Source: Pelagicoccus sp. SDUM812005 (GTDB lineage: Bacteria > Verrucomicrobiota > Verrucomicrobiia > Opitutales > Opitutaceae). Taken from it: 64,000 bases of DNA. Of the stretch, positions 1 through 64,000 are shown piece after piece. The translations under genes and the position numbers were made by a program. The stretch spans positions 124,001-188,000 of the forward strand of contig NZ_JARXIA010000008.1 in NCBI RefSeq assembly GCF_031127875.1. The letters run 5' to 3'. Each line of letters begins with the position of its first letter. The first letter of the stretch is position 1. The notes under the pieces are model-generated. The model saw only the letters and a list, made by a program, of their open reading frames with translations. It was not told where the DNA came from and searched no databases.

Positions 1-1
1 A

Positions 2-1042
2 GGCATCGTCGACCACCACTACAACTTCGCCCTCGTCATCCCAGAAAACTACCTCAAGGAAGACGGCATCGGCCTCCGCCTCGAATTCCTCTCCAACCCC
101 AAAAACCAAATCGAGGCCCAAATCATCAACGGCCTCGTGCAAAAGGCCATCTTCACCAAACTGCCCCAGCTCCTGTCCGGCCAACTGGACACCTACCAAC
201 GCGAGCTCATGGGCGACCAGAAATACACGGAGTTCATGGACGGCATGGCAGCCCTCATCGCCCTCTCCTACGAAGAGGTCGAATACGAGGACCTCCGCTC
301 CAACATCAGCTTCGCAGGCCTCGCCAAACTCCTCTCCGGCGACGACGCCGACGCAGAAAGCGCCAACGGCAGCTCCGCCTTCATCGAAGGCATCATCGAC
401 CTCGACGAAGACCAGGTCTTCGGCAAGGAACTCAAAAATCCCTACCTCACCCGCATGATCGGCGGCTACGCCATCATGTTCCTCCTCTTCGCCACCACCG
501 GCTCCGCCGCCTCCCTCTTCGAAGAACGAAACGACGGCATCTTCCTGCGCCTGCTCTCCATGCCCGTCAAACGTACCCACATCCTCTGGTCAAAGTTCAT
601 CTTCAACACCCTCCTCGGCGTCACCCAAGCCCTCACCCTCTTCATCGCCTCCTCCTTCCTCTTCCATGTCGAAGTCTTCCCCCACCTCCTCAACCTCTTC
701 GTCGTCAGCCTCTTCGCCTCCGCCGCCTGCACCGCCTTCGGCATGCTGCTCGCCTCCCTCTCCAGAACCCCCCAGCAAGCCCAAGGCTTCGGCACCCTGC
801 TCATCATTAGCATGAGCGCCATGGGCGGCGCCTGGTTCCCGCTCAGCATGATGCCCGAGCCCATGCAGCTCATCGGCAAGTTCACCCTCGTCTACTGGGG
901 CGTCGAATCCTACCTCGGCGCCCTCTGGGAAGAAAGCGGCCTCCTCGGCCTCATCCCGGAACTCAGCGTGCTCGCCGGCATCGCCATCGGCCTCAACCTC
1001 ATCTCCAGCTGGCGCTTCAAAACCGGCGACCTCTTCCGCTAA
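2..1042 (+). CDS. ABC-2 type transporter permease, C-terminal part (5' end outside window)
   Basis: The reading frame is open to the left edge, so the true start lies outside the window; an internal GTG at 137 is not a credible start. The visible 346 residues begin with a soluble, presumably periplasmic region, followed from about position 450 by five or six hydrophobic segments separated by short loops (for example around GGYAIMFLLF and NLFVVSLFAS). A large soluble insert after a first membrane segment followed by a membrane core is the layout of ABC-2 export permeases (YhgE/LnrN-like). No ATPase gene is visible downstream; it may lie to the left. Family call is firm, substrate unknown. Confidence 0.8.
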   Translation, partial: GIVDHHYNFALVIPENYLKEDGIGLRLEFLSNPKNQIEAQIINGLVQKAIFTKLPQLLSGQLDTYQRELMGDQKYTEFMDGMAALIALSYEEVEYEDLRSNISFAGLAKLLSGDDADAESANGSSAFIEGIIDLDEDQVFGKELKNPYLTRMIGGYAIMFLLFATTGSAASLFEERNDGIFLRLLSMPVKRTHILWSKFIFNTLLGVTQALTLFIASSFLFHVEVFPHLLNLFVVSLFASAACTAFGMLLASLSRTPQQAQGFGTLLIISMSAMGGAWFPLSMMPEPMQLIGKFTLVYWGVESYLGALWEESGLLGLIPELSVLAGIAIGLNLISSWRFKTGDLFR

Positions 1043-1168
1043 GCCCTCCGCGAAGAAAAGCTTCGAAACCGAAACGAGACGCTGCGCGAATAAAGGGATA
1101 GACGATAATCGCTGGAACTCCTACAGTTGTAGGTGTACTAAAGGGAATCGTCGAAACCCCTTCCGCGC

Positions 1169-3169
1169 GTGAAACGCCCCTATCTCCTCACCCTCATTCC
1201 CATCGGACTCGCCCTCGGCTACGGCGTCGGCCAACTCGTCCCCCCCGCCACCTTCCCAAGCATCGCGGATCCCGCCCCCGACTCACACCAGCTCAGCCCA
1301 GCCCCCCTGCCTTCCGACCTGCGGCAGCTCTGGCGCGCCCGCTTCCTCAAAATCCTCGAAGAGCCGTCCTTCTCCCTGCAAAGCGCCAGCTACTACGCCG
1401 TCGCCCAGGACCTCTCCCTCCCAGACAAGCCCTACTTCCTCGAGGCCATGTATCCAGAAGGCTGGACCCGCTTCCGCGGCGACCTCCCCCTCGCCCTCTA
1501 CATGGAGTGGGCGGAACGCGACCCCGCCAGCCTTGCCCCTTTCACGGAACACCTGCTCAACACGTATCCAGATCTCGAAGACAACCTCGACGGCGTCTTC
1601 TTCAACCTCGGCCTGCAAAATCGAAGCAGCGCCCTCCGCACCATCGAAGCCATCGATAACGAGGAACACCGCCGCTTCCTCGCCGTTCAGTTCATAGAGG
1701 GCATCCGCCTCGAACACCCCGAGCAGCTCTTCCCCACCCGGCTCCGGCTCCTCGGCCCCCAAGAAACCTACGCCGACCTCAGCCCCGCAGAACTCTCCCA
1801 AGCCGCAAGCGAATATTGGGACCACCCCGAAAGCTATCCCGCCGAAAGCATCGCCATCGATTCCATGCTCGCCCTCGAAATCGGGCGACGCTACCGCAGC
1901 CACGGCATCCAACGCCTGGCAAATACCTTCCAGCAAGCAACCGCCATCGTCGGCTCCATCGTCGCCACTGGCAGCGCCTCCGAAGCCCATTTCGCCCTGC
2001 TCCTCGAAAGGCCCAGCAATTGGGGACAAGTCAGCAAGCACCTCAGCCAATCCGAACAATACACCCTCCTCTCCTTTCTCAGCAAACAAGAGGAATTCTG
2101 GAGCGAAAACAGCTCCCACTTCAGCGCCGACATCATCAACAACGCCCTCGACCGCGAAATAGCAGCCCGCCTCCTCCGCCTCCCCCACCTCGCAAAACGG
2201 ATACAAAGCTACGTCCTCGCCCACGCCGCCCGCCTCTACAGCAAAACCGAATTCACCCAGTTGATCGGCGAGCTCGACGCCGACGCAGGCCAGCGCGGAC
2301 TCCTCAGCATGATCCAAACCGCTTCCGCAGCCGAAGGATCCGATCTCCTCGCCCAAATTCCCGCCGCATGGCGCAGCGAACAAGTGATAAACGCCGCCCT
2401 CGAACACTCCCTTCGCAAAGGAGACGTCGCTACCTTCGAAGCTCTCCGCTCCCAGTATCCAGAATCCAAACACTTCTTGCCCAGAGATTCCCAAATCGCA
2501 AACGCGCTCTGGCAGACCAACCCGGAACTCTACCTCAGCTCCATCGAATCCCTCCATGGATACAGCAAAGCTAACCACCTTAAGATGATCGCCGCATCCG
2601 CCGCGGAAGAGGAACTGAGCATGATCCTGGAAAGCGGCACCTTCGACCAGCAAACCGACGTATTGATATCGCTAATACACGAGATGCCCTACCTCAGCAC
2701 CGAAATCCTCAAGCACGAAGACCCCGCCCTCATCAATCCCCAGCAAGCAACCCAAATCGGCGGCACCCTCGCCTACGGCGGAATGCCGGAAACCACCCTT
2801 TCCTACTTCGGAAACGTAGACCTCAGCCACAACAGCAGCCAACTCTCCCTCCTCCAATACTTCCTAACCGAAAACAACCTCGGTGCGACCCCAACCACTT
2901 CCCTAGAACTCGCCCAACTCTCCCCCCAACACGACTACCTCTACCGCACCGCGACAAGCCTCCAGCAAGATAGCGAAGACCCCGAGCCCCTGCTCGCCCT
3001 TCGCCAAGAAAACCCGGAAACCTTCATTCGAGCCCTCACCGCCGTCGTCAGCAACCATCCGCAAGACTCCCTCAAGCAACGAACCAAGCGCCTGCTCAGC
3101 TCCCCCCAGCTCTCCACCGCTGAAAAACTCCAGATCCACAACGCCCTTTACGGAGCTCCTTCCCGATGA
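1169..3169 (+). CDS. Membrane-anchored alpha-helical repeat protein of unknown function (first of a tandem pair)
   Basis: A 666-residue protein starting with GTG; the N-terminus has two basic residues and one hydrophobic segment (about residues 6-26), then Pro-rich linker, so the bulk is probably periplasmic. The rest is rich in short helices with loosely repeated W-x(n)-P patterns (such as MEWAERDPASL), resembling solenoid proteins common in Verrucomicrobiota. I recognise no catalytic motif. Its stop overlaps the start of the next gene by 4 bases (ATGA), so the two are translationally coupled, and the two proteins share length and layout. Function not assigned. Confidence 0.7.
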   Translation: MKRPYLLTLIPIGLALGYGVGQLVPPATFPSIADPAPDSHQLSPAPLPSDLRQLWRARFLKILEEPSFSLQSASYYAVAQDLSLPDKPYFLEAMYPEGWTRFRGDLPLALYMEWAERDPASLAPFTEHLLNTYPDLEDNLDGVFFNLGLQNRSSALRTIEAIDNEEHRRFLAVQFIEGIRLEHPEQLFPTRLRLLGPQETYADLSPAELSQAASEYWDHPESYPAESIAIDSMLALEIGRRYRSHGIQRLANTFQQATAIVGSIVATGSASEAHFALLLERPSNWGQVSKHLSQSEQYTLLSFLSKQEEFWSENSSHFSADIINNALDREIAARLLRLPHLAKRIQSYVLAHAARLYSKTEFTQLIGELDADAGQRGLLSMIQTASAAEGSDLLAQIPAAWRSEQVINAALEHSLRKGDVATFEALRSQYPESKHFLPRDSQIANALWQTNPELYLSSIESLHGYSKANHLKMIAASAAEEELSMILESGTFDQQTDVLISLIHEMPYLSTEILKHEDPALINPQQATQIGGTLAYGGMPETTLSYFGNVDLSHNSSQLSLLQYFLTENNLGATPTTSLELAQLSPQHDYLYRTATSLQQDSEDPEPLLALRQENPETFIRALTAVVSNHPQDSLKQRTKRLLSSPQLSTAEKLQIHNALYGAPSR

Positions 3170-5226
3170 CCTCCCTCAAAACCATCGGCCTGCTCGCCGC
3201 CACCGTATCCAGTTTTTCCATCGGCTTCTGGCTCGCCCGAAGCCCAGCCAGCCCCACCCCAGCTCCTGAACAGCCGGCCTTCGCTCCGACCGCCCAAACA
3301 GACGCCCCCTACACCGTCCCTACCTACTATTTCCAGGACCCCTTCTCCCCTCGAGAGGAACTCAACGCCACCCTCTCCCTGCCCAACAGCGTAGCGCGCT
3401 ACGGACGCATGATCGCCATCGGCTACCACGCCGCCCGCGAAAACCAACTGGAGAACCTAGCCAAGCTGTCCCCCGAAATCTGGGACTACTCCAACTACGA
3501 CCTCCGCGGCGCCTTCCACTCCGAATGGATGCGCGCTTCCCCCAACACCTTCCTGCCCTACGCCGAGGCCAAATACCAGGAACTCGCGGAAGCGAAGCAA
3601 GAAACGCTCTTTCCCAGCTACCACCTTTCCTACATGGAACCCTTAGCCCTGCTGGATATCCTCCCCAAAATCCAGCACCAGCAGCTCAAGGCCCAACTGT
3701 GTAACAACCTTTTGGGTACACTCATAGAGCTTGATCCCAGTATGCTCTGGGAACACAAAGAGCTGATCGCCTCCAACCAAGCCATCATCGACGAGGCCAG
3801 CAGCAAAACCCTCTACGACCTAGCCCTCCAGTTTTGGGAACTATCCGGCTGGGAATCCCTTACCTTCGATAGCGAACTGCACGCCTACCTCGCCCAAAAC
3901 CAGCTCCTAGACTACGCCGCCAAGCTCACCGGCTACGAAAAAACCCGCTTCGCCACCGAATACGCCTTAGCCCACCCCGCCGATGCCGCCCAGTGGGTCC
4001 GCGAACAAAACGAACTCCTGGAATTTGAATACGAATTCCAAGCAGAACACGCCTCCTTCTTCAGGAAGCTCTTCGCCACCGAAAAGTTCTCCGATTGGGA
4101 ATACGCCGCCAAGTGGCTCTGCGAAGGCATCAGCGCCGACACGGACGCGGAAAATCAATCCGCCCTCTTTTCCACCCTCAAGGACTCCCCCCAACTCTGC
4201 CACCTCAGCAGCCTCCAAGAAGAGTTTTCGGCCTACCTCTTCCTCGTCGATAATCCCGACGCTATCAAAAACCTCTACCTCGAAATCGCAAACGATCACC
4301 CCCTCCTAAGCTTGCTCGAGCAGTTCATGCTCAAAGCCCCCGCCGACTACAGCGACGCCATCGTCGCCCGTACCACCCGAGAATCCCCGACCCCGGACCG
4401 CTTGATGCAAGTCCTCGAAATGGGAAATCTCGACGCTTGGCCCGACGCCTACTACCAAGCCGCCAAAGAAACCCTTCTCTCCCTCAGCGACGAAGATCTT
4501 CTCTGGAGCCTAAGCCCCGGCATGCTGCTTTCCGCCCAACAGATCGCTCCCGAGCGTATCCAAAATATACTTTCGACGGCCGACCCCAGCTGGCTGACCA
4601 ACAGCCTTCACCACTACGAATTCGCTTCCAACGCCAGCATCCAAAACCTGTCCTCCCTGCCCCCACTCCTCCAGGACCTTCCACAGAAAGACGCCGAGAG
4701 CATTATGGCAACCGCCCGCAACCACGCTCTTCGCAAATCAGTCTTCGACCCGAACAAGCTCGCCTACCTGCAATTCGCCCAAACCCAAAACGAAACCCTC
4801 ATCGTAGCCCAAAGCATAGAACTCGAAACCTACCAAAAGGACCCAGCTCTCAAAAAAGCCATCTCCGAAAACCCGCACCGCGACGACATCTACCTCGCTA
4901 TCGCCAGCAACCACCTCGTTTCCCAGACCGACACCAACGACCCCAACATCACCCAAGCTTTCCAGCGAATCGAAACCGGGCGGAAATTGAGCAGAAAGCC
5001 CGCCTCCGAAATCGTATCCACGATCCAATCACTTCCTAGCTCCGAGCGATTCATCACCGCAAAAGCCGTACTCATGGCCCAAAACCAAGAAACGGGCGGC
5101 AGCCGCTCCACTCCGCTCATCGACCTCCCGATCTGGAGCGACACCGAGCGCGAACAACTTCAGGTCCTAGGCTTCACCCATCTCATCAACTACAGCATAG
5201 ACTACCAAACCGACTTCACCTGGTAG
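3166..5226 (+). CDS. Membrane-anchored alpha-helical repeat protein of unknown function (second of a tandem pair)
   Basis: A 686-residue protein whose ATG overlaps the upstream stop. It has an N-terminal hydrophobic segment (about residues 5-24), a Pro/Ala-rich linker and a long helical region with patterns such as HSEWMRASPNTFLPYAEAKY that echo the upstream protein, suggesting an old duplication. No known domain is evident. It converges on cheR with only 14 bases between stops and no clear terminator. Likely exported and helical; partner protein and role unknown. Confidence 0.7.
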   Translation: MTSLKTIGLLAATVSSFSIGFWLARSPASPTPAPEQPAFAPTAQTDAPYTVPTYYFQDPFSPREELNATLSLPNSVARYGRMIAIGYHAARENQLENLAKLSPEIWDYSNYDLRGAFHSEWMRASPNTFLPYAEAKYQELAEAKQETLFPSYHLSYMEPLALLDILPKIQHQQLKAQLCNNLLGTLIELDPSMLWEHKELIASNQAIIDEASSKTLYDLALQFWELSGWESLTFDSELHAYLAQNQLLDYAAKLTGYEKTRFATEYALAHPADAAQWVREQNELLEFEYEFQAEHASFFRKLFATEKFSDWEYAAKWLCEGISADTDAENQSALFSTLKDSPQLCHLSSLQEEFSAYLFLVDNPDAIKNLYLEIANDHPLLSLLEQFMLKAPADYSDAIVARTTRESPTPDRLMQVLEMGNLDAWPDAYYQAAKETLLSLSDEDLLWSLSPGMLLSAQQIAPERIQNILSTADPSWLTNSLHHYEFASNASIQNLSSLPPLLQDLPQKDAESIMATARNHALRKSVFDPNKLAYLQFAQTQNETLIVAQSIELETYQKDPALKKAISENPHRDDIYLAIASNHLVSQTDTNDPNITQAFQRIETGRKLSRKPASEIVSTIQSLPSSERFITAKAVLMAQNQETGGSRSTPLIDLPIWSDTEREQLQVLGFTHLINYSIDYQTDFTW

Positions 5227-5240
5227 CGAAACTCCGCCGC

Positions 5241-6113
5241 TTAATTAGGAAGCGTACGCGCCTCCGCCATCCGAGCTTTGACCCGGTAAAGCAAGGTACG
5301 CCCGCAGTTTTCTACGCCCCAGTTGTCGACCACGTTTAGCGTCGTTTCTGACGCACCGAGAAAAAGGACACCCTCCGGGTGTATGGTTCTCTGGATACTA
5401 TCCAAGATTCTCTTGCGAGTCGGAACGTCGAAATAGATGAGCACATTTCGCATCATCACCACATCGAACACCGGCAAGCCTTCCCACCGGTCAACGAGAT
5501 TCATCTGACGAAAAGTCACCATTTTCCTCAGCTCCGGCTTGATCTGCCATCCTTCAGCAACCTTGTCGAAGTACTTTACCAAAAAAGGCATAGGCAGCCC
5601 GCGGTTCACTTCCAGCTGCGAGTAGATTCCAGCACGAGCCTTTTCAATCGCTTTGCCGCTAAGATCGGTCCCTAGGATATTCACATTCCAACTACCGAGT
5701 TCCGGAAACTTTTCCCGCAACATCATGGCAATGCTGTACGCCTCTTGCCCCGTCGAGCTCGCTCCCGACCAGATGTCGATTCGCCGCTCCGACGCCCGTC
5801 GTGCCATTATCTCAGGAAGCAACTTCTTCTCCAGCGCCTCGAACGGATGCAGGTCTCGGAAAAAAAGAGTCTCGTTGGTGGTAAGAGCCTCAACCGCTAG
5901 CTTTTTCGTTTCGCTATACTCCGCCTCTCTCCGCATTTGCTCGATGTAACTGCCTAAGCTCTCATGCCCCGAGCTACGGGCCAAGGGACTCAAACGGGAA
6001 ACCACCAAATACTCCTTCCCAGGATTCAGCACGATAGCCGCCTGCTCCATCGCCAGCTCGCTGATATATTGAAACTGTTCCTTGCTTAGCGACATACACA
6101 CAGGAGCTACCAT
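5241..6113 (-). CDS. cheR: Chemotaxis protein methyltransferase CheR
   Basis: SAM-dependent enzyme that methylates glutamates on chemoreceptors. At 290 residues it has normal family length: an N-terminal helical domain, then TTNETLFFRD (78-87), the SAM-binding stretch SGASSTGQEAYSIAM (116-130), and MRNVLIYFD (221-229), all CheR hallmarks. The start ATG at 6113 overlaps the end of cheB by 7 bases; a second in-frame ATG at 6095 is possible. It is the last gene of the chemosensory operon, opposed to CheB in setting receptor methylation. Confidence 0.95.
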   Translation of the reverse strand: MVAPVCMSLSKEQFQYISELAMEQAAIVLNPGKEYLVVSRLSPLARSSGHESLGSYIEQMRREAEYSETKKLAVEALTTNETLFFRDLHPFEALEKKLLPEIMARRASERRIDIWSGASSTGQEAYSIAMMLREKFPELGSWNVNILGTDLSGKAIEKARAGIYSQLEVNRGLPMPFLVKYFDKVAEGWQIKPELRKMVTFRQMNLVDRWEGLPVFDVVMMRNVLIYFDVPTRKRILDSIQRTIHPEGVLFLGASETTLNVVDNWGVENCGRTLLYRVKARMAEARTLPN

Positions 6114-7177
6114 AGCTTGAGAGCCCCGTTTACCCGCTTCGAAATCTCATCCGCGATTCGGTCGAGCGGCAAAACGCTCTCTGCCAAACCTTCCTTCGCG
6201 AGAAAGCTCGGCATCCCCCAAACCACGCTGCTGGCCTGATCCTGGGCAAGCGCCAGTCCGCCCTGGTCGCAGATCTCCCGCGTACCCAAAAATCCATCAC
6301 GCCCCATCCCAGTCATAACGACCGCGAGGGCGGACGCCCCGTAACACTCCGCAACGCTTCGAAATAGCGCATCCGCCGCCGGCCGACACGAATTTTCCGG
6401 AGGATCTTGGTTCAACCTGATAACATGCCTAACACCCTCCTTCTTGACCGTCATATGGTAGCCGCCGGGTGCCACGTAGGCATGGCCTGCCTGCAGGACT
6501 TGCCCGTCTTCCCCCTCGTGCACCGACATCACCGAACAAGCATCCAGACGCTCCGCCAAGGTGCGGGTAAAGATCGGCGGCATATGCTGCACGATCACCA
6601 CCGGCACCGCCAAGGGCTCCTTCAACTGCTCGAAGACCTTAGCCAGAGCGTTCGGACCACCCGTCGAAGTTGCCAGTGCCACCACTTCGATCGGTTGCCG
6701 CTTTCTCGGGACCGCCGGGGCGCGACGTACTGGCGCCACCGCAACCGCTTCCTTCTTCCTTGGGAAGAAATGCCTGATCTTCGGGAGCAGCTCCCTCTGC
6801 AGCTGAGCCAAAGTCGCCGGTACGCCAATAGAGCGAGCTGGCTTGGCGACATAGTCGCTAGCCCCCGCTTGCAAGGCGTCGAAGGTTGCCTCCGCTCCCT
6901 TCACCGTCAGAGCGCTCAGCATGATGACCGGAATCTTGGGGTGCGTCTTTCGCAACTCGCGCACCATCTCGATCCCATCCATCTCCGGCATCTCCATGTC
7001 CAGCGTGATCACGTCCGGACTCACCTGGTTCACGCGCTGCAGAGCGATGCGACCGTTGGCCGCCACTCCCGCAGTCTCCATCTCGGGATCGCGGTCCACG
7101 ACTTCCGAGACGATCTTGCGCATCACCGAGGTATCGTCGACCACGAGTACGCGAATCTTCTTCATAGCGTTTACCAT
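6107..7177 (-). CDS. cheB: Chemotaxis response regulator protein-glutamate methylesterase CheB
   Basis: Receiver domain (residues 8-125, phosphoacceptor Asp60 in TLDMEMPEMDG) joined by a basic Ala/Pro linker to the methylesterase domain. The catalytic triad is visible: Ser171 in ATSTGG, His198 in QHMPP and Asp294 in MTGMGRDGF. It removes methyl groups from receptors when phosphorylated by CheA. ATG at 7177 is 3 bases after the upstream cheY stop; an alternative ATG lies at 7165. Length (356) is usual. It overlaps cheR, so both adaptation enzymes are co-translated. Confidence 0.96.
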   Translation of the reverse strand: MVNAMKKIRVLVVDDTSVMRKIVSEVVDRDPEMETAGVAANGRIALQRVNQVSPDVITLDMEMPEMDGIEMVRELRKTHPKIPVIMLSALTVKGAEATFDALQAGASDYVAKPARSIGVPATLAQLQRELLPKIRHFFPRKKEAVAVAPVRRAPAVPRKRQPIEVVALATSTGGPNALAKVFEQLKEPLAVPVVIVQHMPPIFTRTLAERLDACSVMSVHEGEDGQVLQAGHAYVAPGGYHMTVKKEGVRHVIRLNQDPPENSCRPAADALFRSVAECYGASALAVVMTGMGRDGFLGTREICDQGGLALAQDQASSVVWGMPSFLAKEGLAESVLPLDRIADEISKRVNGALKLW

Positions 7178-7180
7178 CGC

Positions 7181-7555
7181 TCAGTTAAGCATGCCCATCA
7201 GGCGCATCTTGTCCTGAAACATTCCCTCGTCGAACGGCTTCATGAGAAACTCGTTCGCTCCCAGCTCGATCGCCTGCATCAGGTCCTCGGGCTTGTTGTG
7301 GGAAGTCACCATCATGACCTTGAGATGCTCAAACTCGGCGCACGCCCTAATCTCGCGGAGAAACTCGATCCCCGACATCCTAGGCATATCCCAGTCCACC
7401 AAAGCGATTCGTATCTCCGCCGGATCCTCCTCGCCCAATCGGGCGAGAGCGTCGCAGCCATCCTCGGCCTCCACCGTTTCGATATCAAGCTCCTCCATGA
7501 AATGGCAGAGCATCTTTCGAACGGTACGGCTATCGTCTATCACGATCGATTTCAC
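7181..7555 (-). CDS. Single-domain response regulator (CheY-like)
   Basis: A 124-residue stand-alone receiver: acidic pair in VIDDS (residues 5-9), phosphoacceptor Asp in VDWDMPRMSG, conserved Thr in VMMVTS and Lys in FLMKPFD. It lies between the chemoreceptor gene and cheB in the operon. It could be the motor-binding output regulator or a phosphate sink; the operon has a second CheY at its start, and sequence alone does not say which one speaks to the motor. Confidence 0.9.
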   Translation of the reverse strand: MKSIVIDDSRTVRKMLCHFMEELDIETVEAEDGCDALARLGEEDPAEIRIALVDWDMPRMSGIEFLREIRACAEFEHLKVMMVTSHNKPEDLMQAIELGANEFLMKPFDEGMFQDKMRLMGMLN

Positions 7556-7589
7556 AAATGTAGTTTATTTTTCGATACAAAGTAAACGC

Positions 7590-9851
7590 TTAGTTCCTCG
7601 AGTTCTCGACGATCGCCCGAAGCTCGGTAGACAGTTTCGCCAGCCCCTGAGCAGCCGTTAGGGTATCGTTCGCGCCTTCCGTGGTGTACTGCGCGGCGCT
7701 GGATACATTCACGATATTCTCGGAGATTTCAGAGCTTCCACGGGATGCCTCCGAAACGTTGCGGGCAATCTCGTTCGTGGTCGCCGATTGCTCGTCCACC
7801 GCGCTCGCGATCTCGTTTTGGATGTCGTTGATCCGACGAATGATCTCGGAAATGTCGCCAATCGCCGCAACCGCGCCCGACGCATCCGTCTGGATCGCCT
7901 CGATCTTCGACGAGATGTCCTCCGTGGCAGCCGCCGTCTGCTTGGCGAGCTCCTTCACTTCGTTGGCGACCACTGCGAATCCCTTGCCAGCTTCGCCTGC
8001 TCGGGCAGCTTCGATCGTCGCGTTCAGCGCCAGAAGATTGGTTTGCTCCGCGATCGAAGTAATCACCTTGATCACCTCTCCGATTTCGACGCTCGACGCA
8101 CCGAGCTTGGAAACGGTCTCGTTCGTGGACGCCGCGACGCCTACCGCAGAGGCTCCCACCTGGGCCGCCTCCGCTGCGTTCTTTGCAATCTCCTGAACCG
8201 AAGCGCTCATCTCCTCGGCAGCTGTCGCCACCATCGAAATATTCGTCGCCACCTGCTCGGAAGCCGAACTCGCCACACCGGCCTGGCGCGCCGTGTCAGC
8301 CGTATTGTTGTTCATGCTTTGAGCCGTCGCCGACAGCTCTTCCGACGCGGAAGCCAAAGTCTGGGAGTGCTCGGCCACGAGAGCCAAGGTTCTCGTAAGC
8401 CCTTCTTCCGCCAGCTTCTTGGCCGTAATGTCCGAAGCGAACTTGATCACCTTGTTTACATTGCCAGAAGCATCGAAGCGGGGATTATAGGTCGCTTGTA
8501 TCCAAAATTCCTTGCCGCCTTTCGCAAGCCGCTTGTACTCGCTCGTCTGGAATCGGCCATTGTTGAGGTCCGCCCAAAACTGGGAATACTCCGCAGACTT
8601 AGCATAGTCCTCCTCCACGAACATGCTGTGATGCCTGCCCTGGATCTCGCCCAGCGAATAGCCCACGCAGGAAAGGAAGTTGTCGTTGGCAGTGAGAATG
8701 ATTCCCTTGTTGTCGAACTCAATAACCGCCTGGTTGCGATTCGCCTCCGCAAGCTGACGCTCGTTGTTAATGGATTCAACCTTAGACTCAGTGATATCCG
8801 TTGCGATTTTGATAACCTTGGATACACGTCCGACCTCGTCCATAACAGGAGCATACACCGCTTGTATCCAAATTTCTCTGCCACCCTTCGCTATGCGCTT
8901 GTAGCTGCTCGAAAACGACTTTCCTTCCTTCAGGTCAGCCCAGAAGGCTGCGTACTCAGCCGAACGAGCTTCATCGCTCGAAACGAAGGTGCGGTGGTGC
9001 TTGCCTACAATTTCCTCAAGCTCGTAGCCCATCGCAGCTAAGAAGTGCTTGTTCGCCGTTTGGATAATACCGCTGGTATCGAATTCGATATAAGCAAAGG
9101 CATTGTCGATCGCGGCCAGAATCCCCTTCGCGTTTTGGCGCTCGATCTCCGACTCGGTAACGTCGTATCGAACTCCCAAGTACTTACGGGGCTTTCCGTT
9201 CTCTCCCATCACCGGAGCGATAACCGCGTCTACGTAGTAAGGCGTTCCATCTTTCTTCTGATTCTTGACCATGCCTCGGAATATCTTCCCCCGACCAATG
9301 GTCGACCACAGCTCCTTGAATACGCTCTTGGGCATATCGGGGTGGCGCGTCTTGTTGTGGCCTTCTCCAATCAGTTCGTCGCGGCTATATTGAGAAACTT
9401 CGCAAAACTTGTCGTTGCAGGAAACGATGCGACCTTTCAAGTCCGCCTCGGAAACAATGCTCGTCATGTCCGTGATGGCAGCCTTCACCTTCAGCTCCGC
9501 CACCGCTTCCCAGTCGATCGTATCCGATTCGAAAGTCTTCTTCAGCCCAGCGCACACGGATTGCAAAGAGCGGCCCAAGTCTCCGATCTCGTCCTTCGCG
9601 TTCGTTTCCAAAGCATTCTCAAGCTTGCCACTCGAGAGCGCTTCGATCGCATCCGCCGCCGCCTTTATGCGACGCGCCATAGGAAGCGCTACCAGATAAT
9701 ACATCACCGCCACACCTATCGCGATCGCCACTGCAGATAGCGCAACGATACTAAGAGTTTGTAATTGGAATTGCAGCGCTATGAGAACTGCAAGAACGGG
9801 CAAAGCAATGAGCAGGGCTGAGGGTAATATTAGTTTAGTTCCTAATCGCAT
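7590..9851 (-). CDS. Methyl-accepting chemotaxis protein with Aer-like PAS and two further PAS domains
   Basis: The ATG at 9851 is preferred over an upstream ATG at 9932 that would lie inside cheW; this gives 753 residues. Two N-terminal hydrophobic segments (about 8-26 and 33-55) have almost no loop between them, so there is no periplasmic sensor. A HAMP-like segment follows, then PAS1 (about 128-233), PAS2 (246-360), PAS3 (370-482) and the cytoplasmic signalling hairpin with tip [23 protein letters not shown]1 contains [11 protein letters not shown] and VKNQKKDG, the signature of the FAD-binding PAS of the aerotaxis receptor Aer, so a redox/oxygen input is likely. PAS2 and PAS3 resemble each other closely. 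No CheR-binding C-terminal pentapeptide is seen. Confidence 0.93.
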
Positions 9852-9879
9852 GGTATAGTGGGTCTGAGTTGTTTTAATA

Positions 9880-10329
9880 CTAAAGTGTTGGAGTTGAGGA
9901 AAGGGAGGCTGTCGCCTCCGCGTCGAGAACATGCAGCAGCGTTCTCTCTAGCTTATGCACGCCTTTGATATAAGGCCGAACACAAGCGGGAACATTGGCT
10001 GCAGTCTCTTCAAAGGTGTCATCGGAAACGTCGAGAACGTCGCCAACCGAATCGACCAAGAGCGCCGCTTCTACCGTCCGCGTGCGGACGATGATAAGCA
10101 TCTTGCCTTCGGTCCCTTCGTCAGCGTCATCCGGCAAGCGAAACTGGCGGCGAAGATCGATGGCGGAAAGGATCTGCCCCCGCAGATTAAGCAACCCTTC
10201 AATCTCCGCAGGCGCCAGCGGCACCGGCGTCAAAGCCGGACACTTGATCACCTCCTGGACCGAGAGAACATCGATCCCTAGATGGAGGGAACCGAGACGG
10301 AACGTACAAAGTTGTATTGAATTATCCAT
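9880..10329 (-). CDS. cheW: Chemotaxis coupling protein CheW
   Basis: A 149-residue protein with the CheW fold pattern: [19 protein letters not shown] at the start, the conserved [16 protein letters not shown] in the middle and the C-terminal receptor/CheA interface. It couples the receptor to CheA. The ATG overlaps the cheA stop by 8 bases, and the stop precedes the receptor start by 28 bases, consistent with a single transcript. Confidence 0.95.
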
Positions 10330-12697
10330 GACACAATGCAGATTCAGGGAGCTCCTTTAGTCCGGTTCTTACTAGGATCGCATCAACGTCGACCAGATCC
10401 GTAATCCGGCCGTTTACGAGCGCGGATCCTTTGATATAAGGCCGAGAGCCGATATTCTCTAGCTTGAGCGTTTGCTCCACGATATCGCGATTTTCTCCCA
10501 CCACGATACCCAAGTAGCGTCCTCCGCACTTGTACACGATCACCTGCTCGCGGGTCGCTCCTTCGAAACTGGTCTCGAATCCCAGCAAATCACCAAGCCG
10601 AAGCAGTTGCATGATTCCTCCGCGGTAATGAACCGACTCGATGCCGCCCGAGGTTTCGATAACGGAAGGATCGAACTCCTCGAGACGTTCCGCCGCCTCA
10701 AGCGGGACCGCCAAATTCTCCCAGCCCGGTAACGAAAATAGGATAAGCGGCACCTTCTCTCCCGTATCCTGCGGTTCCTCGATCTCGTTCGAGAGCGCTT
10801 CGGCTGACTTCTGAGCAGCCCCTAAAACGCCCGAACGGGAAGCGACGCCGACCGCGTCGAGAATGATAGCGACCGACCCGTCGCCCATGATCGTAGCCCC
10901 CGCGTAAATCGGCATGTCCGCAAGCTGCTTGCCCAATGGCTTCACCACGATCTCCTCCGTGTCGCTGACCACATCCACCACCAGACCGTAGTCCTGGCTG
11001 TCGGCCCGCAACACGGCGATGCTTACCGAAGAGCGACTCACCGCCTCGCGGGCTGGAAGCTTGAGAAACTTGTCGAGGAAGACCAAGGGCAGCAACTTCC
11101 CCCGCAAACGAAAGACCGGCGTATCGTACACCGTCTCGATCGAGGTTTCCATGTCCTCCGCCTTGATGCGGACAAGCTCCACCAAATTCACCTGCGGAAT
11201 TGCGAACCGCTGATCGCCGCTCTTCACGACAAGGGCAGCCACGATCGCCAATGTAAGTGGAATTTTGATACGGAGAGTCGTCCCCTCCCCGCATACCGAA
11301 TGAATCTCTACCGAACCACCGATTTTCTCGATGTTCGTCTTAACCACGTCCATTCCCACGCCACGCCCCGATACGTTGCTCAGTTTCTCCGCAGTCGAAA
11401 ATCCTGGCAGAAATATCAAATTGATCTTTTCACGCTCCGAGAGCCGACCCGCTTCTTCCACGTCGATCAGCCCCTTTTCCAGAGCCTTTCCGCAAATCTT
11501 GTTACCATCGATTCCAGCGCCATCGTCGACGATCTCGATGTTTACCTGGCCGGCTTCGTGAAACGCGCGCATCAGAAGTTGAGCCGACTCCGACTTACCC
11601 GCGGCCTTCCGAACTTCCGGAGATTCGATTCCATGGTCCACCGCGTTGCGAATAATATGCGTCAACGGATCCTTAATCGCCTCTATAATCGTGCGGTCCA
11701 ACTCGGTGTCCGCCCCAAACGTTTCCAGCTCTACCCGCTTTCCCAAGTCGCTCGCCAGGTCCCGCACGATGCGCGGGTACTTGCCCCAGACCGTGCCGAT
11801 CTGCTGCATGCGCGTCTTCATGATCCCTTGCTGCAACTCCGTAGTCACCTGGTTGAATCGCTGCGAAATCGCCGATACGTCGGACGGAGCAATCATTCGC
11901 TGGTAGCTAAGCTGCAAAAGCTGGTTTCTCGAAAGCACGAGCTCGCCCACCATATTCATCAAGCAATCGAGCAGCTCGACATCCACCCGCACCGTAGCGC
12001 CGGCGATCGACTCCGCTTTGCTCGCGACAGGGGCCGGTACGTTCACAGGCTTCGCTTCCTGTACCGTCTTTTCAACTACAGGTTCTTCGTCGTCGCCGAA
12101 AAGTCCCCAAACCGATTCCTCCTTCGCCTGCGCGACGCCAGCGCTTTCCTCCGCAAGCTCACCTCCAGCAACAGTCTCCTGCTCCGGCTCGTCGTCGAAG
12201 AACCCCCAGGCTCCGTCCGAATCTGTATCTACAGACTCAGGCTCCCGCGCCGCAGCTTCCTCCAACGGAGGCTCAAAACCGCTAGGCTGCTCCCCATTCT
12301 TGATGGCATCCAACACCGCCTTTAGCTCGGTGTAGTCTCCCGCCATCTCGTCCGATCCGCTCGATTCGATGACCTCCAGCATCGCCCTCAAGGCATCGGA
12401 AAGCTTCAATAGAGCATCCGCAATGTCCGGAGATGACTCGAGCTCCCCGTCGCGCATCAGCGACAACACGTTTTCCCCCGTGTGGGCAATGCTCTCGATG
12501 CGACTGAAGCCCAAACAGCCAGCCGTACCCTTTATCGTATGCACCACCCGAAAGACTTGATTGAGCAAGCTCGGGTCGAACTCCCCTTTCTCGATAACGA
12601 GAAGGTCTTGGTCAAAGGTCTCAAGACCCTCCGAGCTCTCAAGGAGGAAATCCTTAACCAGCTCGGCTTGAAAGTCGTCGAAGCTCTCGCTGCTCAT
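10322..12697 (-). CDS. cheA: Chemotaxis histidine kinase CheA with two C-terminal CheW-like domains
   Basis: ATG at 12697 is preferred over 12736: it follows the upstream stop by 13 bases and has a purine-rich GAGGGGGC about 9 bases ahead. The 791 residues hold an HPt domain with phosphoacceptor His53 in VVHTIKGTAG; a long acidic linker bearing two copies of a WGFF/WGLF-plus-acidic motif (about 164-170 and 197-204); the dimerisation region (235-300); the ATPase with N box (LTHIIRNAVDHG), DDGAGID and SGRGVGMDVV; then a CheW-like domain (about 485-625) and a second one (about 650-785). It phosphorylates the CheY and CheB proteins encoded in the same operon. Two CheW-like domains are less usual than one. 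Confidence 0.95.
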   Translation of the reverse strand: MSSESFDDFQAELVKDFLLESSEGLETFDQDLLVIEKGEFDPSLLNQVFRVVHTIKGTAGCLGFSRIESIAHTGENVLSLMRDGELESSPDIADALLKLSDALRAMLEVIESSGSDEMAGDYTELKAVLDAIKNGEQPSGFEPPLEEAAAREPESVDTDSDGAWGFFDDEPEQETVAGGELAEESAGVAQAKEESVWGLFGDDEEPVVEKTVQEAKPVNVPAPVASKAESIAGATVRVDVELLDCLMNMVGELVLSRNQLLQLSYQRMIAPSDVSAISQRFNQVTTELQQGIMKTRMQQIGTVWGKYPRIVRDLASDLGKRVELETFGADTELDRTIIEAIKDPLTHIIRNAVDHGIESPEVRKAAGKSESAQLLMRAFHEAGQVNIEIVDDGAGIDGNKICGKALEKGLIDVEEAGRLSEREKINLIFLPGFSTAEKLSNVSGRGVGMDVVKTNIEKIGGSVEIHSVCGEGTTLRIKIPLTLAIVAALVVKSGDQRFAIPQVNLVELVRIKAEDMETSIETVYDTPVFRLRGKLLPLVFLDKFLKLPAREAVSRSSVSIAVLRADSQDYGLVVDVVSDTEEIVVKPLGKQLADMPIYAGATIMGDGSVAIILDAVGVASRSGVLGAAQKSAEALSNEIEEPQDTGEKVPLILFSLPGWENLAVPLEAAERLEEFDPSVIETSGGIESVHYRGGIMQLLRLGDLLGFETSFEGATREQVIVYKCGGRYLGIVVGENRDIVEQTLKLENIGSRPYIKGSALVNGRITDLVDVDAILVRTGLKELPESALCHG

Positions 12698-12710
12698 AAC
12701 GCTCGCCCCC

Positions 12711-13076
12711 TCAGTTCGGCAGCACTCGGGAAACAAGCGCCAGCAGTTGATCTTGGCTGAAAGGCTTCACGATCCAGCCAGTCGCTCCGGCCGCTCTCCC
12801 CTCGCTCTTCTTCGCCGCGCCCGCTTCCGTCGTGAGCAACACGATCGGTACCCGGCTGTAAGCCGGCAGCGCCCGCAACTTGCGAGTCAGCTCTATGCCG
12901 TCCATGCGCGGCATGTTAACGTCTGTTATGACTAAATCTACCGACTTGCCCTTAAGCTTTTCGTAAGCTTCCAGACCGTCTGCCGCTTCCAAGACCTGGT
13001 GGCCCGCGGACTTCAGGGTAAATCCAACCATCTTTCGGATCGTCGACGCATCGTCGACTGTGATTATCGTTTTCAT
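12711..13076 (-). CDS. cheY: Single-domain response regulator CheY (first gene of the chemosensory operon)
   Basis: A 121-residue receiver with VDDAS near the N-terminus, phosphoacceptor Asp in VITDVNMPRMDG, Thr in VLLTTE and Lys in IVKPFS; the Gly-Trp-Ile-Val-Lys-Pro spacing is typical of CheY. It is the promoter-proximal gene of the operon and lies just before cheA. No CheZ, CheC, CheX or CheD is visible in the window, so how its phosphate is removed is open. Confidence 0.92.
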   Translation of the reverse strand: MKTIITVDDASTIRKMVGFTLKSAGHQVLEAADGLEAYEKLKGKSVDLVITDVNMPRMDGIELTRKLRALPAYSRVPIVLLTTEAGAAKKSEGRAAGATGWIVKPFSQDQLLALVSRVLPN

Positions 13077-13413
13077 ATCGCTGCGTGGGTAAGTACCTAG
13101 TCACTCAGTGAAACAACTGAGAGGAGTGCCTAGTATCGTATCGATTCGGCGGAATATAAGTGGGTATTCCCAAAAAACCACCGCCCCCATAGTGCTAAAT
13201 ACTTATTTTACTCGGGAGGATCGGAAGCGCCTCCCTTCGGCATTTCCTATGTAATATCTACCCTATACTCGTATAGATAGGTAGTGAAAAGCTAAGGTCT
13301 TCTCCCTAAAACCGAGAACTCTTCCCATAAAATTCTGATAAATACTCAGACAACTAAGCGCTTTTTCCCACAAGTTCTTAAACGGAAGCCGAGCGGGTCG
13401 ATCTCCTGCCCCT
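13077..13413. promoter_or_regulatory. Divergent intergenic region between the che operon and the partner-switching operon
   Basis: 337 bases without a gene, visibly more AT-rich than the flanking coding sequence. It must hold the promoters for the leftward che operon and the rightward receiver-PP2C-ATPase operon. The main structure is the inverted repeat at 13259-13283 (separate entry). A short TGGG-TATT-CCCA palindrome lies near 13160-13175. I could not fix convincing -35/-10 pairs for either direction. Confidence 0.5.
13259..13283. promoter_or_regulatory. Inverted repeat, candidate operator
   Basis: A core CTATAC-TC-GTATAG is a perfect 6+6 palindrome with a 2-base spacer (13263-13276), and outer TACC (13259-13262) and GGTA (13280-13283) extend the symmetry. 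This size fits a dimeric regulator's site. It lies about midway between two divergent operons. It is seen in sequence; its role as an operator is inference. Confidence 0.4.
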
Positions 13414-14967
13414 ATGGACGCAGACTCCAGCACCCCGCATAACCACCTTCTTCTTGTAGACGACGACAGAAGCACCCGACGCATCGTCAGCTTCGTCCTG
13501 TGCAACCTCGGATACCAAGTGGAAGCCGCCGAGTCCGCCCTCGAAGCCCGCCAGCTCATCCAAAAATTCGGCTTCGACCACTTCGACCTCGTCCTGTCGG
13601 ACTACTGGATGCCCGGGCAAAACGGATTGGAGCTGCTCAAGTATATCAGCAGCGAAGACCCCACCCTCTCCGTCATCCTCATGACCAGCGACGGAGAACG
13701 CAAAATCCTCGAAAAGCTGATCGAGATCAACGGTTGCGGGTTCCTCCAAAAGCCCATCATCAAAGACAACCTCAGGAAGTGCGTCGACGACGCCTCTGCC
13801 AAAACCCGACGCCTGCGACACCTCCGCGCCACCGAGTCCCAAGCCAACACCCTCGGCGAAAACCAACGGATCCTCCAGCAAAAGCAACTCAACGGCGAAT
13901 GGGCCAACATCGAGTTCACCTTCAGCTCCAAATCGCAAGCCAGCGGCGACTTCGTATCAATTATTCCCCTACAAAGCGGTGAAAAAGTGCTGCTGCTCTC
14001 CGACGCCTCCGGGCACGAACTTTCCTCCGCCCTCCAGTCGAACTACTTCCACGGCCTCGCGCGAGGCATGCTCAAGCACGGAGCCTCCCTTTCCCAAGTG
14101 TTCGAGCACTTCAACGCCATCCTCCTCGAGGAATGGAACGACGACAGCCTCATCGGACACTCCCTCGCCGCCATCGCCCTCAACTTCAATAGAGAAGAGC
14201 AAAGCCTTTCCTTCATCAACGCAGGCGCCCCACACCCCTACTTCTCGAAAGCCGACGGATTCGCCTCCAAGGTTGGCGAACGCGAAAGCTTCGCTCCTCT
14301 CGGCTGGTTCGCCGACCCCTTCGAAACATCCCAGACCGACCTCGAGCCGGGCTACATCTGCGCCTGGACGGACGGACTGAGCGACCTCGCAGAAAGCATC
14401 GGCATCGACCCGCTCTCCCTCGCCGACAGGCTATTAAACAAAAACTTGAGCAGCTCCAGCCTTCTGTCCCAAGCCCAGGACGACATCGCCATCATACGCG
14501 TCACCCCGCCCTGCACGCCTGCAGACTTCCACCCCATGGTCCCCCTCATCTCCCTCGACTTGACCGGCGACCAAGTTGGTCAGATCGACCACATACAAGC
14601 CTACTGCGAGAAAAGCATCCGCATCGTCGCTCCCCAGATCGACTGCGCCTACCTCGCCGACCTGCTCGTTTGCCTGCGCGAAGCCCTCATAAACGCCCTC
14701 CAGCATGGATGCCAGGCAAGCCCCCACAAGTCAGCCACACTAAGGCTCGCCCGCTCCCCGGACCTATCCAAAATCTCGATACAAATTCAGGACGAGGGCG
14801 ATGGGCATGACTTCGACTGGGAAACCCACGCCCAAGCTGCAGCCGATACCCTAATCCCAGAACACCGAGGCCTCATCATGATGCACTCCATCCCCAGCAG
14901 GATAGACTTCTTCGAACAAGGCTCCCGCGTACAAATGGAATTCGAGCACGACACCTCCCTCAACTGA
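13414..14967 (+). CDS. Receiver - PP2C-type serine phosphatase - anti-sigma-type ATPase fusion (RsbU/RsbW-like)
   Basis: 517 residues in three parts. Residues 10-125: receiver with phosphoacceptor Asp63 (LVLSDYWMPGQNG) and Lys113. Residues about 160-365: SpoIIE/PP2C phosphatase, with metal-binding positions in SGDF (Asp179), SDASGHE (Asp197), WTDGLSD (Asp320) and QDDIAI. Residues about 375-517: GHKL ATPase of the RsbW/SpoIIAB type, with N box LREALINALQHG, DEGDG and a HRGLIMM glycine box. Such proteins dephosphorylate and, through the ATPase/kinase domain, rephosphorylate a STAS partner; the STAS gene follows 18 bases downstream. The receiver suggests control by a histidine kinase, plausibly the adjacent CheA. 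Domain calls are firm, the wiring is inferred. Confidence 0.9.
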   Translation: MDADSSTPHNHLLLVDDDRSTRRIVSFVLCNLGYQVEAAESALEARQLIQKFGFDHFDLVLSDYWMPGQNGLELLKYISSEDPTLSVILMTSDGERKILEKLIEINGCGFLQKPIIKDNLRKCVDDASAKTRRLRHLRATESQANTLGENQRILQQKQLNGEWANIEFTFSSKSQASGDFVSIIPLQSGEKVLLLSDASGHELSSALQSNYFHGLARGMLKHGASLSQVFEHFNAILLEEWNDDSLIGHSLAAIALNFNREEQSLSFINAGAPHPYFSKADGFASKVGERESFAPLGWFADPFETSQTDLEPGYICAWTDGLSDLAESIGIDPLSLADRLLNKNLSSSSLLSQAQDDIAIIRVTPPCTPADFHPMVPLISLDLTGDQVGQIDHIQAYCEKSIRIVAPQIDCAYLADLLVCLREALINALQHGCQASPHKSATLRLARSPDLSKISIQIQDEGDGHDFDWETHAQAAADTLIPEHRGLIMMHSIPSRIDFFEQGSRVQMEFEHDTSLN

Positions 14968-14985
14968 GCAAACGAAACGACCAAA

Positions 14986-15282
14986 ATGAATCCAACCACC
15001 CACTCCTACAAAGCAGACGGCGATATCGTCAGCACAAACGCGAGCCAGCACTGGACTCGCCTAGAGTCTGCCATCCAAAACGTATCGGAAAACGAACTAC
15101 TGGAAGTAGACCTGCGGGCCGCCAATATGGTAGATTCCGTTGGCCTTAACGTGATCGTTAAGACCATCAAGACCGTCGACGCCCGCAAAGCTCGCGTGCG
15201 CCTGCTCATCGGGAGCAAAAGCCTCAAGCGCATCTGCACCTTCACCCGTCTCGATCAAAAAGCGGAAATCGTCGGCCCCTAA
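14986..15282 (+). CDS. STAS-domain anti-sigma factor antagonist
   Basis: A 98-residue single STAS domain (SpoIIAA/RsbV type) with the phosphorylatable serine in NMVDSVGLNVIV (Ser51). Its phosphorylation state would be set by the phosphatase and kinase-like domains of the protein encoded just upstream. The downstream gene begins 6 bases after its stop. The cognate sigma factor or other target is not evident in the window, so the output may be non-transcriptional. Confidence 0.9.
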   Translation: MNPTTHSYKADGDIVSTNASQHWTRLESAIQNVSENELLEVDLRAANMVDSVGLNVIVKTIKTVDARKARVRLLIGSKSLKRICTFTRLDQKAEIVGP

Positions 15283-15288
15283 ACTACC

Positions 15289-17055
15289 GTGCTACAAAAA
15301 ATCAAAGAACGAATCCACGCCAACTGGTTCTCCGCGACGCGCCAGCCCGCGCCTGCGCACGGCCTGTCCACCCATATCCGAAACACCATCGGAGAAGTCG
15401 AAAACGTCTTCCGCGGCATCAGCGACAACCTCGACCTCATCGACGAAAAGACCAAGCGCCTCCGCCAGGACTGCCAAATCCTCCTCGCCGCCGCCGGCGG
15501 ACAAAACGAAAGCACCCAGCTGCTCTTCCGCGTCGCCGAAGCACTCGAAAGCCCCATGGCCTTCCTCACGAGCTGCCTCCAGGACCACCAGCGAAACCAC
15601 GACCTCATGCTCGCCAGCCAGCAAAGCGCCGCCGACCTGCTGAAGATGCAGAACGACATGGTCACCTCTCTCGAGCCCCTCAAGTTCATGCTCGTCTTCT
15701 TCAAGATCGAAGCCTCCCAGCTTTCCGAAGAAAACCGCCAAACCTTCCACTCCGTCTCCGAAGAAATTTCGCGCCTCCACGTGCTCGTGGACGAAACCTT
15801 CCAGAAGAACATCAGAAACCTTCAGGACGCCCGCGACGCCATCCTGACCGCCGAGAAAAACTCCAAAAGCGAACGCGTCCTGCAATCCCAACGCATCTCC
15901 GACAAGCAGAGCGAAATCTCCCAAGCCATCGATTCGCTCAAAGGCCAAATCGAAGCCAACGCCAAAACCTCGGCCGACCTCGACATCCATACCAACAACT
16001 TCGAAAGCGCCATCGGAACCCTCGTCATGTCCCTCCAGTACGAGGACATCATCCGCCAACGCTGCGAAACCATCCTCAGCGACCTCGACCAAAAGCCGGA
16101 CCACGTCTCCGACGCCAGCTGGCTCGTCCTCATGGCCAGCCAAATCGAAACCGCCGCCGAAGAGATCCGCCAATCCTCGAACGAGCTCAACAGCGGCCTC
16201 AACGCCATTTCCCACCAAGCCGAGGAGCTCTACCGCTCCGCCACCACCATGGACCAGTTCGAGCACATCACCGCCTCCGCCGACGGCATGGTCCAGATGC
16301 TGCTCGAATCCCTCGAATCCATCCGCGGCATGCTCGAGCAAAGCACCCAGCTCTCCCAAGACTCCCGGGAAGCCATCCAACCCGTACAAAACCTCACCAA
16401 AGAACTCTCCGCCGTCGTCTTCGAAGTCTCCATCAAGATACAGTTCATCGCCCTCAACGCCCAAGTCCGCTCCATCCAGGTCGGCGAAGGAAGCGGCCTC
16501 GAAGTCCTCGCCGCCAGGACCGCCGATATCTCCACCGAACTGCGAACCCTCGGCGACAGCACCGCCATCCAAATCAACGAACTCCACCAAGCCGTCGACG
16601 AACTGGTCAACACCATCGACGCCGAATGGAATGGCGGAAAACAACAGCTCGCTTCCGTCGAAGCCCAAAGCCCCGCCCTCGAAGCCGAACTGCACGCCCT
16701 GCGCGACAGCACCCTCAACTCGCTGGAAATCGTCGCCAGCCTCAGCGAAATGGTCGCCAGCTTCTCCAACGACGACGCCGAACGCCTCCACCAGCTCACC
16801 CTCCAATCCGACAAGCTGGAAGCCTTCGCCCGAGACCTCAGAGCCCAAGCCAATCTCGACCAGCTGAAACCTCGAGCCCGCCAAAAGGTCGACGCCGAAA
16901 TCCAAGCGCTTCTCTCCGACAAACAAGGAGCCATGCACACCCGCGTCCACAACGACAGCCAATCCCAATCCTTCGACCTCGGCATCGGCGCCCACCTGCA
17001 AAACCGAGCCACCAGCTCCAAGTCCCTCACCTCCGACAATATCGACCTCTTCTAA
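15289..17055 (+). CDS. Soluble coiled-coil protein with a degenerate chemoreceptor-like signalling tip
   Basis: 588 residues, GTG start 6 bases after the STAS stop. There is no membrane segment; it is almost entirely helical and Glu/Ala/Gln-rich. Residues 249-258 (LQYEDIIRQR) match a motif of cytoplasmic receptor-like proteins. Residues 381-409 (IKIQFIALNAQVRSIQVGEG and following GLEVLAA) align by eye with the receptor hairpin tip ([24 protein letters not shown]), but the usual Glu and Arg of EAAR are replaced. It may be a receptor-like scaffold linking chemosensory proteins to the partner-switching module. Named by inference; no exact family recognised. Confidence 0.6.
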   Translation: MLQKIKERIHANWFSATRQPAPAHGLSTHIRNTIGEVENVFRGISDNLDLIDEKTKRLRQDCQILLAAAGGQNESTQLLFRVAEALESPMAFLTSCLQDHQRNHDLMLASQQSAADLLKMQNDMVTSLEPLKFMLVFFKIEASQLSEENRQTFHSVSEEISRLHVLVDETFQKNIRNLQDARDAILTAEKNSKSERVLQSQRISDKQSEISQAIDSLKGQIEANAKTSADLDIHTNNFESAIGTLVMSLQYEDIIRQRCETILSDLDQKPDHVSDASWLVLMASQIETAAEEIRQSSNELNSGLNAISHQAEELYRSATTMDQFEHITASADGMVQMLLESLESIRGMLEQSTQLSQDSREAIQPVQNLTKELSAVVFEVSIKIQFIALNAQVRSIQVGEGSGLEVLAARTADISTELRTLGDSTAIQINELHQAVDELVNTIDAEWNGGKQQLASVEAQSPALEAELHALRDSTLNSLEIVASLSEMVASFSNDDAERLHQLTLQSDKLEAFARDLRAQANLDQLKPRARQKVDAEIQALLSDKQGAMHTRVHNDSQSQSFDLGIGAHLQNRATSSKSLTSDNIDLF

Positions 17056-17149
17056 AGGCGCCCTCCCCAAGGAACAATATCGGCCGCACCTAACTCCAAG
17101 CTAGTATCGCAGGAACTGCCGTGCCAATATACGAGGCACGCATTCCCCC

Positions 17150-18748
17150 ATGAACCGTCGCCCGATTCCACCAGCCGTCGCCATCGCCCTCAGCGCCGTG
17201 ATCATCGCCCTCACGGTGAACCTATGGCTGAGCACGAATTCGACCGACTCCGAACAAACGAGCCGCTCCTCTAAAACGCCGCCCCCTTCCCCCCACGAGA
17301 CCTCCCCCCAGCAAGCCGACGCCTCGCTCCCCGAAGAATTCCCCTCGGACGCCAACGAGCAGCTCCCCGAAGCCGCCATCCCCAACGAACGCGTCCTCAC
17401 CTTCGCCAGCGACTCCGACTACCGCGCCTTCCTCGACACCCTCCCGCCCGGCGTTCGCCTGCTCGCCCAAAACGACCGGCTGCTCTCCGTCCGCGTCCAA
17501 GTCCCCAGCTCCTTCGATAGCAGCGCCTTGCCCGATTCCGCCCAGAGCGACTTCAACTATACCCTCCTCACCCCCCAGCCCATCCTCACCGACACCCTGG
17601 CCGCCGACAAATCCTTCGGCGATTCAGCCCTCTCCTTCATCAATGGCCTAAACGCCAACCCCACCGCCGGCAAAGGAATCAAAGTCGCCGTGCTCGACAC
17701 CGGTATCCGCTCCCACACGACACTCGACCCGCATAACCTCCAGCAACTCGGATTCTCCGACCCGCAAAGCTACCTCTCCCACGGAACCGCCGTCGCATCC
17801 CTCATCGCCGGACAAGAAGGCATCGGCATCGCCCCCCAAGCCGAACTCCTCGGCATCCAAGTTCTCGACACAGACGGTATCGGCGACGCCTTCAGCCTCT
17901 CCGAAGCGATCGTCCAAGCCGTCGACGCCGGAGCCAATATCATAAACATGAGCCTCGGCAGCTACGGCAGCAACCAAGCCCTCGCCAACGCAGTCGCCTA
18001 CGCCGAATCCCAAGGCGTCGTGCTCGTCGCCTCCGCCGGCAACGAAAGCGTCGCCGCCCTGCCCTACCCCGCCGCCTACGAATCCGTCATCGCCGTATCC
18101 GCCATCGACGCCGATGGACACCCCACCTCCTTCGCCAACCAAAGCGCCGCTGTCGATATCGCCGCCCCCGGAGTCGGCGTCTACGCCGCTTGGGAAGACG
18201 AAAAATGGATAAGCTTCACCGGCACCTCCGCTTCCGCCCCCTATGTCTCCGGAGCCATCGCCGCTCTAAGCTCCACCCTGGAAATTCCCGCCACCGAAGC
18301 CGCCGCCATCCTGCTCGCCAACGCCAACGACAGCGGACTCCCCGGCCCCGACTCCCAACTCGGTCGAGGATACATAGACCTGCAACGTAGTTACAATTCC
18401 GCTACAAGCTACACCGACCTCGCCCTCGCCGATATCTACCTCGTGCCCCCCGCAGGAGAAGGCGACCCCTACTCCGTCCACCTCACCGCCCAAAACCGAG
18501 GAACCGAAGCGCTCCCCGCCGCCAACCTCCAATACACCCTGCCCAACGGAATCACCCAAAACATTTACCTCGGCGCCCTCGAACCCGGCGAATCCGCCAG
18601 CCACACCCTCGCCGTCGATCCCACCGCCCTCGAGCTCGGCTACGAAATCACAGCCCAAGCCGAAACCCGTAGTTTCAAGAAGGATACAAACCCCGAAAAC
18701 GACACCAAATCCGTTCGCCTCACCCTCCCGAAAAACGAGTCTCCGTAG
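17150..18748 (+). CDS. Membrane-anchored subtilisin-like (S8) serine protease with C-terminal CARDB-like domain
   Basis: 532 residues: a hydrophobic N-terminus (about 9-27), a Ser/Pro-rich linker, a pro-region, then the S8 domain with catalytic Asp183 (VAVLDTGI), His211 (LSHGTAVASL), oxyanion Asn298 (ASAGNES) and Ser360 (FTGTSASAPYVSG). Residues about 415-525 form a beta-rich CARDB-like domain (HLTAQNRGTEALP, LEPGESASHTL). It should act in the periplasm or outside. It lies 94 bases after the receptor-like protein, so membership in that operon is possible but unproven. All catalytic residues are present. Confidence 0.92.
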   Translation: MNRRPIPPAVAIALSAVIIALTVNLWLSTNSTDSEQTSRSSKTPPPSPHETSPQQADASLPEEFPSDANEQLPEAAIPNERVLTFASDSDYRAFLDTLPPGVRLLAQNDRLLSVRVQVPSSFDSSALPDSAQSDFNYTLLTPQPILTDTLAADKSFGDSALSFINGLNANPTAGKGIKVAVLDTGIRSHTTLDPHNLQQLGFSDPQSYLSHGTAVASLIAGQEGIGIAPQAELLGIQVLDTDGIGDAFSLSEAIVQAVDAGANIINMSLGSYGSNQALANAVAYAESQGVVLVASAGNESVAALPYPAAYESVIAVSAIDADGHPTSFANQSAAVDIAAPGVGVYAAWEDEKWISFTGTSASAPYVSGAIAALSSTLEIPATEAAAILLANANDSGLPGPDSQLGRGYIDLQRSYNSATSYTDLALADIYLVPPAGEGDPYSVHLTAQNRGTEALPAANLQYTLPNGITQNIYLGALEPGESASHTLAVDPTALELGYEITAQAETRSFKKDTNPENDTKSVRLTLPKNESP

Positions 18749-18895
18749 GGCTGACACTCGCGAGAAGCCGCATTTCCCTTTGCCCCGCTGCGTGGCGACA
18801 AGCGCCAGCTCCATGGTAGATCGCTCTTTCTGGAAGGAGCACTCGCCCCCTTATCCGATTCCAAAAAGAGAGGAAAAGCGAAAGAGTCGTGAACC
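18749..18895. other. Non-coding spacer between the subtilase and the flotillin operon terminator
   Basis: Between the two convergent genes this stretch shows a small palindrome TGGCG-ACAAG-CGCCA near 18795-18812 and no convincing reading frame or RNA gene. It may be part of a dispersed repeat, but no second copy is visible in the window. Confidence 0.3.
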
Positions 18896-18930
18896 AAAAG
18901 AAAAAGGGCGAAGGATAGAATCCTTCGCCC
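18896..18930 (-). terminator. Rho-independent terminator of the flotillin operon
   Basis: On the minus strand a perfect 10-bp stem, GGGCGAAGGA with TCCTTCGCCC and a 5-base loop (18906-18930), is followed by a T-rich tract (18896-18905). It lies 27 bases beyond the flotillin stop. Confidence 0.8.
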
Positions 18931-18956
18931 CGTAACGTATTCATAAAGTCGATACC

Positions 18957-20675
18957 CTAGGAATCGGATTTCGCGATCGCAGTTTCCAACTGCTCTTCCT
19001 CCGCTTTCGTATCCGCCTTTTCCTTGAGCAAAGCGCTCAAGCCTTCGGCCGACTTCGGATCCAGCCCGAGCTCTTCGAGCATCTTGTCCACCAACGGCAG
19101 GTTCATGCGGTAACCCAAGGCCGCGTCGACTAGCTGGTTCGGCAATCCGCCGCCGCTGCCAGCCGCAGTCCCGTTGGAGCCGTTCCCGCCAGCAACGCCG
19201 CCGAAGCCGTTGGCCTGCAGAATCTTGATGCTGTCGATCTTCTCCATCGGCTTGACGCTCGCTTCCATGATCTGAGGAGCGACTTGAGCCAAGATCTTGC
19301 GCAGCTCGAAACCGATCAGTTCGGAACTGAGAATATTCTTCGCCTCGTTGATCGCCTTCTCGCCGTACGCTTCCACCTCGAATCGCTTCTGGTCCGCTTC
19401 CGCGATGATGCGGATCTTTTCCGCAGCCGCCTTCGACTCCGTCAGCACCGCTTCCGCCTTGTCCAAAGCCGCCTGCTTGTCAGCTTCCGCCGCCACCGTT
19501 ACGTCGATCGCCTGCTTCTCCGCTTCCTCGCGGGCCTTGATCAACTCGATCTCCTTCTTACGATTCGCAATCGCAGTCTCGCGCACCGTGACAACCTGCT
19601 CCTCTTCCTTCACGAACGTGGACCGAGCCTTGGCTGCCTCAGCTTCCGCTTGCGACTTCTCCTCGGACTTCTTCGCCACGATGATCGCCGCTTCCTGGCC
19701 GCTTACGTCTACCGAACGCTTACGCTGGATATCCGCTTCTTCGATACGACGCTTCGCTTCGATATCGCGCTCCTCGACCGCTTGACGCGAGAGGATGTCC
19801 GCTTCCTTAACCGCTTGCTCGGAAGCAATACGCGACTCTTCCGCTTCCCGCCTGCGAATCGCGTCTTCCGTCTTGATACGGGCCGACTGCTGGGCTGTCG
19901 CCATCTCCACCTCGCGCTGCTGATCGAGGCGAGCAAACTCTTCCGCTCGCTTGATCTCGAAGCTCTGCTTAGCCGCATCGAGGTTCTGATTCTCGATCTT
20001 GATGCGCGTCTCCTGCTCGATCCGGTTGCGCTCCTCGCGCTTCGACTCCGTGATCAAAGTCAACTTGGCCAAACCTTGAGCATCGAAGGCATTGTCTTCC
20101 TTGAAGTACTCGCGCCCCGTCTGGTCAAGCGCAGTCAAAGAAACCGACTCCAGCTCCAAACCATTCTTGAGCAAATCCTCGCTGAGCGACTCCTGCACGG
20201 ACTGGATGAAAGAAGCGCGCTGCTCGTGCAACTGCTCCATCGACAATCCAGCCGCCACCGAACGCAGAGCGTCGACGAACTTGCCCTGCAGCAACTCCTT
20301 CAAACGTTCCGGCTCCAACGTGCGCTCGCCCAAAGTCTGGGCCGCCTTGGCGATCGACTCCTTCTCGGGCTTCACGCGAAGATAGAACTCCGCCGTCACG
20401 TCGACACGCATGCGGTCCGCTGTGATCAAGCCCTCCTCGTTCTTGCGGTCCACCTGCAGGCGCAGGGTGCGCATGTTCACGAGAATGATTTCGTGGAAGA
20501 CCGGCCACTTCAGGCCGCCCCCGTCGAGAATAACTTTTTCGCCGCCCATACCAGTACGGACGAAAGCGACTTCCTTGCTCGCGCGCCGATAAAAGCGAGA
20601 GAGGATGAAAAGGAAGGTAAGGATGAGGATGAGGCCTAAGCCCACAACTCCGGCTAGTGACGATAGATCAAACAT
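18957..20675 (-). CDS. Flotillin-like SPFH/band-7 protein (YqiK/FloT family)
   Basis: 572 residues: one N-terminal membrane segment (about 9-27), an SPFH domain (about 30-200, with VAFVRTGMGGEKVILDGGG), then a long coiled coil rich in Glu-Ala repeats (about 205-440) and a Gly-rich C-terminal part. Flotillins form membrane microdomain scaffolds. The gene follows a yqiJ-like gene by 6 bases and a pspA-like gene further upstream, the same neighbourhood as E. coli yqiJ-yqiK, which supports the YqiK assignment. Expected at the cytoplasmic face of the inner membrane. Confidence 0.9.
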   Translation of the reverse strand: MFDLSSLAGVVGLGLILILTFLFILSRFYRRASKEVAFVRTGMGGEKVILDGGGLKWPVFHEIILVNMRTLRLQVDRKNEEGLITADRMRVDVTAEFYLRVKPEKESIAKAAQTLGERTLEPERLKELLQGKFVDALRSVAAGLSMEQLHEQRASFIQSVQESLSEDLLKNGLELESVSLTALDQTGREYFKEDNAFDAQGLAKLTLITESKREERNRIEQETRIKIENQNLDAAKQSFEIKRAEEFARLDQQREVEMATAQQSARIKTEDAIRRREAEESRIASEQAVKEADILSRQAVEERDIEAKRRIEEADIQRKRSVDVSGQEAAIIVAKKSEEKSQAEAEAAKARSTFVKEEEQVVTVRETAIANRKKEIELIKAREEAEKQAIDVTVAAEADKQAALDKAEAVLTESKAAAEKIRIIAEADQKRFEVEAYGEKAINEAKNILSSELIGFELRKILAQVAPQIMEASVKPMEKIDSIKILQANGFGGVAGGNGSNGTAAGSGGGLPNQLVDAALGYRMNLPLVDKMLEELGLDPKSAEGLSALLKEKADTKAEEEQLETAIAKSDS

Positions 20676-20681
20676 AATATT

Positions 20682-21356
20682 TTATTCTTCTTCTAAGAGG
20701 GGATTTTTATTTTCTATAACAGTGAATATACCTTCCGTACGGCGGCCTACGATGAGCAGGTGGTCGCCTTTTCCGAAGGACTTACCTTCGTTGTCCGCGA
20801 CGACGTTGATATAGTGAGTTTTCCCATCCGGTCCTACCACCTTTGCCTCGGCTGCTCGCTCATGCGTCGCGGTACCGATCAAGATCGTAGCCATCCGGCC
20901 AACAAACGTACCTGCGGATATTGCAGCCGTTTCGTCCTTAGGGAGGATCTTTTCCAGAATCCCATTTCCAAATCTCAGTAGTGGAAGCGTAACTACAAAA
21001 GATCCTCCCGAAGCAAGAACCCCATTCAGTCGCGATCCGCTCAACTCGAAAATCGCCATCTGGCCGTAAAGCCCGATAACCGAAAACAGGAACAGAAAGA
21101 GTATAAAAGTGAATACGAAGGGCACACGCCCGAGCTTCAGCATCGACATGACGCTGTCTATAAAGCTCGGGGAAACGTCGCCTAAGTTCAGATCCGTATC
21201 GACGTCGATGTCGATATCCGGCAGCAAGCTGTCCAGGAATCCAAACGGCTCCATTCCCACCACCACGCTAATCGCCTGAACCAGAAAGATCAGCAGAAAG
21301 AGGCAGAGCGTTACCAAGAAGACCCCGTTCTCCGGAGCAAGCAGGTTTTCAATCAT
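20682..21356 (-). CDS. YqiJ-like inner membrane protein with OB-fold (NfeD-like) C-terminus
   Basis: ATG at 21356 is chosen; it overlaps the pspA-like stop by 8 bases, and the longer version would need a TTG. 224 residues with hydrophobic segments near 12-32, 85-107 and 117-140 and a soluble beta-rich C-terminus (about 150-215, with VGRMATILIGTATHERAAEA). This is the YqiJ/DUF1449 arrangement, in which an OB-fold membrane protein partners a flotillin. Its small size relative to the flotillin and its position directly upstream support a complex of the two. Confidence 0.82.
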   Translation of the reverse strand: MIENLLAPENGVFLVTLCLFLLIFLVQAISVVVGMEPFGFLDSLLPDIDIDVDTDLNLGDVSPSFIDSVMSMLKLGRVPFVFTFILFLFLFSVIGLYGQMAIFELSGSRLNGVLASGGSFVVTLPLLRFGNGILEKILPKDETAAISAGTFVGRMATILIGTATHERAAEAKVVGPDGKTHYINVVADNEGKSFGKGDHLLIVGRRTEGIFTVIENKNPLLEEE

Positions 21357-22059
21357 GGGCCGACTCCCTTTCAATCCGCTCTTCGAGAGCCTTCAGCTTG
21401 GCCTCGATCTTGGCATTGCGGCTGAGATTCGCCAACTCCACCAGCTTCGCGCTCTCGCGACTGTTGGACTTGAGCGAACTCCGGTTGATGCCTGTCGTCC
21501 GGTGGATCACCCGCGAGAAAACGCCATCCGCCCTCTCCGCTTTCCAAAGGGCGGAATCGGGCCGAGCAAACTCCGCATCCGTATCGGATACCGGAGCCGC
21601 GTCCCGCTTGCGGCTGTCAATGAACTCCTGCAGCTCGTCTTCCATCTCGTTGCGCTTGGCGATCAGGCCCGTGAGGGCTTGGCTATGGTCGGACTCCTGC
21701 TTGGACAAACGTCCCAGCTGCCCCTCCAAAGCGGGTAACTGGTCCTCGATATCCGTCTGCCGCGCCAAGGCGGACTCGACCAAGTCCTTGCGCCCTTGAT
21801 TATAGGCCACCACCACCTGCTCCTCCAGCTCGGCATGCTCATGGTTGAGCCGTGCCATCGTTTTGGATACATGATGCTTTTGAGCGGTGATCCCGCCAAG
21901 CGCCGCCCGCACTTCGTCCAACACGTGATCCACTTCCGAAATGGCTTGCTCCAATACCGTCTCCGGAGCGAGCCCTTCTATCTTCGAAACGATCGAATAA
22001 GCGGTACCCGTAATAATTCTGCCAATACGGCTGGAGATACTATCATTCATAATCTGCAT
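21349..22059 (-). CDS. PspA/IM30 family protein
   Basis: 236 residues, nearly all helical: RIGRIITGTAYSIVSKIEG forms the amphipathic N-terminal helix and a long coiled coil follows (about 30-160), with ITAQKHHVSKTMARL and LEEQVVVAYNQGRKDLVESAL typical of PspA. PspA proteins bind stressed membranes and remodel them. No PspF, PspB or PspC is visible; the partners here are flotillin and YqiJ-like proteins. A second in-frame ATG lies three codons in. Confidence 0.85.
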   Translation of the reverse strand: MQIMNDSISSRIGRIITGTAYSIVSKIEGLAPETVLEQAISEVDHVLDEVRAALGGITAQKHHVSKTMARLNHEHAELEEQVVVAYNQGRKDLVESALARQTDIEDQLPALEGQLGRLSKQESDHSQALTGLIAKRNEMEDELQEFIDSRKRDAAPVSDTDAEFARPDSALWKAERADGVFSRVIHRTTGINRSSLKSNSRESAKLVELANLSRNAKIEAKLKALEERIERESAHD

Positions 22060-22074
22060 GGGTTAATATTTCTT

Positions 22075-22581
22075 TCAAGTCTGGCGGCTCAGCTCTACCA
22101 GTTCGCTGATCGTCTTCATCTTGTCCTTCAATATTGTGGGGTTATAAGTGGGGGACTTCTGAGTTATGCCCATACGCAACACGCTCTCGATAAGTCCCAT
22201 CACCAGCTTTAGCTGCCGCTCCTCTAGAGCGAGCAGCGCCGGCAACTTCTTGTCAGACTTTTTGGGTACGTTCGCCGTTATACACAGGGCCAACATCTCA
22301 GGGAGCACCTGCAGCAAGCGGTCCAACAGCTCCGAACTCACGCTCGCCTCAAGCTCCGCCTTCTTGATCTCCTTGCGCGAGGGCTCGAGCAAGCGGTTCA
22401 ACTCCGCCAAGCAATCGGAATAGTCGTTCAAGCTCTCATGGTAGGAGCGGAAGAAGGACAGCACGTAGCGGAGCTTCTCGCTGGCCGTGACCTTTCCGTC
22501 GACCGGATACTCCATCAAAAACTGGAAGTCGTCCTCGGTCACACGGCCGCTGATCGGCACCGTCGCTTTGTTTTCGTTCAC
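22075..22581 (-). CDS. Unknown helical protein, first gene of the PspA-YqiJ-flotillin operon
   Basis: 168 residues, no signal peptide and no membrane segment; acidic and Leu-rich, mainly helical (for example LLDRLLQVLPEMLALC). I do not recognise the family. It is separated from the pspA-like gene by 15 bases, so it is probably co-transcribed and may act in the same membrane-stress pathway. Its reading frame agrees with neighbouring codon usage. Confidence 0.65.
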   Translation of the reverse strand: MNENKATVPISGRVTEDDFQFLMEYPVDGKVTASEKLRYVLSFFRSYHESLNDYSDCLAELNRLLEPSRKEIKKAELEASVSSELLDRLLQVLPEMLALCITANVPKKSDKKLPALLALEERQLKLVMGLIESVLRMGITQKSPTYNPTILKDKMKTISELVELSRQT

Positions 22582-22675
22582 TATCGGGTTTTGGCTTAGG
22601 GTAACAGTTTCGAACGCGGTCGCCGCGCTCGGATTTCAAGAGTGGGATACACGGAATACGAATCCGAGGTTACGT

Positions 22676-22704
22676 ATAATTATTCTACAAATGCGCTCAG
22701 TCAA
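22676..22704 (-). promoter_or_regulatory. Possible sigma-70-type promoter for the PspA/flotillin operon
   Basis: On the minus strand TTGACT (22704-22699) is followed 17 bases later by an AT-rich -10-like AATTAT (22681-22676). The region 22582-22801 between the divergent genes is locally AT-rich. The -10 match is weak, so this is tentative. Confidence 0.3.
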
Positions 22705-22801
22705 GAGATTATACCTACGTGACCTCTTAAAAGTACGTACTCGTGTCAGCCGAACATTCGACATTGCCAATCGCAGCCGTAATTCCAAAATCTCCCCCGT
22801 C

Positions 22802-23071
22802 GTGCCAAAGGTTTCCTTCACTTCGAATCTTCGTCGCCACGTCGACTGTCCCGAGCAAGTCGTAGCCGCCTCCACCGTCGCCGAGGCGCTCGATGCCGTT
22901 TTCGCGGACCACCCGCGGTTGAAGGGCTACGTGCTGGACGAGCAAGGCTCCCTCCACCGCCACATGGCGATCCTCGTAAACGGCCAAGCCATTCGGGAAC
23001 GCCGGCATTTCGACCTGCCGGTCGCAAGCGACGACGAGATTTTCATCATGCAAGCCCTATCCGGAGGCTAG
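22802..23071 (+). CDS. ThiS/MoaD-like small sulfur-carrier or ubiquitin-like protein
   Basis: Read from GTG at 22802 this gives 89 residues; longer readings in the frame overlap the divergent upstream gene and look non-coding. It has the beta-grasp pattern of MoaD/ThiS (VAEALDAVFADHPRL, MAILVNGQAI, DDEIFIMQALSGG) and ends in Gly-Gly, the residues adenylated and thiolated in this family. Its stop is 7 bases before the Asp-box propeller gene. From memory such pairs recur in other genomes, so this is probably not the molybdopterin MoaD, though moaA lies elsewhere in the window. Confidence 0.8.
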   Translation: MPKVSFTSNLRRHVDCPEQVVAASTVAEALDAVFADHPRLKGYVLDEQGSLHRHMAILVNGQAIRERRHFDLPVASDDEIFIMQALSGG

Positions 23072-23078
23072 TCCCACC

Positions 23079-24194
23079 ATGCAGCAGAACCTACTCGTCA
23101 GCACCCGCAAAGGCCTCTTCACCTTAGGCCAAGCCGTCCCCAACGACTGGCGCATCCAGTCCACCACCTTTCTCGGCGATCCCGTTACCCTCGCCATCGT
23201 CGATCCACGCAGCGGCCACAGCTACGCCGCCCTCAACCACGGGCACTTCGGCGTGAAGCTGCACCGAAAGAACAAGGGCTTCGATTCCTGGGAAGAAATC
23301 AGCGCCCCTGCGTATCCGGAATTCCCGGACGGGCGCGCCCCCGACCTCTGCCCTATGCGCGGCATCGAGATTCCCTGGAAGCTGGAACTGATCTGGGCCC
23401 TCGTTCCAGGCGGCGACGAGCAACCGGGCCGCCTCTGGTGCGGCACCCTCCCGGGCGGACTCTTCAAGTCCGACGACCACGGCGATAGCTGGACCTTCGT
23501 CCGCAGCCTCTGGGACGTACCGGAACGGGCCCGCTGGATGGGCGGCGGCTACGACTACCCAGGCATCCACTCCGTCTGCGTCGACCCGAGAAACTCGAAG
23601 CACGTCACCGTCGCCATTTCCTGCGGAGGCATCTGGGAAAGCTACGACGACGGAGACAGCTGGAGCCAGATCGGCCACGGCTTGCGCAACGACTACCTCC
23701 CCCCCGACCAAGCCTTCGATCCCGTCGCCCAAGATCCCCACATCATGGTGCAATGTCCTGCCGCGCCCGACCATCTCTGGGTGCAACACCACAACGGGAT
23801 CTTCAAATCTACCGACGGAGGCAAAAACTTCAGCGAGATCAAAAAGGCCGGCCCGAGCATCTTCGGCTTCGCGGCCGCCGTGCATCCCCAAAAACCGGAT
23901 ACCGCATGGTTCGTTCCCGCCATCAAGGACGAGCAACGCATCCCCGTCGACGGCCAATTGGTCGTCACCCGTACCCGGGACGGCGGGGAAAGCTTCGAAA
24001 CGCTCAAGCAAGGGCTTCCTCAGGAACACGCCTACGACCTCGTCTATCGGCACGCCCTCGCGATCGACAGCAGCGGCCATCAACTGGCCTTCGGCAGCAC
24101 CACCGGCAACCTCTGGACCAGCAAGAACCAAGGCGACGTCTGGAAGCTCGCCTCCAGCAACCTCCCACCCATCGCCAGCGTTTGCTACTTCTGA
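23079..24194 (+). CDS. Asp-box (BNR/sialidase-like) beta-propeller protein
   Basis: 371 residues with repeated Asp-box motifs: SDDHGDSW, SYDDGDSW, STDGGKNF, TRDGGESF and SKNQGDVW, at the spacing of propeller blades. There is no signal peptide, so it is likely cytoplasmic, unlike true secreted sialidases, and the sialidase active-site arginines are not evident. Co-transcription with a ThiS/MoaD-like gene suggests a role as target, carrier or enzyme in a sulfur-transfer or conjugation process. The name 'exo-alpha-sialidase' often given to relatives is probably misleading. Confidence 0.85.
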   Translation: MQQNLLVSTRKGLFTLGQAVPNDWRIQSTTFLGDPVTLAIVDPRSGHSYAALNHGHFGVKLHRKNKGFDSWEEISAPAYPEFPDGRAPDLCPMRGIEIPWKLELIWALVPGGDEQPGRLWCGTLPGGLFKSDDHGDSWTFVRSLWDVPERARWMGGGYDYPGIHSVCVDPRNSKHVTVAISCGGIWESYDDGDSWSQIGHGLRNDYLPPDQAFDPVAQDPHIMVQCPAAPDHLWVQHHNGIFKSTDGGKNFSEIKKAGPSIFGFAAAVHPQKPDTAWFVPAIKDEQRIPVDGQLVVTRTRDGGESFETLKQGLPQEHAYDLVYRHALAIDSSGHQLAFGSTTGNLWTSKNQGDVWKLASSNLPPIASVCYF

Positions 24195-24246
24195 GTCAGT
24201 AGTTCTAGAATCGATACACCGGAGAAGCTATCTCGCGCAACCCGCC

Positions 24247-25566
24247 CTACTCCTTGCTTTCGTTCCTCGCCGCTTCGATCGACTTCAGACGGCGGGAAAC
24301 GTACTCCACATGCTGGCGCAGGTGGTACAATTCGTCCGAATAGGACAAGGGAACCTCCACCGAAGCCAGTTCGTCCTCCAGTTTCCGCAATCGCTCGCGC
24401 TCCGCATCCAAACTTTCCTGGATGGTGCCGCCGATAATCTTCTGGTCCGTCTCCCGCAGGTACTTGTACCACTTGTAAATCCGTGAACGTATTCGCCATC
24501 GGTATACAGGACCAGCCAGCTTCGCCAAGGGGATCAGGATCACGAGAAGCGGGATAATCAATATCACGAGGCGATCCACCAAGGAAGCCGCCCAGAAAGG
24601 CATGAATCGAAGCAGAAACGGCGGTCCGTATTCAAAATAATGATCCGCCTCCTTGGTAAGCGGGTATCCCACGCCCTCCGGCGACGGAAATTCGTCTCGC
24701 TGCTCCAGTACTCCTCCCTTGGATACGATGCGACGCATCGCCTCCAGGACGATTGGCGTGAGCGACGGATGGAACCTGTCGTTCACCACCAAGGTCGCCA
24801 CCGCAGCCAAGACCACCCTATCTTCCGGCGGCAAGTTATCCTTCAAGTCCAGCAGGCCTTCCGTGATCGCTACGCTCGAGAGCGAACGATAGCGGGCCCG
24901 GTAAGCCTCATGCCGCCGCATGTCGAGAAAGTCGAAGCCCTCGATCCCGATCAACCGTCGAATCATGTCGCTCTCCGCCGATAGCATGAAAAAACCCGCA
25001 TCGATCTCCCCCGACTCCAGCAACGCCACCGCATCCTCGCCGCCCGCATCCACCAGCTCGGTCTCCCCCGCTCCGAAAAGCAGCCCGTTTTCGTTCAGCA
25101 GAAACTGAGCTACCGCCTTGGTCCCGCTCCCCGGCTCCCCCACCGCGATCTTGCGATTCTTCAGGTCAGATACGAACTCCACCTCAAGCGACTTGCGGTA
25201 GATCAGCCATATCGGTTCGTAGTACAAGCTCGTCAGACCATGCAAAGGCGTCTCGCCCGCATCGAAAATTTCCTCCATTCCGCTTTGCACGAAGGCGATC
25301 GACACCGGACTTTCCCCGTCAGTTAAGAGCTCCAGGTTTTCCTGCGAGCCCGCCGTGGTGAGGATGTTCAAGGTCACGCCTTCCTGCCGCAGCTCGCCCT
25401 GCAGCCGCTTCGCCAGCTCGAAGTAGCGCCCCGTCTCGCTACCGCTCGCGATGGTGATCTCCTTCGGAGGCGCCGGATCGACGAATTGAAACAACACGGC
25501 CACCAAAACCGCCACCACCGCAATCACCCAAAGGTTCGCCTTCAGAAAAGTCTTAGAAAGAGTCAC
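24247..25566 (-). CDS. TAXI-family solute-binding protein anchored in the membrane, with C-terminal cytoplasmic tail
   Basis: 439 residues. After an N-terminal hydrophobic segment (about 10-28), residues 35-320 match TRAP-associated extracytoplasmic immunogenic (TAXI) binding proteins (ITIASGSETGRYFELAKRL, KIAVGEPGSGTKAVAQFLL). A second membrane segment (about 337-360) is followed by a basic stretch and a charged helical tail of about 75 residues. No TRAP permease gene is nearby. The tail suggests a membrane-bound sensor or adaptor rather than a free binding protein; ligand unknown. Confidence 0.85.
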   Translation of the reverse strand: MTLSKTFLKANLWVIAVVAVLVAVLFQFVDPAPPKEITIASGSETGRYFELAKRLQGELRQEGVTLNILTTAGSQENLELLTDGESPVSIAFVQSGMEEIFDAGETPLHGLTSLYYEPIWLIYRKSLEVEFVSDLKNRKIAVGEPGSGTKAVAQFLLNENGLLFGAGETELVDAGGEDAVALLESGEIDAGFFMLSAESDMIRRLIGIEGFDFLDMRRHEAYRARYRSLSSVAITEGLLDLKDNLPPEDRVVLAAVATLVVNDRFHPSLTPIVLEAMRRIVSKGGVLEQRDEFPSPEGVGYPLTKEADHYFEYGPPFLLRFMPFWAASLVDRLVILIIPLLVILIPLAKLAGPVYRWRIRSRIYKWYKYLRETDQKIIGGTIQESLDAERERLRKLEDELASVEVPLSYSDELYHLRQHVEYVSRRLKSIEAARNESKE

Positions 25567-25612
25567 CCGAAGAATCTGACAAATTGCTCCAACCTTAGGA
25601 AGGCTAAACCCT

Positions 25613-26506
25613 TCACTCCATCACCACCGGACGCGCACGATGTTCGCCATTCAAGCACTGTTGGAAAAACTCCAAAATCCGCGGCACGAATATATGTCGG
25701 TTGCTAGAAAGCGCATTAACGTGCTGTCCACCTTCTATAGTCCAAAAGTACTTCGGCTCGCCGGCCGCTTCCTCCAAGCGTCGACCTTCCTCATAAGGCA
25801 CCACCGTATCCGCCGTTCCGTGGACAAATGCAATCGGCGTGGGCGAAATGTTCGACACATAGTCGATCGGATCCAAGCCCTCCGACACCAAGGTCGGCAA
25901 AGCGAGCAGCAAGGGTCTGCCTAAGGTGCTCTTCCCCAAGGCAGCTTTCGCTACCGAACGGTAGGAAGAAAAAGCGGAATCAACGACAAGCCCCTTCACT
26001 TCCGAACGTTGTTCCACTCCCAAGGCTACAATCGCGTTGGCTCCTCCCAAACTTTGTCCAATGACAAAAAGCGGCAGCTCGGATCGCTTCGCCCTCTTCT
26101 CCGCAAACTCCAAAGCCGCAAGCGAATCTTCGAACAAGCCCTTGCGATTCGGTTTTCCTTCGGATCGTCCATACCCTCTGTAATCGAAGACCATGAGTTC
26201 GTATCCGTATTGAGGAAGCCATGACACGAAACGATAGTGGGCCCCAAGGTTCTGCGCGTTTCCGTGGTAATGCAGGACGATCCCCTTGCTCTCTTCACCT
26301 TCAGGATACACCCACCAACCATGCAAAAGCGGCCCTCCCGAACTGGAGAACGACAGGGTCTCGTACCGCAGGCCATCTTCATCGGGACTGCTATATTGAT
26401 CCTCATCCGGGTGATAGAACAAGCTGTTCGCGCAACCTCCTAGAACGCATATCCCTACCGATAGGAATGCTCCGATCAAAAAACGATGTGCCCCAATAAC
26501 CTTCAT
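25613..26506 (-). CDS. Alpha/beta hydrolase lipoprotein
   Basis: 297 residues with a lipoprotein signal ending in VLGGC (Cys25). The hydrolase fold shows an oxyanion region LHYHGNAQN, nucleophile elbow GQSLGG (about residue 150), acid residue in GTADTVVP and catalytic His in GGQHVNA. It resembles the BEM46/YfhR-like serine hydrolases. It lies 6 bases after the DUF4105 gene and is probably co-transcribed. Substrate unknown; expected to be anchored in the periplasm or outer membrane. Confidence 0.88.
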   Translation of the reverse strand: MKVIGAHRFLIGAFLSVGICVLGGCANSLFYHPDEDQYSSPDEDGLRYETLSFSSSGGPLLHGWWVYPEGEESKGIVLHYHGNAQNLGAHYRFVSWLPQYGYELMVFDYRGYGRSEGKPNRKGLFEDSLAALEFAEKRAKRSELPLFVIGQSLGGANAIVALGVEQRSEVKGLVVDSAFSSYRSVAKAALGKSTLGRPLLLALPTLVSEGLDPIDYVSNISPTPIAFVHGTADTVVPYEEGRRLEEAAGEPKYFWTIEGGQHVNALSSNRHIFVPRILEFFQQCLNGEHRARPVVME

Positions 26507-26512
26507 CGCTAA

Positions 26513-28405
26513 CTACCAGCTCCAAACGAATGAAAGGCTCGAACGGTTCGCTTCCCCACTGTCCAGCTGCAAGCGCACAGCTTTTCTTCTCTCCAGGTTC
26601 ACCTGAATATTCGCGCCCCAAACAAAATCGAACCGCTCCGACTCCCCGACTTCCGTACCCGCAGAAAGGTCGTAGCCCACCATACCAACCCGGCCCGTCC
26701 ACTGAATCTCCGGCCGAAAACGAAGCGGATCGCCATCAGTCGAAGCGACGATGCTGCTAAAGCCCGACAACGCCTGGTCCTTACTCAGCAACCAGCTCTT
26801 CCCGAAACCAACGTTCGCGTACCACTCATTTGGGTACTTCTTCCGTTCCAACGAACGCCGAGCCCCGAGCTTGGCCTTCCAGGAAAACGAATTTTCTCCC
26901 GCCACCGGAGCCTTTTCCAAAGCCAACTTTCGAACGTCTATAAAATCGATTCGATCTAGGAACACCTCACCTTCATCCCCAGCCAAAGTAGCGCGGAGCA
27001 CGGTCATATCGCTTCCCAAGGTCGCGTTGTACGCTATTGACTCTTGCGAAAACGGAGAGAAGGAAAGAGTCGCATAAGTAGAGCCTGATTCAGCTTGGGC
27101 GATTCCTAGAGACAAGAAGAGCGGTGGAGTGCTTGAAGTCGGAGGCGACTCCAGTCGCGTCTCTATCGGGGTCTTCGCTCGAGCCGGCCTAACCAGACGC
27201 TGCACCAAGATCTCCTGCTTCACTTTCTGGAGCTCCGGATCAGGATTCTTTATTTGGCTCAGTTCCTTGTAGTTGTAATAGGCGAGCAATGCGTCCAACA
27301 AATCGATCTGATCTCCGGTATCCAAAGTTCGTATACGCTCGAACTTCAAATTGGGTCCGGCCAAAATCAATTCGTTAGCAAGCGTCAAGGCTTCCGGACT
27401 CAAGCGGGAAAATTCCGAATATAAAACCCTTCTGCTAGACGGAATCGGAGTAATCGTATCCACGATCCCCGGAAGCCCAGAATCCCTTCGCCCCTGGTCG
27501 ATACGTTCCAAGCGATTGAACAAATCAACAGGAACGTACCAAGGCCGCCGGTCCACCATCGGCTCATTCAAGACCAGTTCCAACAAGGTCGCTAAACGAT
27601 AGGCGCAATTCTCCTTAGCGAAATAGTAGGTGTATTTTTTCCCAATGATCTCCCAAAGGTGCAAAACGAGAAGGGTTCTCTGCCGCTCGCTTAAATTCAG
27701 CTCGTAATCCCAAATATCCCGAAACTCCGTGCGCGAATAGACTTGGTCTTGAGTAAAATAGTACTGGTCGGAAAAGCCCGCTTGGTATCCCCCTCCCAAC
27801 CCCTTCAGTATGTACAGCAACATGGGCTCGCTCTCCGGCACCAATGCCCCGAAATTTACCGTCAAGTCCAGGAGGTGAGAGCGGTTCCGCTCCGCCTTGC
27901 GAGAATTCAGACGCAAAAGCGCATGCCCGAAGGACGAAGCAGGGTTCCCGAAGTACCCGCTTACCCAATACATGCTTACCGAATCGGTTTCTTCCAAGAG
28001 CTTCCATCGCTTCAGTCGATCGCAATCGCTAGGCGCGACTTCGTAGCCGGGTAGCTCCAAGCGACTGTGCAACCAGTAGTAGCGAGCGGGGAATCGACAC
28101 CGGGCCGACTCCTCTTTACCGGAATCTCCTTGTTCGAAATAAGCGCTTAGGGTTGCCTTAAGCTCTTCCTTCGGATCGCTTCGACCTTTCGACGACAGAA
28201 AAAACTCAGGAGTATTCACTTCGCTCCGCTTCCGACCGTCCCGAAAATGCAAGAGCCGCCGCCAAGTAGGCTCCTCATGAAGCCTCGCCTCTTCAGCCCT
28301 TTCCAGAAAATAGAGGTAAAGCGATTCGTCCTCCTCGCCGAAGGCGCAAAACGGCAGGACGAAAGACACAAATAAAACGGCTGTACAAAATCGAAAGGGA
28401 TACAT
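26513..28405 (-). CDS. DUF4105 (Lnb N-terminal periplasmic domain-like) protein
   Basis: ATG at 28405 is chosen because it begins a clean signal peptide (FRFCTAVLFVSFVLPFCAFG); the longer frame would need a TTG and would run through a terminator hairpin. 630 residues. The core shows the family's conserved pattern SGYFGNPASSFGHALLRL and later KENCAYRLATLLELVL, containing the His and Cys thought to be functional in DUF4105. The C-terminal third is beta-rich and ends in Trp-Ser-Trp, possibly an outer-membrane barrel. Together with the DUF3015 gene upstream and the hydrolase downstream it forms a likely envelope operon. Confidence 0.82.
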   Translation of the reverse strand: MYPFRFCTAVLFVSFVLPFCAFGEEDESLYLYFLERAEEARLHEEPTWRRLLHFRDGRKRSEVNTPEFFLSSKGRSDPKEELKATLSAYFEQGDSGKEESARCRFPARYYWLHSRLELPGYEVAPSDCDRLKRWKLLEETDSVSMYWVSGYFGNPASSFGHALLRLNSRKAERNRSHLLDLTVNFGALVPESEPMLLYILKGLGGGYQAGFSDQYYFTQDQVYSRTEFRDIWDYELNLSERQRTLLVLHLWEIIGKKYTYYFAKENCAYRLATLLELVLNEPMVDRRPWYVPVDLFNRLERIDQGRRDSGLPGIVDTITPIPSSRRVLYSEFSRLSPEALTLANELILAGPNLKFERIRTLDTGDQIDLLDALLAYYNYKELSQIKNPDPELQKVKQEILVQRLVRPARAKTPIETRLESPPTSSTPPLFLSLGIAQAESGSTYATLSFSPFSQESIAYNATLGSDMTVLRATLAGDEGEVFLDRIDFIDVRKLALEKAPVAGENSFSWKAKLGARRSLERKKYPNEWYANVGFGKSWLLSKDQALSGFSSIVASTDGDPLRFRPEIQWTGRVGMVGYDLSAGTEVGESERFDFVWGANIQVNLERRKAVRLQLDSGEANRSSLSFVWSW

Positions 28406-28412
28406 TTGGGAT

Positions 28413-28446
28413 AAAAAAGGCCGCTGCGAATAAGTCCGCAGCAGCC
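28413..28446 (-). terminator. Rho-independent terminator after the DUF3015 gene
   Basis: On the minus strand a GC-rich stem built on GCTGCG/CGCAGC with flanking GGC/GCC (28419-28446) is followed by six Ts (28418-28413). It ends only 7 bases before the ATG of the DUF4105 gene, so it may act as an attenuator or leave that gene with almost no leader. Confidence 0.8.
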
Positions 28447-28497
28447 AAAAGGTATTGATCAAGCTAATACGCTAGCTTGAGACAGGAAGTCTGCCAA

Positions 28498-28965
28498 TTA
28501 AGCTTCACCGTAGAGAATGCCGTAGAGCGCTTCGGCCTTCTCGAGAAATGGCTTCTCTGCATAGTCGGCCGCCGCTACGACCTTTGCGAAATCTTCGCGC
28601 AAGAAGGATGCCGCTTCAGAGCGGTCTTCTTCAGCGTAGCCAGCCAAGGAAAGCAAAGTGTCAAGGTGCTCGCCTTCGCCTCGAGCGATGGCGGCAGCGA
28701 TCTCGTCGTAGGAACGCAGGATGAAGGCAGCGGAGGTCTCCTGGCCGCCCATGCACGCGTCCTTGCTCGAAATGTTCGAGCTGATCGCCGTCGTGCCAAG
28801 GTCCCAGGTCGTGTTCGTAATCACAGCCAAGACGTCGTTGTTTGGAGCAATCATGCCGCCAAGACCGCAATCGGTGTAGATTTCTTCAAATGAACGTGCT
28901 GAAGCAGTAGAGGCGAGAGCAGCGACAGAGAGGAGGGACAATCCCTTGAGGGTCATTTTGATCAT
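28498..28965 (-). CDS. DUF3015 family secreted protein
   Basis: 155 residues with a signal peptide ending near ASTASA. The mature part begins with the family pattern CGLGGMIAPNNDVLAVITNT and has two conserved cysteines (TDCGLG and KDACMG) that could pair. The family's function is unknown to me; it often lies beside DUF4105 genes, as here. A terminator follows. Confidence 0.85.
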   Translation of the reverse strand: MIKMTLKGLSLLSVAALASTASARSFEEIYTDCGLGGMIAPNNDVLAVITNTTWDLGTTAISSNISSKDACMGGQETSAAFILRSYDEIAAAIARGEGEHLDTLLSLAGYAEEDRSEAASFLREDFAKVVAAADYAEKPFLEKAEALYGILYGEA

Positions 28966-29070
28966 AAGTATTTCTAGAGTTAATTAAGGTATGAAAACGG
29001 GTCGGGATATACCTTGATAAAAAACACCTAGGCAAGACCAAAGCTATTACCCCCAGACAAATCGTGAAGC

Positions 29071-29433
29071 CTAGCGGCGACGGTACTTGTCCCGGCGTTC
29101 CTGCAAGCGCTGCTTCTGGACTTCGTCCAGCAAGGGCTCGAGCTGCTCGACCATCGCATCCATGCGGCGACCGTTCTCCTCGCGATTGGCGCGGATCGAC
29201 TCCACTACCTCCCCCGCAACCACCGCGACCACTTCGCGGACCGCTTGCTCCTGCTCCGGACTCGACGGCTCGATTGTACGAACATAGCTCTCCACGAAGC
29301 CTTCCGGGGTAGAGAGGCGATGCATCCGCTTCACCCGCTTTTCGAAGAAGCGGGCGTGCACCAAGGCGCCGAGCAGCATGCCGACCAGCAAGGTCGTGCT
29401 AAGAATCAGTAGGGAACGGGACCTCGGTTTCAT
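29071..29433 (-). CDS. Membrane-anchored CpxP/Spy-like helical protein (periplasmic sensor)
   Basis: 120 residues: a basic start, a hydrophobic segment (about 8-27), then a charged helical domain (VVAGEVVESIRANREENGRR ... LLDEVQKQRLQERRDKYRRR) of the heavy-metal-sensor/CpxP type. It overlaps the anti-sigma gene by 4 bases and is the last gene of the sigma operon. It could sense envelope conditions and tune the anti-sigma factor. Confidence 0.65.
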   Translation of the reverse strand: MKPRSRSLLILSTTLLVGMLLGALVHARFFEKRVKRMHRLSTPEGFVESYVRTIEPSSPEQEQAVREVVAVVAGEVVESIRANREENGRRMDAMVEQLEPLLDEVQKQRLQERRDKYRRR

Positions 29434-29837
29434 AGCTGGCTCACGATCGTGCTTTCAATGGTTTCGGCAGGCAGGCCAAACAACGCTTCCCACATGTCTC
29501 CCGAAAGCGTCTCGAATTGCAAAATGTTCAAAAGCCCCAACACCAGCGCCGCTGCCACCGCGCTCCCGAGGAAAACCGGAAACAGCTTGCCGAGGTTGAC
29601 CGCGACCAGTTCTTCCTCCCGATCGCGAGCCAGCTCGTCGAACAAGCGGGCTCGAGCCGCCTCGCCTTCCAAGGCCGGCTCTACTTGCGGCCAAGCGCTC
29701 AATGCTAGGAACGCCTCGTAGCGGGCCAAAAGCTTCGGGTCGCCCTCGATCTCCGACTCCAGCGCGGCTCGCTCCCCTGCCGGTAGCTCAGGGTCTGCCA
29801 GGCGTTCGAATTGTTTCCAGGCTTGTTCGTCGTTCAT
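29430..29837 (-). CDS. Putative membrane anti-sigma factor
   Basis: 135 residues encoded directly after an ECF sigma gene with a 4-base overlap. An acidic N-terminal helical half (about 1-75) is followed by one membrane segment (about 87-106, FLGSAVAAALVLGLLNIL) and a short periplasmic tail. No zinc-binding HxxxCxxC motif is seen. The call rests on position and topology more than on sequence similarity. Confidence 0.7.
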   Translation of the reverse strand: MNDEQAWKQFERLADPELPAGERAALESEIEGDPKLLARYEAFLALSAWPQVEPALEGEAARARLFDELARDREEELVAVNLGKLFPVFLGSAVAAALVLGLLNILQFETLSGDMWEALFGLPAETIESTIVSQL

Positions 29838-30424
29838 CGGGATCGAGATAATGGGTTAAGATCTTTCAGCAGCGGAGCGAGTTTGTCGAGCGCTCGAGAC
29901 AGACGGGACATCACCGTCCCGGCCGGAATCCCCAACACGCGGGCGCACTCCTCCGTAGAATATTCGTTCAAAAAGCGCAGCACCACCACACTGCGAAACT
30001 CGGGCTTTAGCCGCTGCACCGCCTCCCGGATCGCCGCCGCCCGCTCCGCCTCTTCCACTTGGGCGATATCCGCATCCTCGCTTCCCTCACGCAAGGAAAG
30101 CTCGGGATCGTCGCTGCTCAGGAAACGGCGATACCAACGCTGGCGAACCCGCAGTTGCTTCAACGCTTGGTTCATAACGATACGGGTAAGGTAGGTACCC
30201 AAGGCCGAACGACCCTCGAACTTGTCCACGTTGCGGTAAAAGCGCAGCAGCCCTTCCTGAACCACCGACTCCGCATCCATGCCCGCCCCCAGCATGCCCG
30301 TCGCCGTAGCCAAGAGCTTTCCATGATAGCGCTCCACGATCTCGCGAAACGCCCGCCCGTCGCCCTCTCGGCAACGCGCCAGCAGGTCCTCGTCGCTGGG
30401 CAAGGGCGACTCGCTTCTACACAT
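29834..30424 (-). CDS. ECF (group 4) RNA polymerase sigma factor
   Basis: 196 residues with region 2 (EIVERYHGKLLATATGML ... LLRFYRNVDKFEGRSALGTYLTRI) and region 4 (LKPEFRSVVVLRFLNEYSTEECARVLGIPAGTVMSRLSRALDKL). Overlaps the anti-sigma gene (ATGA). It probably directs its own operon and possibly the divergent efflux operon (see promoter entries). Confidence 0.95.
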   Translation of the reverse strand: MCRSESPLPSDEDLLARCREGDGRAFREIVERYHGKLLATATGMLGAGMDAESVVQEGLLRFYRNVDKFEGRSALGTYLTRIVMNQALKQLRVRQRWYRRFLSSDDPELSLREGSEDADIAQVEEAERAAAIREAVQRLKPEFRSVVVLRFLNEYSTEECARVLGIPAGTVMSRLSRALDKLAPLLKDLNPLSRSR

Positions 30425-30457
30425 TGGGATTTCGCATCTTCGTAGTTCAATCTGTCC

Positions 30458-30487
30458 TTAGACCCCTGCCGCGCCAACCGCATTCCC
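30458..30487 (-). promoter_or_regulatory. Candidate ECF-type promoter of the sigma operon
   Basis: On the minus strand GGGAATG (30487-30481) is followed 17 bases later by GTCTAA (30463-30458), 33 bases before the sigma start codon. This resembles the GGAA ... TCTAA elements of ECF promoters and would make the operon self-regulated. Inference from pattern only. Confidence 0.45.
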
Positions 30488-30572
30488 TAATTTTCAATAA
30501 ATGTAATCTTCCGCCAAGCCAACCGCCTGCCTCGGCCCGAAAAACGAAAATATCCACTTTTCCAAAACTTTC

Positions 30573-30601
30573 GGGAATGAAGCGCCGCCCCAGCTGTATC
30601 C
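30573..30601 (+). promoter_or_regulatory. Candidate ECF-type promoter of the efflux operon
   Basis: GGGAATG (30573-30579), identical to the -35-like element of the divergent sigma promoter, is followed 16 bases later by GTATCC (30596-30601). The -10 part matches the other promoter less well. It would leave a leader of roughly 10 bases before the TolC-like start. Confidence 0.3.
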
Positions 30602-30617
30602 AAGCAAGCAGACAAAG

Positions 30618-32009
30618 ATGGCTCACCAAAAGATTCCCAAGCAGACCCCTTCCTTCCACTCACGGCTCGCCGCCTGCGCCCTCGCCGCGCTGCTCGCCCT
30701 CCCAGCCGCCCAGGCCGAAGAGCCGAGCGCCCTGACCCTGCCCCAAGCGATCAATCTCGCTCTCGACCACAATATCGGGCTCCAGCGCTCCGGCCTCGCC
30801 ATCGAAACCCGAGTTACAACCGTTGACCAGGCCCAGGCCGACTACTCCCCCGACCTCAGCCTGCGCCTCTCGGAAAACGTCGGCCTCAGCTCCAACGACA
30901 ACGGCGGCATCTTCGAGGGCGAAGGCCGATGGAGCGACTCCAGCTCCGCCTCCCTCAGCTCCTCCCTCTCCCTCTACAACGGCGGGGCCCGCCAAGCCTC
31001 CCTCGAGCTCGCCAAGGCCGAACTGGAAGCGGCCACCCTCGACTTCGACCGCGACCGCCAAGCCCTCCTCTACAACACCGTTTCCCAATTCTTCCAAACC
31101 CTCCTCCGCAGCAAGGAGATCGCGATACAGCTAGAAGAGCTGGCGACCCGCCGCGAGGAACTCGAACGAATCCAAATCGACGTCGAAAACGGCATCCGCA
31201 CCGAATCCGAATACCTCCGCCAGCAAGCCCTCGTCTCCAACAGCGAACGCCTGCTCGCCCAAGCCCGCAACGCCTACGCCAACAGCCTCTACGCCCTCAA
31301 AAACATTCTCCGCATTCCCGCTCCCGAGAGCATCGTCTGCGAAGACCCGAACCTCAGTATCGAAGACCCCAGTACATTGAGCGAACCCAACCTGCCCAGC
31401 TCGCTCGCCGCCCTCGAAAAACGGCCCGACCTGTCCGCCCAAAAAGCCCGCCTCTACTCCGCCGAAAAGGACTTGGTGATCGCCCGCTCCGGCAAACGCC
31501 CCACCGTATCCGCCTCCGCCTCACTCAGCACCGGCTACTCCAGCAACACCGCCGGCTCCTTCTCGGACCAAGCCCTCCGCGACGAGCCCCGAGCCAGCGC
31601 CGGCATCTCCGTAAGCCTCCCCATCTTCGACAAGCGCCGCACCGAGCTCAGCACCCTGCGCTCCCGCATCGCTCTCCAGCAAGAAGAGCTCATCTTGGAA
31701 AACCTGCGGCTCTCCGCCGAAACCGCGCTCTACCAAGCGGAGCAAGACTACCAAACCGCCAAGCTCCAGCTCGCCGCTTCCCAAAACCAGCTCGCAGCCA
31801 CCGAGTCCGCCCTGGAAGCGGAACTCTCACGCTACGAGGCCGGAGCCGCCACCCTACTCGAAGTCAACAGCCTGCGCTCCTCGCGCCTCGACGCCGCCGT
31901 CGCAGTCGAAGAAGCCCGCTTCGCCCTCTTCACCAGCCGCCTCGGAGTCGCCTACGAGGACGGCACCATCGAGTCCTTCCTCCGCCAAACCCTGCAACTC
32001 GCCAACTAA
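30618..32009 (+). CDS. TolC-family outer membrane efflux protein
   Basis: 463 residues with a signal peptide (LAACALAALLALPAAQA). Two long heptad-rich halves (about 45-240 and 255-450), each with coiled-coil Ala/Leu/Gln/Arg patterns and Tyr/Ser-rich strands (SASLSSSLSLYNGG, ASAGISVSLPIF), reproduce the duplicated OEP fold of TolC. It forms the outer-membrane channel for the downstream adaptor and MacB-type transporter, 23 bases away. Confidence 0.92.
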   Translation: MAHQKIPKQTPSFHSRLAACALAALLALPAAQAEEPSALTLPQAINLALDHNIGLQRSGLAIETRVTTVDQAQADYSPDLSLRLSENVGLSSNDNGGIFEGEGRWSDSSSASLSSSLSLYNGGARQASLELAKAELEAATLDFDRDRQALLYNTVSQFFQTLLRSKEIAIQLEELATRREELERIQIDVENGIRTESEYLRQQALVSNSERLLAQARNAYANSLYALKNILRIPAPESIVCEDPNLSIEDPSTLSEPNLPSSLAALEKRPDLSAQKARLYSAEKDLVIARSGKRPTVSASASLSTGYSSNTAGSFSDQALRDEPRASAGISVSLPIFDKRRTELSTLRSRIALQQEELILENLRLSAETALYQAEQDYQTAKLQLAASQNQLAATESALEAELSRYEAGAATLLEVNSLRSSRLDAAVAVEEARFALFTSRLGVAYEDGTIESFLRQTLQLAN

Positions 32010-32032
32010 CCCATTTTTCTAAACTCAGACCC

Positions 32033-33346
32033 ATGAAACGATTCGTAACCATTTTGCTAATACTCGCCGCCGGCGGGGCCGCTTACTACTACTTCAGCCA
32101 AAAGTCCGCTTCCGCTGAAACAGACAAGGAGCCGAAGTACCAATTCGCCAAGGTCGAGCGTCGAACCATCCAAAACATGGTCTCCGCTACCGGCACCCTT
32201 TCCGCTCGTGACGTAGTTGAAATCTCGACACAAGTTTCCGGAATCCTCAACGAGGTCTACGCCGACTTCAACGACAACGTCGAAGAAGAACAGCTCATCG
32301 CTGTGATCGACCCCTCCGTGCTCGACGCTCAAGTCTCCATCGCCAAGGCGGACTTGATGCGCACCCAAGCCCAGCTCCTGCAAGCCAAGAACAACTACGA
32401 GCGCTTCAAGCCCGTCCACGAAAAGGGATTCCTCTCCGACAACGACTTCCAGCCCTACCAGATCGCCCTCCAAACTGCCGAAGCCAACCTGCTCAGCTCC
32501 GAAGCCAATCTCTCTCGCGCCGAGAAAAACCGCGGCTACGCCGAAATCCGCTCCCCCATCTCCGGCATCGTCATCGACCGGACCGTCGAACCCGGCCAAA
32601 CCGTTGCCGCCAGCCTCAGCGCTCCCAAACTCTTCACGATCGCCGCCGACCTCTCGGACATGGAAATACTCGCCCAGGTCGACGAGAGCGACATCGGACA
32701 AATCAAGGTCGGACAACCAGTCCGCTTCACCGTAGCCGCCTACGTCGACCGCACCTTCGAAGGCGAGGTCGAAGAAATCCGACTCCTCCCTTCCGTCGTG
32801 CAAAACGTCGTCAACTACACCGTCGTCGTCGGAGCCCCCAACAAGCGCGGCCTCCTCATGCCGGGCATGACCGCCAGCTTGGACTTCGTAGTGGCCGAAG
32901 TTGAAAACGTACTCTCCGTGCCCACCGCAGCCCTCAGCCTGCGAACCAACGACGAAATGAAAGCCGTCATGGAAGCGCGCCGCGCCGAGATGATGGAGCG
33001 TCGCGGGCAAGGCCAGGGCGGTCCGGGACAAGGCGGAGGAGGCGAGCGAGCCGAACGCCCCAACCGCGGCGAAGGCGGCCCACGCGGCGGCGGTGCCGGC
33101 GGTGAGGCCGGACAACGGCGCCGCAACATGCAATCCCTCTGGTACATCAAGGACGGTGAGCTCGCCATGCTCCCCGTGCGGGCCGGCGTGAGCGACGGCG
33201 CCTTCACCGAAGTGCTACCGCTGCGCGACCAAGAGATACCCGAAGACCTCGAGTTCATCTCGCGCGTCAACACGCCCACCAGCTCGTCGAGCTCCTCCTC
33301 GCAGGACAGCGGACGCCCCTCCGGACTGCGACGCCTCGGATTCTAG
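32033..33346 (+). CDS. MacA/HlyD-type periplasmic adaptor with a Gly/Arg-rich insert
   Basis: ATG at 32033 begins a clear N-terminal anchor (FVTILLILAAGGAAYYYF); any longer reading in this frame runs antisense-like through the TolC gene. 437 residues: lipoyl halves (SATGTLSARDVVEISTQVSG and SPISGIVIDRTVEPGQTVAA) around a helical hairpin (about 85-155), then the beta-barrel domain. Between about residues 323 and 366 lies an unusual low-complexity Gly/Arg/Gln-rich stretch before the final membrane-proximal part. It joins TolC to the ABC transporter. Confidence 0.93.
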   Translation: MKRFVTILLILAAGGAAYYYFSQKSASAETDKEPKYQFAKVERRTIQNMVSATGTLSARDVVEISTQVSGILNEVYADFNDNVEEEQLIAVIDPSVLDAQVSIAKADLMRTQAQLLQAKNNYERFKPVHEKGFLSDNDFQPYQIALQTAEANLLSSEANLSRAEKNRGYAEIRSPISGIVIDRTVEPGQTVAASLSAPKLFTIAADLSDMEILAQVDESDIGQIKVGQPVRFTVAAYVDRTFEGEVEEIRLLPSVVQNVVNYTVVVGAPNKRGLLMPGMTASLDFVVAEVENVLSVPTAALSLRTNDEMKAVMEARRAEMMERRGQGQGGPGQGGGGERAERPNRGEGGPRGGGAGGEAGQRRRNMQSLWYIKDGELAMLPVRAGVSDGAFTEVLPLRDQEIPEDLEFISRVNTPTSSSSSSSQDSGRPSGLRRLGF

Positions 33347-33358
33347 CCCCGCCGGAAA

Positions 33359-34099
33359 ATGCAGCCCGTCATCCAAACCTCCCAGCTCCGCAAGACCTAC
33401 CAACTCGCCGAGCCCGTGCACGCCTTACGCAGCGTGGACATCACCATCCAACCCGGAGAATTCGTTTCCATCATGGGAGCCTCCGGTTCCGGCAAGTCCA
33501 CCCTCATGAACATCATCGGCTGCCTCGACCGCCCCACCTCCGGCAACTACAAGCTCGACGGCATCGAAGTCAGCGGCATGGGACGCGACCAACGCGCCGA
33601 TATCCGCAACCAGAAAATCGGCTTCGTCTTCCAGGGCTTCAACCTGCTGGCCCGCACCAGCGCCCTCGCCAACGTGGAGCTTCCCCTCGTCTACCACCGC
33701 GGCAAAGCCTTCCGCAACAGCGCCCAACGCGCCAAGAAATGCCTCGAGCGCGTCGGCCTCGGAAACCGCATGGACCACCACCCTTCGCAACTCTCCGGCG
33801 GACAACAACAGCGCGTCGCCATCGCCCGCGCCCTCGTCAACGAACCCACCCTCATCCTAGCCGACGAACCGACAGGAAATTTGGATACACGGACCTCGCT
33901 CGACATCATGGGCCTCTTCCAAGAGCTCAACGAAGAAGGAGCCACTATTTTGATCGTTACTCACGAGCCCGAAATCGCCACCTACACCAAGCGCTGCATC
34001 GAAATGCGAGACGGCTTGGTGGTCGCCGACAACCAAGTTGAAAAGCAGCGAAACGCCCGTACTGACCTCGCCAACTTCACCACCGTCACTGGCATCTAA
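33359..34099 (+). CDS. MacB/LolD-type ABC transporter ATP-binding protein
   Basis: 246 residues with Walker A GASGSGKST, Q-loop FVFQGFNLL, signature LSGGQQQRVAIARAL, Walker B LILADEPTGNLD and H-loop VTHEPE. The sequence matches the MacB/LolD subfamily that works with FtsX-like permeases. It lies 12 bases after the adaptor and 24 before the permease. Here ATPase and permease are separate, unlike E. coli MacB. Confidence 0.95.
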   Translation: MQPVIQTSQLRKTYQLAEPVHALRSVDITIQPGEFVSIMGASGSGKSTLMNIIGCLDRPTSGNYKLDGIEVSGMGRDQRADIRNQKIGFVFQGFNLLARTSALANVELPLVYHRGKAFRNSAQRAKKCLERVGLGNRMDHHPSQLSGGQQQRVAIARALVNEPTLILADEPTGNLDTRTSLDIMGLFQELNEEGATILIVTHEPEIATYTKRCIEMRDGLVVADNQVEKQRNARTDLANFTTVTGI

Positions 34100-34123
34100 T
34101 CCGTATCCAGAAATCGAACGCAC

Positions 34124-35344
34124 ATGAAACTTTGGAAACTCCTAGAAGCCGCTCGACAAAGCCTGCTGAAAAACAAGACCCGTAGCGCTCTAACCATGTT
34201 TGGCATCATCATCGGCGTAGCCGCCGTGATCGTCATGATGGCAATGGGCACCGGCGCTCAAAAGAACATCGAAGAACGTATTTCTTCCATGGGTACAAAT
34301 TTACTCATGATCCGCAACGGCACCAATTCTAGAGGCGGTGTCAGCCGAGGCGCAGGTTCCTCGCGCAGTCTCACCATGGAAGACGCCGACGCGATCCGCC
34401 GGGAAGCCAACCTCGTCGTGGCCGTATCCCCTACCGTATCCGTCAGCGGACAGGTTATCGGCGGTGGCAAGAACTGGTATACCCAGGCCCAAGGCGTGCA
34501 CATGGACTACCTCTACAACCGTAGCTGGGATTTGACCGAAGGCTCCATGTTCACCGACGCCGAACTACGCGCTCGAGCAAAAGTCGCCGTACTCGGCTCC
34601 ACCGTAGCGGAAAACCTTTTTCCCGACCAAAGCCCTATCGGGCAAAGCATCCGTATCCGCAATGTCCCCTTCAAGGTAATCGGCACGCTCGAAAAGAAAG
34701 GCCAGAGCTCCTTCGGACGCGACCAGGACGACCTCATTCTTATCCCCGTCACTACCGCCCTCTTCCGGCTTGTTGGCGACCGCCAGTGGGTTAGCGATAT
34801 TTACGCCAGCGCCCGTACCATCGAAGATACCGAAGCCGCGACGGAACAGATTACCGAAATTCTCCGCCGCAACCACAAGCTCATCGATGGCCAAGAAGAC
34901 GACTTCAACATCCGTACCCAAACGGAGCTTACGGAAATGTTTACCTCTACCACCGCGGCCCTCACTCAGTTGCTCATGTGGATCGCCTTCGTATCGCTCA
35001 TCGTCGGCGGCGTAGGCGTCATGAATATCATGCTCGTTTCCGTCACCGAACGGACGCGGGAAATTGGCGTGCGCGTATCCGTCGGAGCGCGAGGCTCGGA
35101 CATCCTCTATCAATTCCTCATCGAAGCGATCGCTCTCAGCTTCACCGGTGGCGTAGCAGGAGTATTGCTGTCTTGGGGCGTAGCCCACTTCATGGAAACG
35201 CAGCAAGGCATGACCATGATAATCGAAACCTGGGTTGTGGCCGCAGCGCTCGGCGTATCTGTATCCATAGGGCTGATATTCGGACTCTTCCCTGCATATA
35301 AAGCCGCTCAACTTGACCCGATCGACGCCCTCCGCCACGAATAA
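34124..35344 (+). CDS. MacB-type ABC transporter permease (FtsX domain)
   Basis: 406 residues: first membrane helix (about 20-42, with LTMFGIIIGVAAVIVMMAMG), a MacB-like periplasmic core (about 45-270), then three helices (about 285-305, 330-355, 365-390) forming the FtsX domain with VGGVGVMNIMLVSVTERTRE. It completes a TolC-MacA-MacB tripartite system, which exports peptides, lipids or drugs by mechanotransmission. Confidence 0.95.
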   Translation: MKLWKLLEAARQSLLKNKTRSALTMFGIIIGVAAVIVMMAMGTGAQKNIEERISSMGTNLLMIRNGTNSRGGVSRGAGSSRSLTMEDADAIRREANLVVAVSPTVSVSGQVIGGGKNWYTQAQGVHMDYLYNRSWDLTEGSMFTDAELRARAKVAVLGSTVAENLFPDQSPIGQSIRIRNVPFKVIGTLEKKGQSSFGRDQDDLILIPVTTALFRLVGDRQWVSDIYASARTIEDTEAATEQITEILRRNHKLIDGQEDDFNIRTQTELTEMFTSTTAALTQLLMWIAFVSLIVGGVGVMNIMLVSVTERTREIGVRVSVGARGSDILYQFLIEAIALSFTGGVAGVLLSWGVAHFMETQQGMTMIIETWVVAAALGVSVSIGLIFGLFPAYKAAQLDPIDALRHE

Positions 35345-35431
35345 TATTAAACCGAAACGCGGGGCAGGACTCGCAGTCGTTCTCAGATCTCAATCCCCGC
35401 ATCTCTAATAAAACCCACAGCCCCCTAAAGA

Positions 35432-35971
35432 ATGAAAGCACACCAACCCACCTTCATTGCTATGCTATTCGCTATCGCGTTCACGCTCTCGGCCCCGTTT
35501 ACCGCCTCCGCTCAGGACGAGACAGAGCGCAGAGGCAAACGAGAGCAAGCGCCAGCCATGAGCGCCGAGGAACGCAAAGCAGCCTTGTCCCAACGAATCG
35601 AAAGAAGCGTCACCCAGTACCTCGAGGAGATGGGTGAACACGCGCCTCGCGAAGACCAGTTGCAATCCTTTACCGAAATTCTCGGCAGCGCGGAAATCGA
35701 GAGAGCCAAGATCATGCAAGAAATGCGAGCGCTCCGCGAAAAGCAGTCAGGCCGCCCCGATCGCGAAGCCATGACGGCCATTCGAAGCAAGGTTGATAAA
35801 ATCGACACTCAAGTAACCAAAGAGATGAAGAAGCTTCTCGAAAAGGATCAGTTCAAGGCCTTCAAGAAAGCCAAAGAAAAGCTCACTCCCAAAGCCCGCG
35901 GCCAGCGTGGCGGCGGAGGAGGAGGCATGCGAGGCGGAGCGGGCGGAGGTCAACGCGGAGGAGGCTTCTAG
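35432..35971 (+). CDS. Secreted Spy/CpxP-like helical protein with Gly-rich tail
   Basis: 179 residues: signal peptide (AIAFTLSAPFTASAQ), a charged helical middle (about 40-150) with repeated Gln/Glu/Lys-rich helices like the Spy/CpxP fold, and a Gly/Arg tail (RGQRGGGGGGMRGGAGGG) of the same composition as the insert in the adaptor. It lies 87 bases after the permease gene, probably in the same transcript. A periplasmic chaperone or sensor role is plausible but not shown. Confidence 0.6.
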   Translation: MKAHQPTFIAMLFAIAFTLSAPFTASAQDETERRGKREQAPAMSAEERKAALSQRIERSVTQYLEEMGEHAPREDQLQSFTEILGSAEIERAKIMQEMRALREKQSGRPDREAMTAIRSKVDKIDTQVTKEMKKLLEKDQFKAFKKAKEKLTPKARGQRGGGGGGMRGGAGGGQRGGGF

Positions 35972-36006
35972 CCTGAAAAGGTTAGCTCAGACTGAAGCGA
36001 AACACA

Positions 36007-36048
36007 AAGTGGAGTTGGATACCCCGTATTCGTTATTCAACTTCACTT
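36007..36048. repeat. Imperfect palindrome downstream of the RAYT transposase
   Basis: Arms AAGTGGAGTTG (36007-36017) and CAACTTCACTT (36038-36048) pair at 10 of 11 positions. It ends 3 bases from the transposase stop codon and could be a REP-type target or a terminator. Confidence 0.5.
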
Positions 36049-36050
36049 CT

Positions 36051-37034
36051 TTAGCCGAAGGCGTTTTTCCTTAAGCCCCTGGCGCAGCGAAGGGACGACC
36101 ATGGAGAGCCGCGCAAGCGACGCGGACCATCGCGACGCTTGATGCCGAAGAGTTGTCTATGCCTTTCGAAATGTTGCTGTACGAACTCCTTCGAACCAAG
36201 AATCACCCCATCGGAAAAGTAACGTATCCGGCAACGAAGAGCTTCTTCGGATGAAATTTTGCCGCCCTCGCTCATCACCTGGGCTGCTTTCTCAGCGTTG
36301 ACAGCAGTACGGGGCCGCGAGGCATCTAGAGATTGCCCCTTTCCGAAGATGGCAACCCGATACCAACTGCTCGCCATCGCCCATTGTTCCTTTTTACCAA
36401 AGAGAGATGAGATCCCCTTCCTAGCCGGAGTAAAACCTCCCATTGCCTCCGCATATCCACAGAATCGATACAAGGACGGGTCGTCGACGATCCCCGCTCT
36501 TACTGGATTAAGCTCTATATAAGCGGCTACCGTCGAGAGCGCCATTGGTTCATCTTCAATCAAAACGCTCTTGAATCGCTCTGCCCAGAGGGTTCCGAAA
36601 CGATCGTGGGACTTATTGTACCAAATCGAAAACCGCTGTTTGAGCTCTTTCATATATTGGGAAACGTCGCCCATACGAGAAAGCAACTGAGAGCGAGCCA
36701 GCTCACGAACTTCGTTTTCGGGGTGAGTGAGAGCCAGTTCGAAATTTCCAGCCTTCTCCTTCGAGTAGATACGTTTGGCTCGACGCACCAGTTCATTATT
36801 TGGAATCCTCCTCAAAGTCCACTGGTCAGGAGTGCGTACCAAAACATGCAAGTGGTTGGACATGATACAGTAAGTGAGCACTTCCACGCCGCAAAAGTCC
36901 GCCACTTTCCAGATTTGGTTTCTAAGCACCTCCTTCTCGCGCTCGCCCTCCAGCAGGAACTCCCCGCCCACGATACGCGATATGCAGTGATAAACGGCAC
37001 CCACCCCTTCCACCTTCAAGCGCCGCGTCCTCAT
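36051..37034 (-). mobile_element. REP-associated tyrosine transposase (RAYT, Y1/HUH family)
   Basis: 327 residues of the TnpA-REP type: N-terminal VYHCISRIVGGEFLL, the metal-binding HUH motif in MSNHLHVLVRTP, and GTLWAERFKSVLIEDE with TVAAYIELNPVRAGIV, all typical of RAYTs. The catalytic tyrosine is probably in SQYMKELKQRF. Such enzymes are domesticated transposases associated with dispersed palindromes. It sits alone between the efflux operon and the arginine genes, bounded by palindromes at 36007-36048 and 37081-37105. It appears intact. Confidence 0.92.
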
Positions 37035-37080
37035 AGAGGCAGCCTACCCAACACTCCCGATCCCGCAACCCAGACACGCA

Positions 37081-37105
37081 AATAAATAGCCTGTCCCTAT
37101 TTATT
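37081..37105. repeat. Palindrome upstream of the RAYT gene (REP-like)
   Basis: A perfect 9-bp inverted repeat AATAAATAG ... CTATTTATT around CCTGTCC, located 46 bases before the transposase start. The GGGACAGG core with flanking A/T runs recalls palindromes often seen beside RAYT genes. Confidence 0.6.
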
Positions 37106-37114
37106 CGCTGCATG

Positions 37115-37143
37115 AAAAAGGCGCCTCCCGCTTGGGAGACGCC
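37115..37143 (-). terminator. Rho-independent terminator of the arg operon
   Basis: On the minus strand a GGCGTCTCCC/GGGAGGCGCC-type stem with a 4-base loop (37120-37143) is followed by five Ts (37119-37115), 34 bases past the argG stop. Confidence 0.85.
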
Positions 37144-37177
37144 TTCGTCGTTGGAAATATTACATCCGAGCCGCGAG

Positions 37178-38407
37178 CTACTGTTCGATGAACTCGAACT
37201 GCGTCGCGGCGCGAGCGCGGAGGCGCAGGCCTTGCAAACGGATGAAGCCCGTAGCGTCGTCGGGGTTGTAAGAGGACTGTACCCCTTCCATGGAAGCCAC
37301 GTTTTCGTCGTAGAGCGAGTACGGTGACTTGCGGCCGACAGTCGTAACGTTGCCCTTGTAGAGCTTCAGGCGAACCGTTCCCGTAACGCTCTTCTGGCTG
37401 TTGTCAATGAAGGCTTGCAGGGCTTCGCGCTCGGGAGCGAACCAGAATCCGTTGTATACAAGTTCCGCATACTTCGGAATGAGGCTGTCGCGCAGGTGCT
37501 CGAGGTCGCGATCCATAGTGAGCGACTCGACCTGCTTGTGGCCCATCATGATGATGGTACCGCCGGGTGTCTCGTACACGCCGCGGCTCTTCATGCCGAC
37601 GAAGCGATTTTCAACGATGTCCACGCGGCCAATGCCATGCTTGCCGGCGATCTTGTTGAGCTTGTAGACAGCCTCGGCTGGCGTGACCTTCTCTCCGTCG
37701 ATCGCTGTGCAGTCGCCCTTTTCGAAATCGAGCTCGATGTACTGGGCTTCGTCCGGAGCGTCCTCGGGATCGACAGTAAGCTTGTACATCTTCTTGTTTT
37801 CCGGAGTGGTCGGGTCGAACCAAGGATCTTCCAAGATGCCAGCTTCGTAAGAAATGTGCAGGGAGTTGCGGTCCATCGAATACGGCTTGGAAGCGGAGGC
37901 CTCAACGTTGATGTTGTTGTCCGCGCAGTACTTGATCATTTCCGTGCGGCCCGGGAAAGCCTTGCGGAAAACTTCCATTCTCCATGGGGAAATGATCTGC
38001 AGCTCCGGAGCGAGGGCCGCGTAGCTGAGCTCGAAGCGTACTTGGTCGTTGCCCTTGCCAGTCGCCCCGTGGGCAACCGCGTCTGCTCCAACCTTGCGAG
38101 CGAGCTCGATGTGGGCCTTGGCGATGAGCGGACGGGCAATGGAAGTGCCGAGGTAGTACTGGCCTTCGTAGATGGTGTTAGCCCGCAGCATCGGGTAGAT
38201 GTAGTCCTTGGCGAACTCGTCCTTGAGATCGAGCGTGTAGTGGGCGGAGGCACCAGTGGCCTTCGCCTTTTCCTCGAGTCCGTCGAGCTCCTCTTCCTGG
38301 CCGACGTCTGCGGCGAAAGTAATGATCTCCGCGTTGTAGTGATCCTTGAGCCAGCGAACGAGGACTGAAGTGTCCAGGCCGCCCGAGTATGCGAGTACGA
38401 TTTTCAT
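37178..38407 (-). CDS. argG: Argininosuccinate synthase
   Basis: 409 residues, full family length. The PP-loop ATP-binding motif [15 protein letters not shown] is at the N-terminus, and [14 protein letters not shown] and [10 protein letters not shown] are family signatures. It joins citrulline and aspartate, using ATP, to give argininosuccinate. Last gene of argC-J-B-D-F-G; argH is not in the window. Confidence 0.97.
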
Positions 38408-38435
38408 AATGGATAAAGTGGAAATTGAGAGAGTA

Positions 38436-38522
38436 GTTTTAAACCACAGAATTCACAGATGTACACAGATCAAATTCAGAAAATCACCTGATCCAACCCT
38501 GCGTCATCTGCGGTAAGAAAAC
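38436..38522. repeat. Imperfect palindromic repeat in the argF-argG spacer
   Basis: The left part has CACAGA at about 10-base periods (CCACAGAATTCACAGATG), and the right arm (38498-38522), read on the other strand, repeats the same GTTTT..ACC.CAGA pattern. This is the form of a dispersed intergenic repeat found in many bacterial genomes. A related copy lies at 41757-41838. Confidence 0.55.
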
Positions 38523-38529
38523 ATTAAGC

Positions 38530-39474
38530 CTACCTGCGGTTCGCTTCGGCAAGCACGGACATGATCGCCTTCTGGGTATGCAGACGGTTCTCCGCCTCGT
38601 CGAAGATGACGGATTGCGGCCCGTAGAGGACGTCTTCCTGAGCTTCCATTCCCTTGTAGGCTGGAAGGTCGTGCATGAAGAGCGCGTCGGACTTGCCAAG
38701 CTTCATGAGATCGGAAGTCACGGAATAAGGCTTCATCACGGCAATGCGTTCGGCAGATTCCTCCTCCTGTCCCATGCTCACCCAGGTGTCCGTGTAGAGC
38801 ACGTCCGCATCCTTGGCTGCCGCCTCTGGGTCCGTGGTGAAACTCCAGGTCGGAGCGTGGCCGCTTTCGGCCAGCGTCGCCTTGATATCCTCGCCCGGCT
38901 CGTAGCCTTTCGGTCCAGCCAACACGAGCTCCATGCCAAACATCGCCGCGCCGAGAATCCAGGAGTTGGCGATGTTGTTGGCCGTGTCGCCGAAGTAAGC
39001 GAGCTTCTTGCCCTTGAGCGACTCGAGGAAATTCGCTCCATCCGCCCAACGCTCCGCCATGGTGAAGGCGTCGGTGTAGATCTGGCACGGATGCAGGTAA
39101 TCGGTAAGCGCGTTGATAACCGGCACGCTGCCCAACTCCGCCAACTGCTCTATCTCGGATTGCTCGTAGGTGCGCACGATCAGTCCGTGCACGAAGCGCG
39201 AAAGCACGTTCGCCGTATCGTAAATCGATTCGCCGCGACCGAGCTGGATATCGTTCTTGTTAAGAAAGATAGGATGCCCGCCGAGTTCGTGGATGCCCAC
39301 GTCGAAGGAAACTCGGGTGCGGGTGCTGGACTTGGAGAAGATCATGGCCCAGGTCTGGCCCTTGAGGGTCGGAGGAGTGTGCTTGCCGCGTCCCTTCTTG
39401 AGGGCGTGGGCCAGAGTGAAGACCTCCGCGGCCTGGTTAACGGTGAAATCGGTTTCCTTTAAAAAGTGCTGCAT
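38530..39474 (-). CDS. argF: Ornithine carbamoyltransferase
   Basis: 314 residues with the carbamoyl-phosphate motif SKSSTRTRVSF, HPCQIYTD, the ornithine-binding region and a His-Asp-Leu-Pro (MHDLPA) in place of the often seen HCLP. It converts ornithine and carbamoyl phosphate to citrulline. HDLP instead of HCLP is characteristic of the acetylornithine/succinylornithine carbamoyltransferase-like or atypical OTC groups, but the STRTR motif favours an OTC; substrate should be checked. Lies 36 bases after argD. Confidence 0.85.
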   Translation of the reverse strand: MQHFLKETDFTVNQAAEVFTLAHALKKGRGKHTPPTLKGQTWAMIFSKSSTRTRVSFDVGIHELGGHPIFLNKNDIQLGRGESIYDTANVLSRFVHGLIVRTYEQSEIEQLAELGSVPVINALTDYLHPCQIYTDAFTMAERWADGANFLESLKGKKLAYFGDTANNIANSWILGAAMFGMELVLAGPKGYEPGEDIKATLAESGHAPTWSFTTDPEAAAKDADVLYTDTWVSMGQEEESAERIAVMKPYSVTSDLMKLGKSDALFMHDLPAYKGMEAQEDVLYGPQSVIFDEAENRLHTQKAIMSVLAEANRR

Positions 39475-39510
39475 GAATAAATGTTGGTTTTTCGGGTATT
39501 GGGTAATTGG

Positions 39511-40737
39511 TTACACGGCTGCCGCCAGCTCGGCGACGCGGGTGGCGACGACTCCCTTGACGATCGCAAGAGCTGCATCGATATCGGATCGGGTCGCAAT
39601 CAGCGGCGGCAAGAAGCGGATTACGTTTCCGCCTGCAGGCGGCACCACCAGTCCGGCTTCGCGAAACTTGGTGACCATCTCGAAGGGAAGCTCCGCAATC
39701 TGGATACCAAGCATGAAACCCTGCCCCCTCACATCTAGGATGTAGTCAGGAAACTCAGCCTTGAGCGCCTCAAGCTGTTTCAAGAAATACGCGCCCATTT
39801 CGGAAACGTTCTCGAGCAACTTTTCCTCTTCCACAACCGAGATCGTTTCCAAGGCCGCCGCGCAGATGAGCGGCGTTCCGCCGAAAGTCGTACCATGCGA
39901 ACCAGGGCCAAACAGGGCGGCATGCTTATCGTCCATCCACACCGCGCCGATCGGAACGCCTCCGCCGAGGCCCTTCGCCATGCCGATAGCGTCCGGCCGG
40001 ATGCCCGCCTTTTCGAAAGCGAAGAACGTTCCGGAACGCCCGGCACCGCATTGCACCTCGTCGATAAGAAGCAGGATGCCCTTCTCGTCGCAGAGCTTGC
40101 GCAAGCCTTGCAGGAACTCCACTGAGCAAGGGTTGATTCCGCCTTCGCCCTGGATGGTTTCCACGAAAATGGCGGATGTCGTCTCGTCTACCTTTTCGGC
40201 GAACGCTTGCAAGTCATTGAGCGGAGCCGTTTCGAACCCCGGTACCAAGGGGCGGAAGCCGCTTTGGATCTTCTCCTGTGGCGTAGCGCTCATACCGCCG
40301 AAGGTCCGACCGTGAAAGGCCTTATCCGCTACGATGACCTTGAACTGCTTTCCCTCTTCGCCGGACTTGGATTTCCCATAAAGCCGCGACAGCTTGATCA
40401 AAGCCTCGTTCGCTTCGGCGCCGCTATTGCAGAAAAAGACCTTTCCGCCGCCGCCAGCCAGCTCGTTGAGCTTGGCCGCGAGCTGGGCTTGCTTCTCGTT
40501 CCGGTAGAGATTGCTAACATGGATCAAGCTTTCCGCTTGTGATTGTATCGCGGATACAAGTCGCGAGTGACTATGTCCCAGAGTGAGCACCGCAATCCCT
40601 GAACAAAAGTCGATGTACTCATTATCAGCGTCGTCCCACACACGAACACCGCGACCACGAGTAAACGTAATAGGCGGCAATCCATAATTGCCGAGTACAT
40701 TGTCTTTATAGAGCTGCTCGGTGTTTTGTGTAGTCAT
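39511..40737 (-). CDS. argD: Acetylornithine aminotransferase
   Basis: 408 residues, a PLP class-III aminotransferase: NSGAEANEALIKLSR (phosphate binding), LLLIDEVQCGAGRSG and the PLP-binding Lys in GMAKGLGGGVPIGA. Fourth step of arginine synthesis, making N-acetylornithine. Positioned between argB and argF in the operon. Confidence 0.95.
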   Translation of the reverse strand: MTTQNTEQLYKDNVLGNYGLPPITFTRGRGVRVWDDADNEYIDFCSGIAVLTLGHSHSRLVSAIQSQAESLIHVSNLYRNEKQAQLAAKLNELAGGGGKVFFCNSGAEANEALIKLSRLYGKSKSGEEGKQFKVIVADKAFHGRTFGGMSATPQEKIQSGFRPLVPGFETAPLNDLQAFAEKVDETTSAIFVETIQGEGGINPCSVEFLQGLRKLCDEKGILLLIDEVQCGAGRSGTFFAFEKAGIRPDAIGMAKGLGGGVPIGAVWMDDKHAALFGPGSHGTTFGGTPLICAAALETISVVEEEKLLENVSEMGAYFLKQLEALKAEFPDYILDVRGQGFMLGIQIAELPFEMVTKFREAGLVVPPAGGNVIRFLPPLIATRSDIDAALAIVKGVVATRVAELAAAV

Positions 40738-40755
40738 GATGTTTGTTATTGTTTT

Positions 40756-40833
40756 CGTAGCGCGGAGACTTAGTCCGCGTAATTAAGTGGTGGGATGCTG
40801 CAACGGATACGCGGGCTAAAGCTCCACGTTACG
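40756..40833. repeat. Long inverted repeat in the argD-argB spacer
   Basis: Two 24-base arms (40756-40779 and 40810-40833) are reverse complements at 19 of 24 positions; the left arm itself contains CGCGGA-GACTTAG-TCCGCG. Smaller GC-rich palindromes of similar style occur near 46395-46412 and 58015-58030. Probably a dispersed palindromic element. Confidence 0.6.
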
Positions 40834-40839
40834 CACATG

Positions 40840-41718
40840 TCAGTGGCAGATTTCAGTTCCGATACCTTTATCGGTGAAGATCTCGAGAAGAAGGCTGTGA
40901 GGGAGACGGCCATCGATGAAGTGGACGCGATGTACTCCCGCATCGAGAGCCTTTACGGCGCTCTCGACCTTCGGCAGCATTCCAGCGCTGATCGTTCCGT
41001 TCTTCTTCAGCTTTTCGACTTGGTTCACTTTAAGCGTAGAAATCAGCGTATCCAGATTCTTGGGATCCGCAAGCAGGCCGGGAACATCGCTCATGTAAAC
41101 GAGTCTGCGGGCCCTCAAAGCGCTAGCGACGCAGGCCGCGGCAACATCGGCATTCACGTTGTAGAGCTGACCGTCATCGTCGATAGCAACCGGAGAAATG
41201 ACTGGCGTGTAACCGTCCTTGATCGCCTTCTTGATAATCTTGGCCTTTACGGTGGTGATATTTCCGACGAAGCCAAGATCGACCGCATCGCCATTAACAT
41301 CCGTATCCAGTTTTTCGCACTGCAGCACGTTTTCCCCTGGAATGCCGATGGGGTGGTCCTTGCGAACCTGCAACATCTCGCAGACCTCGCCGTTCACCTT
41401 ACCGCTTAACACGTCACGGACGACCTTAACGGATTCGCCATCGGTGTAGCGGAGGCCGTTGACGAACTTGGTTTCGATTCCCTTTTCCTCGAGGGCTCGG
41501 CTGATCGCTTTTCCCCCACCGTGCACTACCACAGCGTGGATACCTACCGCGGACAAGAAGGCGATGTCACCCGCGACGCGAGCGCGGATCTCCGGATCCG
41601 GATCGTCCATGAAACTGCCGCCGTATTTTATTACGAAGGTCGCCCCGCGGAAGTTCTGCACGTACGGCAGCGCTTCAACTAATACAGCCGCTTTGGAAAT
41701 GATTTCCTGCATGTTCAT
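40840..41718 (-). CDS. argB: Acetylglutamate kinase
   Basis: 292 residues of the amino-acid kinase family: [10 protein letters not shown] (Lys of the phosphate site; usually KYGGxAM), [13 protein letters not shown], and a C-terminal [19 protein letters not shown]. It phosphorylates N-acetylglutamate, the usual control point by arginine. An N-terminal helix ([20 protein letters not shown]) like that of arginine-inhibited hexameric enzymes is present. Confidence 0.96.
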
Positions 41719-41756
41719 AGATTTAGGATAGGGAAAGGGATGATTGGGTTATTTTT

Positions 41757-41838
41757 GTTTCCCACAGATATCACAGGTTTACTCAGGCGTTATTCTGAAA
41801 CGTATATACCAGCGAACATCTGAACAACCCGTGGGAAA
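41757..41838. repeat. Imperfect palindromic repeat in the argB-argJ spacer
   Basis: Left part CCCACAGATATCACAGG with further CTCAGG at about 10-base period; right arm (41817-41838) is its approximate reverse complement (TTTCCCAC on the opposite strand). It resembles the element at 38436-38522. Confidence 0.5.
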
Positions 41839-41844
41839 ATGATA

Positions 41845-43065
41845 CTACTCGCTCTTGTTAAAATCGACGTAACCTTCGGTCAGGTCGCTGGCCCGCAAGC
41901 GATAACTCGCTTCACCGGCGTGCATGTTGATGTGGATAGTGAACCTCCGCTCCTTTACCACTTCCTTCCATTTCGGCTTGTTTTCCGGTATCGGCGTACC
42001 GGATACAAGAGCTGGAACGTCGCCGTATGAAATATCGATCTTGTCCGGATCGAATTCCGAATCCGCGTAACCAAGCGCGTCCATGAGACGTCCCCAGTTC
42101 GGGTCGTTTCCATACCAGGAGGTTTTCACCAACAAGGAATTGCCAATCGAACGGGCAATGCTCTCCGCCCCCGCTTCCGAATCCGCGCCGCTTATAAGGA
42201 GCTCCACTACCTTGGTGATGCGCTCGCCATCGGCTACGATCTTGTCCGCTAGGTTATCGCAGATTAGAAAAAGCGCCTCCTTAAACTTTTCCAAAGTTTT
42301 GTCGTCGAGCGTCACGCCGGATTCGCCGTTGGCGAGAACGAGCACCGTATCGTTAGTGCTCATATCGCCGTCGACCGTGATTGCGTTGAAGGTATGCTTC
42401 ACGGTTTCGGCCAGGAGCTCCTTGAGCGTGGCATTATCCGCGGCAATATCAGTCGTGATAAACGCGAGCATGGTGGCCATGTTGGGTTGGATCATGCCCG
42501 CACCCTTTGCAGAACCAGCAAGGGTGACCGTTTTTCCGTCTACTTCGAAAGTCGCGGTACAGGTTTTCTTCCGCGTATCTGAAGTGAGGATACAGTTCGA
42601 AAAACTCTCCCCATCGGTATCGCCCGCCACGATTCCCGCTCCGGACTTCGCGATCGCTGGCGAAATCCGGTCCATAGGAAGCAGGTCGCCGATACGGCCA
42701 GTCGAGCAAACCAGAAAGCTGTTCGCTTCCACCCCGCAGGCAGCAGCCGCTTGGTCGGCCATGCTCTTGGCATCCAACTTTCCCTGGGCGCCCGTGCAAG
42801 CGTTCGCGTTTCCGCTGTTAGCGATGATCCCGTGAATCGGACCGGCAACTTTCAGGACGCTTTCGCACTGCAGAACCGGAGCTGCCTTAACGCGGTTTTT
42901 GGTGAAGACTCCTGCTGCGGCGCAAGGGGTTTTCGAAAAGACGATGCCCGTATCCAGCCGGTCGTTACCTTTACGTCGTATGTCAGCTGAAACTCCATTG
43001 GCAAAGAATCCTTTGGGATCCGTTACACCGGCGGTGTTGGGCGTGAATGTAATTTCGTGTGACAT
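41845..43065 (-). CDS. argJ: Bifunctional glutamate N-acetyltransferase/amino-acid acetyltransferase
   Basis: ATG at 43065 (MSHEITF) is the natural start; the longer frame runs into the argC spacer. 406 residues with the self-cleavage site in KGAGMIQPNMATMLAF (Thr of ATML becomes the nucleophile of the beta chain). ArgJ recycles the acetyl group from N-acetylornithine to glutamate. No separate argA is seen, which fits the cyclic pathway. Confidence 0.96.
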   Translation of the reverse strand: MSHEITFTPNTAGVTDPKGFFANGVSADIRRKGNDRLDTGIVFSKTPCAAAGVFTKNRVKAAPVLQCESVLKVAGPIHGIIANSGNANACTGAQGKLDAKSMADQAAAACGVEANSFLVCSTGRIGDLLPMDRISPAIAKSGAGIVAGDTDGESFSNCILTSDTRKKTCTATFEVDGKTVTLAGSAKGAGMIQPNMATMLAFITTDIAADNATLKELLAETVKHTFNAITVDGDMSTNDTVLVLANGESGVTLDDKTLEKFKEALFLICDNLADKIVADGERITKVVELLISGADSEAGAESIARSIGNSLLVKTSWYGNDPNWGRLMDALGYADSEFDPDKIDISYGDVPALVSGTPIPENKPKWKEVVKERRFTIHINMHAGEASYRLRASDLTEGYVDFNKSE

Positions 43066-43157
43066 AAAATTTCTCTTTTTGAAAGGGGAGCGTCTTCTCG
43101 GATAGCGGTTGGTTTCAGACGCCTGCGAACAAGTCGTCCCACCGGAGGGATCGAATT

Positions 43158-44183
43158 CTAGATGAGGCCGGTAGTCTCCTCCCAACCTTGCCAGAGGTTT
43201 AGGATTTGAACGGCCTGGCCACTGGCGCCTTTGACGAGGTTGTCTTCAGCGGAAGTGATGACGAAGTTGCCGGTACGCTGGTCCTTGACTGCAGAAATAT
43301 CGACCCGGTTGGTTCCGACAACGTATTTCGTATCCGGCCGCGTATCGCTTGGCAGAATACAGACGAAAGGCTTGCCGGCATAGGTCTTTTCCCACTCGGC
43401 GTAGAGGCCCTCGATGCTCGATCCGTTGGAGGGAACGGTGATCGTAGTGGCAATGCCCCGATTCATGGGGGCGAGATGCGGGTTGAATTGCATAACAACC
43501 TTCTCCCCTGCCGCGGCGCTGAGCTGCTCCTCGATTTCTGAGAGGTGCCGGTGCTTGGGAACGCCATAGGCCTTGGCGCTCTCGTTCACCTCGCAGAAGG
43601 AAAACGCTTCCTTGCTCTGCTTGCCGGCGCCGCTGGTGCCGCTAAAGGAGTTGGCCACGATGTGCTCCTTGCTAACGATGCCTGCCTTCACGAGGGGGAG
43701 GAGCGGAATCAAAATGCTCGTCGGGTAGCATCCGGGACAGGCGAAAAGATCCTTCTGCTTCCAGGAATCGTCGGAAAGCTCCGGCATCACGTAGCGCGAC
43801 CGGCCGAGCAGCTCCACGTCCGGGTGGGCAGCGCCGTAAAATTCCTCGTAGGTCGCGGGGTCGGAAATCCGGAAGTCGGCGCTGAGGTCGATCACCTTCT
43901 TGCCGGCATCGACAAGGTGCCGCGCGTATTCGGCGGCCGCCCCGTGCGGGAGGGCCAGAACTGCGACATCGATATCCTCCCGGGCGGCGAGTTCCGCCGG
44001 GTCCGAGTTTTCGAAGAGCATCTCGTCGAGGATTCCCCGCATAGCAGGGATGACGGAGCTGACCGGCTGGCCCGCTTTGCTCCGCGAGGTGACGGCCTTG
44101 AGCGTCACCTTCGGGTGAGCCGCGAGGAGCTTGACTAGAATTTCTCCTCCATATCCGGAGGCGCCTACGATGGCTGCGTTCAT
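43158..44183 (-). CDS. argC: N-acetyl-gamma-glutamyl-phosphate reductase
   Basis: 341 residues: N-terminal NADP motif VGASGYGGEILVKLL, active-site Cys in FACPGCYPTSILIPL, and conserved HRHLSEIEEQL. It reduces acetylglutamyl phosphate. First gene of the operon, 92 bases ahead of argJ. The spacer to the rpsI terminator should contain the operon promoter, but no clear one was recognised. Confidence 0.96.
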   Translation of the reverse strand: MNAAIVGASGYGGEILVKLLAAHPKVTLKAVTSRSKAGQPVSSVIPAMRGILDEMLFENSDPAELAAREDIDVAVLALPHGAAAEYARHLVDAGKKVIDLSADFRISDPATYEEFYGAAHPDVELLGRSRYVMPELSDDSWKQKDLFACPGCYPTSILIPLLPLVKAGIVSKEHIVANSFSGTSGAGKQSKEAFSFCEVNESAKAYGVPKHRHLSEIEEQLSAAAGEKVVMQFNPHLAPMNRGIATTITVPSNGSSIEGLYAEWEKTYAGKPFVCILPSDTRPDTKYVVGTNRVDISAVKDQRTGNFVITSAEDNLVKGASGQAVQILNLWQGWEETTGLI

Positions 44184-44285
44184 TGCGGGAAAAAGTTGGA
44201 TAGAGTTTGGCCGTCTAGCGGTAGATGTCGCTTCCTACGGGAAAAAGAGTGTGAAAAGGCAAAAGCGCCTGAATTCAGAATAGAA

Positions 44286-44318
44286 GAAGCCCTCATGGCA
44301 TAAACCAGTGAGGGCTTC
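44286..44318 (-). terminator. Terminator of the rplM-rpsI operon
   Basis: Perfect 10-bp stem GAAGCCCTCA/TGAGGGCTTC with a 13-base loop, 24 bases past the rpsI stop. The T-tract on the minus strand is short, so termination strength is uncertain. Confidence 0.7.
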
Positions 44319-44342
44319 CGAAAAATTCTGTTGATAAGCGGA

Positions 44343-44741
44343 TTAACGCTTCGAGAACTGGAACTTCTTACGTGCCCCTGGCTGACCGGCTTTCTTACGT
44401 TCCTTCATACGCGGATCGCGAGTGAGGAGGCCAGCTTGCTTGAGTGGGATACGGAGCTCGCCGTCGAGCTTGAGGAGAGCGCGAGCGATACCAAGAGAGA
44501 TCGCGCCAGCTTGTCCGCTGTCGCCGCCGCCCTGAACCTTAGCGATGATGTCGACCTTGTCCTTGAGCTCGGAAGTAGCGAGTGGGGAGAGGGCGATACG
44601 CTTGAAGTTATCGTGCGAGAAGAAGTCTTCGGTTTCCTTGCCGTTTACTACGATCTTGCCGGTGCCTTCCTGGAGGCGAACGCGAGCAACTGCAGTTTTG
44701 CGACGGCCGGTGCCTAGAAATACGTTTGATTCAACAGACAT
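44343..44741 (-). CDS. rpsI: Small ribosomal subunit protein uS9
   Basis: 132 residues with GTGRRKTAVARV near the start, SGQAGAISLGIARALL in the middle and the basic C-terminus KERKKAGQPGARKKFQFSKR that reaches the P-site tRNA. Follows rplM as in most bacteria, 18 bases apart. Confidence 0.98.
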   Translation of the reverse strand: MSVESNVFLGTGRRKTAVARVRLQEGTGKIVVNGKETEDFFSHDNFKRIALSPLATSELKDKVDIIAKVQGGGDSGQAGAISLGIARALLKLDGELRIPLKQAGLLTRDPRMKERKKAGQPGARKKFQFSKR

Positions 44742-44759
44742 GTCTTAAGAGCGGTTGTA

Positions 44760-45188
44760 CTAGAGGGAGATGGCCTCTGGGTTTTGTGCTTCGTGTGGGT
44801 GTGACTCGCCAGCGTATACCTTGAGCTTGGTGAGCATCTTGCGAGCGAGGCGGTTCTTTGGGAGCATGCCCTTGACTGCGTGCTTTACGACGAAGTCTGG
44901 CTGGCGCTCTTGCATCTGCGCAACGCTGAGGCGCTTTTCTCCACCGACGTAACCACTGTAGAACATGTATTGCTTCTGCTCTTCCTTCTTACCAGTGAGG
45001 GCGATCTTGTCGGCATTGATAACGACAACGAAGTCTCCTGTGTCCACGTGTGGAGTGTAGGCAGGCTTGTTGCGGCCACGTAGAATGTTTGCGATCTTAA
45101 CAGATAGACGTCCGAGTACCTGATCCTTTGCGTCGATCACGTACCAGTTGCGTTGTACTGTTTCCTGTTTGGCTAGAAATGTTTTCAT
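44760..45188 (-). CDS. rplM: Large ribosomal subunit protein uL13
   Basis: ATG at 45188 (MKTFLAKQ) gives 142 residues, the normal length; the upstream ATG would add an unrelated extension. Contains [38 protein letters not shown] and [15 protein letters not shown], all typical of L13. First gene of the rplM-rpsI operon. Confidence 0.98.
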
Positions 45189-45212
45189 CGGATTTCGAGA
45201 AAAAGAGCAAAA

Positions 45213-45240
45213 CACCTAGCCTGCGCCGGAGCCTTGTCAA
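45213..45240 (-). promoter_or_regulatory. Candidate sigma-70 promoter of rplM-rpsI
   Basis: A perfect TTGACA (45240-45235) stands 16 bases before TAGGTG (45218-45213) on the minus strand, about 25 bases ahead of the rplM start. The -35 is convincing, the -10 is poor. Confidence 0.45.
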
Positions 45241-45274
45241 TGGTTTACTGAATTAATTTTGCGTCGCCGCGGCC

Positions 45275-45952
45275 CTAGAATCGAAGCCGGATGGAGGCGC
45301 TTCCGTATAAGTTGCTGTCAGGGACGCCGAAGCCGAAGTCGTTGTCGTCGTAGTGAAGACCGAGCGACAGCGTCGAGGTCCTACTCAGTTCCACCGGGTA
45401 GACAAGGTCCACTCCAAAATAGCGGTAGTCCAAATCGCCATCCAAGATTCCGACGCGGCCGGTCGCCTGGAACGGAAAGCCCTGCAGCGGCACCGCCACC
45501 GTGGCCGCCGCCTCCACGAAGAGTTCCTCCGTGTCGAAGTCCTTGTATATATATATTGATGGAGAGACAGTTCCCAATTCCCCGAAGAGACCGAGGTAGG
45601 CCTCGTTGGTAGCGGAGCCGTTAGGCACCTTGTGATGGATTCCGCCCAAATCCACGGCCCACTTGTCAGCCACGGCCCAGCCGTAGCCGGCGTAAAAATC
45701 GATCTCGTCGCTGAAGAAGTGAGGACTGCCCTTCTTCTCCAAAGGCAGCGAAGCCCAAACGCCCGCGTAGAAATCGTTCTCCGCGAACTCGATCGAGGGA
45801 AACCAAGTGAACTCCCCTGCCTTCAAGCCACGGTCGAGATAGGCGCTCTGGAACTTCGCTTCCGCGGTGAACTCCCCCGCTAGCGCTCTTCCGCTACCTA
45901 ACGATAGAAGCAGCAAGACGAGGCGAAGGGAAAACGTTTGATGGGATCTCAT
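45275..45952 (-). CDS. Putative outer-membrane beta-barrel protein (TorF/Gcw_chp-like)
   Basis: ATG at 45952 starts a clean signal peptide (RLVLLLLSLGSGRALA); a longer reading is discarded. 225 residues, strongly amphipathic beta pattern, with EAKFQSAYLDRGLKAGE at the mature N-terminus as in TorF-type putative porins, and a C-terminal Phe (SIRLRF) suited to BAM recognition. Function unknown; possibly a small porin. Confidence 0.7.
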   Translation of the reverse strand: MRSHQTFSLRLVLLLLSLGSGRALAGEFTAEAKFQSAYLDRGLKAGEFTWFPSIEFAENDFYAGVWASLPLEKKGSPHFFSDEIDFYAGYGWAVADKWAVDLGGIHHKVPNGSATNEAYLGLFGELGTVSPSIYIYKDFDTEELFVEAAATVAVPLQGFPFQATGRVGILDGDLDYRYFGVDLVYPVELSRTSTLSLGLHYDDNDFGFGVPDSNLYGSASIRLRF

Positions 45953-46019
45953 GCAAAGAAAAAGGTTTGGGCTACAGGACCTAACAAACCAATCTCGCCC
46001 CAAACAGCAAATAATCCCG

Positions 46020-46388
46020 ATGCCACACGCTTCAAAAACACGACTCAACCTTTCCGCCCTTATCGCTGCCGCCGGCATCGGCCTCGGAGCCTTCGGCGCC
46101 CACGGCCTCAAAGCTCAGCTCGCCGCCAACGACAGCGCCGGCACCTGGGACACCGCCGTGCTCTACCACCTCGTGCACGCCGTCGCCCTCTTCGTCGCCG
46201 CGGTCAACTCCGACAAGCTGCGCAGCGCTTGGGCTTTCCGCCTTTGGACCGCTGGCATCCTGCTCTTCTCAGGATCTCTCTACGCTCTGGCCCTCACCAA
46301 ATGGAGCCTACTTGGCCCCATCACTCCGCTCGGCGGCCTCGCCTTCATCGCCGGCTGGATCAGCATCGTCTTCGAAAATCGAAAGTAG
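46020..46388 (+). CDS. DUF423 family small membrane protein
   Basis: ATG at 46020 is preferred (MPHASKTRL). 122 residues with four hydrophobic segments; the family pattern AAAGIGLGAFGAHGLKAQL, WDTAVLYHLVHAVAL and LFSGSLYALALT is clear. Inner membrane, role unknown (YgdD/YwdK relatives). Confidence 0.88.
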   Translation: MPHASKTRLNLSALIAAAGIGLGAFGAHGLKAQLAANDSAGTWDTAVLYHLVHAVALFVAAVNSDKLRSAWAFRLWTAGILLFSGSLYALALTKWSLLGPITPLGGLAFIAGWISIVFENRK

Positions 46389-46473
46389 CCTAACCGCAGG
46401 AGCTCGCTCCTAGGGCGAACTTCGGCGCCCGCGCCTACCGCGGTCTCGTTCCCAACTCCGCCACATTCTCCGC

Positions 46474-47901
46474 ATGCAGCCCATCCGTCAACCGCTCGCC
46501 CTCGAACTCCCCGCCCCGCTCAAGCAGGCCTTGCTCGCCCTCGAATCCGCCGGCGGCACCTGCCGCATCGTCGGCGGCTCCGTGCGCGACGCCCTCCTCG
46601 GCATCACGCCCAAGGACTTCGACGTGGAAGTCTACGGCCTCGACCTCGAAACCATCGCCAAAGCCCTAGCCAAGCTCGGCAAGACCGACCTCGTCGGCAA
46701 GGCCTTCGCCGTAGTTAAACTCTGGACACATGGCGAAGAGTACGACTTCGCCATCCCCCGCCGCGAATCCAAATCCGGCTCCGGCCACCGGGGCTTCGTC
46801 ATCGAGGCCGACGCCCACCTCAGCGAGCAAGAAGCTCTCAAGCGCCGCGACTTCACCATCAACGCCCTCCTCTACGACCACGCAAGCAGCGAGGTCATCG
46901 ACTACTTCGGCGGCCTGCGCGACCTAGAAAACCGCACCCTTCGCCACGTCAGTCCCGCTTTCAAGGAAGACCCCCTCCGCGTCCTGCGGGCCATGCAGTT
47001 CGCCGGGCGTTTCCAGTTAGAGCTGCACGACGACACCGCCACCCTATGCCAGGAGATCGGCCACGAGTTCTGGACCCTGGCCAAGGAGCGCATCTGGACC
47101 GAGTGGGAAAAGTGGGCCTGCCGCTCCACCTCCCTCTCCCACGGCATGCGGGTTCTCGAAAAGAGCGGCTGGATCCGCTACTTCCCCCAACTCAACGCTC
47201 TCAGAAACCTTCCCCAGGATCCGGAGTGGCATCCGGAAGGCAACGCTTGGAGCCATACCCTTTGCTGCCTCGAAGCCCTCATCCGCGAAACCGACTGGAG
47301 CTCGCTCCCAGAAAAGGAACGCGGCGTGCTCGCCTTCGGCACCCTCTGTCACGACCTCGGCAAAGCCCGCTGCACCCGCTGGGCCGAAAAGCGGGGCGCC
47401 ATGCACTGGATCAGCCCCGGGCACGAAACCCAAAGCATATGGCTCGCCGAGCAATTCTTCAACGCCATGCGGGCGCCGCACGAAATCCGCGACAAGGTCA
47501 TGGGGTTAGTTGGGAATCACCACTTTTTGAATACAGTTCCCGAAGGCGGCCACAGCGACGCCTCGCTCCGGCGCCTTGCCAAGCGTCTCAGTCCTGCGAG
47601 CACCCATGAGCTGGTCTACGTCATGACCGCCGACCACCGCGGACGCCCGCCCCTCATTTCAGAGGCTCAAACCTTGCGAATCGCCAACTTCAAAAAGCGT
47701 ATCCAAGAACTGGATCTAGAAAAGCACGCTCCCAAACCGATCCTGCTCGGACGCCACCTCATAGAGCGCGGCCTGAAGCCCGGTCCTGACTTCAAGGCCA
47801 TCCTCGACCGTGCCTACGAAGCCCAGCTCGACGGAGCCTTCCAAGACGCGTCCACCGCTAGCGATTGGCTCGATCAAAATTGGAACGCCCTCAATAGCTA
47901 A
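46474..47901 (+). CDS. tRNA nucleotidyltransferase / poly(A) polymerase family protein with HD domain (CCA-adding type)
   Basis: 475 residues: nucleotidyltransferase head with IVGGSVRDALLG and the metal-binding DFDVEVYG, RRDFTINALLYD, then the RNA-binding FKEDPLRVLRAMQFAGRF, and a C-terminal HD phosphohydrolase domain (LCHDLGKARCTRW). This matches the E. coli Cca-type arrangement, which repairs tRNA 3' ends. Its stop overlaps the convergent RidA gene's stop by 11 bases. Whether it adds CCA, only A, or only CC cannot be read from motifs here. Confidence 0.88.
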   Translation: MQPIRQPLALELPAPLKQALLALESAGGTCRIVGGSVRDALLGITPKDFDVEVYGLDLETIAKALAKLGKTDLVGKAFAVVKLWTHGEEYDFAIPRRESKSGSGHRGFVIEADAHLSEQEALKRRDFTINALLYDHASSEVIDYFGGLRDLENRTLRHVSPAFKEDPLRVLRAMQFAGRFQLELHDDTATLCQEIGHEFWTLAKERIWTEWEKWACRSTSLSHGMRVLEKSGWIRYFPQLNALRNLPQDPEWHPEGNAWSHTLCCLEALIRETDWSSLPEKERGVLAFGTLCHDLGKARCTRWAEKRGAMHWISPGHETQSIWLAEQFFNAMRAPHEIRDKVMGLVGNHHFLNTVPEGGHSDASLRRLAKRLSPASTHELVYVMTADHRGRPPLISEAQTLRIANFKKRIQELDLEKHAPKPILLGRHLIERGLKPGPDFKAILDRAYEAQLDGAFQDASTASDWLDQNWNALNS

Positions 47902-49204
47902 CGGCCAAGGCCTCCACCTCGATCAAGGCTCCCGCTGGCAGCTCTTCGATCGGAAACGCAGTGCGTACCGGCTTTTCGGGGTTCAGCTTTGGGTGATCGA
48001 AAAAGCGACGGTAAGCCTTGTTCCACTCGCCAAACTCCATTCCAAAGTTGTCCTGAATATTCAAATACGCCCGCAGTTGGACCACATTCGGGTAATCGAG
48101 CCCGACCTCAGCCATGCGAGATTCCAAGGTAAGCAAGGACTGCATCGCTTGCCCGTAAATGGCAGACTCCTCCCGATCGATCACTCCCGCAAACCAGGTA
48201 AGCTTGGCATCCCGAGCCACCGCCACCGAGCGGCTGAGAAAGGACGAATCGGCCCCCTCCCGCCACGCTAGGCCGTCTCGGCTTCCTTCCTCGCCGGGAG
48301 TATTGGGAACGAAGGGCCCCATGGCATCCGGAAAAGCCGCGTAGAATTCGATTTCCACTATCCTCCCCGTGGTCGAAAAGCCGGGAGCCGAGAATACGCT
48401 CAACGGGGGCGTCCCCGCTAGCGTCCTTTCCCAAAAGCCTTTCCACGCTCCCTCGAAGCCAGCGAAGTCCGTCTCCCTCGCCCCTTCCTCCGATTCGACT
48501 GGACTCAACATAGCTCGCACGAAAACCAGATCTCCTCGGTTCAAGCCCCAGTCCCGCAAGGTCGCGTCCAACTTCGCCAAGACCGAAGCCGTTTGCTCCG
48601 CCATCGAACCAAAGCCGTTCCCTTCACCCGGCAACCCGTCCGCCAGCACTCCAGAAGTAATCAGCAAGCTCGAGTACGGGCGCACCGCTCGCAACGATTC
48701 CCTTCGATCGGAGGCCCAAAAGACGCGGCTATTTGCTCCCGACTCCCGCAAGTTCGCCACCGCTGCAGCCGGAGCGGCTACCACCGCATCCAAACTCACC
48801 GTCGCTCCCTCCGGTAGCGACGCTACCCCGATCGTCGTACGCGTCGGAGGAGCTTCGTTCTCCGCAAAAGCCTCACTGAAGGCCTCCGACCAATCAGCCA
48901 TTCGCTCACCCATGTCCTCGCCTTTCTCCGCGAGCAAATAACCGCGCACGTTGACCACCGATTCCATGGAGATTCCCGCAGCCTTCAAATCCGAAGCCAA
49001 GGCATCGAAAGCATCGCGGGCCGCCGCGCCGACATTCTTGTCCAAGCCCGCGTATGATTTCGTGAATACAAGGGTCGCCATCGGATCCACCGTGGCGGCC
49101 GCGCTGTAAGCGGCCCCTTGCAACGGCGTAATCTTGAACACTTCCTCGGAAAAAAGCGTCAGGCTTGAGAATAAGAAACAGGCAAAGAGCAGCAATTTAC
49201 GCAT
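47891..49204 (-). CDS. Secreted protein with three tandem RidA/YjgF-type domains
   Basis: ATG at 49204 gives 437 residues with a clear signal peptide (LLLFACFLFSSLTLFS). Three RidA-like repeats follow (about 22-150, 165-290 and 310-437). Domains 1 and 3 keep the imine-binding Arg in TRTTIGVASLPEGA and VRTAFPIEELPAG; domain 2 has PPLSVFSAPG there and looks inactive. RidA proteins hydrolyse reactive enamines/imines produced by amino-acid enzymes and are normally single-domain and cytosolic. Divergent, 62 bases away, is an exported D-amino-acid-oxidase-like protein that should produce imines. Function inferred. Confidence 0.82.
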   Translation of the reverse strand: MRKLLLFACFLFSSLTLFSEEVFKITPLQGAAYSAAATVDPMATLVFTKSYAGLDKNVGAAARDAFDALASDLKAAGISMESVVNVRGYLLAEKGEDMGERMADWSEAFSEAFAENEAPPTRTTIGVASLPEGATVSLDAVVAAPAAAVANLRESGANSRVFWASDRRESLRAVRPYSSLLITSGVLADGLPGEGNGFGSMAEQTASVLAKLDATLRDWGLNRGDLVFVRAMLSPVESEEGARETDFAGFEGAWKGFWERTLAGTPPLSVFSAPGFSTTGRIVEIEFYAAFPDAMGPFVPNTPGEEGSRDGLAWREGADSSFLSRSVAVARDAKLTWFAGVIDREESAIYGQAMQSLLTLESRMAEVGLDYPNVVQLRAYLNIQDNFGMEFGEWNKAYRRFFDHPKLNPEKPVRTAFPIEELPAGALIEVEALAVSY

Positions 49205-49266
49205 AGCGCGGCTGCTAGCAGTATAGGTGCCACCCGTGGCGCAGGCTCTGCTCAAGCGCGAGCAAG

Positions 49267-50475
49267 ATGTCTAGTAACTATAAACGCAGGGAATTCCTGC
49301 GCCTCGCCGGCTTGGGCCTCGGCCTCGGCGTGAGCGGGCGCTTCGCCAACGCAGCCGATCTTTCCGAAGCGCCCAGCAGCGCTCGACCGCATACCAGCTA
49401 TCCGCAGTACGGAAAAATCCCGCTCGTTCGGGCTTCCCAGGACCGCATCGTCAAGGAGACCGTTGGCCTGCGCCCCTTCCGCGAAAGCGGACCAAACCTC
49501 GGGCACGAAAAGATCGGCGACAAGAGCGTCTTCCACAACTACGGCCACGGCGGCTCCGGCTGGTCGCTCTCTTGGGGAACCAGCGCCCAGGTCACCCACG
49601 AAGCGCTCAGCACCGGGGCGGAGTCATTCGCGGTGGTAGGCTGCGGAGCCATCGGCCTCACCTCTGCCATCCTCCTGCAAAGGGCCGGCAAGAGCGTCAC
49701 CATCTACGCTAAGGACCGTCACCCGAACATCACTTCCAGCGTAGCCACCGGCGTCTGGTCGCCCGACTCCCGCATTTGCCTGAAGCAGCACGCCACCGAT
49801 GCCTTCGCCACTTGGTGGAACGATACCTGCCGCCACTCCTTCAAGTCCTACCAAACGTTCCTCGGCCTGCCCGGCTCCCCCATCGAATGGGTCGATTCCT
49901 ACGCCGTTTCCAACACTCCCTGGGACGCCGAAAGGCCAAAGGTTCCCAACGACACCCAGCCCGAGTACGGCCACTTCCGCGACCACGTGCAGGACCTCAC
50001 CCCACGCTTCGTCGACCTCGACAAAAGCGCCAACCCCTTCCGCGAGCCCTATGCGAAAAAAGGCTCACGCATGATCTTCAACATCTCCGCCTACCACCAA
50101 ACCCTGCTCCGCGAATTCACCAGTCTCGGCGGCCGCATCGAGAGCCGCGACTTCCAAAGTCCCGCCCAATTCAAGAAACTCCCCGAGCCCGTCATCGTCA
50201 ATGCCACCGGCCTCGGTTCCAAGACCCTCTTCGGCGATACCCAAATGCACCCCGTTCGCGGACAGCTCACGGTGCTGATCCCGCAGCCCGAACTCAACTA
50301 CAGCTTTTCCAACAACGATGCCTACGTCATTCCGCGACGCGACGGAGTCGTCATCGGCTCCAACCAAAACGGCATCATCGATTCCACCGACCTGGACGTC
50401 GATCCCGAGCAAAGCTTCGATGCCGTCGCCGCCATCGCCCGCTCCATGACCCAATCAAAGATCGCTAAAATCTAA
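49267..50475 (+). CDS. Tat-exported D-amino-acid-oxidase-like flavoprotein with permuted domain order
   Basis: 402 residues. A twin-arginine signal (KRREFLRLAGLGLGLGVSG) precedes GLRPFR (67-72) and NYGHGGSGWSLSWG (91-104), which in D-amino-acid oxidases form the C-terminal end. Only then come the FAD motif VVGCGAIG (123-130), VNATGLGSK (311-319), PVRGQL (329-334) and YVIPRRDGVVIG (353-364), after which the protein stops just where the family would continue to GLRPxR. The carboxylate-binding Arg (GLRP) and the active-site Tyr (AYVIP) are present. So it should be a functional DAAO fold with relocated ends, exported folded with FAD to the periplasm. Product: 2-imino acid and H2O2. Neighbour: secreted RidA-domain protein, divergent. 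Confidence 0.85.
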   Translation: MSSNYKRREFLRLAGLGLGLGVSGRFANAADLSEAPSSARPHTSYPQYGKIPLVRASQDRIVKETVGLRPFRESGPNLGHEKIGDKSVFHNYGHGGSGWSLSWGTSAQVTHEALSTGAESFAVVGCGAIGLTSAILLQRAGKSVTIYAKDRHPNITSSVATGVWSPDSRICLKQHATDAFATWWNDTCRHSFKSYQTFLGLPGSPIEWVDSYAVSNTPWDAERPKVPNDTQPEYGHFRDHVQDLTPRFVDLDKSANPFREPYAKKGSRMIFNISAYHQTLLREFTSLGGRIESRDFQSPAQFKKLPEPVIVNATGLGSKTLFGDTQMHPVRGQLTVLIPQPELNYSFSNNDAYVIPRRDGVVIGSNQNGIIDSTDLDVDPEQSFDAVAAIARSMTQSKIAKI

Positions 50476-50543
50476 ACACGTATTCACAATATAAATACAT
50501 TTTTAAAGACTCTCAGCATCGAATACCCTGCCTGTTCCTTCCG

Positions 50544-51431
50544 TCAAGCCGGCTTCGGCCGCCTTCCGAACCGCGGCACCAGTCCCACCGTGAACGCCGT
50601 TCCGGCTAGGGTCACCAGCATGCCCGCCACGATACGCGGCGTCAGGGTTTCGCCGAGGAACAAGGCTCCCCACAGGATAGCGAAACCGGGTACCATGAAG
50701 GTCACCGTCGAAGCGTTCGTCGCTCCCATGCGTCCGATCACATCGAAGAAGATGGCATAAGCCAGAGCCGTGCAGAAGATTCCGAGGGCCAGTCCGCAAG
50801 CCCATTCCAACAAGCTCGGGTTCACCTCAGGCCACAGCCATATTCCCAAAGGGAGCAAGGCCAAGGATCCGCCCACCATGCTGCCGGCTGAAGTCACCAA
50901 AGCAGGCACATCGGTCAAGTAGCGTCGCGCGTAGTGCACCGAAATTCCGTAGGAAAAGGTAGCCAATAGCCCCGCGGCGATTGCCCATCCCGCGCCGCCT
51001 TCCCCGAAGCTCAACTTTCCCCAAACTAGTATCAGAACTCCCAATACGCCGATAAAAAGTCCCAAAATCTGAATACGCTTCAAAGGAATCCCCAACCATA
51101 CCGCCCCGACAAGCGCGGCAAAAAGTGGCGTGGTCGCATTGATCAAAGACGTAAACCCTGCCTCCAAGCTCAAAGCCGCGAAGGCAATCAGCGTAAACGG
51201 AATCGCGGTGCTCAGCAAGCCGACCACCCCCAAGTGTCGCCCATGCTTCCGCAAGCCAGTCCTCAGCTGTGGCCGCATAAAAAACGGCAGGAAGCACAGC
51301 AGGGCCGTCACCACCCGGATCGTCATCAAAGGTATCGGCCCAAAGGCTGGAGCCGCTATCCTGATAAAGAGAAAGGACGCTCCCCAAACCGCCGACAGTC
51401 CAAACAATCTCAACAAGTCAGCTGGCTGCAT
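50544..51431 (-). CDS. DMT superfamily (EamA) transporter
   Basis: 295 residues with ten hydrophobic segments in two five-helix halves; LFGLSAVWGASFLFIRIA at the start and the FINATTPLFAALVG-like SLINATTPLFAALVG are EamA hallmarks. Probable exporter of amino acids or metabolites. Its ATG lies inside the 3' end of the MGMT gene (14-base overlap), so the two are co-transcribed. Confidence 0.9.
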   Translation of the reverse strand: MQPADLLRLFGLSAVWGASFLFIRIAAPAFGPIPLMTIRVVTALLCFLPFFMRPQLRTGLRKHGRHLGVVGLLSTAIPFTLIAFAALSLEAGFTSLINATTPLFAALVGAVWLGIPLKRIQILGLFIGVLGVLILVWGKLSFGEGGAGWAIAAGLLATFSYGISVHYARRYLTDVPALVTSAGSMVGGSLALLPLGIWLWPEVNPSLLEWACGLALGIFCTALAYAIFFDVIGRMGATNASTVTFMVPGFAILWGALFLGETLTPRIVAGMLVTLAGTAFTVGLVPRFGRRPKPA

Positions 51432-52272
51432 GCTTAACTACTCCCATAGCGGACTCCCAAGCAATAATCGCGCATTTCCGCTCATGCCCCCAACGATAGT
51501 TTCCAATGACTCCGGTTTCGCGAATCACCCGATGGCAAGGGATCAAGTAGGCCAAGTCGTTGCTGCCCACTGCCGTTCCCACTGCTCGGCTTGCCCCGGG
51601 CCGGCCGATCGCCTCCGCCAAGCGACCGTAACTCACCAATGAACCGGAAGGAATCCGTACCAAGGCCTGCCATACACGGACTTGGAATTCGCTGCCGCGC
51701 ACGATGGCCTTCAAGGGCTGTCCCGAAGCCGCGGCGCCCTTTTCCTTGAAGATCGCCGCCGCCAACTCCCTCGCCCGCTTATCGTCGCGACGCAGCGCGG
51801 CGCTGGGCCAATCGCCCAGCACCTTTGCTTGGGCAACAGCTTCATCGCCTTCGGCTTCGAGAAAGGAGAGATGGCAAATCCCCCGATCGCTCTCCGCCAC
51901 GCAAGCTCGCCCGAACGGGGTCTCCACAAAACCAATCCGTATTAGCCAACCGGCGCCGCCCGACTTGATTTCGCCCGGGGTCGCGCCCTCCAGCTTCACG
52001 CAGAGATCGTGCAAGCGTCCCGGGCCCGACAGGCCCACCTCGAGCGACGTATCCAAAACGCTCCTACCTTGCCTCAAAAGCTCCCGGGCCTTGGCGGCGG
52101 TCAGGCATTGCAGGAAATCCTTGGGCGTGATCGAGGCCCAGCTCGCGAAAAGCCGGTGCAAGTGGTGACGACTCAAGCCCATGAACTCGGCCAACTCCTG
52201 CAAGCTCGGCTGCTCCCCTTGCTTTTGGTCAAGGTAGCGAATCAGCTTGGCGATACGTTCGTAGTCGGACAT
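51418..52272 (-). CDS. AraC-type HTH / methylated-DNA-protein-cysteine methyltransferase fusion (Ada-like)
   Basis: ATG at 52272 (MSDYERI) gives 284 residues; a longer frame would pass through a terminator. Residues about 8-100: AraC-type helix-turn-helix (LQELAEFMGLSRHHLHRLF). Residues about 110-280: Ada/MGMT domain with acceptor Cys in LIPCHRVIRETG. It lacks the N-terminal zinc-cysteine domain of E. coli Ada, so it repairs O6-alkylguanine but cannot sense methyl phosphotriesters in the usual way. Confidence 0.92.
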   Translation of the reverse strand: MSDYERIAKLIRYLDQKQGEQPSLQELAEFMGLSRHHLHRLFASWASITPKDFLQCLTAAKARELLRQGRSVLDTSLEVGLSGPGRLHDLCVKLEGATPGEIKSGGAGWLIRIGFVETPFGRACVAESDRGICHLSFLEAEGDEAVAQAKVLGDWPSAALRRDDKRARELAAAIFKEKGAAASGQPLKAIVRGSEFQVRVWQALVRIPSGSLVSYGRLAEAIGRPGASRAVGTAVGSNDLAYLIPCHRVIRETGVIGNYRWGHERKCAIIAWESAMGVVKHAAS

Positions 52273-52362
52273 CGGCGAAAACCTAGCACTCCACGAACGA
52301 ATCGCCCACCCGATTCTTGCGGCGAAAATAATATTTCGAAACTCAAGGCTATGGCTGGCATG

Positions 52363-52394
52363 AAAAAAGCGCGTCCCTAGCGGAACGCGCTTTT
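52363..52394. terminator. Terminator after transaldolase (works on either strand)
   Basis: Perfect 11-bp stem AAAAAGCGCGT/ACGCGCTTTTT with a 10-base loop, giving T-tracts on both strands. It lies 28 bases past the tal stop and about 90 bases ahead of the Ada-like gene, separating the two minus-strand units. Confidence 0.85.
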
Positions 52395-52422
52395 TCATTT
52401 AGAAATCCGTTTTCGGGAAAGC

Positions 52423-53394
52423 CTACAGCTTGCCTTCGATCATTTGCTCAAGCTTGACGATGTCCTTGGCGAAGTTGCGGATGCCTTCGGCCGTCTTTTC
52501 CACAGCCATGGCGTCTTCGTTGAACATCCAGCGGAAGGTGTTTTCGTCCATCTCGATCTTCTCGATGTCCTTGGCCTTGGAAGCGGATTCGCTGAGCTTT
52601 TCCTCTACTGGGTCGTTGGAGTTGGCCAGCTCTTCGAGCAGGTTGGGAGAAATGGTGAGCAGGTCGCAACCGGCGAGCTCGAGGATTTCGCCCTTGTTAC
52701 GGAAGCTGGCGCCCATGACTTCAGTCTTGTATCCAAACTTCTTGTAGTAGTCGTAGATCGACTGGACGGAGAGTACGCCTGGATCTTCGGCTGGCTCGAA
52801 GCTGCGACCTTCCTTGGCCTTGTACCAGTCCATGATACGGCCGACGAAGGGGGAGATCAAGGTGATGCCGCTCTCGGCGCAATGGACCGCTTGGGCCATG
52901 GAGAAGAGAAGCGTAAGGTTACAGTGGATACCTTCCTTTTCGAGTTCCGCAGCCGCGTTGATGCCTTCCCAAGTGGAAGCGATCTTGATGAGGATGCGGT
53001 CGCGGGAAATTCCCTTTGCCTCGTAGAGGTTGATGATGTCCTTCGCCTTGGCGATCGTGCCGGCGGTGTCGAAGGAGAGGCGAGCGTCCACTTCGGTGGA
53101 GACACGACCCGGGACGATATTCAAAATCTCGATACCGAACAGTACCAAAAGCTCGTCGATGATCGCTTCCACCAGAGCGTTTCCGGAAAGGCCGGAATCC
53201 TTCTTAGCGGCGACTGCCTTGTCGACGAGTTCCGCGTACTCGGGCTTTTCCGCTGCCTTGAGGATGAGGGTAGGATTCGTGGTCGCGTCGCGAGGCTCGA
53301 ACTCCTTCATGGTTTGGAAGTCACCGGTGTCGGCTACGACTACGGTGAACTTCTTGAGCTGTTCCAGTTGGTTTACAGTTAATACGTCAGACAT
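52423..53394 (-). CDS. tal: Transaldolase
   Basis: 323 residues, TalB-type length. TNPTLILKA, the Schiff-base Lys in [28 protein letters not shown] and [12 protein letters not shown] are all present. It moves a dihydroxyacetone unit between sugar phosphates in the pentose phosphate pathway. Single gene with its own terminator. Confidence 0.96.
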
Positions 53395-53527
53395 AATAGA
53401 TTTAGTTAGGAGTTAGGTGATGTGTTCTTACTCGTATTAGGAACAATTAATCAGAACGAGGTCCACCGCAAATGCCCTTGTTTCTTTAAGGTTTCGCAAC
53501 ATTGTGCGGCACAGACGAATTTCATTC

Positions 53528-54250
53528 ATGCTCAAAGAGAACTATTTTAAGTCAACGCAGGTCCTGCTCGAGCGCGTGTACCTGCAAAACCAAGCCGAAA
53601 TCGAACGTCTCGCTCCCTTGATCGCCAAGTCCATCGCGGACGGCGGGGTGATCCATACCTTCGGAAGCGGACACTCGGAAATCATTGGCCGCGAGATGGT
53701 AGGCCGGGCCGGAGGACTGGTCTGCGTGAGCGCCATCTTGGACATGACCGGCGGTTTCATCGAAAACCTGGAAGGCTACGGACGCGAGCTGGCGGCCCGC
53801 TACGACCGCAACCACGGACTGCGGGAAGGCGAGTTCATCATCGTGATCTCCAACTCCGGAAAGAACTGCTCGCCCATCGAGGTGGCCGAGTACGCCAAGG
53901 AAAAGGGGCTCAAGGTCATCGCCCTCACCTCCGTCGGCATGGCCCAAAAGGTGCAAACCACCCACTCCGGCGGCAAAATGCTGCACGAGATCGCGGACTT
54001 CGTCTTCGACAACTGCGGCAGTTTCGGGGACGCCCTGGTGGAGCTGCACGAAAAAGGGAAGTTCGCCGGGCCCACCTCCACCTTGGCAGGCGCCCTGCTG
54101 ATTAATCTCCTGCAGATGGAAATCCTAGACGAACTCAACAAGCTCGGCGTGCCGGCCCCGCTCCTGCGCAGCCAAAATACGGACGGGGCCATGGAAGCCA
54201 ACCGGGAGCTCGCCCGCAGCTACAAGGGACGGCTGAGCAAGCCGCTTTGA
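53528..54250 (+). CDS. SIS-domain sugar isomerase-like protein (UPF0309 family)
   Basis: ATG at 53528 (MLKENYF) is preferred over one eight codons upstream; 240 residues. SIS-domain sugar-phosphate binding features IHTFGSGHSEIIGREMVGRAGG, VISNSGKNCSPIEVA and VIALTSV are visible. Related proteins bind phosphosugars, often beside amino-sugar genes, but no such neighbours occur here. Substrate unknown. Confidence 0.85.
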   Translation: MLKENYFKSTQVLLERVYLQNQAEIERLAPLIAKSIADGGVIHTFGSGHSEIIGREMVGRAGGLVCVSAILDMTGGFIENLEGYGRELAARYDRNHGLREGEFIIVISNSGKNCSPIEVAEYAKEKGLKVIALTSVGMAQKVQTTHSGGKMLHEIADFVFDNCGSFGDALVELHEKGKFAGPTSTLAGALLINLLQMEILDELNKLGVPAPLLRSQNTDGAMEANRELARSYKGRLSKPL

Positions 54251-54370
54251 CAGACCGAAGCTTTCCGATTGATTCATTTACGTGAACCGACGCAATCCGC
54301 GTCTATTGAGCATTGCGTTTCAGCTTCTATCTGCTGAATCCTACAGGCAAACCTCCGGCAAACCACTAGC

Positions 54371-54721
54371 ATGTTTCAGGTAACTTTCAGCGATCAGGCT
54401 CTCAAGGAGTTGGAAAAGCTTCCAACCATGAAGCAACTCGCCGTGATCGATCCGCTCAGCAACTTGACCGAGTACCAGCTCAACCATCCGGAAGAGCCGC
54501 TCGGTTCCTTCAAGCGCCAAGGCAAGACCACCTACCGGCTGCGCTCGGGCGAGCACCGCATCTACTTCCAGCGGGAGGGCGGCTCCTTGAAGACCATCTG
54601 TATCCTGCACAAAAATACGCTTACCGACTTCATCTACCGGACCAAGCTTCCCATTTCCGAGGAGCAGCTCGCCGAACAGCACTCCTCCTTCTGGAAATAC
54701 CTCGATACCCTTAAACACTAA
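54371..54721 (+). CDS. RelE/ParE-like protein without a visible antitoxin
   Basis: 116 residues; FQVTFSDQALKELEKLP and TTYRLRSGEHRIYFQREGG match the RelE/ParE toxin fold (basic strand with Arg-x-Arg-x-Gly-x-(Y/H)-R-(I/V)). No small antitoxin gene flanks it: 120 bases of non-coding sequence lie upstream, and pssA starts 12 bases downstream. A C-terminal extension (EEQLAEQHSSFWKYLDTLKH) is unlike typical toxins. It may be a domesticated RNA-binding relative. Confidence 0.65.
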   Translation: MFQVTFSDQALKELEKLPTMKQLAVIDPLSNLTEYQLNHPEEPLGSFKRQGKTTYRLRSGEHRIYFQREGGSLKTICILHKNTLTDFIYRTKLPISEEQLAEQHSSFWKYLDTLKH

Positions 54722-54733
54722 TCCCAGCACCTT

Positions 54734-55603
54734 TTGGACGAAGAGCCTGAACTCGAACCCAAGGAAATCGTCAAACTAGACGCCTCCCAAGCCTCCAAGA
54801 TCTACCTGCTCCCCAACCTTTTCACCGCGGGTAATCTATTCTTCGGCTTCCTTGCCATCAAAAATTGTATCCAAGCCCGCTACGGCATGATGGCCGGCGA
54901 CGATACCGGCAACCCCGACGCCCTCTTCCGCCAAGCCGTGCTCTTCATCCTCGGCGGCATGCTTTGCGATTCGCTGGACGGACGCGTGGCCCGGCTGGGC
55001 GGACGCGAGTCGCTCTTCGGCAAGGAGTTCGATTCCATCGCCGACATCGTGACCTTCGGCATGGCACCCGCCCTCATGGTGCTCTTCCTCATCCTCAATC
55101 CCGAGCAAAACGAGGAGTTCTTCACCAAGGCCGGCTTCTTCCTGGCCTTTATCTACCTGCTCTGCGCCGGAGTGCGCCTGGCCCGCTTCAACGTCATCAC
55201 CCACCCTGCGGTCAAGTCCCGCAAGCTCGAGGAAGCCGAGGGCGACTTCCTAGGCCTGCCCGTTCCGGCGGCCGCCGGCATGATCGCCACCATCGTCCTG
55301 GTCATGACCAAGCACGACGCCCTGCGCGACTACGCCCTAGGCCTCCCGGTGCTCATGCTGCTCATCTCGGTGCTGATGATCAGCAACGTGCGCTACCCCT
55401 CCTTCAAGAAGATCGACTGGAACACCCAGATCAAGTTCACCTCCTTCGTGGCGGTTCTAGTGGTCATCGGCCTCATCTACTTCTCCCGCGAATACGCCCT
55501 GGTGGTCATCTTCTTCAGCTACCTCTTCTACGGGATCGGGCGCCATGTTTTGCGCTTGAGACGGGCGGCTGGACGCAAATCCAAGGCCGCCAAACGGGTG
55601 TAA
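54734..55603 (+). CDS. pssA: CDP-diacylglycerol-serine O-phosphatidyltransferase
   Basis: Starts with TTG at 54734: a stop codon lies five codons upstream in frame and no nearby ATG exists. 289 residues, about seven membrane segments, with the CDP-alcohol phosphotransferase motif DGRVARLGGRESLFGKEFDS (D-G-x2-A-R-x8-G-x3-D) followed by IAD. It makes phosphatidylserine, precursor of phosphatidylethanolamine. No psd gene is adjacent; the preceding gene is a RelE-like protein. Confidence 0.93.
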   Translation: MDEEPELEPKEIVKLDASQASKIYLLPNLFTAGNLFFGFLAIKNCIQARYGMMAGDDTGNPDALFRQAVLFILGGMLCDSLDGRVARLGGRESLFGKEFDSIADIVTFGMAPALMVLFLILNPEQNEEFFTKAGFFLAFIYLLCAGVRLARFNVITHPAVKSRKLEEAEGDFLGLPVPAAAGMIATIVLVMTKHDALRDYALGLPVLMLLISVLMISNVRYPSFKKIDWNTQIKFTSFVAVLVVIGLIYFSREYALVVIFFSYLFYGIGRHVLRLRRAAGRKSKAAKRV

Positions 55604-55862
55604 ATCCTTTGCTAACAACTTGGGCAAAACCGACCAATAAGCTGGAGATATTCGTTTTTTTTTAACATGTCCTTTTCTGGAAACAATCTATCCCAGTAGG
55701 CTTGAACATTTTCGAACAGCCCTTACTCCTTAGTTTCCAAGCGTTTAAGTGTCTTATGGCCGATATTCACAGCCTATAAGAATACTAATGATTTATTTAA
55801 TTAATTAACTAACTATCCATTGGAATTGTCAGAAACTCCAAAAACTAGCTAACTCCTCCCCA
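55604..55862. other. AT-rich non-coding region upstream of dnaN
   Basis: 259 bases, clearly richer in A/T than the genes around it, with TTTATTTAATTAATTAACTAACTA near 55792-55815 shown here only as a composition feature of overlapping AATTA units. It holds one near-consensus DnaA box (ATATTCACA at about 55763). It must contain the dnaN promoter. No open frame or RNA gene was found. Confidence 0.4.
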
Positions 55863-57005
55863 ATGAAGTTCAAAATCCACCGTGACCATTTCAGCAACGG
55901 CCTCCAGCAAGTCCTCAACGTCGTTGGATCCAAGGCAACCATGCCCATCCTGAGCAACGTGCTCATCGAAGCTGAAGGCGACACGATTTCCCTCACCACC
56001 ACCAACCTCGACCTCGGCATCTGCGCTCGCATCAAGGCAACCGTCGAGGAGGAAGGTGCGGTAACCCTCCCCGTCAAGCGCCTCGCCACCATCGTTAAGG
56101 AGTTGCCTAACAGCGACGTAAGCGTGAAGGCCTCCCCCAACAATCAGGTCAAAATTGCCTCTGGCGGATCGAACTTCAAGATCATGGGCATCAGCCGCGA
56201 CGAATTCCCAGCCCTGCCGGAATTCAGCGACGACCGTTCCTTCACCATCGAGCAGAGCACCTTGGCCGGCATGATCAAGAGCGTGTCCTACGCTCAGTCC
56301 AGCGACGAAACCCGCTACATGCTCAACGGTGTATTCTTCAATTTCCTCGAGCCGGAAGAAGGCGCCTCCGGTCGCCTCAGCCTGGTTGCCACCGATGGCC
56401 GTCGCCTCGCCAAGACCGACCACGAGATGGAAGTCGGCGAAGGCATGTCCGGCAGCCTCATCCTGCCCGCCAAGACGGTATCCGAGCTCGTCCGCCTCCT
56501 CGACAAGGGCGAGAACCTCAAGATCGCTTTCAACGACCGCCGCGTCGCTTTCCAGATCCACACCAAGGACGACTCCAACGGATTCGTGGGCGACATCCAC
56601 CTCGTCTCCAAGGTGGTGGAAGGCAACTACCCGAACTATCAACAGGTTATTCCCAAGGAGACCCACCAGCGCATCAAGGTCGAGCGCGAGCTTTTCCTCC
56701 AGTCCATCCACCGCGCCGCTCTCGTCACCACCGACAAGTCCAACCAGGTCAAGATCCAGATCTCCAACAACCTCATGGAGCTCTCCGCCTCCAGCCCGGA
56801 CTTCGGCGAGTCTCACGAGTCCCTGGCCATCGACTACAGCGGCCCCGACCTGCAAGTCGCCTTCAACCCGCAGTTCCTCATGGATCCGCTGAAGGCCTTG
56901 ACCAAGGACGAGCTCTTCTTCGAGCTGAAGGACGAGGTCAGCCCTGGCGTCTTCAAGACCCTGGAAAGCTTCCTCTGCGTGATCATGCCGGTCCGCTTGA
57001 CCTAA
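55863..57005 (+). CDS. dnaN: DNA polymerase III sliding clamp (beta subunit)
   Basis: 380 residues, family length. Three clamp domains: [33 protein letters not shown] (domain 1), [18 protein letters not shown] and [12 protein letters not shown] (domain 2), and the C-terminal VIMPVRL (domain 3) that forms part of the peptide-binding groove. It tethers polymerases to DNA. No dnaA, recF or gyrB is adjacent, unlike the classical arrangement. Confidence 0.98.
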
Positions 57006-57027
57006 GAGGAAACGACACGAATTTAGC

Positions 57028-57063
57028 GAAAAGGCTCATCCCCAGCGGGTGGGCCTTTTTTTG
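57028..57063 (+). terminator. Rho-independent terminator of dnaN
   Basis: AAAAGGCTCATCC pairs, with two mismatches, with GGTGGGCCTTTT around a short loop and ends in a run of seven Ts, 23 bases beyond the dnaN stop. Confidence 0.85.
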
Positions 57064-57116
57064 TTTGTGCCCATAGGCATCCCGCTTCTACTACGTGCCC
57101 CAACTCGTTCGTAACC

Positions 57117-58004
57117 ATGCCGGAACACAGCTTATCCCCTCTTGCCGAGATCTTCGTCTACACCTGCGTAGGGCTTTCTATTTTGCTCGGCCTGCTGAAT
57201 ACGCGAGTGAACTCCCTCAAGGTTTCGGTGCTCAACCGCTGGGCTCGCTGGTTCGGCGTTTCCTTCGGAGCGGCCTTTCTGGTGTTCGATGCCGGTTGGC
57301 TCAACCGGCCCTTTTGGGTGATTGGCGCCATCTTCTTCCTTGGCTGGCTACTGGTCGAAACCGTCTATACCTGGCTGGCCATCAGCGCCCTGAGCAAGAG
57401 CACCATCTCGCTCTTCCCACGCTTTTCGGAGAACACCACCGGCGAAGAATGGCCGGCCCAGAAGAAGCTCATCGAGATCAAGGACTGGCTGAAAAGCAAA
57501 GGCTTCGTTCGCTCCAAGGCCCTGCTGGCGGACGTCGGCCACGGCATCAATATCCGCTCCACCGTTTTCCAGAGCGAAGACAACAAGACCCGTTTCCAGA
57601 TCCTCTTCGTTCCCCAGCACAACGGAGACATTGGCTTCTGCTTTTCCTTCGCTTCCGAAACGAAGGCCGGCGAGCGCTTCGTCACCGACAACCTCTACAT
57701 GCCCTATGGCGGGTTCTATCCGGACAAGTGGCAGATCGTGCGCAAGCCTTGGACCCGAGACGCGGCCAAGCTCTACAAGCTGCACCAGAAGCGCATTTCC
57801 AAGGCGGAGCTCGCCGAGTACGAAATCGACCCTATCGACGACCTGAACCAGCAGCAACGCGAGCTCGAGCAGATCAATCTCAAGCAGGGCTTCCTTTTCG
57901 AGCCGCAGTACCAAGAGGAGCACGGCCGCATCACATGGGAAGGACGCTACCGGGTTTGGAAAGAGGTCTGGCTGCTCAACTACTTCGGCATCTCCATGGT
58001 CTAA
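57117..58004 (+). CDS. Conserved-looking membrane protein of unknown function
   Basis: 295 residues. Three hydrophobic segments in the first third (about 10-28, 45-62 and 66-90), then a soluble domain of about 200 residues with charged and aromatic character (IWTVFQ-like repeats absent; TRFQILFVPQHNGDIGFCF near the centre). No catalytic motif known to me. It is bounded by the dnaN terminator on the left and converges on moaA at the right. Function not assigned. Confidence 0.65.
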   Translation: MPEHSLSPLAEIFVYTCVGLSILLGLLNTRVNSLKVSVLNRWARWFGVSFGAAFLVFDAGWLNRPFWVIGAIFFLGWLLVETVYTWLAISALSKSTISLFPRFSENTTGEEWPAQKKLIEIKDWLKSKGFVRSKALLADVGHGINIRSTVFQSEDNKTRFQILFVPQHNGDIGFCFSFASETKAGERFVTDNLYMPYGGFYPDKWQIVRKPWTRDAAKLYKLHQKRISKAELAEYEIDPIDDLNQQQRELEQINLKQGFLFEPQYQEEHGRITWEGRYRVWKEVWLLNYFGISMV

Positions 58005-58034
58005 GCCCCGCGGCGCGGATTCCGCGCTAGCGCT

Positions 58035-59048
58035 TCAACCGCCGATATAGGACATCTCGACCTTCTTGTCGCTCTTGAGGGGACGCCCTTTGCTGCGGTC
58101 TTCTGAATACTGGTCGTCGCGTCCGATCCAAAGTTTGGATACGATACGGGTGAATTCTTCTTGGCTTACTCCGGCTCGAATGTGCTGCTTCAAGTCCGTG
58201 CCAGCGCTGGCGAAAAGGCACGTGTAGAGCTTGCCCTCGGCGGAGAGGCGAGCTCGGTTGCAGTCTCCACAGAATGGATTTGTAATGGAAGTGATGATAC
58301 CGAACTCGCTGCCGGTGTCCTTGAAACGGTAACGCGACGCAACTTCCCCGCGGTAGCTCGGGTCGACCGCTTCAAACTCGTAGCGTTGAGCGATCGTTTC
58401 CAATATTTGCTTGGCCGAAACGACTTGGTCCATCTTCCAAGCATTGGTCTCCCCAACGTCCATAAACTCAATAAAGCGCAGCGTAATGCGACGCTCGCGA
58501 AAGTAGGAAACCATGGGAAGGATATCGATGTCGTTCACCCCTAGCTTCGCCACCATGTTTACTTTGGTGGGCAAGCCCGCATTCTCTGCGGCGTCGATTC
58601 CGCGAAGCACGGCTTCGGGCGAAGAACGCCCGCCGCTCATGATGGAGAACCGTTCTGTATCCAAACTGTCGAGACTGATGTTGATTCGCTTGAGGCCGGC
58701 ATCCTTTAGCTTTTGGGCATAGCGAGGCAAGAGGGAAGCATTGGTGGTAAGCGAAATGTCTTCGATGCCCGTACTCGATTTCAGATCGGAAATGAGGGCG
58801 GTGAGATCGGGGCGCAGCAGAGGTTCGCCTCCCGTTAGCCGGATCTTTTGCACGCCCAGCTGAGCGAAGCTCTTGGCGGCGAACACGATTTCCTCGTTGC
58901 TGAGCACCGCATGCTTGGGGAGAAATGCGTAGTCGGGGCCGAAGATTTCCTTGGGCATGCAGTAGGAACAACGAAAATTGCACTGATCCGTGACCGAGAT
59001 CCTCAGGTCTCGCAAAGGGCGATTTAGTTTGTCCGCTACGCTTTTCAT
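58035..59048 (-). CDS. moaA: GTP 3',8-cyclase MoaA (molybdenum cofactor synthesis)
   Basis: 337 residues. Radical-SAM cluster motif CNFRCSYCMP near the N-terminus, substrate-side cluster FCGDCNRARLS ... YTCLF, and the C-terminal Gly-Gly (YIGG) needed for activation. It makes the first molybdopterin intermediate from GTP. No other moa genes lie beside it. Confidence 0.96.
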   Translation of the reverse strand: MKSVADKLNRPLRDLRISVTDQCNFRCSYCMPKEIFGPDYAFLPKHAVLSNEEIVFAAKSFAQLGVQKIRLTGGEPLLRPDLTALISDLKSSTGIEDISLTTNASLLPRYAQKLKDAGLKRINISLDSLDTERFSIMSGGRSSPEAVLRGIDAAENAGLPTKVNMVAKLGVNDIDILPMVSYFRERRITLRFIEFMDVGETNAWKMDQVVSAKQILETIAQRYEFEAVDPSYRGEVASRYRFKDTGSEFGIITSITNPFCGDCNRARLSAEGKLYTCLFASAGTDLKQHIRAGVSQEEFTRIVSKLWIGRDDQYSEDRSKGRPLKSDKKVEMSYIGG

Positions 59049-59104
59049 CCTTCAGGCAAGTAAGGAGTAAGGCTTTGAATAGGTAAATATGAAAAGAACC
59101 TACC

Positions 59105-60349
59105 CTATTTCATTAGCTCTCGGCGGAGTATGTCCATGGCTGCGTTGAAGGCGCGTCGCTTTTGGGCGACGCGTGGACCGCGAAAGCTAAACCGCTGGGC
59201 GTAGGCTCCGACTGGGGAATGCAGACCGATGTAGACTGTACCGACCGGATCCTTCTCCGTTCCGCCGCCCGGTCCGATATATCCGGTAACGCTAATCGCG
59301 TAATCGGACTCGAGCCGTTCCGCGACTCCGGTAGCCATGGCGATCGCTACTTCCTCGCTCACGGCTGTATGCTGTTGTATCAGTTCTACGGGGACGCTAA
59401 TCAGATCTTCCTTCGCACCCGAGCTGTAGGTCGCCAAGCCACCTACGAAATACTCCGAGGATCCGGGGATGTTTGTGATTTCGTTGGAAATGAATCCGCC
59501 CGTGCAGCTTTCCACGATCGCGAGTCTAAGCTTCTTGCGTCGTAGAATCTTGGATACGATATCGACAAGCGTGTCGTTTCCGATAGTGAGGAAGTTCTCG
59601 CCCAACAGTTCTTTGCATTCCTCCGCCAGTTCGGCGAGCCGGTCGTAGGGGTTGACCTGGTTGGGAAAGCTCATGCGAAAGTCTACCATGCCGGGGTGGG
59701 CGCAGTACGCGAGCTCCAGGCCATCCTCGCGCTGGGCGATTGGTTGCAGCAAGGTTTCCAGATTCGATTCCCCGATTCCTGTAGTGCGAATTTGGATATA
59801 GTTTTCGCTATCTTGAACGAGGCCTTTTTCTTGCAGGCGTGGAAGGACCTGATCCTTGAACATAGGCTGCAGTTCATGCGGCGGACCGGGAAGCATGACG
59901 AGTAGCTTGCCGTTTTTCTCTAGCCAGAGACCAGGCGCTGTACCGTTGGGATTGTGGAGGACCTCCGCATTCTCGAAGTGGAAGGCTTGCTTGCGGTTGT
60001 TCTCGTTCAAGGGGAGGCCGAGCGCCTTGAATCGATCCTCGATGGCTTGCATCACAGTGGGGTCGTAGACGAGCTTCTCGCCCAAGCATTCACCGATCAC
60101 TTCCTTGGTGCGGTCGTCAACGGTCGGCCCCAGCCCTCCGGTGGTGATAAGAACATCCGCCTTCGTCCAGTAGTCCACGAAGTAGCTTTCGATGTCCTCT
60201 GGTGCGTCTGAGATAGTCACGTTCGCGTGCAAGGGAGTGCCCACTTGCCTGAGTTGGTCGCCAATGTAGGTGAGGTGCCCGTTGGGAGTGAGCCCGAGGA
60301 GGAGCTCTTCGCCTAGGGTGAGGAGGATGATCTTTGGTTTGCTTGGCAT
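59105..60349 (-). CDS. cinA: CinA family protein (COG1058 domain plus nicotinamide-nucleotide amidase)
   Basis: ATG at 60349 (MPSKPKI) preferred over one 9 codons upstream. 414 residues: N-terminal COG1058/molybdopterin-binding-like domain (TTGGLGPTVDDRTKEV, MLPGPPHELQPMF) and C-terminal PncC domain (VESCTGGFISNEITNIPGSS, SVTGYIGPGG). Such two-domain CinA proteins act in pyridine nucleotide recycling and are associated with competence in some bacteria. Divergent from uvrC. Confidence 0.94.
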   Translation of the reverse strand: MPSKPKIILLTLGEELLLGLTPNGHLTYIGDQLRQVGTPLHANVTISDAPEDIESYFVDYWTKADVLITTGGLGPTVDDRTKEVIGECLGEKLVYDPTVMQAIEDRFKALGLPLNENNRKQAFHFENAEVLHNPNGTAPGLWLEKNGKLLVMLPGPPHELQPMFKDQVLPRLQEKGLVQDSENYIQIRTTGIGESNLETLLQPIAQREDGLELAYCAHPGMVDFRMSFPNQVNPYDRLAELAEECKELLGENFLTIGNDTLVDIVSKILRRKKLRLAIVESCTGGFISNEITNIPGSSEYFVGGLATYSSGAKEDLISVPVELIQQHTAVSEEVAIAMATGVAERLESDYAISVTGYIGPGGGTEKDPVGTVYIGLHSPVGAYAQRFSFRGPRVAQKRRAFNAAMDILRRELMK

Positions 60350-60467
60350 CTGTGCTTCAACGTTTGAATGGCGCATCGGATTGGCGTCCGGTGCGAAAGT
60401 CTTGCGACTTCGGCTACTTTTATGACTGTAGCGAAACTCGCGCGAGTTTCCCTTGGATCAAACAAAA

Positions 60468-61946
60468 ATGCCCGACCCGAATTCCAGTGACTTAAAAGAG
60501 AAGGTCCGTCGCCTGCCGGATAAACCAGGAGTCTACCTGATGAAAGACCGTTTGGGCTCGGTCATCTACGTGGGCAAAGCGAAGAACTTGAAGAAGCGGG
60601 TGTCCTCCTACTTCCAGGCTTCCAAGAAGTTTACCCACCAGCCTAAGATCCGGGCTCTGGTGCAGATGATTCGCGATTTTGAGTACATCGAGGTGAAGTC
60701 GGAACCAGAGGCGCTGCTTTTGGAAGGAAAGCTCATCAAGAAGTGGAAGCCGAAGTACAACACTGACTTCGTCGACGACAAGCGCTTCCTGCTGGTTCGG
60801 GTCGACGTGACTCGGGAATTGCCGCGCTTCGCCCTCGCCCGTTTCAAGAAAGAAGACGGGGCCCGTTACTTCGGACCTTTCGTGCACGCGAACCACATTC
60901 GCAAGACCCTTACGGAAATGAGGCGTCGTTTCGGAATCCTGCTAGGCGACGCCGCTCCGAAGCGCCAGGACGACGGGAGCTTTCGCTTGTACGACGATGT
61001 TCGTTCGGAGATCTACGGTCATGAAAATCTGGTCACAGTGGAAGAGTACCAGGAGCGTGTAGAGGAGGCCTGCGAGTTTCTCCAAGGCAAATCGCGCGAA
61101 TGGCTCGACGAGCTGAAAATCGAGATGGCTAAGGAAGCCGCGGAGCGAAACTACGAGAAGGCGGCTGCTTTGCGCGACATCGTATTCGCTCTGGAAGCGT
61201 CCCTTAAGAAAACGCGCAAGTTCGAACGGGATCTACCGGCAAGGGAAACGGAAACCGAAACCTTGTCCTTGCTGCAAAAGGAACTTTCGATGACGAAGCC
61301 GCCGCAGACGATCGAGTGTTTCGATATCTCCCACATTTCCGGAACCTTTGTAGTTGCTTCCATGGTACAGTTTGTCGGTGGGAAGCCGAACAAGGCTGGC
61401 TACCGTCGCTTCAAGATAAAGAGCTTCGAAGGGAACGATGACTTTCGCTCGATGGAGGAAGTTGTTGGTCGACGCTATCGTCGTTTGCATAAGGAGGGTA
61501 AGCCGTTTCCCGACCTGGTCGTGATAGACGGGGGCATGGGGCAAGTCGGGGCAGCCATCAAGTCGTTCTTATTGCAGGATCTGGAACCGCCGGAAGTAAT
61601 CGGATTGGCGAAGAAGCACGAGACGATTATCTTCCCCGACGAACGCCCTCCCCTGCGTTTGCCCTTGAAGCATGCGGGCTTACAGTTGTTGCAACGGTGC
61701 CGCGACGAGGCTCACCGCTTCGCTAATACCTTCAATGCGGACTTAAGGAGCAAACGTATCCGAGAAAGCATACTGGACGACTTCAGCGGTTTGGGTCCTA
61801 AAAAGAAGAATGCCTTGCTCGACGAATTTGGGAGCATCGATCGCCTGAAGTCGGCCTCCTTAACCGAGTTGCGTTCAGTGGATGGAATCGGCTTGGAAAC
61901 GGCGACTCGCCTGAAAGCCTTCCTCGACGAACATTACAAGAAGTAA
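60468..61946 (+). CDS. uvrC: Excinuclease ABC subunit C lacking the iron-sulfur cysteines
   Basis: ATG at 60468 (MPDPNSS) is preferred over the TTG at 60453; 492 residues, short beside the about 600 of E. coli UvrC. GIY-YIG nuclease (GVYLMKD ... VIYVGKAKNLKKRV), UVR helix pair (EMAKEAAERNYEKAAALRD), RNase H-like endonuclease (ECFDISHISG, VIDGGMGQV, CRDEAHRFAN) and C-terminal helix-hairpin-helix (FSGLGPKKKNALL, VDGIGLETATRL) are all visible. The cluster-binding cysteines normally between the GIY-YIG and UVR parts are absent. It incises both sides of DNA lesions with UvrA and UvrB. Confidence 0.93.
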   Translation: MPDPNSSDLKEKVRRLPDKPGVYLMKDRLGSVIYVGKAKNLKKRVSSYFQASKKFTHQPKIRALVQMIRDFEYIEVKSEPEALLLEGKLIKKWKPKYNTDFVDDKRFLLVRVDVTRELPRFALARFKKEDGARYFGPFVHANHIRKTLTEMRRRFGILLGDAAPKRQDDGSFRLYDDVRSEIYGHENLVTVEEYQERVEEACEFLQGKSREWLDELKIEMAKEAAERNYEKAAALRDIVFALEASLKKTRKFERDLPARETETETLSLLQKELSMTKPPQTIECFDISHISGTFVVASMVQFVGGKPNKAGYRRFKIKSFEGNDDFRSMEEVVGRRYRRLHKEGKPFPDLVVIDGGMGQVGAAIKSFLLQDLEPPEVIGLAKKHETIIFPDERPPLRLPLKHAGLQLLQRCRDEAHRFANTFNADLRSKRIRESILDDFSGLGPKKKNALLDEFGSIDRLKSASLTELRSVDGIGLETATRLKAFLDEHYKK

Positions 61947-61947
61947 A

Positions 61948-61975
61948 AAAGCCTCTCCTTTGAGGGAGAGGCTTT
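61948..61975. terminator. Bidirectional terminator between uvrC and gltB
   Basis: Perfect 11-bp stem AAAGCCTCTCC/GGAGAGGCTTT with a 6-base loop, located between convergent stops; A/T runs on both sides provide T-tracts for either strand. Confidence 0.85.
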
Positions 61976-61983
61976 GTGTTTAA

Positions 61984-64000
61984 TTATTGAATACTGGCTT
62001 GGTTGAGCGTAGGTATCGAGAGCTCTTCGAGCTTCAGAACGTTCTTGGGCGTATCTGGAGTGGAGGGCTTGGGGACCACCTTCCAGAATTTGCTGATGGT
62101 TTTCTGCCAATCGTCCAGGAGAGTCTTGGCGTGCGGGCTTTGCGTGTTTTCGAGGTGAGCTTCTACGACTTTCTTGAGGGCATCGATTTCACCGCTGTCG
62201 CCGAGGCGCTCGATGTCTATCATGGCCGGATTGTAGTAGTTTTTGAAGGTGTTGTCCGCGTCGTAGACGAAGGCTAGTCCACCGCTCATACCCGCTCCGA
62301 AGTTTGTACCCGTTTTTCCAAGACAGACCACAAGGCCGCCGGTCATGTACTCGCAAGCATGGTCCCCGACCCCTTCGACGACCGCAATGGCGCCGGAGTT
62401 TCTTACTCCGAAACGCTCTCCAGCCAAGCCGGCCGCGAACAGGTTTCCGCCGGTGGCGCCGTAGAGGCAGGTGTTTCCGAGCAAGGTGTTTTGGGTCCAG
62501 TCGTAGGTTTGTTCTTCGCCAGGCCGGATAATGATCTCGCCGCCGCTCATCACTTTGCCGACGTAGTCGTTGGCCTCGCCGAGAAGCGTGACCTTGATGC
62601 CATGGGTGAGCAAGGTGCAGAAGCTTTGGCCAGCGGTTCCCTTGAAGACGAGATCGATGGAGCCGGGCGGCAGGTGGTTGCTGCCGCGGACGTAGGCCAC
62701 TTCTCCGGATAGTTTGGTGCCTAAGCAACGGTCGGTGTTTCCGACTCGATACTTGCCGCTAAAGGAGGCTGCTCGTCCGACTACGACGTCGTGGGATTCC
62801 TGGATAATGGTGTTGTCCAAGCTGCCGTCGAAGCCAAGGCGTTCGTTGCGTGGACGCGTGTGGATGCGTGGCGCTTCGCCGCTGGGGTCTGGATCGTGCA
62901 GGAGCCCGCTGAGGTTTACGGTCGCGGTCTTGGGATTCTCCGGATCGTCGATCTGTTCGAGGAACTCGGTACGCCCTACGAGGTGGTCGAGCTTGCGTAC
63001 GCCGAGCTTGGCCAAGTAGTAGCGCACGTCTTCGGCCACCGCGTTGAAGAAGTTGATCACGTTTTCGGCGGTGCCCTTGTATTTCGCTCGCAGGTCGTCG
63101 CGTTGAGTGGCGACGCCAACTGGACATGTATTCAAATGGCAAACACGGAACATGGCGCAGCTGGCGGCGATCATGGCGGAGGTTCCGAAGTTGAACTCTT
63201 CCGCTCCTAGGATGGCAGCGATGATGATGTCGCGGCCGGTTTTCATGCCTCCGTCCGTGCGGAGCGTGACGCGGTTGCGCAGTCCGTTCATCATCAGGAC
63301 TTGATGGGTTTCGGCGATGCCGATTTCCCAGGAGGATCCTGCGTGCTTAACGGAGGAAAGCGGCGATGCTGCGGTACCGCCGTCGTGTCCGGAAACGAGG
63401 ATGACGTCGGCGTAGGCTTTGGCCACGCCTGCGGCTACGGTTCCGACTCCGGAGCTGGAAACCAGCTTTACGCAGACCTTGGCTCTCGGGTTTACTTCCT
63501 TGAGGTCGAAGATGAGCTGAGCCAAATCCTCGATGGAGTAGATATCGTGGTGCGGCGGAGGAGAGATGAGCGTGACTCCGGGAACGCTGAAGCGAAGCTT
63601 GGCGATGAGGGGCGAAACCTTGTGACCGGGAAGCTGGCCGCCCTCGCCCGGCTTGGCGCCCTGGGCAATCTTGATTTCGATTTCCTTGGCGGAAGCGAGG
63701 TATTCGGCGGTGACCCCGAAACGGCCCGAGGCAACTTGCTTGATGGCGGAGGATGCGTTGTCGCCGTTTTCGAGCAGCGAGTAGCGCCGCGGCTCTTCGC
63801 CGCCCTCCCCTGAATTGGACTTGCCGCCGATACGGTTCATGGCGATGGCAAGAGTTTCGTGGCACTCGGGCGAAAGCGCGCCGAGCGACATGCCAGCGGT
63901 GCAGAAGCGTCGACGGATATCCTCAACTTCTTCTACTTGGCTGATATCGACTCCAGAATCTGGATACTTGATCCGGAGTAGATCTTTGATGGCGTAAGGT
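61984..64000 (-). CDS. gltB: Glutamate synthase large subunit, C-terminal part (5' end outside window)
   Basis: The frame is open to the right edge, so the start lies beyond the window; an internal ATG at 63891 is not the start. About 670 residues are visible. FMN-binding synthase domain: GGKSNSGEGGE, SPPPHHDIYSIEDLAQLIFD, KLVSSSGVGTVAAGVAKA and SGHDGGTAASP; the 3Fe-4S cysteines in ASCAMFRVCHLNTCPVGVATQ; then the C-terminal GXGXG beta-helix domain (GSNHLPPGSIDL, YDADNTFKNYYN). It makes glutamate from glutamine and 2-oxoglutarate. Confidence 0.95.
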   Translation of the reverse strand, partial: PYAIKDLLRIKYPDSGVDISQVEEVEDIRRRFCTAGMSLGALSPECHETLAIAMNRIGGKSNSGEGGEEPRRYSLLENGDNASSAIKQVASGRFGVTAEYLASAKEIEIKIAQGAKPGEGGQLPGHKVSPLIAKLRFSVPGVTLISPPPHHDIYSIEDLAQLIFDLKEVNPRAKVCVKLVSSSGVGTVAAGVAKAYADVILVSGHDGGTAASPLSSVKHAGSSWEIGIAETHQVLMMNGLRNRVTLRTDGGMKTGRDIIIAAILGAEEFNFGTSAMIAASCAMFRVCHLNTCPVGVATQRDDLRAKYKGTAENVINFFNAVAEDVRYYLAKLGVRKLDHLVGRTEFLEQIDDPENPKTATVNLSGLLHDPDPSGEAPRIHTRPRNERLGFDGSLDNTIIQESHDVVVGRAASFSGKYRVGNTDRCLGTKLSGEVAYVRGSNHLPPGSIDLVFKGTAGQSFCTLLTHGIKVTLLGEANDYVGKVMSGGEIIIRPGEEQTYDWTQNTLLGNTCLYGATGGNLFAAGLAGERFGVRNSGAIAVVEGVGDHACEYMTGGLVVCLGKTGTNFGAGMSGGLAFVYDADNTFKNYYNPAMIDIERLGDSGEIDALKKVVEAHLENTQSPHAKTLLDDWQKTISKFWKVVPKPSTPDTPKNVLKLEELSIPTLNQASIQ

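Follow-up and report, generated by a model that had tools for sequence, protein, structure and literature searches.

A D-amino-acid-oxidase-like flavoprotein of Pelagicoccus is, by sequence comparison, a natural circular permutant

The flavoprotein encoded at positions 49267–50475 of a 64,000-nucleotide stretch from Pelagicoccus sp. SDUM812005 (hereafter, the window) is circularly permuted relative to D-amino acid oxidase (DAAO), a conclusion that our sequence comparisons confirm. We consider it very probable that the protein is a natural circular permutant of the DAAO/D-aspartate oxidase (DASPO) family, taken together with the duplication route and the Tat-exported, Rid-linked amino acid oxidation that we propose for it. 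The gene is an uninterrupted, forward-strand open reading frame of 402 codons with an ATG start and relatives of the same arrangement. Its product begins with a twin-arginine signal peptide, read by eye (approximately residues 1–30, KRREFLRLAGLGLGLG...; 49267–49356), followed by GLRPFR at residue 67, NYGHGG at 91, VVGCGAIG at 123, PVRGQ at 329 and YVIPRRDG at 353, which is the order and the residue numbering that the first-pass annotation had given. The hallmarks of the DAAO/DASPO family are thus present, namely the GxGxxG Rossmann motif (GCGAIG, 125–130), the arginine of GxRPxR (Arg69) and HNYGHGG (90–96), but their linear order departs from the canonical one. Residues 51–116 (49417–49614), which hold GLRPFR, HNYGHGGSG...SWG and the last helix, are homologous to the C-terminal end of canonical DAAO, as judged by alignment to PDB chains, rotation and a cut-point scan; residues 117–402 (49615–50472), the FAD-binding and substrate core, are homologous to its N-terminal and middle part, as judged by Pfam, PDB and rotation comparisons. 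The chain had also been described as ending right after the YVIPRRDG segment and one short helix. A new C-terminal helix is indeed predicted at approximately residues 380–393 (50404–50445; residues 334–347 of the trimmed model), with the chain cut in the loop behind it, in low-confidence models with a pLDDT below 50 here, but 38 residues follow YVIPRRDGVVIG.

Rotating the sequence restores much of the canonical alignment. The native protein matches the Pfam DAO profile (PF01266; cut-off 27.9 bits) in two stretches with 98.4 bits, the best covering residues 122–393 on profile positions 3–296. Against DAAO and DASPO chains in the PDB it aligns in one to three separate stretches, with residues from 121 onwards on the N-terminal part and approximately 59–115 on the C-terminal end (for example, 61–115 on 320–377 of 7ct4). 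Both halves are therefore homologous and their order is exchanged, as expected of a circular permutant. A rotated construct, residues 117–402 followed by 51–116, matches Pfam DAO in a single stretch (6–345 on 3–350 of 353, 108.1 bits) and pig DAAO likewise (6–345 on 4–326). Its matches to 1c0i, 6rkf and 7ct4 are longer, yet remain in two pieces, which counts against the permutation.

For a scan of 356 cut points, a canonical profile was built from 17 proteins (12 of the class, four from plasmids and the pig enzyme). The optimum lies at cuts 114–118, close to where canonical proteins start, with the best single match rising from 114.7 bits in the native protein to 167.5–167.7 bits. The whole-protein score is nearly flat on rotation (169.8 to 170.8 bits) because it sums the pieces. 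Rotation at the homologous place costs each of the 17 canonical proteins 89.6–124.5 bits; as the same 17 built the profile, their scores are inflated, and the contrast lies in the direction of change. On the permuted side, 17 of 26 proteins gain at least 43.6 bits in the best single match, whereas in the other nine the pieces fail to join into a longer match (−0.1 to +5.1 bits), which counts against the claim. Together with relatives of the same arrangement and a one-branch split on trees, described below, these comparisons support the permutation claimed in the first-pass annotation.

A search for relatives with the same arrangement, which that annotation had proposed, returned 25 further permuted proteins, from Verrucomicrobiota, Alphaproteobacteria, Actinomycetota and viral contigs. 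The closest named relative, on a named Pelagicoccus scaffold (L010), has 85% identity and the same motif order. In the class survey, 27 of 384 genomes gave a match; by piece order 14 are permuted, 12 are canonical and one shows the Rossmann motif only. Among 57 relatives, six, including the window's own genome, carry a full-length permuted gene, another (G041) carries a divergent permuted gene and another (G015) a decayed one; within the genus the gene is patchy, being found in four of seven other genomes. A profile search of the phylum gave matches in 254 of 387 genomes, and among the matches listed most span the GxGxxG region only; ten full-length permuted proteins had E < 1e-100. These whole-genome searches covered the window's own phylum, and other phyla were seen through plasmid and viral records: six permuted plasmid records (Niveispirillum, Kozakia, Rhizobium, Bradyrhizobium, Nonomuraea and a frame-broken Mesorhizobium) and two distinct viral ones. 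On both IMG/VR contigs, L053 (1–5211) and L054 (916–4017), the permuted gene adjoins a gene that by eye resembles a terminase large subunit, and on L053 also a portal-like one. Other candidates were rejected as permuted: phage record H65 has the canonical order, and the piece coordinates of plasmid matches from Halostagnicola and Mycobacterium lentiflavum appear canonical. Our counts omit L010 (taken as the same genome as L003, which it equals in scaffold length and gene position), L055 to L061 (same contigs as L053 and L054, L055 being a near copy), L030 (frame break), L007, L009 and L081 (decayed), L093 (a 50-residue C-terminal match in G056, a genome of the window's taxonomic order), L019 to L021 and L050 (Rossmann motif only) and L022, L023, L051 and L052 (second pieces of loci already listed); L053 is kept despite a frame break near its C-terminal end.

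This distribution makes it vanishingly improbable that two ordinary DAAO gene pieces were joined in the wrong order by assembly or annotation. The sole support for such an artefact is that the order differs from that of the family; the gene is one uninterrupted reading frame, and the same order recurs in other genomes of the genus, taxonomic order and class, in other phyla and on the named scaffold. An assembly error near 49.6 kb, which the first-pass annotation had named beforehand as one finding that would refute its proposal, is excluded because independent genomes with 27–87% identity share the arrangement.

The permutation maps to one branch of the sampled tree, as shown by the aligned sequences. 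With 43 rows of rotated sequences (26 permuted and 17 canonical), the two groups split on one branch (99/94). A tree of the core only gives the same split, again on one branch (98/92, or 100/100 without the long row L008), so rotation cannot produce the permuted grouping. Without L008, the program flagged a meeting of two long branches, those of pig DAAO and the permuted group; as pig DAAO alone sets the root, a single origin here refers to one change within the sampled tree. In the window protein, the closure linker, which connects the former C-terminal end at SWG with the former N-terminal end at GxGxxG, comprises 20 residues (105–124; 49579–49638), as it does in most of the 26 permuted rows; it has 21 residues in L011 and 24 in L008 and in five proteins with no export signal. 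Canonical tails measure 9–16 residues in 16 proteins, and canonical heads 6–10 residues to the closest methionine in 13 of the 16 (the other three have none). The old termini are thus joined directly, as expected of a circular permutant, with a linker about as long as direct head-to-tail fusion would leave.

The sequence thus shows an architecture in which the last DAAO block (GLRPxR, NYGHGG and the last helix) stands at the N terminus and the old ends are fused by the short linker; the new ends fall between two elements, the helix that follows the YIIPxxDG strand and the GLRPxR-bearing strand. It may have arisen by head-to-tail duplication of the gene, after which copy 1 gained a new start and copy 2 a new stop. 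The same topology could have been reached by fission of the gene and re-fusion of its parts, with a different route. No tandem-fused intermediate occurs among the loci read, and in one Mesorhizobium locus the halves are encoded by two overlapping reading frames, which would favour fission; however, the break there falls inside GxGxxG and looks like decay or a sequencing error rather than an ancestral split. Because the linker is about as long as a natural tail joined to a natural head and contains nothing extra, which is what read-through from one copy into the next would produce, we regard fission and re-fusion as unlikely and prefer tandem duplication.

Superposing a predicted structure on DAAO was among the checks that the first-pass annotation had proposed, and the predictions obtained are of low confidence. 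Two AlphaFold models, from four sequences, have a mean pLDDT of 48.9 and 58.4 and a pTM of 0.52 and 0.64. Foldseek ranked DAAO and DASPO chains at the top for both of these low-pLDDT models, with TM scores of approximately 0.3 and no permuted alignment in its output. A solved permuted structure was sought in the PDB with two permuted profiles and rejected: judged by coordinates, none of the 20 and 17 sequences matched is in permuted order. The models are weak regarding the packing of the N-terminal block, which leaves some room for a domain-swapped assembly, in which the relocated block would complete the active site of a neighbouring chain. We hold this to be very unlikely, as the linker, with the last helix included, has 20–24 residues, no more than a chain closing on itself would require.

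In pig DAAO, Arg283 binds the substrate, Tyr228 is the substrate tyrosine and Tyr224 the lid tyrosine. The Arg283 position is arginine in all 43 rows (26 of 26 permuted and 17 of 17 canonical) and corresponds to Arg69 in the window protein (49471–49473); the histidine of HNYGHGG is likewise found in all 26 permuted rows. Tyr228 aligns with Tyr353 (50323–50325), a position that is tyrosine in 22 of the 26 permuted rows and replaced in L012, L024, L025 and L034. The glycine of GxRPxR is cysteine in L008, L024, L025 and L034, and the position of pig Gln53 is Ser165 in the window protein. The lid tyrosine is absent from the window protein, where it falls in a gap; the 16 bacterial canonical rows have no tyrosine there either, so the lid tyrosine is not a defining feature in bacteria. 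The Tyr228 replacements, Ser165 and this gap weigh against the proposed reading.

Beside the permuted gene lies a divergent gene (47891–49204, reverse strand) that encodes a signal-like N terminus and three tandem Rid domains. In three slices, its product scores 40.6, 19.0 and 44.6 bits against the Rid profile (PF01042), so three domains are found although the second falls short of the 27.3-bit cut-off; by eye, the catalytic arginine is in domains 1 and 3 of nine out of nine such proteins and missing from domain 2. The two start codons share a 62-bp intergenic region (49205–49266), the Rid start having been picked by eye. Within it, a near-palindrome, GGTGCCACCCGTGGCGCA (49226–49243), has a similar counterpart in the three closest relatives (L063, L064 and L070) and is possibly an operator. 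The same head-to-head pair, with 61–145 bp between start codons, occurs in nine of the ten genomes of the taxonomic order that hold an intact permuted gene (G000, G001, G002, G005, G007, G038, G180, G204 and G484), and in five of these nine none of the other tested window neighbours is beside it. The tenth, G041, has a divergent permuted gene on a 12-kb contig where no Rid gene was detected. In G015 (L081, approximately 6416–7113), decayed DAAO and Rid remnants lie side by side, as if the pair had been lost together. The linkage was rejected as a general rule: it is seen only in the window's taxonomic order, and a tblastn scan with E up to 1e-4, which took in loci other than the viral ones and L030, detected no Rid gene at a further 14 permuted loci (seven of f23, one each of f27 and f124, and five on plasmids). 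These absences, like that in G041, count against the proposed reading.

Other neighbours vary. An aminotransferase class I/II gene with a signal-like N terminus (L068, 172–1326; 166.4 bits) adjoins the Rid gene at one locus. On the Kozakia plasmid, a cytochrome c gene (L025, 3622–4050) starts 5 bp past the permuted gene, which would favour a dehydrogenase there. On three of three rhizobial plasmids (L026, L027 and L030), a permuted gene without signal is followed by a thiamine-pyrophosphate enzyme gene, and in two of the three it is preceded by an FAD-binding oxidoreductase gene; the Mesorhizobium plasmid copy of the permuted gene has a frame break.

The pairing in nine of ten genomes suggests oxidation of an amino acid to an imine in the periplasm, followed by hydrolysis. 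The Tat-exported FAD enzyme would oxidize a free D-amino acid, or a related alpha-amino acid, to the imino acid, with Arg69 holding the substrate carboxylate and oxygen or a respiratory carrier accepting the electrons; the exported three-domain Rid protein would then hydrolyse the imine to a keto acid and ammonia. Precedents in the literature support this imine model: excerpts of Niehaus et al. (PMC4433059) describe Rid genes that cluster with those of FAD-dependent amine oxidases and Rid hydrolysis of imines made by amino acid oxidases, and excerpts on DauA (PMC5619798) and DadA (PMC9714295) report that each releases imines that some Rid proteins hydrolyse. In an excerpt of a chitin-oxidation study (PMC9537276), a RidA-family gene with no known role lies beside a D-amino acid deaminase gene, which offers a lead. 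The flavoprotein may instead have left amino acids for an amine, an opine or a sugar-acid amine. The loss of Tyr228 in four of 26 rows, the cysteine in GxRPxR in the four proteins named above and the failure of any of the best 25 of 56 NCBIfam families to pass its cut-off speak for such a change of substrate, while the arginine in every row, the intact FAD motifs and the Rid partner gene speak against it; we regard it as a serious possibility, though the less probable one, and keep amino acid oxidation as the working model.

The first-pass annotation had further suggested that the permutation is suited to Tat export. By eye, 20 of the 26 permuted proteins begin with a twin-arginine signal, to which 10 add a lipobox-like cysteine, L008 has a Sec-like signal and five (L017, L026, L027, L028 and L054) have none, whereas an export signal was seen by eye in none of the 16 canonical bacterial proteins. 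The contrast lends weak support to the suggestion, with the five signal-less proteins standing against it: they show that export is not required for the permuted form, and a strict tie between permutation and Tat export was rejected on their account. Because the permutation lies on one branch, the Tat association counts as one evolutionary event, and the tree is compatible with export arising before or after the permutation. A broader scenario would have a single old permutation shift the DAAO N terminus from the Rossmann sheet to a surface loop, allow the enzyme, folded and loaded with FAD, to acquire a Tat signal (with a lipoprotein anchor in places) and so found an unnamed class of exported amino-acid-oxidizing flavoproteins, which in one taxonomic order have exported, three-domain Rid partners in the periplasm. 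We hold this scenario to be possible, though less likely than not.

Many structures have been solved for DAAO, a textbook flavoenzyme, and neither of two permuted profiles hit a PDB chain in the permuted order. A natural permutant placed on a single branch, in a class that also holds canonical relatives, offers a clean test of how the fold copes with new ends and of whether export was made possible by the new N terminus. The Rid gene linked to it encodes a signal-like start and would predict imine chemistry outside the cytoplasm. Automatic annotation gives plain 'FAD-dependent oxidoreductase', which hides a distinct family. We read the protein as a variant of the known DAAO family whose permutation is apparently unreported in the titles and abstract openings of the papers listed by searches of the open-access PMC literature, a scope that most subscription papers lie outside.

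Among characterized systems, Pseudomonas DadA and DauA have the ordinary motif order, and their Rid proteins have a single domain. The likeness to the Pseudomonas DadA–DadY and DauA–Rid systems lies in an FAD-dependent D-amino acid dehydrogenase whose imine product is hydrolysed by a Rid protein, with dadA and dadY in one operon; the excerpted texts mention no export for them, unlike what we predict here (PMC9714295, PMC5619798). The neighbouring Rid protein resembles the 3x-RidA proteins (for example, EF_0115), presumably linked trimers, in carrying three Rid domains per chain, and differs from them, as they are described in excerpts of PMC4433059, in its signal-like N terminus and in a middle domain without the arginine that scores 19.0 bits against Pfam's cut-off of 27.3. 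Canonical DAAO-like proteins of the same bacterial class (L018 and L039 to L049) share the motifs of the permuted protein but have the ordinary order and, by eye, no signal peptide. Relative to pig DAAO, the permuted protein lacks the lid Tyr224 and has a shorter loop ahead of Tyr228. With the DAAO/DASPO family as a whole (PF01266; 1c0i, 1an9, 6rkf and 7ct4), it shares the FAD and HNYGHGG motifs, the equivalents of Arg283 and Tyr228 and homology in both halves, and it departs from that family in having the halves exchanged and a predicted export signal at the new N terminus.
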